DNA of 33,601 nt from Methanomicrobiales archaeon (lineage in GTDB: Archaea; Halobacteriota; Methanomicrobia; Methanomicrobiales; Methanospirillaceae): positions 1-33,601 of the forward strand of contig JAAEET010000019.1 in the NCBI GenBank assembly GCA_013415565.1, in the 5' to 3' direction. Shown piece by piece: positions 1-33,601 of the stretch; position 1 is the first letter of the stretch, and the number at the start of each line of letters is the position of its first letter. Below the pieces are notes generated by a model. The model worked only from the letters and a program-made list of their open reading frames with translations, searched no databases and had not been told where the DNA came from. Position numbers and translations under genes: made by a program.

Positions 1-100
1 TGAGATTGATGGTGAGATCCACGCTCTCAGAGAACTTCCGTTCCGGCGCTTTTTCAATGGCCGCTTTCACGGCCTCCAGAATCCTGGCCCTTTCTACCAT
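1..100 (-). CDS. rpl1: Ribosomal protein L1, N-terminal part (truncated by the window edge)
   Basis: Reverse strand from ATG at 100 reads MVERARILEAVKAAIEKAPERKFSESVDLTINL, typical archaeal L1 N-terminus; directly follows L11. Confidence 0.88.
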   Translation of the reverse strand, partial: MVERARILEAVKAAIEKAPERKFSESVDLTINL

Positions 101-156
101 GCCATTCCTCCATAGTTTTCGACCTCTTTTGATCTCCTATGGTTTCTTTCATACGC

Positions 157-630
157 CTATACAAGGACCGAGTCGTACGCTCCGGCATCAATCGCCGCAA
201 GGACTTCCTTGGGGCGCTTGCCGTCGACGTTTACGCCGACGCTGACGCAGGTCCCGATAACTTCCTTGACCGCATTCTTCAGGTCATAGGAGAGCATATC
301 GTTCGCCTTCATGCGGGCGATCCTGACTGCGGCCTCCATCGGCAGGTCCCCAACAATCTGCATGTTGGGCTCGGGGGATCCCTTCTCGATATTAACCTCT
401 TTCTTGATGAGAGCCGTTGTGGGCGGTATACCCACCGTGACCGTGAAGTTCTTCTTATCGTCGACCTCGATTCTCACCGGCACCTGCATGCCGTTGAAAT
501 TCGACGTCTTCTTGTTGATCTCGTCGACGACTGCCTTCACGTTAATACCAAGTGGTCCGAGTGCCGGTCCTATCGGCGGACCGGCTGTTGCCTTGCCTCC
601 AGGGACTAAAACCTCGACCACGTCTGCCAT
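157..630 (-). CDS. rpl11: Ribosomal protein L11
   Basis: 157 aa; [38 protein letters not shown] is the L11 N-terminal signature. Confidence 0.97.
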
Positions 631-736
631 GGTATCACCATGCTGTCCCGCTGATGGGTGTTCAGCGTGGGTTAAAAAAGGTTGACCCGGAGGGACTTAA
701 AGGTTATAGCCGGGGCGGTGCATCCGTGATGCGGAT

Positions 737-1216
737 TCAGCTCGCCTCTCCACGGTCAACGACCCGGACATTGTCCCCCCGGACCGTGATGGGGATGGGG
801 AGCACGCTCTCGTAGAGCTCGACCGTAATCTCCTCCTTTCCGGTATCGATACGTTTAACAACGGCTTTTTCACCTTTGAACGGACCGGCGATGAGCTCGA
901 CAATGGTGCCTTCCGAGATGCCGCTGACCACCGGTTTCGGGACCAGGAAATGGGCGACCTCACCCAGGGTGGTCTCACCCCGCACCACGGTGCGCGCATG
1001 GGCGACCTTCTCGACCAGCTGCTCGATCCTGGCAAGGCTCTCCGGTGTCTCGACCAGGACATAGCCCTTGAGCTCATCAGGTACGATGATCGCCGCCACG
1101 TTCACATCGGTGGCCTTGGTATCGATGGCCTTCTTGATATTATCAGCGACGGTACGTTCCTGCTTGGAAGTGGTCTTGATGGCAAAAATACGGTTGGTGA
1201 ATTCTTCCATATCCAT
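737..1216 (-). CDS. spt5: Transcription elongation factor Spt5 (NusG family, NGN + KOW)
   Basis: 159 aa; NGN domain start FAIKTTSKQERTVADNI and KOW-like IVELIAGPFKGEKAVVKRID; located between secE and rpl11 as in other euryarchaea. Confidence 0.95.
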   Translation of the reverse strand: MDMEEFTNRIFAIKTTSKQERTVADNIKKAIDTKATDVNVAAIIVPDELKGYVLVETPESLARIEQLVEKVAHARTVVRGETTLGEVAHFLVPKPVVSGISEGTIVELIAGPFKGEKAVVKRIDTGKEEITVELYESVLPIPITVRGDNVRVVDRGEAS

Positions 1217-1410
1217 CAGGGCAGGGGAATCATGCCAATGTAGATCAGAAATCCGATCAGGCCGACAACGAGGACGCCTGCCGCGGCAACCAGGGCGATT
1301 TTCCTGAACTCATCCCGGGTGGGGGTTCGTGCGAGCTTGAGGATACGCCAGTATTTGCGGAACAGTTCCTCGTTGACATTGAATTTTATATCAGGTTTTG
1401 CGATCTCCAT
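1216..1410 (-). CDS. secE: Protein translocase subunit SecE / Sec61 gamma
   Basis: 64 aa, single C-terminal [43 protein letters not shown]; 1-nt overlap with spt5. Confidence 0.93.
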
Positions 1411-1416
1411 GAGATA

Positions 1417-2508
1417 TCACTTGAGAAAATCTATCTCAAACTGTTTCTGGACTTTGGGGGTAATTTTTTCATTCCTCCCATATATTTGTGGCGACCGGAC
1501 CCCCGTCACGACCAGCATGGTCCGCATCTTGGCCTGCATCCCGGGATCGACCTGGGCTCCCCAGATAATGCGCGCTCCGGGGTCGATACGGTCGTACACC
1601 TCCTGGATGACTCCCTCTGCTTCGGCCATGGTCATGTCCGGACCGCCAATCACGTTCACCAGCGCGGCAGTGGCCCCGGAAATATCCACATCGAGAAGGG
1701 GCGAGCGGATCGCCTTCTTGACCGAGTCTGCCGCCTTGTCCTCGCTGTCGCTTTCTCCGACCCCGATCATGGCCACACCTCCGCGTTCCATGACCGTGCG
1801 GACATCGGCGAAGTCGAGGTTCACCAGACCGGGCATGGTGATGAGCTCCGTGATGCCCTTGACCGCCCGCATCAGGACTTCATCGGCGACCTTGAATGCA
1901 GCATAGAGCGGAAGCCGGGGGACAACTTCGAGGAGGCGGTCGTTCGGAACCACGATGACCGTATCGGCCACGTCCCTCAGCCGCTCGAGACCGGCTTCGG
2001 CATTCTCCATCCGGATCGCCCCCTCAGCGGTGAACGGCAGGGTGACGATGGCGATGGTCAGGGCTCCTTCATCCCTGGCGGCCTTCGCCACGATCGGTGC
2101 TGCCCCGGTACCGGTTCCTCCCCCGAGACCAACGGTGATGAATACCATGTCGCTGCCGGAAACAAACCGTTTGATGTCCTGCTCGTTCTCAAGCGCGGCC
2201 TCTTCCCCGATCTGGGGGATGGAGCCTGCTCCCAGGCCCCGCGTCCGCTGCCTCCCGATCAGGACCCGGTGGTCTGCCACGGTCCGGGCAAGGTGCTGGG
2301 CATCGGTATTCATGGCCACCAGCGTGGCTCCGTGGATCCCTTCCTCTTTCATCCTGGTGATGGTGTTTGAACCGCTGCCCCCGCACCCGATCACCGTGAT
2401 CTCGGTTCTGAGTTCCTTCAGTATCTGGTCGAGTTCTTCATTCTCCGTCCGTACTTCATCCGGTTCGGAACTCACCTTGGTCAGCGCCTCTTCAACTATC
2501 GATCTCAT
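1417..2508 (-). CDS. ftsZ: Cell division protein FtsZ
   Basis: 363 aa; [13 protein letters not shown], tubulin signature [25 protein letters not shown]. Confidence 0.97.
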
Positions 2509-3824
2509 CTCTTCTTCTCCAATCCCGGGATTCGGATATGTTTTTCTTCGCAGATGCGGACCATGTCCGGAGTGATCTCACGGCCATCGACGATCACCGG
2601 AGTGCCCTTCATCAGGAGACCGAAGAGCGGGCCCCTGGGCACACCCAGACTGCGCGCACGGTCCGGGTCGAACCTCGTTTTCCTGATTACGAGCTGATCG
2701 CCCTCAATTGCCGCGTTTTCTCCTCTACTTATGGTTGTAACGCATAAGCTTATTAAATCATTCAGTACAACGGATGAGTTTTCACCGGTGACAATGAAGC
2801 TGGGGAGGATCGGGGCCCGGTGTGTGGAAAGAACGATCACCGGGAGCTGCTCCAGCCCTTCGCCAAGCCCGGCAGGGTCGGCCTGGTATGCCTCGTGGAC
2901 AAGGTCCGGTGGAAGTTTGATGATCCCGGGATCCCCGTCGCGGACCGCTCCGGGTATGTGGACTGCAGCACCGGGATCAACGGACCGGGCGAGATCCCTG
3001 ACCCGGTTCCAGGTCTTCCAGGAGAGATGCTTCATCTGGAAGATCTCGGTCTCGGTGAGCCGGGGGATACCCGCCTCCGCGATCAGGGAATCCAGCCGTG
3101 AGAGCTCGTCCGGCTTCAGGGCTTTCCGATCGATATAGACCGCTTCTGCCGAGCTCTTCCCAACCAGCATCCTGAGCATCTCCCGGTCGATACGGTCCGT
3201 TTCCCGGGTATGCACGATGTGCCCGAATGCTGCCCGCGAACCCAGCGCTATCTCCGTCTGACGCCGTGCATAGTGGGTCCCGCCGATGCCGGCCAGGTTG
3301 ATGGTGACGCCCGGGTCTGCCGACAGGATGCTCCGGGCGACAGCCTCTCCCGCACGTGGATCAGCCCATTCCTGTTCCGTGCTTCCGATCTCAACGAAAA
3401 GTGAGGGCGTTTCGATCTCGCTCGGCCCGTGGTGGGTCACTTCATAGGAGACCCTGTACCCGGGAGGAGCATGGGCATTGAGCTGGATGAGGACTGCCTG
3501 CATCCATGCCGGTGCTGCCTGCGCCAGTGATGACGGCATCCCGCCGAGCGCCGCAGGACCGGTGTTCCCGGTGACATGCACGGTCAGTACCGGGATAGGG
3601 TTGATGCTCGAATGGCGCGAGAGGAAGAGGATCAGGCCGGCATCAAGCGAACGGTCCAGGTAATCCTGGGCTATCAGCCTCCCCTCGGTCTCGTGAAACG
3701 AGAGGTCGTGCCGGCAGAGGGGGAAGTTCCGGCCGGAACCCGGTCCGGAGAGCAGTTCGTCGATATGCTTCCTGATTGTCCGTCCCCCGGGATCCTGCCG
3801 GGAGTGGACCAGTGCTATCTTCAC
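2505..3824 (-). CDS. dtdA: D-aminoacyl-tRNA deacylase (DtdA/GEK1 type) with a long C-terminal extension
   Basis: [21 protein letters not shown] start (GTG at 3824, shorter than ORF track), [26 protein letters not shown] and [16 protein letters not shown] motifs; ATGA overlap with ftsZ. Confidence 0.85.
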
Positions 3825-3906
3825 CGGTCCTGTCCCCCGGCGTTTGGTCCGCGGGTTGCTACAAACATGGTAAACCCTATCTCCCTGTACATATACTATT
3901 GTTACT

Positions 3907-4083
3907 ATGGATGAAGAAAAGATTCGTTCCGTTTTTGAAAAGGAAGGAATTGGCAGGGAGATAACGTGCCCGCAGGCGTTTGCCATCTCCGGGCGCTATG
4001 ACATCGACAAGATGGATATCTCGCGGTACTGCAACAAAAACAGCATCAAGATCAGGGGTTGCCAGCTGGGCTGCTTCAGATGA
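3907..4083 (+). CDS. Small Cys-containing protein (58 aa) ending in CQLGCFR, first gene of the moeA operon
   Basis: Not in the supplied ORF track (<60 aa). Reads MDEEKIRSVFEKEGIGREITCPQAFAISGRYDIDKMDISRYCNKNSIKIRGCQLGCFR*; stop overlaps the moeA ATG at 4080 (ATGA). Confidence 0.8.
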   Translation: MDEEKIRSVFEKEGIGREITCPQAFAISGRYDIDKMDISRYCNKNSIKIRGCQLGCFR

Positions 4084-5285
4084 CCCTCTTTTTCCGGACC
4101 GTATCTGTTGAAGATGCCGTGACCGCGGCATGCTCAATCGCTCCCCTGACAGCCGTTGCGGACCTACCGCTTTCCGCCGCTTCGGGGCACGTGCTCGCAT
4201 CCGACATCACCGCTGATATCGATATTCCCGGGTTTTCCCGGGCCACCATGGACGGTTATGCCCTGGTGTCTGCCGATACCATCGGTGCATCAGAATCCCT
4301 TCCCGCAATGCTCCGTCTGACAGGGAGGATCGGAATGGGTGCACCGGCAGACCGGGATGTCTCGCGGGGGACGTGTGTCTATGTCCCGACCGGCGGAGCC
4401 ATTCCCCCGGGTGCGGACGGGCTTGCCATGATTGAGGTGACCGAGAGTATCGGTGACGATGTTCTCGTGAAACGGCCGGTTGCGGTCGGGGAGAGCATCA
4501 TGATGCGGGGCGAGGATTTCTCCCGGGGTTCCGTGGTCGTCTGCAGGGGGACCCGGCTCGCCCCCGGCGATATCGGTGCCCTGGCCGCGGTCGGTACGAC
4601 CCGTGTCCCGGTCAGGAAACCACCGGTGGTGGGAATCATCTCCACGGGCAATGAACTGGTTCCGGTCGGAGAGATCCCGTCGGGCGGGCAGGTGCGGGAC
4701 ATCAACAGCTACCTGGTCGGCGCATACCTCGTGTCGCAGGGCTGTATCCCGGAATATTTCGGCATCGTCCGCGATGACCGGGCCGCCCTCCGGCGGACAC
4801 TCGACACCGCCATCGACCGCTGTGACGCAGTCCTCCTCTCGGGAGGGAGCTCAAAGGACGATCGTGACATGACCGCCGATATCATCCGCGATGCCGGGGA
4901 GGTCCTGGTGCACGGGATATCGATAGCGCCCGGGAAGCCCACCATTATCGGAAGAGCCCGGGGGAAACCCGTCATCGGACTCCCGGGCCATCCTGCCTCG
5001 GCCCTGGTGGTCACCCTGGTAATCGTCCGCCCGCTCCTCTCCGCCATGACCGGGCAGCTTGAACGGGGGCTCATGACCCGGCCTGCAATCCTTGCCGAGA
5101 ACATCCCGTCGGTGAAAGGGAGGGAGGACTATGTGCGGGTCCGCCTGGCTGACGGCAAAGCCATCCCGGAATTCGGAAAATCGGGGCTGATCAACACGCT
5201 CGTCCGGAGTGCCGGCCTGGTCCGGATACCGGCCGGGATGGAAGGCCTCGAGGAAGGGGAAGTGGTGGAGGTGATCCTCTGGTGA
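4080..5285 (+). CDS. moeA: Molybdopterin molybdenumtransferase MoeA
   Basis: DIDIPGFSRATMDGYALVSADT, GIISTGNELV, LSGGSSKDDRDMTADII, GLPGHPASALV motifs; start set at 4080 (MTLFFRTVSVEDA) by ATGA overlap with the small ORF. Confidence 0.93.
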   Translation: MTLFFRTVSVEDAVTAACSIAPLTAVADLPLSAASGHVLASDITADIDIPGFSRATMDGYALVSADTIGASESLPAMLRLTGRIGMGAPADRDVSRGTCVYVPTGGAIPPGADGLAMIEVTESIGDDVLVKRPVAVGESIMMRGEDFSRGSVVVCRGTRLAPGDIGALAAVGTTRVPVRKPPVVGIISTGNELVPVGEIPSGGQVRDINSYLVGAYLVSQGCIPEYFGIVRDDRAALRRTLDTAIDRCDAVLLSGGSSKDDRDMTADIIRDAGEVLVHGISIAPGKPTIIGRARGKPVIGLPGHPASALVVTLVIVRPLLSAMTGQLERGLMTRPAILAENIPSVKGREDYVRVRLADGKAIPEFGKSGLINTLVRSAGLVRIPAGMEGLEEGEVVEVILW

Positions 5286-7138
5286 AACGATACCTCTCAT
5301 TGAAGTCACTCCGGGAGGTTCAGGATCTCATCCGGCGGGAATTTTCCCCCCGGCAGGTTCGTACGACCGTCCCGCTCGTTCAAGCTGTAGGACGGATCAC
5401 CGCCCAGCCTCTCTTTGCCGGGTACTCGGTTCCCGAGGTGCACCTCGCAGCCATGGACGGTATCGCGGTACGGAGCGGGGATACCTGGGGGGCAGGCGAA
5501 CAGAGGCCGGTCACGCTCCATGACTTTGCGCGGGTAAACACCGGCAATGTCATTCCTGCCGGGTACGATGCGGTGATCATGATCGAGGATGTCCGTATGG
5601 CCGGTGAGAATGCCATTATCCGGAAAGCGGCGAGCTCCTGGCAGCATGTGCGGCCGGCCGGCGAGGATATCGCTGAATCCGAGATGATCGTACCTTCCGG
5701 GCACCGGATCCGCCCCCATGATATCGGCGCTCTCGCTGCGTACGGCATCATGGAGGTCCCGGTTCTCACCGTATCGATCGGGATCATCCCCACCGGAACC
5801 GAGCTCGTCCCGGCCGGCACCCGCCCGCTCCCGGGCCAGGTCGTGGAGAGCAACACGGTCATGGCCGAAGCCTGGCTCACCTCGCTCGGTGCGATTTGCC
5901 GCCGCTATCCCCCAACTCCCGACGACCCGGAACGGATCCGGGAAACCATCCGCCAGGCCGTTGCCGAGAACGATGTGGTGATCGTCTCGGCCGGATCTTC
6001 TGCCGGGACCCGGGATTTCACCGCCCCCGTGATTGCCGGGCTCGGGGAGGTCATGGTGCACGGTGTTGGTATCAAGCCCGGAAAACCTGCCATCATCGGC
6101 AGGGTGGGTTCGGTTCCGGTCATCGGCATGCCGGGCTACCCGCTCTCGGCGCTCACGGTGCTCCGGGAGATCATCGTCCCGCTGCTCTCGCAGTTCGGCC
6201 TCACCACCCCGGACCCGGAGATCCTTCAGGCAGAACTGACCGCAACCCTCCATTCCGAAGTCGGGACCTGCGAATTCGTCCTCCTCTCGATCGGCATGAT
6301 CCGGAACCGCTGGGTTGCCGTACCGCTCTCCCGGGGATCCGGGGTCCAGATGAGCGGCGTCCGGTCAAACGCCTTCCTCCGCATTCCCGATGATCTCGAG
6401 GGATTCGAGGCGGGGCAGACGGTCCCTGTCGAGCTTCTGGTCCCCCGGAGCCAGGCAGCCTCCGCCCTCCTGGTCACCGGGAGCCATGATCCCTCGCTCG
6501 ATTATCTCGCCGAACTGGTCAGGGCCGCGGGCGTTTCCCTCCACTCCTCCCATACCGGAAGCATGGGCGGGATCCTCGCGCTGAAACGGGAGAGCTGCCA
6601 TGCCTCCCCCATGCACCTCCTCTCTCCTGACGACGGGGAATACAATATCCCCTACCTGCAGAAATATCTCCCGGGCGAAGAGGTGACCCTCGTCTGCATC
6701 GCGGAGCGGGAACAGGGGATCGTGTCCCGTGACCGCCTTTCGCTTGCCGACCTCCCCGGTCATTCCTTCGTCAACCGGCAGAAAGGATCGGGGACGCGGC
6801 TCCTCCTCGATTACCGGCTCCGGGAAATGGGTGTAGCGCCGGACAGCATCCCGGGGTATGACCGGGAACTGACCACCCATATCGGGGTGGCCCTGGCGGT
6901 GAAGACCGGGGAGGCGGAGGCCGGGATGTGCGTCTACTCTGCAGCACAGGCGCTCGGCCTCCCCTTTGTCCCGGTCGGAACAGAGCGCTACGAGCTCGCC
7001 TTCCGGACCGGTGACAGCGACGATCCGCGGATCACGGCCCTGGTACAGGCAATCGCTTCTCCGGAATTCAGGGAGATCCTCTCCGGTCTCGGCGGTTATA
7101 CTACGCAGGAGACCGGCGTGCTGCGGCAAGTGCCCTGA
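5282..7138 (+). CDS. MoeA fused to a C-terminal periplasmic-binding-protein-like (LysR-substrate/PBP-like) domain
   Basis: 618 aa; MoeA part (AAMDGIAVRSGDT, GIIPTGTELVPAG, VSAGSSAGTRDFT, GMPGYPLSALT) followed by PBP-like domain (SFVNRQKGSGTRLLLDYRLREMGV...HIGVALAVKTGEAEAGMCVYSAA). ATGA overlap with moeA. Confidence 0.93.
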   Translation: MKRYLSLKSLREVQDLIRREFSPRQVRTTVPLVQAVGRITAQPLFAGYSVPEVHLAAMDGIAVRSGDTWGAGEQRPVTLHDFARVNTGNVIPAGYDAVIMIEDVRMAGENAIIRKAASSWQHVRPAGEDIAESEMIVPSGHRIRPHDIGALAAYGIMEVPVLTVSIGIIPTGTELVPAGTRPLPGQVVESNTVMAEAWLTSLGAICRRYPPTPDDPERIRETIRQAVAENDVVIVSAGSSAGTRDFTAPVIAGLGEVMVHGVGIKPGKPAIIGRVGSVPVIGMPGYPLSALTVLREIIVPLLSQFGLTTPDPEILQAELTATLHSEVGTCEFVLLSIGMIRNRWVAVPLSRGSGVQMSGVRSNAFLRIPDDLEGFEAGQTVPVELLVPRSQAASALLVTGSHDPSLDYLAELVRAAGVSLHSSHTGSMGGILALKRESCHASPMHLLSPDDGEYNIPYLQKYLPGEEVTLVCIAEREQGIVSRDRLSLADLPGHSFVNRQKGSGTRLLLDYRLREMGVAPDSIPGYDRELTTHIGVALAVKTGEAEAGMCVYSAAQALGLPFVPVGTERYELAFRTGDSDDPRITALVQAIASPEFREILSGLGGYTTQETGVLRQVP

Positions 7139-7589
7139 CTGCTGCTTCTTCCGGACCGGCGCAGGGGGTCACTCCCGGAATGTCCCAGGTCCGGACCCCG
7201 AATACTTTCTTTCCTGTTTTCAGGGCAAGTGCAATCTCCGAGAGGGTCCCGTACGCTCCGCCGATTGCTATCACGGCATCGGCCGACTGAACGATGACTG
7301 CGTTCCTTGCATTGCCGAGATCCGATCGGATGATGACGGAAAGGTAGGGGTTCCCGCCGGCTGCATCGGGGAGGATCCCGACCGCAATACCGTTTCCTTC
7401 CCGTGCACCCCGGCATGCCGCTTCCATCACGCCTCCCAGCCCTCCGCACAGGAGAATGGCGTGGTTCAGGGCGAGGATCCGGCCGGAACAGTACCCGGCG
7501 TCATATTCATCGGGAGTGCACGTTCCCGGGCCGATCACCGCCACCTGGACCGGACGGTCGTGTGCAGGCTCTCCGGCATTCCGGTTCAT
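7101..7589 (-). CDS. LOG/TIGR00725-like family protein (putative Rossmann-fold nucleotide-binding protein)
   Basis: 162 aa; GGLGGVMEAACRGAREGNGIAVGILP and AIGGAYGTLSEIALALKTGKKVFGV, characteristic of the LOG-related superfamily. Confidence 0.85.
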   Translation of the reverse strand: MNRNAGEPAHDRPVQVAVIGPGTCTPDEYDAGYCSGRILALNHAILLCGGLGGVMEAACRGAREGNGIAVGILPDAAGGNPYLSVIIRSDLGNARNAVIVQSADAVIAIGGAYGTLSEIALALKTGKKVFGVRTWDIPGVTPCAGPEEAAVRALAAARRSPA

Positions 7590-9034
7590 GACCGGTCACT
7601 CCGGGTGTCAAGGATGAGGAGCCGTTCCTCGGTCATCTCCCGGATGGCGTAGCGGGGTCCTTCCTTTCCGGTCCCCGATCCTTTCACCCCGCCGTACGGC
7701 ATGTGGTCAACCCTGAAGGTGGGGATATCGTTCGCCACCACCCCCCCGACCTCCGACTCCTCGAACGCCTTCATGATACGCCCGATATCCCTGGTAAACA
7801 CGCCGAGCTGCATTCCGTACCTGCTCCGGTTCGCCCGGGACAGGGCATCTTCGAAATCGGTATACCGGCTGATCGTGATGACCGGGGCAAAGACCTCCTC
7901 CTGCTCCACCCGCATCTCCGGGGTTGTTCCGGTGAGGATGGTCGGGGCAACCATCGATCCCCGCCGGGTCCCGCCGTACAGGATCCTGGCCCCGCCGGCA
8001 ACCGCCTCATCAACCATCTGCCCTGCCCTCTCGGCGGCTTCGAGGGAGATCATCGGCCCGACGTCGGTGTGGTCATCACGGGGATCGCCGGTTATCAGGG
8101 CAGCGACCCCGGCGCGGATCTGCGTGAGCATGGCATCATAGATTGCATCGTGCAGGAACACCCGCTGGACCGAGATGCAGACCTGGCCCGCGTTGGTATA
8201 GCCACCGGTCACGATCCGCGAGGCGGCGTATCCGGTATCCGCGTCATCGTGCACGATTGCCGCCGCGTTCCCCCCGAGCTCGAGGGTGACCTTCTTTCTC
8301 CCTGCCAGCTCCCTGAGGTGCCACCCGACCGCAGGGCTCCCGGTAAAGGTCAGGACCGCGATCCGGGGGTCGGAGACGAGCCGTTCGGCAACCTCCCCGG
8401 AACAGGGAACGACGCTCAGTGCCTCACGGGGCAGACCTGCCCTGAGGGCCATTTCGGCGAGCAGGAGCGAGGAGACCGGGGTTGCCGAAGCCGGTTTCAG
8501 GATGAGAGGGTTTCCGGCAGCGACTGCCGGACCCAGTTTATGGCAGGCCAGGTTGAGGGGAAAATTGAACGGGGTGATCCCCAGGACAGGTCCGGCCGGA
8601 AACCGCCGGGTGATGCCGATCCTTCCTTCGGCTCCCGCGCTCCAGTCGAGGGGGATGAGCTCCCCCCCGATCCTCCTGGCCTCCTCGGCCGATGTGCGGA
8701 GGGTCGCCACCGCCCGCTGTACTTCGAGCGCGGCGAACGACCGGGTCTTTCCCCCTTCGAGGACCAGTATCCCGGCCAGTTCAGCGGCCCGGGCCTCGAC
8801 CTGGTCGGCGATGGAGGACAGAATCCTGCTCTTTTCCGCCGATGAAAGGTGCCTGGTACATTCGACGGCCTCTGCAGCGATCCCTGCAGCATCGTCGAGA
8901 TCCCTGCCGGCGGCCTGGTGTACCACGGCAATGGTCTCCCCGGTGTAGGGGAATTTCACCTCCCGGGGACCGGGGTTTGTTCTCCACTCGCCGCCGATTA
9001 AAAACCGGTATTCAGGAACGTTTTCCGCTGTCAT
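7586..9034 (-). CDS. NAD(P)-dependent aldehyde dehydrogenase (possible lactaldehyde dehydrogenase, CofA-like)
   Basis: 482 aa; ALDH motifs TPFNFPLNLACHKLGPAVAAGNPLILKPA, LTFTGSPAVGW, VTLELGGNAAAIV, catalytic NAGQVCISVQRVF. Substrate is inference. Confidence 0.9.
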   Translation of the reverse strand: MTAENVPEYRFLIGGEWRTNPGPREVKFPYTGETIAVVHQAAGRDLDDAAGIAAEAVECTRHLSSAEKSRILSSIADQVEARAAELAGILVLEGGKTRSFAALEVQRAVATLRTSAEEARRIGGELIPLDWSAGAEGRIGITRRFPAGPVLGITPFNFPLNLACHKLGPAVAAGNPLILKPASATPVSSLLLAEMALRAGLPREALSVVPCSGEVAERLVSDPRIAVLTFTGSPAVGWHLRELAGRKKVTLELGGNAAAIVHDDADTGYAASRIVTGGYTNAGQVCISVQRVFLHDAIYDAMLTQIRAGVAALITGDPRDDHTDVGPMISLEAAERAGQMVDEAVAGGARILYGGTRRGSMVAPTILTGTTPEMRVEQEEVFAPVITISRYTDFEDALSRANRSRYGMQLGVFTRDIGRIMKAFEESEVGGVVANDIPTFRVDHMPYGGVKGSGTGKEGPRYAIREMTEERLLILDTRSDRS

Positions 9035-9163
9035 CAGAGCTCCTCCCAGATCTCCGGAACGGAGGGCCTGGTTAAAGAAACTACTTTGTGTTCAGGAGGA
9101 TAATAGCTGTGAATATACGCGCAGCCGGTGATGCGGGTAGATGAACCGGGAGGAAGGATCCGG

Positions 9164-12100
9164 GTGAAGGAAGCCGCCAGTACCTATAACGCACGGGAAA
9201 TCGAGAACGCCATCCAGGAGTTCTGGGAAGATAACGCCATATACCGGAAGACAAAAGACCTCCATGCAGCCGATGAGGATTTCTTCTTTGTCGACGGTCC
9301 CCCGTACACCACCGGCCATATCCACCTCGGAACGGCATGGAACAAGATCATCAAGGACAGCATTCTCCGCTACACCCGCATGACCGGGAGGAACGTGATC
9401 GCCCGCGCCGGCTATGACATGCACGGTCTTCCCATCGAGGTCAGGGTCGAGCAGCAGCTGGGGTTTTCGTCAAAGAAGGACATCGAACGGTTCGGGATCG
9501 GGCCCTTCATCGACCGGTGCCGGGAGTTCGCCGCGACAAACATGGAGGTCATGAGCAGGCAGTTCCAGGGTCTCGGCGTCTGGCTTGATTTCGACGATCC
9601 CTACCAGACCATGAAGCCCGGGTACATCGAGGCTGCCTGGTGGACCCTGAAGAAAGCCGCCGAATCCGGGATGCTCGAACGCGGACACCGCGTGGTCAAC
9701 TGGTGCCCCCGGTGCGCGACCGCGATTGCCGATGCCGAGGTCGAATACTGGGACGAGACCGATCCCTCGATTTTTGTCAAGTTCCCGATCACCGGCAGGG
9801 AGCATGAATACCTGGTCATCTGGACCACGACCCCGTGGACTCTCCCGGCCAACGTTGCCGTCGCCGTGCATCCCGATATCACCTACGCCCGCGTTGAGGC
9901 GATCAAGGATGGCCGGAAGGAGATCCTCTGGATTGCCGAAGACCTTGTCGAACCGGTTCTCAGGAAGGGGAGGTACCAGGATTACACCATCCTCGAAAAA
10001 GCTGGCGGAGGTGCCCTGACATCCTTCACCTACCGTTCACCGCTCGAAGACCAGGTACCCCTCCAGCGGGAGATCTCGCACCGGGTGGTGACGGCCGACT
10101 TCGTCACCCTCGAAAATACCGGCATGGTCCATATCGCGCCCGGGCATGGCTGGGATGATTATTTGCTGGGGTGCCGGGAGAACCTCCCGATCGTCTGCCC
10201 GGTCGATGCAACCGGCAGGTTCCTGGAAGAGGCGGGGGATATCGCGGGCGTCTATATCAAGGATGCCGACCCGGTGGTCCTCGAGAATCTCGGTGATCAC
10301 CTCATGGCCAAGGACATGGTGGTGCACCGGTACGGCCATTGCTGGCGGTGCAAGACCCCCATCATCTTCCGGGCCACCGAGCAGTGGTTCCTGAAGGCAT
10401 CGGATCTCCGCGACCGGATGCTCGATGAAGTCGCCACCGTGACCTGGTATCCGGAATGGGCCGGGAGTGCCCGGTTCTACGATTGGATCAAGGAAGCCCG
10501 CGACTGGTGCATCTCACGCCAGCGGTACTGGGGAATTCCCATCCCCATCTGGGAATGCCGTTCGTGCGGGAAACACCGGGTATTCGGCACCATCCGCGAG
10601 CTCGAGGAAGCGAGTGGAACGCAGCTTCCCGATCCGCACCGGCCCTACGTCGACGAAATAACCATACCCTGCTCCTGCGGCGGATCCATGCAACGGGTTG
10701 TGGACATCTTCGATGTCTGGTTCGATTCAGCCGTCGCTTCCTGGGCGACCCTCGGCTTCCCGGGAAACACGGAAGATTTCGATCGTCTCTGGCCGGCCGA
10801 TTTCATCACCGAAGGCCAGGACCAGACCCGGGGCTGGTTCTACTCCCAGCTCGGAGCAAGCACCATCGCGTTCGGCCGCTCGCCCTACCGGAGCGTTCTG
10901 ATGCACGGGTTTGCGCTCGATGCCGAAGGGAGGAAGATGAGCAAGAGCCTGGGGAACGTCGTAACCCCGGAAGAGGTGATCGCTTCCATGGGGGTGGATG
11001 TCCTCCGCCTCTATGTCCTCTCCTCGAGCGCACCCTGGGATGACCTCAAGTTCAACTGGGAAGGGGTGAAGAACGTGAACCGGGCGATGAACATTTTCTG
11101 GAATGTGTACCGGTTCCCCCTGCCCTACATGATCCTCGACGGATTTTCGCCGGCATCCGGGGCGGGCGGCGCATGGGATCCCGAGAGCGTGGCGGCCCGG
11201 CGCAGCCGGATGGCCCCGGAAGACCGGTGGATCGTCTCCCGCACGAATTCATGCGCAGCGGTCGTCGATGTCGCCCTCCGGGAGCGCCAGCTCCACCGGG
11301 CAACGAGAACGCTTGTCTCCTTTATTCTTGAAGACCTCTCCCGCTGGTATGTCCAGCTCGTGAGGGAACGGATGTGGCTTGAAGGGGAATCGGCAGCGAA
11401 GACCGATGCTTACGAGACCATCTCCTACGTGCTCCGCAGGCTGTGCGGACTGCTTGCCCCGTTCACGCCGCACATCACCGAACAGATGTACCGGAACCTC
11501 CGGCTGCCGGGTGACCCCGAAAGTATCCACATGACCGGCTGGTTTTCGGGCTCCCCGGACCTGGTCGACGAACGTCTTGAAGAGGAGATGGCAGCGGTGC
11601 GCTCGTTCGACGAGGCCCAGGCAAATGCCCGGCAGGCGGGACGGCGGAAACTCCGGTGGCCGGTTGCCGAATGCGTGGTCGTGACCGATGACGATGCGGT
11701 GGCATCGGCAATTCAGGACCTGAACACCATCTGCAGGGAACGGGCAAATGCCCGGAAGGTACGGGTTCTCCGGGGGTCGTTCGACCGGTCGGGGTGGCGG
11801 GCCGAACCCGTGATGAAGGCGCTTGGTCCGGCATTCGGAAAGAAAGCCCCGCTGGTCCGCGAACTCATCGCAATGACCGATGCGGCGTCACTCAAGGCGT
11901 CGCACGAACGGGGAGAGCCCGTGACGCTCACCCGTGAAGATGAGTCGTTCGCGATCATGCCGGGCATGGCTGTGTTCGCCGAAGAACTCCCGTCCGATAT
12001 CTTCAAGGCGCCGATGAACGGCGGAACCGTCTATATCGATACCACGCTCACCCCCGAGCTCGAGGCCGAAGGGTACGCCCGGGAGGTCATCCGGCGCATC

Positions 12101-12367
12101 CAGGAAATGCGGCGGCAGCTCGACCTGCGGGTCGAGGACTACATCACGGCGATGGCCGTGATTGCCGATGAACGGGTGGCAGCCCTCATCAGCGATCTCT
12201 GGAAGGACGGGATCATGGAGGAGGTCAGGGCAACAGCGTTTGCCGTGACCGCCGGAACAGGACCTGCGGGCGCTGCGTCTTTCGACCTGTCCCGGGAATG
12301 GGATGTGGAAGGCATCCCGATGGTGATCGGGATCTCACAGTTCGGAGATCAGCCGGGTAAGGAATGA
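9164..12367 (+). CDS. ileS: Isoleucyl-tRNA synthetase
   Basis: VDGPPYTTGHIHLGTAWNKIIKD, RQRYWGIPIPIW, GRKMSKSLGN. ORF opens at 9128, but GGAGG at 9149-9153 precedes GTG at 9164 (VKEAASTYNAREIENAI), making 9164 a likely start. Confidence 0.95.
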   Translation: MKEAASTYNAREIENAIQEFWEDNAIYRKTKDLHAADEDFFFVDGPPYTTGHIHLGTAWNKIIKDSILRYTRMTGRNVIARAGYDMHGLPIEVRVEQQLGFSSKKDIERFGIGPFIDRCREFAATNMEVMSRQFQGLGVWLDFDDPYQTMKPGYIEAAWWTLKKAAESGMLERGHRVVNWCPRCATAIADAEVEYWDETDPSIFVKFPITGREHEYLVIWTTTPWTLPANVAVAVHPDITYARVEAIKDGRKEILWIAEDLVEPVLRKGRYQDYTILEKAGGGALTSFTYRSPLEDQVPLQREISHRVVTADFVTLENTGMVHIAPGHGWDDYLLGCRENLPIVCPVDATGRFLEEAGDIAGVYIKDADPVVLENLGDHLMAKDMVVHRYGHCWRCKTPIIFRATEQWFLKASDLRDRMLDEVATVTWYPEWAGSARFYDWIKEARDWCISRQRYWGIPIPIWECRSCGKHRVFGTIRELEEASGTQLPDPHRPYVDEITIPCSCGGSMQRVVDIFDVWFDSAVASWATLGFPGNTEDFDRLWPADFITEGQDQTRGWFYSQLGASTIAFGRSPYRSVLMHGFALDAEGRKMSKSLGNVVTPEEVIASMGVDVLRLYVLSSSAPWDDLKFNWEGVKNVNRAMNIFWNVYRFPLPYMILDGFSPASGAGGAWDPESVAARRSRMAPEDRWIVSRTNSCAAVVDVALRERQLHRATRTLVSFILEDLSRWYVQLVRERMWLEGESAAKTDAYETISYVLRRLCGLLAPFTPHITEQMYRNLRLPGDPESIHMTGWFSGSPDLVDERLEEEMAAVRSFDEAQANARQAGRRKLRWPVAECVVVTDDDAVASAIQDLNTICRERANARKVRVLRGSFDRSGWRAEPVMKALGPAFGKKAPLVRELIAMTDAASLKASHERGEPVTLTREDESFAIMPGMAVFAEELPSDIFKAPMNGGTVYIDTTLTPELEAEGYAREVIRRIQEMRRQLDLRVEDYITAMAVIADERVAALISDLWKDGIMEEVRATAFAVTAGTGPAGAASFDLSREWDVEGIPMVIGISQFGDQPGKE

Positions 12368-13066
12368 GCGGCCCTCCGGCGAGCTGAACAACGGTGGCGC
12401 CCGGTCGCTTTCCACCGAGGTCCTGACCGTCCGGACCACCGAGGAGAGACGGGGATTCCACCCTTCAATAGTCGTGGCTTTCCGGTAGATCAGGACGCCC
12501 CGGCGCTGCCAGGCCGGGGTTTTTGCCAGGTTGATCCCCCGGGAAAACGCCAGTTCGTGCAGTGCCGGCGACGACAGGCCCCTGAGCCGCCGGGCCGCCT
12601 CTCTCCTGCTGCACCCCTCTTCGATCAGGGCATACTGGCACCAGGCATTGATGTGGTTTCTCCAGGCCTCGCCCTGGCGTTCGATGAGGTAGCGTACGGC
12701 CAGTTCGGGCGTGATCTGGATGATCCGTGCATCGAACGAGACCGGGATCCCGGACCCGGCCTCGAGGGTCAGGGCGCTTGCGGCAAACGATGCTGCCACC
12801 GAATCGATCTTCTCGACCCTGCCGGCGAACGGGAGCGTGGAGAAGTAGAGACTGATCTCATCGGAGAAAGTAAAGGCGAAATCCGGGGAGAGCCCGGAAT
12901 CCGATATCAGTCGTACGCACACCGCTGCCATTGATGCTGAAAACTTTTCGTCGAAGGGCCGCTTGAGCCCCCATGCCTCGGCAACGGCATGAAAATTTCT
13001 CCCGTCGATCCGAACGAAGATCGGGGGGACGCAGGTCAGGGTACTGTAGAGCTCCCGTTTCTTCAT
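12335..13066 (-). CDS. thg1: tRNA(His) guanylyltransferase Thg1 (archaeal type)
   Basis: PIFVRIDGRNFHAVAEAWGLKRPFDEKFSASM, FTFSDEISLYF, FDARIIQITPELAVRYLIERQGEAWRNHINAWCQYAL; start MKKRELYSTLT at 13066 preferred over the ORF start. Confidence 0.93.
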   Translation of the reverse strand: MKKRELYSTLTCVPPIFVRIDGRNFHAVAEAWGLKRPFDEKFSASMAAVCVRLISDSGLSPDFAFTFSDEISLYFSTLPFAGRVEKIDSVAASFAASALTLEAGSGIPVSFDARIIQITPELAVRYLIERQGEAWRNHINAWCQYALIEEGCSRREAARRLRGLSSPALHELAFSRGINLAKTPAWQRRGVLIYRKATTIEGWNPRLSSVVRTVRTSVESDRAPPLFSSPEGRSFLTRLISEL

Positions 13067-13115
13067 GGCATTGTCCCGGGAGGCTTTCCGCTCAAAAAAG
13101 AGACTCCTGCCCTGG

Positions 13116-13373
13116 TCAGGACTCCTCAGACCTGAATGCGCCGGGCAGGTGGCGGATGAGAACGATATCGCCAATACTCCTGATGATGCGGAACGGGATC
13201 TTCAGGCCTTTGTAATTCTTGATGTCCACGAGCTGCTGGTTGAGCTTGCCCACCACCAGCGACTCCATCTTCTTTGATTCAACATCGATGAGGACGTCTT
13301 CGACCTCACCGACAAAGACGCTTTTTTCGGTATAGACTTTCAGTTCGAACATCTCGGTTATCTGGTTTCTCAT
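13116..13373 (-). CDS. PRC-barrel domain protein
   Basis: MFELKVYTEKSVFVGEVEDVLIDVESKKMESLVVGKLNQQLVDI...IPFRIIRSIGDIVLIRH; ATG at 13373 (ORF track uses upstream TTG). Confidence 0.87.
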   Translation of the reverse strand: MRNQITEMFELKVYTEKSVFVGEVEDVLIDVESKKMESLVVGKLNQQLVDIKNYKGLKIPFRIIRSIGDIVLIRHLPGAFRSEES

Positions 13374-13423
13374 CCTAATCAATGAAAGATATATACTATT
13401 CAGTTAAAAACATACCCCTTTAT

Positions 13424-14557
13424 ATGAACGGGTCGCTGAAAATCGGGACAATTTACGGCATTCCCGTGCTGCTCCACTGGACATTTCTCCTCATCATTCC
13501 CTTCTTTGCCTGGATCATCGGGAGCCAGATCGTCCTGACAGCCGACCTGATTTCAGATCTCTTCTCCATAGAGATCAATACGAGTCTGATTACCGCCGGG
13601 ATCACCCCCTATGTGCTCGGAACCGTGGTGGCTCTCGGTCTCTTTTTCGGGGTCTTTATCCACGAGATGGCCCATTCCGTGCTCGCCAAGAGCAGGGGGA
13701 TCAGGATCAACAGCATCACCCTGCTTATCTTTGGAGGGATCTCATCCATGGAGGAACAGACCCCGGACCCGAAGGTCGAGCTCCCGATGGCCCTGGTCGG
13801 CCCCCTCACCAGCCTGGCCGTGGGGATCATCTGCATCGGCATCATGTTCCTGTGCGATGCGGTGATCGACTCACGCCCCCTCGCCGGCATATTTGTCTTC
13901 ACCTTCGGCTATCTCGGGCTGCTCAATGTCTTCCTTTTCGGCTTCAACCTCCTCCCCGCCTTCCCGATGGATGGTGGACGGGTGCTCCGGGCCTGGCTCG
14001 CCCGCGGGATGCCGCTGAACAAGGCCACCAGGATCGCCGCGGACGTAGGCAAGGTGTTCGCCGTGCTGTTCGGGCTGCTCGGGATCTTCCTCTTGAGCCC
14101 GATCCTTATCCTGATTGCCTTCTTCATCTATATCGGGGCAACGCAGGAGTCGACGGCCATCAAGTACAGCTTCCTGCTGAAGGATGTCACGGTCGGCGAC
14201 ATCATGGCCAGGGACGTGCTCACGGTGGAGCCGGACATGACGGTCAAGAGCGTGATCGACCTCATGTACTCGACCAAGCACCTCGGGTTCCCGGTCCGTG
14301 ACCGGGGCCTGGTGGTCGGGATGGTCACGCTTGCCGACGTCCACAAGATACCTCCGCCCGACCGGGAGGCCATGCAGGTCCGCGATATCATGACCCGGGG
14401 AGCCATAGCTCTCCCGCCGTCAGCACCGGTCATCGACGCCCTCAGGATCATGTCGGGGAGCAATATCGGCAGGATCCCGATCATGGACGGCGATATGCTC
14501 GTGGGAATCGTCAGCCGGACCGACATCCTGAAGGTCATCGAGCTCAAGGAGATGTGA
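13424..14557 (+). CDS. M50-family site-2 protease-like membrane metalloprotease with two CBS domains
   Basis: FGVFIHEMAHSVLAKSRG (HExxH), NLLPAFPMDGGRVLRAW, C-terminal CBS repeats (DIMARDVLTVEPDMTVKSVIDLM; DIMTRGAIALPPSAPVIDALRIM). Start at 13424 supported by a TATA-like element at 13387-13400. Confidence 0.92.
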   Translation: MNGSLKIGTIYGIPVLLHWTFLLIIPFFAWIIGSQIVLTADLISDLFSIEINTSLITAGITPYVLGTVVALGLFFGVFIHEMAHSVLAKSRGIRINSITLLIFGGISSMEEQTPDPKVELPMALVGPLTSLAVGIICIGIMFLCDAVIDSRPLAGIFVFTFGYLGLLNVFLFGFNLLPAFPMDGGRVLRAWLARGMPLNKATRIAADVGKVFAVLFGLLGIFLLSPILILIAFFIYIGATQESTAIKYSFLLKDVTVGDIMARDVLTVEPDMTVKSVIDLMYSTKHLGFPVRDRGLVVGMVTLADVHKIPPPDREAMQVRDIMTRGAIALPPSAPVIDALRIMSGSNIGRIPIMDGDMLVGIVSRTDILKVIELKEM

Positions 14558-16199
14558 CGAAGGAGACGTCGTCCTCGAGCGGGGTGATCCCTGCCAGTGA
14601 CCGCAGCTCCTCCCTGTTCATCAGCGGGCGTTGTGCTACAATCTTTCCCGCCTGGCGGGCACTGATGCCCGGGATCCACTTCAGGGCAGAGAGCGGCAGC
14701 TCGTTGATCCTGATCGGGTGCGGAAGGGCGGAAACCGACCTCATCCCGTGATCCACGATAATGGCATCGAGCACCGTCCGGACGGCGATGGCAAGCGGGA
14801 TCCCGGCCAGGATCGGGTAGGACCCCATCTGCCTGCCGAAGGATACCGGTCCCTGCTGCTCGATCACCAGCCCGCGGAGCACCGTCCCCAGGGGAAAGAC
14901 CTTCCGGAGCATGGGGAGGTCGAATTCTTTCCTGACCCGCTGCTTGAACACCTTGAAGCGGGCGGTATGGATACCGAGCGTGTTCTCCCGGTAGGCCCGC
15001 GTTCCCTCGAATGCCATCAGCTGCCTGATGTTCACCCTCCGGACCAGCAGGCCGCTTTCGAGCACCCGGGACAGGAACTGCTCGTTCATGTCATACGTCT
15101 CCCGGGTCTCCCCGGCAAGGCCGCAGATGAAGTTCAGACCGGGAAGGAGTTCAGGTATCCCGTTCCGCCGGATCGCACCTTCTTCGTTCACGATGGCGAT
15201 TGCCCGCATCACCTCGTCTGCTCCGGCCTTGAGGTTGTTCGCCGCCACGACAGCCGGATCGGCAGTCTCCATGCCGAACGCCGCGACATCGCCCGGGGTG
15301 TGGTAGCGGATGATTTCCCGGAGCGCACTCCGGGAAGCTTCCTCGTGCCGGGCCAGTGTGCCGGGGTTGATATTATCGATGTGCAGGGTCCGCAGGTCGG
15401 GGGCCGACGCCCGGATACCGGCAAAAAGTTCGGCGATCTGTTCCGGCCGGGGAACGGGATATGCACCCCCGGTTGAATTGTACACGAGGAGATCGGGCTG
15501 TCGTCCCAGCCTGAAATGGCGGGCCCCGGCCCGGGCGAGTGCCGCCACTTCCCCGGTGATCCCGTCGATGCTCCGGTAGCGGGGGGGGCCGTAGAAGGGC
15601 TCGGTGCAGAATGAACACCCTCCGGCAAGTGATCGCGGGCACCCCCGGGCGGTCTCGAGCTCGCACATGACGTACGGATAGGAAGGGTGCTGCCGGATGA
15701 TGGCTGCCCCGGAGATACTCCAGGGATCAGACCTGGTATAATCGGGAATTCCCTCTGTCCCGCCCCGGGCGAGGAACGCGTCCAGCGCTTCCGGAGGCGA
15801 ACCGGTGAGGAGATGGTCGTATCCCGACACCGCCTGCCGAATGGCCTTTGTTCCACCTCCGGGTGCGTAGCCGAATCCGATAGGCCCGCAGAGCAGGCTC
15901 ACGATCCCCCGCAGGCGGGTTCCGATCTGCTGGATCTCGGTGAGGGTAGCCGGAGTGCCGCCAAGGTATTTTCCCGGTACGGTGATCCCGGCGACCATCA
16001 CGGCAACCCTGACCGTGTCACCGGCCGCGAGGATCTGCGGATCGGTGCGGATCTGATCGATGGTCAGGTACCGGGGCTCGAGTTCATGCTCATGGAGCAC
16101 TCCCGCAAGGGTCCTGGTGTACGGGGAGATGTACGGAGGAACGCCGAGGCAGGCAGGTTCGTCGACGTACCCGTCAATCAGGAGGGCCTCAGCAGGCAT
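14544..16199 (-). CDS. Radical SAM protein with C-terminal helix-hairpin-helix (COG1031-like)
   Basis: 551 aa; LETARGCPRSLAGGCSFCTEPFYGPPRYRS cluster motif, TADPAVVAANNLKAG, C-terminal HhH LPLSALKWIPGISARQAGKIVAQRPLMNREELRSLAGI. Confidence 0.88.
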   Translation of the reverse strand: MPAEALLIDGYVDEPACLGVPPYISPYTRTLAGVLHEHELEPRYLTIDQIRTDPQILAAGDTVRVAVMVAGITVPGKYLGGTPATLTEIQQIGTRLRGIVSLLCGPIGFGYAPGGGTKAIRQAVSGYDHLLTGSPPEALDAFLARGGTEGIPDYTRSDPWSISGAAIIRQHPSYPYVMCELETARGCPRSLAGGCSFCTEPFYGPPRYRSIDGITGEVAALARAGARHFRLGRQPDLLVYNSTGGAYPVPRPEQIAELFAGIRASAPDLRTLHIDNINPGTLARHEEASRSALREIIRYHTPGDVAAFGMETADPAVVAANNLKAGADEVMRAIAIVNEEGAIRRNGIPELLPGLNFICGLAGETRETYDMNEQFLSRVLESGLLVRRVNIRQLMAFEGTRAYRENTLGIHTARFKVFKQRVRKEFDLPMLRKVFPLGTVLRGLVIEQQGPVSFGRQMGSYPILAGIPLAIAVRTVLDAIIVDHGMRSVSALPHPIRINELPLSALKWIPGISARQAGKIVAQRPLMNREELRSLAGITPLEDDVSFVTSP

Positions 16200-16809
16200 A
16201 CCCGATCAGGGCGAGGAGCTGCCGTGCCCACTGGAGTTTTCCCCGCTTGATGAAATCGACGTTCTGGTCATCGAGGTCAAACCCGATGATGACAATCCGT
16301 GCGGCACCCAGGTGATCCGCGGCAAAGACCGCCCGATCGCCGTCGGTGAATCCCCCGAAATTATGGAGCGGGGGGACTGGGCGGGACTGGGTAGTGCCCA
16401 CAACCGGTCCGGTGAATCTCGGGGTCCAGTACCGTACGAGCGGTATGTTATCACCGTGGGCATGGATCACCATCACGGTCCCCTCGCGGTTCATGGCGAG
16501 GTAATCATCCGTTGCGCCGTCGAGGTCGGTGAAGACCGCGTCAGGCCGGATACCCGTCCTCCTCAGGACTTCCGAAGCAGCATCGGCGGCGAAGATCCTT
16601 CCTTCGATGTACCCGAGTTCGTCTTCCAGGCACGGTGCGTTTCCGCAGACCGTGACCACCGCCCCCCGGCAGAGCGACTCGAGGAGCGGCAGATCGTCCC
16701 GGGGGAGAAGCGCGGCAAGCAGCAGGGCGGCCTCCTCGTCCTTCTCGCGCTCGAACCCGAAACTCTCCAGGATCCGGGTATAGTGCGGCTCCCATTCTTC
16801 AAAGTCCAT
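16189..16809 (-). CDS. mptE: 6-hydroxymethylpterin diphosphokinase MptE-like (DUF115)
   Basis: 206 aa; VVTVCGNAPCLEDELGYIEGRIFAADAASEVLRRTGIRPDAVFTDLDG, MVIHAHGDNIP. Confidence 0.87.
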   Translation of the reverse strand: MDFEEWEPHYTRILESFGFEREKDEEAALLLAALLPRDDLPLLESLCRGAVVTVCGNAPCLEDELGYIEGRIFAADAASEVLRRTGIRPDAVFTDLDGATDDYLAMNREGTVMVIHAHGDNIPLVRYWTPRFTGPVVGTTQSRPVPPLHNFGGFTDGDRAVFAADHLGAARIVIIGFDLDDQNVDFIKRGKLQWARQLLALIGYAC

Positions 16810-18265
16810 TCTTCCCCTCGTTTTCGAGGCCGACGATCCCGTTGAACCGGGCGATCAGGGGATCCATGATGAGGCCGAGCAGCTCTTCCTTATTCCTGAC
16901 CCGGGAGAAATACGAGAGCGGGATGGTTGCCGCCGCCATGCTGGGATGCCCGCCGGCATCGCCAACGTCGCCGAACGCCTCCCGGAGCACGTTGCCGATA
17001 TGGATCCTGACATCGCGGTTGCGGGCTGACATGACAATTGCCTCATCAGAGATGCCGTAGACGAGCGCGGTATTGACCCCTTCCAGGCTGATGAGGAGAT
17101 CGGCGGCCTGGGGAAGGGCATCCCGGTTCCGGATGAACCCGACATTCGAGATCAGGTATCCGCTGGTGATCTTCCGGTTCCGGATCGCGGTGCCGAGGAC
17201 GTCCAGCGTCTCCTGGGAGAGGGAGGGCGACATGATCTGGTCGAGGAGGTCAGCATCGGTGAGGGGGAGCAGGAAGGCGGCATTGTTCAGGTCCTGGGGG
17301 GTTACATTCCTCCGGAAGTCACGGGTATCGGACCGGATGCCGTAGAGGAGTCCGGTGGCCACCCGTTTATCGACGGCGATGTCAAGCTCCTGAAGGTACT
17401 GGGCGAGAATGCTTGCCGTGGCACCGAGACCGGGACGGGCGTCAACGAACGCTGCTCCCGGATCGGGGCCCTGCCCGTCGCGGTGATGGTCGATGATGAT
17501 GTGCACCCGGGTACGGGGAAGGAGGGAGTTGTTCACCCCGGGTGCAGGGGAATCCACGAGCGCGAGATAGGTGCATTCCTGGATCGCCGGAAGATCGGCC
17601 TTCTCCATCTTGATCTCGAGCAGGTTCACCAGGGTCCGGTTCTCCTGGTGGCCGATGATCCCATCGTAGAAAATCCGGCAGGCGAGCCGGTTCGGATTGG
17701 CGTTTGCGGCGATGACCGAAAGGGCCAGTGCGCTCGAGATGGCGTCGGGGTCAGGGTTTTTGTGGGCTATGATGCCGAGGGTCCCTTCCCATTCGGCAAG
17801 GAGGGAATAGAGCCGCTGGGAGACGCGGGTTGAATGGAGCTTCGTGATCTGGTGGACCGCTGCCTTCGCCACCACCTGGTGCGGGTTGATCACGACGTCC
17901 GCCCCGGCCTCGGCGAGACGGGCAGCAGCAAGGCCGTCCGGGGCGCGGGCGAGGATATGCACGTGCGGATCACTCTCGCGGAGGATCTGCACGGCGGCAC
18001 GGTTGGCATCCGGGTCGCCGGAAAGCACGAAGGCGATCTCCGGGGCGGGCTGGCCGGAGAGCATATCCGGCGAAGCGATGTCCCGTGCAACCGCGTCGAT
18101 ACCCTGGTCCCGGAGTTCCCTGACCCGGTCCCCGTTCCGATCGAAAACCAGGATCCTGCCGGCAGTATCTTTGAGTTCCTGGAGGATATGGTATCCCGTG
18201 CTGCCGCAGCCGAAAAGAGCATATTTTATCCGGCCCGGGGACTCGCTCTGCACCGAATCTGGCAT
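16799..18265 (-). CDS. DHH/DHHA1 phosphoesterase fused to an N-terminal TrkA-N/RCK-like Rossmann domain
   Basis: N-term IKYALFGCGSTGYHILQELKD...ILVFDRNGDRVRELRDQGI; AHKNPDPDAISSALAL, IIIDHHRDG, FGDVGDAGGHPSMAAATIPL. Start MPDSVQSE at 18265 preferred over 18391. Confidence 0.88.
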   Translation of the reverse strand: MPDSVQSESPGRIKYALFGCGSTGYHILQELKDTAGRILVFDRNGDRVRELRDQGIDAVARDIASPDMLSGQPAPEIAFVLSGDPDANRAAVQILRESDPHVHILARAPDGLAAARLAEAGADVVINPHQVVAKAAVHQITKLHSTRVSQRLYSLLAEWEGTLGIIAHKNPDPDAISSALALSVIAANANPNRLACRIFYDGIIGHQENRTLVNLLEIKMEKADLPAIQECTYLALVDSPAPGVNNSLLPRTRVHIIIDHHRDGQGPDPGAAFVDARPGLGATASILAQYLQELDIAVDKRVATGLLYGIRSDTRDFRRNVTPQDLNNAAFLLPLTDADLLDQIMSPSLSQETLDVLGTAIRNRKITSGYLISNVGFIRNRDALPQAADLLISLEGVNTALVYGISDEAIVMSARNRDVRIHIGNVLREAFGDVGDAGGHPSMAAATIPLSYFSRVRNKEELLGLIMDPLIARFNGIVGLENEGKNGL

Positions 18266-18414
18266 ATGCGAGAATATGCGCCCCCGCGGGATATTAAGGT
18301 TACAACCGGATTTCTGAACACACCAGGCGGCCGGATTCCGATTCCGGGGCCGTTCCAGGGATAATAAGAAAGGTTTATGACGATGCTGCAACCATTGATA
18401 TAGGTCACATCAGT

Positions 18415-18488
18415 GGGCTTGTAGCTTAGTTCGGCAGAGCGACGGACTCTTAATCCGTAGGTCGTGGGTTCAAATCCCCCCAAGCCCG
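18415..18488 (+). tRNA. tRNA-Lys (anticodon CTT)
   Basis: GGGCTTG-TA-GCTT...GAGC-G-ACGGA-CTCTTAA-TCCGT-AGGTC-GTGGG-TTCAAAT-CCCCC-CAAGCCC-G; full cloverleaf, anticodon CTT, no CCA encoded. Confidence 0.95.
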
Positions 18489-18739
18489 TTCTTTCTTCCT
18501 GTTTTTCCATCCCGGAACTGCCAGAAGGCGGTGGTGCTGCCCGGGGTGAAACCGCATTCGTCCTGTCCCATGCTGTCACCTGTTCGGGTACGACGGCGCC
18601 GGCTGAAGTTTACGACGGAATTTCTTCTGAAGAAAAATACGCAATGTTACGTAAATCACGCGTATTCGGAATCCGGGCAAAAGACTGACCGATACATTAA
18701 AGATATGCCCGTACAATGACTTAACGAAGGAGTAGACTG

Positions 18740-19372
18740 ATGTACTGTCCCAAATGTGGAAAAGAGACAGAACAATCAGGAAAATACTGCCAATGGTGTG
18801 GAGCCAACCTGAAAGAGTACCGCGAACGTCCCTTCTCCCGGAAACGGACAGGAACCATCAGGACGGAGAAATTTGCCGGCCTCGGTGGAAGATTCCTCGG
18901 CGGGCTCATCGATCTCATCTTTCTCGTTCTCTTCGATCTCATGGCTGCAGCCCTTGTCGGTATCGTTTCCTGGTTTTTCGGACGTCCTGATCCGGTATCG
19001 GAGACGGTCAGGATGCTTTACCAGTATTACCTGCACATCCCGAGGACCGACGCCACCGGTCAGATCGTCAATGCCGTCATTCCGCCCCAGATTCTCCTCT
19101 CCGTTATCATCTTCCTCATCCTGGTTCCCTGGATCTATTTCGCCTACCTTGAGAGCTCCAGAAACCAGGCATCACTTGGAAAACTGGCTATCAGGGCAGC
19201 AGTAACCGACATGCAGGGGAACAGGATCACCTTTTCCCGGGGGTCCCTCCGGTTCTTCGGGAAATTCCTCTGCGTCTTCACCCTTTTTATCGGGTTCCTG
19301 ATCATCGCATTCACCGCCTACCGGCAGGGACTCCACGACAAAATTGCCGGAACTCTGGTCTTCCGCCAGTAA
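18740..19372 (+). CDS. RDD-family membrane protein with N-terminal zinc ribbon
   Basis: MYCPKCGKETEQSGKYCQWCGANL (CxxC...CxxC) followed by RDD-type FAGLGGRFLGGLIDLIFLVLFDL and multiple TM segments; RBS-like AAGGAG upstream. Confidence 0.85.
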   Translation: MYCPKCGKETEQSGKYCQWCGANLKEYRERPFSRKRTGTIRTEKFAGLGGRFLGGLIDLIFLVLFDLMAAALVGIVSWFFGRPDPVSETVRMLYQYYLHIPRTDATGQIVNAVIPPQILLSVIIFLILVPWIYFAYLESSRNQASLGKLAIRAAVTDMQGNRITFSRGSLRFFGKFLCVFTLFIGFLIIAFTAYRQGLHDKIAGTLVFRQ

Positions 19373-19377
19373 TTCAC

Positions 19378-19385
19378 TTTTTTTT
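19378..19385 (+). terminator. Oligo-T terminator-like tract after the zinc-ribbon RDD gene
   Basis: Run of 8 T immediately downstream of the stop codon; oligo-T tracts are the usual archaeal termination signal. Confidence 0.5.
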
Positions 19386-19511
19386 CGCTGGCAGGGCTGC
19401 CGGCATTCATGCTCAGGGTCAGGAACATCCCCGATAACCGGCCCGGTGAAAGAACAACGTGCGGGCGGACCCCGCATCCCAATCGCTATCCGGCAGCTTC
19501 GTGGCCGGACT

Positions 19512-19703
19512 TCAGTCGTACTTGCCTTTGAGACCGGCCCAGCCGCTGAATCCGCAGTAGATGCACCCGACCCCGTCACAGTGGCGACATTTCCGGGCAG
19601 GCCGCCGCACCATGACCTTCCCGGTCCTGTCGCAGTAGATGCATCCGAGTCCTTCGCAATGGCAGCAGGTCACTTCGGTGTAGGTATCTGATTCCTCTGT
19701 CAT
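19512..19703 (-). CDS. Small Cys-rich protein (63 aa) with two CxxCxGxGCIYC modules
   Basis: MTEESDTYTEVTCCHCEGLGCIYCDRTGKVMVRRPARKCRHCDGVGCIYCGFSGWAGLKGKYD; resembles DnaJ central zinc-finger repeats. Confidence 0.75.
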   Translation of the reverse strand: MTEESDTYTEVTCCHCEGLGCIYCDRTGKVMVRRPARKCRHCDGVGCIYCGFSGWAGLKGKYD

Positions 19704-19784
19704 GCTGTTCCCAGATAGGTTCCTGCCCGGGCACGTTAATGGTTGCCACCCGGGCCGGGGATCGCCGGGGGTCCCCGATCGCGG

Positions 19785-21443
19785 CTAATCACGCCGGAGT
19801 ACGGCCCCCCGGTCGGCCTGGGCGACATGCGCCGCATACCGGGCGAGGATCCCGGTCAGCGGTTTTTCCCTCGGTGCCCAGAACGAGCGCCGCCGCTCCA
19901 GCTCTCCCCGCGGGAGCAGGACGTCGAGGGTCCGTTCCCGGAGATCGATGGAAATCGTATCCCCGTCGTGGACGAGGCCGATCGGACCGCCTGCCGCAGC
20001 CTCGGGAGTGACATGCCCGATACAGGGACCCCGGGTTCCTCCCGAGAACCGGCCGTCAGTGACGAGGGCGACTTTCGAATACCCGAGGCCCATCAGCGCC
20101 GAGGTTGGCGAGAGCATCTCCGGCATCCCGGGACCGCCCCGGGGACCCTCGTATCGGATCACCACCACGTCGCCCTCCCTGATATGGCGGGCGAGTATCG
20201 CCTCCATGGCATCTTTCTCGCCGTCAAAGACCCTCGCGGGGCCGCGATGGACCCACATATCGTGGCTGACCGCTGCCGATTTTACCACCGCACCCCCGGG
20301 AGCGAGACTCCCGCGCAGTATCCGGAGGCCTCCTGCCTGGCTGACCGGGGACTCCATGGTCTGGACGATCGATCCGGGTGAAACCGTCGCGGATCGTGCG
20401 ATGGAGAGGATGCTCTGTCCCGAGACGGTCGGCATATCGGCGAGATCCCGCTCAAGCGCCCTGAGTACGGCCGGGATCCCTCCGGACTGGTGGAGGGCCG
20501 CCATCGAATGAGGCCCCGCGGGCTGCATGTGACAGAGATGTGGGATCCGCGATCCGATCCGGTTGAATGTCTCGAGATCGAGCGGGATGGCTGCTTCATC
20601 GGCGATGGCCATCAAATGGAGCACGGTGTTGGTGCTGCCGCCGAGCGCCATATCCACCCGTATGGCGTTTTCCAGGCTCTGCCGGGTGATGATGTCGCGG
20701 GGGCAGACATTCTCCCGCACCAGGGAGAGGACCCGTTCTCCCGATGAGCGGGCGATCCTGAGTTTTTCGGCATCCACCGCCGGTGATGCGGCACAGCCGG
20801 GAAGCGACATTCCCATCGCCTCGGTCATGCATGCCATGGTGTTTGCCGTATACAGCCCCTGGCAGCTCCCGCATCCGGGCATGGCACAACATTCCAGCCG
20901 GGCAAGGCTCTCCTCGTCCAGGGCACCGGCGGCGACCCTGCCCACTCCTTCGAAGACGTCGATCAGCGAGAGCTCGCGCCCTTCCTGATACCCCGGCAGC
21001 ATCGGGCCACCGGTCACCATGATGGACGGGATATTGACCCGTGCTGCAGCCATCAGCATGCCGGGCACGATCTTGTCGCAGGTTCCGATGAGCACCAGCC
21101 CGTCGAACCGGTGCGCCTGGGCCATGAGCTCGACGGAATCTGCGATGTTTTCCCGCGAAGGGAGGGAGTACCGCATGCCTTCGTGGCCCATGGCGATACC
21201 GTCGCAGATACCGATCACCCCGAATTCAAACGGGACTCCGCCGGCGGCCGCGATACCTTCCCTGACCTTGACCGCCAGGGCCCGGAGGTGGACATGCCCG
21301 GGAACGATATCGTTCCAGGCATTGGCCACGCCGATAAACGGCCGATCGAGCTCCTCCTGGGTGATCCCCAGCGCCCGGAGCAGCGCCCGGTTGGGGGCAC
21401 GGTGGTATCCCCGCTTCACCTCGTCACTTCTCATGGTTGCCAT
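19785..21443 (-). CDS. ilvD: Dihydroxy-acid dehydratase
   Basis: 552 aa; [102 protein letters not shown]. Confidence 0.97.
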
Positions 21444-21590
21444 TGATGCATCGTTCCATCGAGATCTATGTCACTCTCACACCTTTATGCCTTTGCGGGC
21501 GCCTATTCCCCTTTTCCGGGATGGCCGCCTCCGGTCCGGTTGCATGATACTCATCAGGGCCCGGCCGGGTGTCTCCAGGGGGCCTGTGGG

Positions 21591-22940
21591 CTATGGAACA
21601 GCGTCCCGGGCTGCTGCGCCGGCCAGGGCTCCGGCGAATGACGCAGAGAAGTAGGAGTGGGTGTAGGTTCCCACGGATTCGCCGGAATACATCCCGTCCC
21701 TGCCGCCGATAATGCCCTTCCCGCGGGTGAGCCGGATGGAGAACCGGGCATCCCGGGCAGGATCCACGCAGGAGTAGTGGAACTCATGGCCCCGGATGGA
21801 ACGTCCGGGAGATGCCAGCGCCGGCCCTCCGGTCCATGTTCCATCGGAATACCCCAGTGCCTGGATCCCCGGCGTCATGCTGGCGGTCCCCGGGAGCACC
21901 CCGGCCATCCGGAAATCAGTCTCACCGACCGTGATGGATTCGCAGAGATACATGAGGCCGCCGCACTCCGCGAATATCGGGATGCCTTCCGCGGCAGCCC
22001 GGCCCACCTGCCTCCGGCAGGGAGATCGTTCGAGGGCTGCGGCATGGAGCTCGGGATAGCCGCCGCCGAAATAGTAGGCGCCGGCATCCGGCAGGGGATC
22101 CCGCAGGGGGGAGAAGAAGACCAGGTCTGCGCCTGCCGCTTCCAGCCGCTCAAGGTTATCCTGGTAGTAGAAACAGAATGCTTCGTCCCGGGCCACGCCG
22201 ACGGTTGCCGCTGCAAAGCAGTGCGGCCGGGGGAAACGCGGTGCCGCAACAGGCGGCGCGGTCCGCGCGATGCCGACGATTCCGTCGACATCACAGTGTT
22301 CGAGCACCACGGTTCCCGGAACCGGATCTTCCGCGAGCTCAAACGCCATCTTGAGGCCGAGGTGGCGGCTCTCCATCGCGAGATCAGGGATACGGGGGAT
22401 AAAACCCAGGGCACGGATGGAGAGTCCCTCCTCGATCATGGCCCGGTGCCGGGGGCTCCCAACCCGGTTGAAGATCACCCCTGCAAGGTCGATGCCCGGC
22501 TCGTAGGTGCGGAATCCCGCGATCATGGCGTGTGCGCTCCGGGACATCCCCCGCACATCGACGACCAGGACGGCCGGCGTCCCGAGGATGCGCATCACAT
22601 GGGCGGTACTCGCCGTGGCCGTCCCCTCGAGGCCGTCATACATGCCCATCACTCCCTCGATCACCGCGATATCCGCACCTTCCGATGCCGCGAGGAACGT
22701 GGCGGCGACCCCGTCCTCCCCCATCATGAAGGGATCCAGGTTGCGGGAGATGCGGCCGCAGATTGCGGTGTGGTGGGTCGGGTCGATGAAATCGGGACCG
22801 ACCTTGAAGGGCTGGACCACGAGGCCGGTCCTGCGCAGCGCCTGCATCAGGCCACGGGAGACGGTGGTCTTCCCGCAGCCGCTGTGCGTGCCGGCAACCA
22901 TGATCCGCGGAATATCCGACATCGCTTCGCTGGAAGCCAT
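21591..22940 (-). CDS. cfbB: Cobyrinate / Ni-sirohydrochlorin a,c-diamide synthase (CbiA/CfbB family)
   Basis: 449 aa; MVAGTHSGCGKTTVSRGLMQAL, VIEGVMGMYDGLEGT, glutamine amidotransferase part YYFGGGYPELHAAALE...FAECGGLMYLCE. CfbB versus CbiA role is inferred from the methanogen context. Confidence 0.9.
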   Translation of the reverse strand: MASSEAMSDIPRIMVAGTHSGCGKTTVSRGLMQALRRTGLVVQPFKVGPDFIDPTHHTAICGRISRNLDPFMMGEDGVAATFLAASEGADIAVIEGVMGMYDGLEGTATASTAHVMRILGTPAVLVVDVRGMSRSAHAMIAGFRTYEPGIDLAGVIFNRVGSPRHRAMIEEGLSIRALGFIPRIPDLAMESRHLGLKMAFELAEDPVPGTVVLEHCDVDGIVGIARTAPPVAAPRFPRPHCFAAATVGVARDEAFCFYYQDNLERLEAAGADLVFFSPLRDPLPDAGAYYFGGGYPELHAAALERSPCRRQVGRAAAEGIPIFAECGGLMYLCESITVGETDFRMAGVLPGTASMTPGIQALGYSDGTWTGGPALASPGRSIRGHEFHYSCVDPARDARFSIRLTRGKGIIGGRDGMYSGESVGTYTHSYFSASFAGALAGAAARDAVP

Positions 22941-23069
22941 CCTGCTCAGGAGATGGTCCTTCCGGTAATAAATGCCGACCGATCGGCCGCCCGGATTTTA
23001 GGTGGGAAAATATTCGCAGTAAACGACAGGTAATTAGGATAAAAGGAGAGATTTTTATACCTGATTACT

Positions 23070-23519
23070 ATGCGAAGGATTATTCTCATCGCTGCCTGCC
23101 TCGGCGTGGTTCTTGTGGGCGGTGCGGCAGCGATCATACTCATGAACTCTACTCCTGCACATCCAGCACCCGATGACACCACGGTTTCCTATACATCCGA
23201 AGTTTTTACATCCGAAATCCGTTCGTACGACGACCATATCACCTTCTCGCTGGTTCCGGAACCTGAGGAGGGATCGTTCTTCCTCTCCTGGGAGCTCAAG
23301 GAAAACGGCACCACCATCCGATCGGCAGACCGTGAGGAGGTCGCGGGCCCGCTCACCATGGATCTGGTGGCAGACCGGAACCCGGAAGCCGAATACACCT
23401 TCCGTTTCACCATCTTGTCCCCTGACGGCACCATTCTCTCTTCCCTTACCTCGGTCATCCATCGCGGGGAGACCGGTACGGAAGTCTCCAGGAATGTACT
23501 CCAGGACAAACAGATGTGA
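23070..23519 (+). CDS. Hypothetical exported or membrane-anchored protein
   Basis: 149 aa; N-terminal hydrophobic segment MRRIILIAACLGVVLVGGAAAIILM followed by a polar extracytoplasmic-type domain; no family recognised. Confidence 0.7.
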   Translation: MRRIILIAACLGVVLVGGAAAIILMNSTPAHPAPDDTTVSYTSEVFTSEIRSYDDHITFSLVPEPEEGSFFLSWELKENGTTIRSADREEVAGPLTMDLVADRNPEAEYTFRFTILSPDGTILSSLTSVIHRGETGTEVSRNVLQDKQM

Positions 23520-23562
23520 TTATGTGAATCCGGTGATATAGGGTACATTTGCGTGATGGCAG

Positions 23563-24018
23563 ATGGGTGAGAGCGATACCGATGTTGAAACCCTTCACCT
23601 TGCCCGATGGGACACCCGGTTCTGGGCCTGGCTGATCGATTTCATCCTGATCAGCCTGGTCCTGAATATCTTCTCCAATCCCTTCCATCTCATCAATGAG
23701 ATGTTCTCCTGGTATTTTCTCCGGAGCGTCGGATTCCTGATCTACTGGACCGCGATGGAAGGGGTATACGGCCAGTCGATCGGGAAGATGGTGCTGAACA
23801 TCAAGGTCACCGACCGGCGGGGAAAACCGGTCCGGTTCGCGGCCGCCCTGGTCGAGAGTTTCGGAAAATCGTTTATCCTGCCGATCGACTGCCTCATCGG
23901 GTGGTTCGGCATGCCGGGAAAGAAGATCCGCCTCTTCAACCGGGTCTCGGATACCATCGTGGTCAAGACCGATTACCGGGAGCCCGAAGGGATCCGGTAT
24001 ATCCGCGAGAGGGAGTAG
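23563..24018 (+). CDS. RDD-family membrane protein
   Basis: 151 aa; ARWDTRFWAWLIDFILISLVLN, WTAMEGVYGQSIGKMVLNIKVTDRRGKPVRFAAALVESFGKSF typical RDD. Confidence 0.85.
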   Translation: MGESDTDVETLHLARWDTRFWAWLIDFILISLVLNIFSNPFHLINEMFSWYFLRSVGFLIYWTAMEGVYGQSIGKMVLNIKVTDRRGKPVRFAAALVESFGKSFILPIDCLIGWFGMPGKKIRLFNRVSDTIVVKTDYREPEGIRYIRERE

Positions 24019-24195
24019 CCCGGTCAGCTGTTCAGGGCTGCAAGGCTGGGCCGGCGGCGAGGGGTCACCCGGATCGCTCTTTTGTCCGGGATGTGCCGGG
24101 AAAGGACCATGCCGCGGCATACACGGCCGGATACATAACCGGACCGTTACAGGTCTGTCCGGTGATGCGATTTGTGGGCCCCGATCGCGCCAGGT

Positions 24196-26655
24196 TCAGC
24201 CGATGCCCCACTGGGCCAGGGTGGTCCGCGAAGGGTCGACGTCGGTCCATTCCCAGCCGAGCGATTCGATGATCCGGGAGATCGGCTGGCGGAGCGTCTT
24301 TTCAAGCATCAGCTCCCAGTCCACCTGGAATTCCTGCGGCACCTGGTCGCCGTATTCGAAGCAGAGCACATCGGTCTTCCGGTACTTTGCCGTGACGTTC
24401 CTGATATAGACCCGTTTCGGCTTGCTCCCTTTCGCGAACTCCATGCCGAGGTGCTCGTTGGCGTACTTCGCTCCCCTGATGTGGGCGTCATCGGTCTGGT
24501 AGTCGCCAAGGTCCTTCCCGATCCCCCCGGGAATGCCGATCTCATCAAGCGAATACCTCCCGGCCCGGTAGTTCCTGATGACATCCGCAAGGTAGTCCTT
24601 GACAGCGTCGTACTCCTCTCCCTGGAGTATCATCTCCATCACCCGTTTCTGGACCGTCCGGGTGATCTGGGGGGAGTCGCTTCGCCGTATCTCAAAGCCG
24701 ACGACATCGATCTCATCGGCATCCTTTCCTTCCTTCCAGACGAGGTGCCCGGCATACCGCTTCTTTTTCCCGGCCTGGAAAAACCTCCGGTAGATCTTCT
24801 CGAACTTGATGGAGAAGTAATGGCGCTCCGCTCCCAGTTCCCGGAGCGCGAACCCGGCATAGCTCCGGTTGACCGCCTCTTCGATCCCCCGCGCCTGTCC
24901 GATGGTCTCATCGAGCGTCCCGGAAGGTATCAGCACCATGCAGGAATCGGTATCGCCATAGATGACCCGGTAGCCGAGGCCTTCGATGACCTCCCGGGTG
25001 TGCTCGATGATCGCCCGGCCCACCGACGTCACCGCCGCGCCGATCTCCCGGTCGTAGAGCCTGAACCGCGTGTATCCGCTCACACCGTAATACGTATTCA
25101 TGATCACCTTCAGGACATTCTGCTGGAGGTCGTAGAGGACGTACCCGGGCGAGCCGAAGGGGTGCTGATTCCGCTGCTTCTTCTTCTCCTCCCGCTCGAC
25201 CAGGAGATCGCTGATGATGCTCCGCGCAAGACCGTCCGGCTCTTTCCTGAACCGGATCCCGTTCGGCGCCTTCAGCTCTCCTCCCGGGTCCTTGGTCTCC
25301 GGTGAGGCATTGATGGTCATCATGGCCATCGGATACAGGGATTTGAGGTCGAGGACCACCACGTTCTCCCGCACTCCCCTGCTCGGTTCAAAGACCGTTG
25401 CCCCTTCAAACTCCTCGGAGGGGGCATAGCCTTTCGAGGGCATCACATACCGCCCCGAAGCTTTCCGGAGGACGAAGACATCGATGACGCTCGAGGAGTT
25501 CAGGGTTCTTTCAAGCGGACATCCGACGTAACGGGCAATTTCCCGGTAGAACTCGATGATCAGGTTCTTCTGGTTTATGGCCACGCAGAGCTCGACATCC
25601 TTGAAGTTGTACTCGACCAGGAGGCAGGGATCGTTCTTCCAGAGTTCACTGATGGTGCCGGTATACCGCACCTTGGTCTCCCCGACCTCGGCTTCGGCCA
25701 CGGCATCGAGACGGTATGACTCCCGCTGCGTGGCATGCATCTTCCGGTACGCCGAGAGAAGGTCAAAAACAGTTCTGCCCCTGAGGGTGTTTCTCTCGGT
25801 CGGGCCCTCGAGCCGGGCGAGAGAGACGGCCCTGAGTCCCAGGACATCCATCCGTTTTACGAGGTAAGGGAGATCGAATTCCAGGAAGTTCCAGCCGGAG
25901 AGAATGTCCGGATCGCGCTCTTTGATATACGCGGAAAAAGCCTCGAACATCCCGCGTTCGGTCTGGAATGTCCTGATATCATGTGTTCCTGGACGGAAGC
26001 ACCCGTTTTCACGTTCCTCCTGGCCGGAGAGGACCGAGAGGTCGCAGTGGTCTGTTCCCGGGGAGAAAATGAAACTCGTGTAATCCCCGGAAAACGAGTC
26101 CCAGCAGGTGATGCAGATCACCGCATCCCGCGCCGGATCGGGAAAACCACGCTCGTCCTCGCATTCGATATCAAGGATGCAGATTCGCGCCGGGCAGGAG
26201 ATGTCGGCCGCCCGGATCTCGTCGTACGGGCAGACCGGTGACGGGGCAGAGACCCCGCCGGTCAGTCCCTGGTCGATCATGAACCGCGTGGTGAACGGGA
26301 TATCGGCCTCGTAGTGGGAGTAGCGGTCACGGAGCTCCCGGACATCGGTCGGTTTGATGGTATAAAGCCTCCGGAGCGTCTCGCCCCTGATGGATCGGTA
26401 TGCAGCCCCTTCCTCGACCGTCACCTGCGCGGGGTGAGCCCGGTCATCGACCTGTGCCGCCGGGGCGTAGAAGTAGGGACGAAAGCCGGTGACCTGGAGG
26501 TGGCGGGCCGTCCGCCCGGCATCCCGACCGAAGATATGGATGACCGGGCCCTCGGGACCGACGGAGTACTCTACCTGGTTGATATCGATGGTCAGCTCTT
26601 TTGCCGGCAGGCTCTCCGCGTTCCCGCCGCCGGGGCGTTCGTTCTCGCTGTTCAT
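24196..26655 (-). CDS. polB: Family B DNA-directed DNA polymerase
   Basis: Exo I DIECEDERGF, motif A VLDLKSLYPMAMMTINASPET, motif B NVLKVIMNTYYGVSGY, motif C VIYGDTDSCMV. Start MNSENERPGG at 26655 preferred over 26823. Confidence 0.96.
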   Translation of the reverse strand: MNSENERPGGGNAESLPAKELTIDINQVEYSVGPEGPVIHIFGRDAGRTARHLQVTGFRPYFYAPAAQVDDRAHPAQVTVEEGAAYRSIRGETLRRLYTIKPTDVRELRDRYSHYEADIPFTTRFMIDQGLTGGVSAPSPVCPYDEIRAADISCPARICILDIECEDERGFPDPARDAVICITCWDSFSGDYTSFIFSPGTDHCDLSVLSGQEERENGCFRPGTHDIRTFQTERGMFEAFSAYIKERDPDILSGWNFLEFDLPYLVKRMDVLGLRAVSLARLEGPTERNTLRGRTVFDLLSAYRKMHATQRESYRLDAVAEAEVGETKVRYTGTISELWKNDPCLLVEYNFKDVELCVAINQKNLIIEFYREIARYVGCPLERTLNSSSVIDVFVLRKASGRYVMPSKGYAPSEEFEGATVFEPSRGVRENVVVLDLKSLYPMAMMTINASPETKDPGGELKAPNGIRFRKEPDGLARSIISDLLVEREEKKKQRNQHPFGSPGYVLYDLQQNVLKVIMNTYYGVSGYTRFRLYDREIGAAVTSVGRAIIEHTREVIEGLGYRVIYGDTDSCMVLIPSGTLDETIGQARGIEEAVNRSYAGFALRELGAERHYFSIKFEKIYRRFFQAGKKKRYAGHLVWKEGKDADEIDVVGFEIRRSDSPQITRTVQKRVMEMILQGEEYDAVKDYLADVIRNYRAGRYSLDEIGIPGGIGKDLGDYQTDDAHIRGAKYANEHLGMEFAKGSKPKRVYIRNVTAKYRKTDVLCFEYGDQVPQEFQVDWELMLEKTLRQPISRIIESLGWEWTDVDPSRTTLAQWGIG

Positions 26656-26662
26656 GGTATGT

Positions 26663-27529
26663 TCAGATGCCAAGCCGGGTGCAGAGATCGGTGACAAAGG
26701 CGCCTGCGGCCTGGAATTTTTCCTGTTCCCAGTGGTCGAGGTGCCATTCCTCGATTTCCCGTATCCCGTTCCTGCCGATGACCGCGGGGACACCCAGGGA
26801 ACACCGGTCAAACCCATACTCACCGTCGAGCACGCATGAGCAGGGGATCAGGGTCCGCTCATCCCGGGCAATGATACGGATGAGATTCGTGATGTGCACG
26901 ACGGGGCCGAACTCGGTTCCGCCCTTGCCCCGGATCACTTCCATGCTCGCGCTCCGGAGGGTTTCGAGAATGGCGTCCCGGGTACCGGGTGCGACCTCCT
27001 GCTCCAGCCGGGAGAAGACCGGCACCTGGTGTTCGCCGTGCTCGCCGATCACCCAGGGTGTGCCGGAAATCCCCTGGTCCTGCAGGACCGATCCGAACCG
27101 GGCGCTGTCGAGCTGCCCGCCGAAGCCGATACACTGCCGGGGCTCAAGTCCCGTATTCCGGCAGAGATAATAGTTATTTGCATCCATCGGGTTGGTCACG
27201 GTGATCAGCACGCCGGAGAAGCGGGAGAGCGCCCGGCTGCAGCTCGCCGCCACCGGCAGGTTGACCGAGAGCAGGTCTGCCCGGGTCCTCACCGCAGGGT
27301 TGCGGGGGAGGCCCGCGGCGAAGACACAGATGTCGGCCTCCGCGGTGTCACGCCAGTCGGTGCTGATACTGATATCGAGCCCGGTGTGGGTAAGGTCGAG
27401 CACCTGCGAGCGGAGGAAGGGCTCCGCAGTATCGAAGAGCACCAGCTCGTCGGCAAGCCCGAGGACGGAGGAGAGGAAAGCAACCTCCCCGCCGATTCGC
27501 CCCACCCCCAGAACCGCGAGCCTGGTCAT
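26663..27529 (-). CDS. mdh: Malate/lactate dehydrogenase family protein (likely malate dehydrogenase)
   Basis: MTRLAVLGVGRIGGEVAFLSSVLGLADELVLFD, VTNPMDANNYYLCRNTGL, VIGEHGEHQVPVFSRL. Start at 27529 (22 codons into the ORF). Confidence 0.87.
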   Translation of the reverse strand: MTRLAVLGVGRIGGEVAFLSSVLGLADELVLFDTAEPFLRSQVLDLTHTGLDISISTDWRDTAEADICVFAAGLPRNPAVRTRADLLSVNLPVAASCSRALSRFSGVLITVTNPMDANNYYLCRNTGLEPRQCIGFGGQLDSARFGSVLQDQGISGTPWVIGEHGEHQVPVFSRLEQEVAPGTRDAILETLRSASMEVIRGKGGTEFGPVVHITNLIRIIARDERTLIPCSCVLDGEYGFDRCSLGVPAVIGRNGIREIEEWHLDHWEQEKFQAAGAFVTDLCTRLGI

Positions 27530-27553
27530 AATCCTCAATATTGGGGAGCTCTG

Positions 27554-27563
27554 AAATATAATA
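27554..27563. promoter_or_regulatory. TATA-like element centred in the mdh/pyrD divergent intergenic region
   Basis: AAATATAATA; about 28 nt from the pyrD GTG (27586) on + and about 29 nt from the mdh ATG (27529) on -. Confidence 0.55.
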
Positions 27564-27585
27564 CAACCACTGGGAGAATCCGACT

Positions 27586-28476
27586 GTGCTGCCACACCTG
27601 CGATCCGGAACCGTGCGAACCGGGGGGGTTACGCTCGGCAACCACCTGCTCCTCGCTGCAGGAATCCTCGGGACCACGGGAGCGTCTCTATCCCGGATGC
27701 TGGAGAGCGGGGCCGGGGGGGTGGTGACCAAGTCCATCGGGCCTTATCCGTGCGAAGGGCATCCGGGCCCCTGCGTGGTCGAAGTCGGGGACGGAGTCCT
27801 CAATGCCATGGGCCTGCCGAATCCCTCGAAAGAATTTTCGGGTGAGCTCGCCGTCCTTGCCGGAAAACCGGTCATCGCCAGCATCTACGGCGGCAATCCC
27901 GATGAGTTCCGTATCGTCGCGGAATGGTTCGCAGGACAGGTTGCCGGCTTCGAGCTGAACCTGAGCTGCCCCCATGCCGCGGGCTACGGTGCCTCGCTCG
28001 GGTCAGATCCCCGCCTGGTGGAGGAGTGTACCCGTGCGGTCAGCGGGCTTCGCCTCCCGGTCTGGGTCAAGCTGACCCCCAACGTCACCGATATCACCGC
28101 CTGCGGTCTGGCCGCGGAGCGCGGGGGCGCATCCGCCATTGTGGCTATCAACACCGTGAAGGCCATGAGGATATCGCCCGAACTCCGGCGTCCGGTGCTC
28201 GGAAACCGGTTCGGCGGGCTCTCGGGAAAAGCCATCTTCCCCATCGCCGTCCGGTGTGTGTACGATCTCTACGGAGCATGCTCGATCCCCATCATCGGCT
28301 GTGGCGGAATTTCAACCGCGCGTGACGTGCTCGAGATGATGATGGCCGGTGCGGCAGCCGTTGAGATCGGGACCGCAGTCAAGGACAATCCCATGATATT
28401 CAGGGATATTGCCGCGGAACTCTATCGTCCGGACGGGATACCGGCCGATGAGCTGGTGGGGTGCGCCCATGAGTGA
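27586..28476 (+). CDS. pyrD: Dihydroorotate dehydrogenase, catalytic subunit
   Basis: GGVTLGNHLLLAAGILGTTG, FELNLSCPHAAGYG, PVWVKLTPNVTDI, IGCGGISTARDVLEMMMAGAAAVEIGTA; GTG start. Confidence 0.95.
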   Translation: MLPHLRSGTVRTGGVTLGNHLLLAAGILGTTGASLSRMLESGAGGVVTKSIGPYPCEGHPGPCVVEVGDGVLNAMGLPNPSKEFSGELAVLAGKPVIASIYGGNPDEFRIVAEWFAGQVAGFELNLSCPHAAGYGASLGSDPRLVEECTRAVSGLRLPVWVKLTPNVTDITACGLAAERGGASAIVAINTVKAMRISPELRRPVLGNRFGGLSGKAIFPIAVRCVYDLYGACSIPIIGCGGISTARDVLEMMMAGAAAVEIGTAVKDNPMIFRDIAAELYRPDGIPADELVGCAHE

Positions 28477-29233
28477 CGGATGCACCCGGGCCTGTGCGAT
28501 CACGGAGATCGTGGATGAGACTTCCACGGTCCGGACCCTGTATTTCGCTGAACCGTTCGATTTCCGGGCAGGACAGTTTGTTATGGTCTGGGTACCGGGA
28601 GTGGATGAAGTTCCGATGGCGCTCTCGTCAGCCCGCTCGATCACCGTCCAGAACGTGGGGGAAGCAACGGCAGCCCTTTGCGGAATGGAGGAAGGCGACC
28701 TGCTGGGGATTCGCGGGCCATTCGGCAACGGATTTCCCGATGACGGTACAATCCTTGCGATAGCAGGAGGGGTCGGCGCCGCGCCCCTCAGGCCCCTGGT
28801 CATGGGGGGCAGGGTGGATACCCTGCTGCTCGGTGCGCGGAGTGCCGGGGAGCTCCTCTTTTCCCGCGACTTTTCCGGTGCCGCCCGGGTCCGCACCGCG
28901 ACCGATGACGGTTCTGCCGGGCACCACGGGTTCGTGACCGATCTCCTGGCCGGGGAAGATCCTGCATCCTTCGAGCGGATCTGTGTCTGCGGCCCGGAAC
29001 GGATGATGCATGCTGTTCTGTGCGCTCTCGACCAACAGGGGATTGCCGGCCGCGGATACTTCAGCCTCCACCGCTACATGAAGTGCGGCATTGGCCTGTG
29101 CGGATCCTGCTGCATCGACCCTGACGGCCTCCGGGTCTGCCGGGACGGCCCGGTCTTTACCGGGGACCTCCTGCTCCGTTCGGAATTCGGTCGCTACTGT
29201 CGCGACGCGAGCGGCAGAAAACGACCGGTCTGA
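28469..29233 (+). CDS. pyrK: Dihydroorotate dehydrogenase electron transfer subunit
   Basis: Start MSDGCTRACAITEI overlaps the pyrD end; RAGQFVMVWVPG, AIAGGVGAAPLRPL, Fe-S motif MKCGIGLCGSCCIDPDGLRVCRDGP. Confidence 0.93.
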   Translation: MSDGCTRACAITEIVDETSTVRTLYFAEPFDFRAGQFVMVWVPGVDEVPMALSSARSITVQNVGEATAALCGMEEGDLLGIRGPFGNGFPDDGTILAIAGGVGAAPLRPLVMGGRVDTLLLGARSAGELLFSRDFSGAARVRTATDDGSAGHHGFVTDLLAGEDPASFERICVCGPERMMHAVLCALDQQGIAGRGYFSLHRYMKCGIGLCGSCCIDPDGLRVCRDGPVFTGDLLLRSEFGRYCRDASGRKRPV

Positions 29234-29350
29234 ATGGGCGCAAACGAGAACTATAAATACAAACATTTTTGTCCGGCCCGGCGAAAAGATCTGCTGTTCT
29301 CTTTTTAAAGGGAATAAAAAAACGATTGAATCCCTAAAAACAATTAGAAA

Positions 29351-29362
29351 GTTATTAATAAC
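29351..29362. repeat. 12-bp perfect palindrome in the fdhC leader
   Basis: GTTATTAATAAC equals its own reverse complement; lies about 86 nt upstream of the fdhC ATG. Confidence 0.6.
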
Positions 29363-29447
29363 ACCAGAAAAGATTTTAATTTTGACCCTATACGAGAAGT
29401 GAGTTTGGGGTTATTGGTTAAGGTAGACATTGAGAGGTGTGTAAAAA

Positions 29448-30320
29448 ATGGTGTTTCATCCCCCAGTTGCGATCGTCGCGAAGGCCGGCGATGCTGGGAA
29501 GTACAAGGTAGGGCTGCCTGCCTGGAACATGCTCCTTCGCGGATTCATGGCCGGCGCCTACATCGCCATCGGCGGTGCTCTGGCCACGGTTTGTTCCACT
29601 GGCGTAGCCACATTTTTGGGAGCCGGATTCGCAAAGCTGGTTCTGGGAGGAGTGTTCCCTGTTGGGCTTATTATCATCGTGCTCACCGGAGCAGAACTCT
29701 TCACCGGTGACGCGATGCTGGCCCCGATGGCTGCTTTTATCCACAAAATCAGTTGGGCAGCAGTGCTCAACCTCTGGGTATGGGTCTATATTGGAAACCT
29801 GATCGGTTCCATTGTGTATGCCTACATCATGGCCTACGGACCCCTTACTGGCTGGAGTGCAGCCGGCGTCGGCAGTGTCAACGCCTTCGGACTGACGGCA
29901 GTGAACATTGCCATAGCAAAAGTGAGTTATGTCGGAATGGCCGCCAACTGGTCGGCATTCGTGAAAGCAATCGGTTGTAACTGGCTGGTCAACCTGGCCG
30001 TGCTGCTCGGTATCTGTGCCGATGACCTGATTGGAAAGTTCTTCGGAATCTGGTTCCCGATCATGGCCTTCGTTGCCACCGGATTCGAGCACTGTGTTGC
30101 GAACATGTATTTCATCCCGGCAGGGCTGATGACCGCACCGTTCCTCTCCGCTGACCAGATAGCGGCTATCGGTGCTGAAAAACTCGCCAACCTGACCTGG
30201 GTTACCATGTGGACCAACAACATCATCGTGGTCACCATTGGTAACATTATCGGCGGATTGTTCTTCGTCGGTGTCATCTACTGGGTCGCCTTCCGGAAAG
30301 AGATCGCAGCACTCAAGTAG
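29448..30320 (+). CDS. fdhC: Formate transporter (formate/nitrite transporter family)
   Basis: 290 aa, multi-TM; AWNMLLRGFMAGAYIAIGGAL, LTGAELFTGDAMLAPMA, ATGFEHCVANMYFIPAGLM, WVTMWTNNIIVVTIGNIIGG. Confidence 0.95.
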   Translation: MVFHPPVAIVAKAGDAGKYKVGLPAWNMLLRGFMAGAYIAIGGALATVCSTGVATFLGAGFAKLVLGGVFPVGLIIIVLTGAELFTGDAMLAPMAAFIHKISWAAVLNLWVWVYIGNLIGSIVYAYIMAYGPLTGWSAAGVGSVNAFGLTAVNIAIAKVSYVGMAANWSAFVKAIGCNWLVNLAVLLGICADDLIGKFFGIWFPIMAFVATGFEHCVANMYFIPAGLMTAPFLSADQIAAIGAEKLANLTWVTMWTNNIIVVTIGNIIGGLFFVGVIYWVAFRKEIAALK

Positions 30321-30328
30321 AGTAACGG

Positions 30329-30874
30329 ATGAAAATAAAGAACACGGAGGTGAGGATTTCCATCATCGCGATGGCGGTGGTGGTCTTCTTCGCCATTCTT
30401 TTATCAATTTCCTACTTCCTGATCCGCGACCCGGTCATCATCACCATGGGAATCCCGACCCTCATCCTGCTCATCGTCCTGCCGCTCGGCCTCAATTATC
30501 TGAGCCAGAAGCAGTACGCCGATGTCAGGCCGCAGTATGAACGGGAAGCCCGGACGGTCCGCGTCAGGCTGATCAACCTTTCGATGGTCGGTCAGCCGGT
30601 CAGGATCGAAGGAGTTGTCGAGAAGGTCTATCTCCAGTTTCTCAACCGGCCACAGTACCTGGTCGCCGACCGGAGCGGTGAGATCTCGGTGAAGATGTTC
30701 ACCCAGCCGGAGGAGAGGGTAAAGGTTGGTGACGTGGTTGAGGTTCTCGGCATGGTCATAAAACGATACGTGGTTAGCGGGGATGCGGTCATCAACGGCG
30801 TCTCTATCAGGAAGATCGATAAAACGATCGAAGCCCGGAAGAAAGAATCCGGAAAACCTGATGAAAAATCCTGA
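30329..30874 (+). CDS. Membrane-anchored OB-fold nucleic-acid-binding-like protein
   Basis: 181 aa; two N-terminal TM segments then VRIEGVVEKVYLQFLNRPQYLVADRSGEISVKMFTQPEERVKVGDVVEVLGMVIKRY (OB-fold-like); 8-nt gap after fdhC. Confidence 0.72.
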   Translation: MKIKNTEVRISIIAMAVVVFFAILLSISYFLIRDPVIITMGIPTLILLIVLPLGLNYLSQKQYADVRPQYEREARTVRVRLINLSMVGQPVRIEGVVEKVYLQFLNRPQYLVADRSGEISVKMFTQPEERVKVGDVVEVLGMVIKRYVVSGDAVINGVSIRKIDKTIEARKKESGKPDEKS

Positions 30875-30927
30875 AATTCCGGGCCACCACCCGGTTTTCA
30901 ATTCTGGTCCTGGTGGAATTCAGCCGC

Positions 30928-33601
30928 TCAGGTTCCCGCGTTCCAGAATTCCCCGGTCTCCGTAAAATACAGCCATCCTTCCACCGTCTTCCCCGGCAGG
31001 ATCTGCCGTGCTGCCTCCACATAAATTCCCATCGAAACCGCGTAGGTTTCCGCCACCAGAGCATACTCTTCCGGGACGACCCCCTCGCTCTTGTAATCGA
31101 TTACCATCCAGGTGCCGTCCCCGCGTTCGCACAGCCGGTCAATCTTCCCGGTGACCCGTTTGCCATTAAAAGTGATAACAAACGGCAGCTCGCAGAACTC
31201 CTGCTTCACCCGCTGCATCAACTCCGATGAACGGAAGCGGGAAACGATCTCCCTGCACTGCCGGATCGCTTCCGGATCCTCAACCCCGAACTCCTGGCAC
31301 ACCACCCCGGCATCCCGCCCCCGCAGCACCTCGTGGATGATGGTTCCTTTCGTTGCACCCTCGATTCCCGGTAAATACCGTGGTCGTTCACGTTCTCTGT
31401 CCGGCTTCCTCCCGGGCAGGACACCCTTGTCGAACCCGGAAACCGGACATGTCCGTATCGGGCCTGGAATCCGTTCGAATACCGGCCGCGACCATATCCC
31501 GTTCATGCCGGCACACGCTTCCGGGACCGGTATCAGTTCCGGCCGTTCCCGGTCCGCCTCGGCAGGGATGGCCGCCGGATCGCTGGTGATCGCCAGCCGG
31601 ATTGGTCCATGGTCCGAAGAGAGATCCAGCCCGCCTGCTGCAATTGCATCCCCGGTAATGTTCAGCGCCGGGAAGATCCATTCGATCCTCGATCTCGCGA
31701 GGTTCACGGACATCTCGGGATTCTCGGGAGCCGTCCCGCTCATGATCAGGTGGTCCCGTGCCCGGGTCAGGGCGACATAGAGCAGGCGTTTCCTCTCGGC
31801 CCGTTCCTTCTGGCGCTGCATCTCGCGAAGGGCGGCGAGCATGGGCGTCCCCGTCAGCTCGTAGTCTTCCCGGGGGTCAGGGACTTTGAGGCCGACGAGG
31901 AGCGGATTGTCCCCGATCATGATCGGGCGATGCTGTTCCCGGAACCGCATACCCATGTCGGGTACGACAACAACGGGGAATTCGAGCCCCTTTGCCGCAT
32001 GCACGGTCATGATGTTGACGGCATCCTCGGCGAGCGTATCGAGCGGCGCCTCGCCTTCCCGCTCGTCCTCCTCGATGGCGATCCGCAGATCGGCCGTGAA
32101 ATCGGCGAGCCCGTACGATCCTGCCTCCTCCCGCTCCCGGGCCAGGGCAACCATCTTCTCGATATTGGCAAGGATCTGCCTCCCTTCCGGGAGGGCGGCA
32201 TAAACGGTGGTGATTCCGGAATCGGCGAGGATCCGGCGGAGGAGTGCGACCAGGCCGATTCGGCCCGCCGATCCGATCCACGAGGAAAGGAGGGTTGTGG
32301 TATGCCGGACATTCGGTGATACGCCGGTTGCAGCAGAACGTTGCAGTTTCTCCCAGAGCGTCCGCCCCCGCTCCTGGGCAATGAGAAAGAGATCGGTATC
32401 GGAGATTCCAAAATAGGGGGACCGGAGAACACCGGCAAGGCTGATATCATCATGGCGGAGCTCGAGGAACCGGAGGAGGTTGTACAGGTCGAACACTTCC
32501 TGCCGGGAATAAAATCCCGTTCCGCCGTGCACGTAGAACGGGATCCCGTAGCGGCCGAAAGCGGCCAGGTAGTACGGGAGATTGGTCCGCTGTTCCAGGA
32601 GAAGTGCAATATCTCCGTACCGGGCTGGTCTTTTCACGAAGGTCCGGTCCCGTGCCTCTTCGTATACCTCCACGGGATTTCTGTTCATGAGACTCGAGAT
32701 CCTCCGTGCCACCATGTCTGCCTCGTTCCGCTTCGAGACGGCGGAATCATCGTCGCCGGGTGCAAGCATCAGCTCGAGCGACCCTGCATGTTCCAACCGG
32801 GCGTCGGAGGCGAGGATCGGTTCATACGAGAACTCCCACGGTTTCTCCGCTTCTTCAAACAGCCGGGAGAAGAGGATATTGGTCAGCCCGATCACCTCCT
32901 TGGTGCTCCGGAAACTTGTATCGAGATTGACCACCCGGCCTTCGCATGCGGCAAGGACGATCCGCTGCGCCTCCTTGAACCGGGTGACGTCGGCATCCCT
33001 GAACAGGTAGATGGACTGCTTGGGATCGCCGACGATGAAGAGGCAGTCGGTCCCGGGAGACGGTGTTCCGATGATCGAGAGGATGATGTCAAACTGGGTG
33101 ATATCGGTGTCCTGGAATTCGTCCACGAGGATGTACCGGAACCTCGGCATGAAATGGGTTGCGACAAGATCGCCCTGTTCAAGGAACAACCGCCGGGCAT
33201 TCAGGATGAGATCGCCAAAATCAAGGCCACCCAGGCCTGCTTTCTCCGCCTCGACGATCTCCCGGTAACGGACGAACACCCGGGAGAGATCGCGGAGGAG
33301 GTCCACCGATCCGGTCAGGAGGGGATCGCCAGGATCGGTGGTCATATGGCAGAGGGAGCGTTTTCGTTCGAGAATATCGATCAGGTCCTTTCGTGCCCTC
33401 CTGAAGTCCGAGAGGTCCCGTTCGTTCCAGACCTTTCTGCTCCCGACATTCCCCGGCCGGTTCCCGAGAATGGTCGCGGCTGCGCAACAGAACTCTTCGG
33501 TGCAGGAGAAGGAGGAGATCTGTTCGAGGCAGGGACGGATTTCGGAGAGATATGCCGCCGCTCTGTCGTCTGTCCCCTCGTATCGGGCGGCAAGATCGAG
33601 C
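30928..33601 (-). CDS. UvrD/AddA-RecB-like ATP-dependent helicase-nuclease (5' end beyond the window)
   Basis: DFGDLILNARRLF, ILVDEFQDTDITQFDII, IVGDPKQSIYLFRDADV, NIMTVHAAKGLEFPVVVVPDMG, LLYVALTRARDHLIMSG; C-terminal RecB nuclease VTGKIDRLCERGDGTWMVIDYKS. Frame stays open from 33345 to 33601. Confidence 0.93.
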   Translation of the reverse strand, partial: LDLAARYEGTDDRAAAYLSEIRPCLEQISSFSCTEEFCCAAATILGNRPGNVGSRKVWNERDLSDFRRARKDLIDILERKRSLCHMTTDPGDPLLTGSVDLLRDLSRVFVRYREIVEAEKAGLGGLDFGDLILNARRLFLEQGDLVATHFMPRFRYILVDEFQDTDITQFDIILSIIGTPSPGTDCLFIVGDPKQSIYLFRDADVTRFKEAQRIVLAACEGRVVNLDTSFRSTKEVIGLTNILFSRLFEEAEKPWEFSYEPILASDARLEHAGSLELMLAPGDDDSAVSKRNEADMVARRISSLMNRNPVEVYEEARDRTFVKRPARYGDIALLLEQRTNLPYYLAAFGRYGIPFYVHGGTGFYSRQEVFDLYNLLRFLELRHDDISLAGVLRSPYFGISDTDLFLIAQERGRTLWEKLQRSAATGVSPNVRHTTTLLSSWIGSAGRIGLVALLRRILADSGITTVYAALPEGRQILANIEKMVALAREREEAGSYGLADFTADLRIAIEEDEREGEAPLDTLAEDAVNIMTVHAAKGLEFPVVVVPDMGMRFREQHRPIMIGDNPLLVGLKVPDPREDYELTGTPMLAALREMQRQKERAERKRLLYVALTRARDHLIMSGTAPENPEMSVNLARSRIEWIFPALNITGDAIAAGGLDLSSDHGPIRLAITSDPAAIPAEADRERPELIPVPEACAGMNGIWSRPVFERIPGPIRTCPVSGFDKGVLPGRKPDRERERPRYLPGIEGATKGTIIHEVLRGRDAGVVCQEFGVEDPEAIRQCREIVSRFRSSELMQRVKQEFCELPFVITFNGKRVTGKIDRLCERGDGTWMVIDYKSEGVVPEEYALVAETYAVSMGIYVEAARQILPGKTVEGWLYFTETGEFWNAGT

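Follow-up and report, generated by a model that had tools for sequence, protein, structure and literature searches.

A conserved four-cysteine small protein encoded ahead of the paired moeA genes of Methanomicrobiales: a candidate accessory protein of the tungsten/molybdenum cofactor pathway

Two contiguous MoeA paralogues, one of them fused to a PBP domain and proposed to bind tungstate or to be tungsten-specific, have been described in archaea (Commun Biol 2025, PMC11733289); that paper treats the choice between tungsten and molybdenum and their insertion in anaerobes, as well as the reason for two MoeA proteins in archaea, as open questions. MoeA pairs of the archaeal type are, according to the same paper, also carried by the bacterial lineages Thermanaerovibrio, Cloacibacillus, Coprothermobacter and Caldilinea. 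In the bacterium Methylorubrum, MoeA1 has been documented as the hub of a tungsten-specific route that also involves MobB and FdhD (PMC13197769). The window analyzed here, i.e. the whole stretch of 33,601 nucleotides of a Methanomicrobiales contig, carries the same two contiguous paralogues as the archaeal moeA2-moeA1(PBP) pair (see Table 1); no small upstream gene is described for the pair in the excerpted text of PMC11733289, whereas in the window a gene for a 58-residue protein directly precedes it. Among the archaea sampled, such an upstream gene was present only in Methanomicrobiales.

Table 1. Features of the small-gene/moeA region (positions refer to the window)
Feature	Position	Strand	Remarks
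D-aminoacyl-tRNA deacylase-like divergent neighbour	2505..3863	-	conserved, but regarded as lying outside the system
Conserved upstream element GGTAAACCCTAT	3869..3880	+	-38..-27 relative to the ATG; located where BRE/TATA of a leaderless transcript would be expected
TGTTACT directly before ATG	3900..3906	+	TTGTTACY shared by several genera; in part an inverted complement of GTAAAC
58-aa four-cysteine protein	3907..4083	+	invariant C21, C52, C56, K48, G55, F57; C42 in 89/90
moeA lacking the PBP domain (called MoeA2 in PMC11733289)	4080..5285	+	overlaps the small gene by ATGA; lacks a Shine-Dalgarno site
moeA-PBP fusion (MoeA1 in PMC11733289)	5282..7138	+	overlaps moeA by GTGA; strong Shine-Dalgarno site located within moeA

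The ORF opens with ATG at 3907, is translated as MDEEKIRSVFEKEGIGREITCPQAFAISGRYDIDKMDISRYCNKNSIKIRGCQLGCFR followed by the stop codon, and is a real gene. Its product contains the four cysteines C21, C42, C52 and C56, the last two forming a C-x3-C pair at the C-terminus, in agreement with the initial annotation of this stretch, which had been made from the letters alone. That annotation had named a loss of the cysteines among homologues as grounds for abandoning its proposal; instead, C21, C52 and C56 were found in 90/90 and C42 in 89/90 distinct members of the family (sole exception: L072). K48, G55 and F57 are likewise invariant in this set, and I15, I19, A24, I49 and L54 vary rarely. The net charge of the family is near neutral, averaging only +1. 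Purifying selection on the protein is strong: in pairs of relatives, synonymous sites had changed far more than amino-acid-changing sites (pN/pS 0.10-0.38). In L063, L048 and their relatives, which represent two families of the order, two extra residues (P-R/K) are inserted before the IKIRxCQLGCF tail (e.g. NQREPRIKIRGCQLGCFR). On the opposite strand, the longest ORF of the deacylase-like neighbour (2505-3986) overlaps the small gene in antisense; a start close to 3827 is suggested for this neighbour by homology.

A scan of 84,980 species yielded 31 homologues, from records titled Methanomicrobiales or consistent with that order, and all full-length ones retained the four cysteines. When 345 genomes from the phylum Halobacteriota were searched with a profile, the family was detected in 66/68 Methanomicrobiales genomes; only two marginal, implausible matches were obtained in the 277 genomes outside this order, and both (G014 and G283) were rejected as members, one being part of a longer reading frame, the other interrupted by in-frame stops. 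No family member was found in plasmids, phages and viral contigs (a match in Campylobacter phage A110b, E 0.01, lacked the C-terminal motif), in three bacterial moeA-PBP loci from plasmid records, or among the small cysteine-containing ORFs before the moeA genes of the outgroup. The family is thus conserved in sequence and position, and the absence of such homologues, which the initial annotation had named as speaking against its proposal, was not encountered; the similar proteins that it mentioned from "other anaerobes" were not recovered, homologues being confined to Methanomicrobiales in the Halobacteriota genomes, plasmids, phages and viral contigs searched. Other archaea of the phylum carry an equivalent MoeA pair without the small gene, and within the order the complete genome G056 possesses moeA genes and G243 a divergent moeA operon, both without a family member. 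The function of the small protein is therefore not strictly required, i.e. dispensable or replaceable. Two genomes of one genus, probably Methanocorpusculum, contain degenerate or divergent second copies (L099 and L100 in G213 and G267): that of L099 is broken by a stop, and in that of L100 little is left of the C-terminal motif.

The stop codon of the small gene overlaps the start of moeA as ATGA (4080-4083), as annotated initially, and the same junction with a moeA of 380-430 aa recurred in 73 distinct loci. The overlap between moeA, whose product comprises the domains N, MoCF and C, and the moeA-PBP gene had also been given as ATGA; it reads GTGA (5282-5285), since the second moeA starts with GTG. 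Shine-Dalgarno sites below -7 kcal/mol were found for 3% of the small genes and 0% of the moeA genes in the ATGA-coupled loci; the moeA-PBP gene had such a site in 48/48 loci scored. The missing Shine-Dalgarno sites and the conserved GTAAAC-NCTAT element at BRE/TATA distance jointly suggest a leaderless mRNA with the small gene as first cistron, on which moeA would be translated by termination-reinitiation after the small ORF. Both leaderless mRNA and termination-reinitiation are known in archaea (PMC7531240). The upstream element GGTAAACCCTAT and TTGTTACY, both conserved between genera, partly mirror each other, most clearly in L015 (GTAAACACTAT ... ATAGTGTTAC); RGTAAAYNCTAT was retrieved only four times from the genome of the window by pattern search and is therefore not a common motif there. 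The element may be a variant core promoter or an operator. Upstream of a moeA that no longer has the small gene (L138, G291:C16), a GTATAC/GTAAAC-like sequence is kept, similar to the one before the second Methanoregula operon. Rfam contained no element matching the small-gene region.

The small gene also occurs away from moeA, no adjacent moeA being present at L011, L024, L057, L090, L094, L097 and L098. In five loci assigned to Methanocorpusculum by family grouping (L092, L094, L095, L097, L098), it lies tail to tail with fdhA, the stop codons overlapping; three of these (L092, L094, L098) adjoin tupABC as well, a tungstate-type ABC transporter whose TupA match is below the cut-off of NCBIfam, and the other two adjoin fdhA only. 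At L090, the neighbours are mobB and formylmethanofuran dehydrogenase genes; L087 lies by an operon of the same type with formylmethanofuran dehydrogenase genes. Overall, fmd, fwd, fdh or tup genes were present within about 6.5 kb in 18/57 long loci, which stem from several lineages and include relatives that are not independent. The neighbourhood tally suggested at the outset thus placed the small gene near Mo/W genes (moeA, fdh, fwd/fmd, tup, mobB), and the lack of enrichment that would have spoken against such a role was not encountered. In G291, the small gene is kept between the deacylase and an SLOG gene without moeA, and the native-type moeA is located on another contig without the small gene; as both were retained after their separation, the small gene probably acts as a protein and not just as a leader. 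L011 and L024 likewise retain it without moeA.

Searches of Pfam, NCBIfam and PHROGs gave no credible match to the 58-residue protein, and the literature none to its motif string; the profile search of the family against PDB reached a best E of 1.2, and Foldseek found no PDB match below E 1 for two models of the protein. An RnlA_toxin match (E 0.14) was dismissed as chance. A zinc ribbon or rubredoxin-like identity was rejected, as the spacing C-x20-C-x9-C-x3-C includes one Cx3C only and lacks two CxxC-type knuckles. The AlphaFold2 (AF2) models, built from 29 and from 90 sequences, agreed in their secondary structure (helix 3-13, strand 18-20, helix 21-31, helix 35-44, strand 48-50) at medium confidence (pLDDT 78, pTM 0.56). 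A clustering of the four cysteines was not seen in the model because the C-terminal tail with C52 and C56 is its weakest, poorly defined part.

The predicted beta-helix-turn-helix-beta core accords with the helix-turn-helix-like pattern noted earlier and raises the possibility, which we consider rather unlikely, of a miniature transcription factor whose cysteines would sense Mo/W, the redox state or a metal and which would regulate further W/Mo genes besides its own operon. The position of the gene at the head of the operon, the conserved GTAAAC...TTGTTAC elements, rare in the genome, before it, a PHROG "HTH DNA binding protein" in 3/36 members (E 0.03), weak single-member matches to HTH_3 (E 0.063 in 1/36 members) and LacI (E 0.16), and homeodomain-like, non-significant Foldseek matches of the first model would suit such a regulator. 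No HTH family, however, reached any cut-off, and the upstream element occupies a BRE/TATA position and cannot be recognized upstream of the members adjoining fdhA. Moreover, the exposed positions of the putative recognition helix (36, 40, 44) are among the most variable ones (entropy of 3.0 bits at position 36; R/E/K at position 40), in contrast to the invariant cysteines and tail. The variable recognition helix, the invariant cysteines and tail and the near-neutral charge therefore favor a protein- or metal-binding accessory of W/Mo cofactor insertion over a DNA-binding protein.

Still less probable is a role in sulfur transfer, with the protein as a carrier or persulfide relay supplying the W/Mo site or molybdopterin. 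W/Mo enzymes of this type carry a sulfido ligand, and the invariant C-x3-C pair on a weakly structured tail would be compatible with this function; yet the known sulfurtransferase FdhD is already encoded in the genome, no rhodanese, MoaD or FdhD match was obtained, and the joint conservation of four cysteines fits a metal site better. Specifically, an FdhD identity was discarded since Pfam gave no FdhD-NarQ match (PF02634), and a MoaD-type carrier since the protein ends in GCFK/R rather than Gly-Gly and its model is mostly helical instead of beta-grasp. An ORF acting mainly in cis, i.e. a leader whose translation supplies moeA with ribosomes by termination-reinitiation and whose peptide matters little, is largely refuted and very improbable: the ATGA-coupled moeA genes without Shine-Dalgarno site would agree with it, but it is opposed by the strong selection at the amino acid level on a protein with invariant cysteines, by the inconstant linkage to moeA, with members unlinked to it (L011, L024, L057) or adjoining fdhA or fmd, and by the lack of an Rfam element, and a purely cis-acting leader cannot explain a small gene retained without moeA (G291, L011, L024).

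We consider the following the best reading, at about an even chance: the 58-residue product is a trans-acting Cys4 small protein that is devoted to the Mo/W cofactor pathway in Methanomicrobiales, where it would serve MoeA and MoeA-PBP as an adaptor or metallochaperone. According to this proposal, the small protein would be made together with both MoeA paralogues from a probably leaderless mRNA, ribosomes that end the small ORF restarting on moeA through the ATGA. It would most likely fold into a short N-terminal helix and the beta-helix-turn-helix-beta core; C21, C42, C52 and C56 may together make up a single thiolate site that binds Zn or Fe-S or is redox-active, and the invariant KIxxCxLGCF tail would be the functional face of this putative site. 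As part of a presumed complex with MoeA and MoeA-PBP, the protein could aid the insertion of tungsten or molybdenum, followed by a possible hand-over to the formylmethanofuran and formate dehydrogenases. Its link to MoeA is one of genomic association, because it has no homologue of known function. FdhD is encoded as a separate gene elsewhere in the same genome, and the small protein would therefore be an additional part, not a substitute for FdhD. That it represents a cofactor maturation factor of a new class, namely a Cys4 partner of the archaeal MoeA pair that selects or inserts W versus Mo and hands the metal on to both dehydrogenases, is a tentative and doubtful extension. The Mo/W cofactor pathway as such is known; the 58-residue part is new and named in no library searched. 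Methanomicrobiales are major methane producers, and the formylmethanofuran and formate dehydrogenases catalyze entry steps of their metabolism. A small protein that is probably translated in step with both MoeA proteins, and separately kept beside W/Mo dehydrogenases, is a concrete candidate for a missing part.

Compared with small HTH regulators (HTH_3, LacI-type HTH), the protein shares the predicted helix-turn-helix arrangement and a marginal profile similarity, but differs in the lack of a significant family match and in that the cysteines and the tail, not the recognition helix, are conserved. MobB and FdhD of Methylorubrum are larger proteins, unrelated to the 58-residue one; the likeness lies in the MoeA1-MobB-FdhD route itself, in which accessory proteins act with MoeA1 in the assembly of the tungsten cofactor of formate dehydrogenase, comparable to the role proposed here for the small protein.
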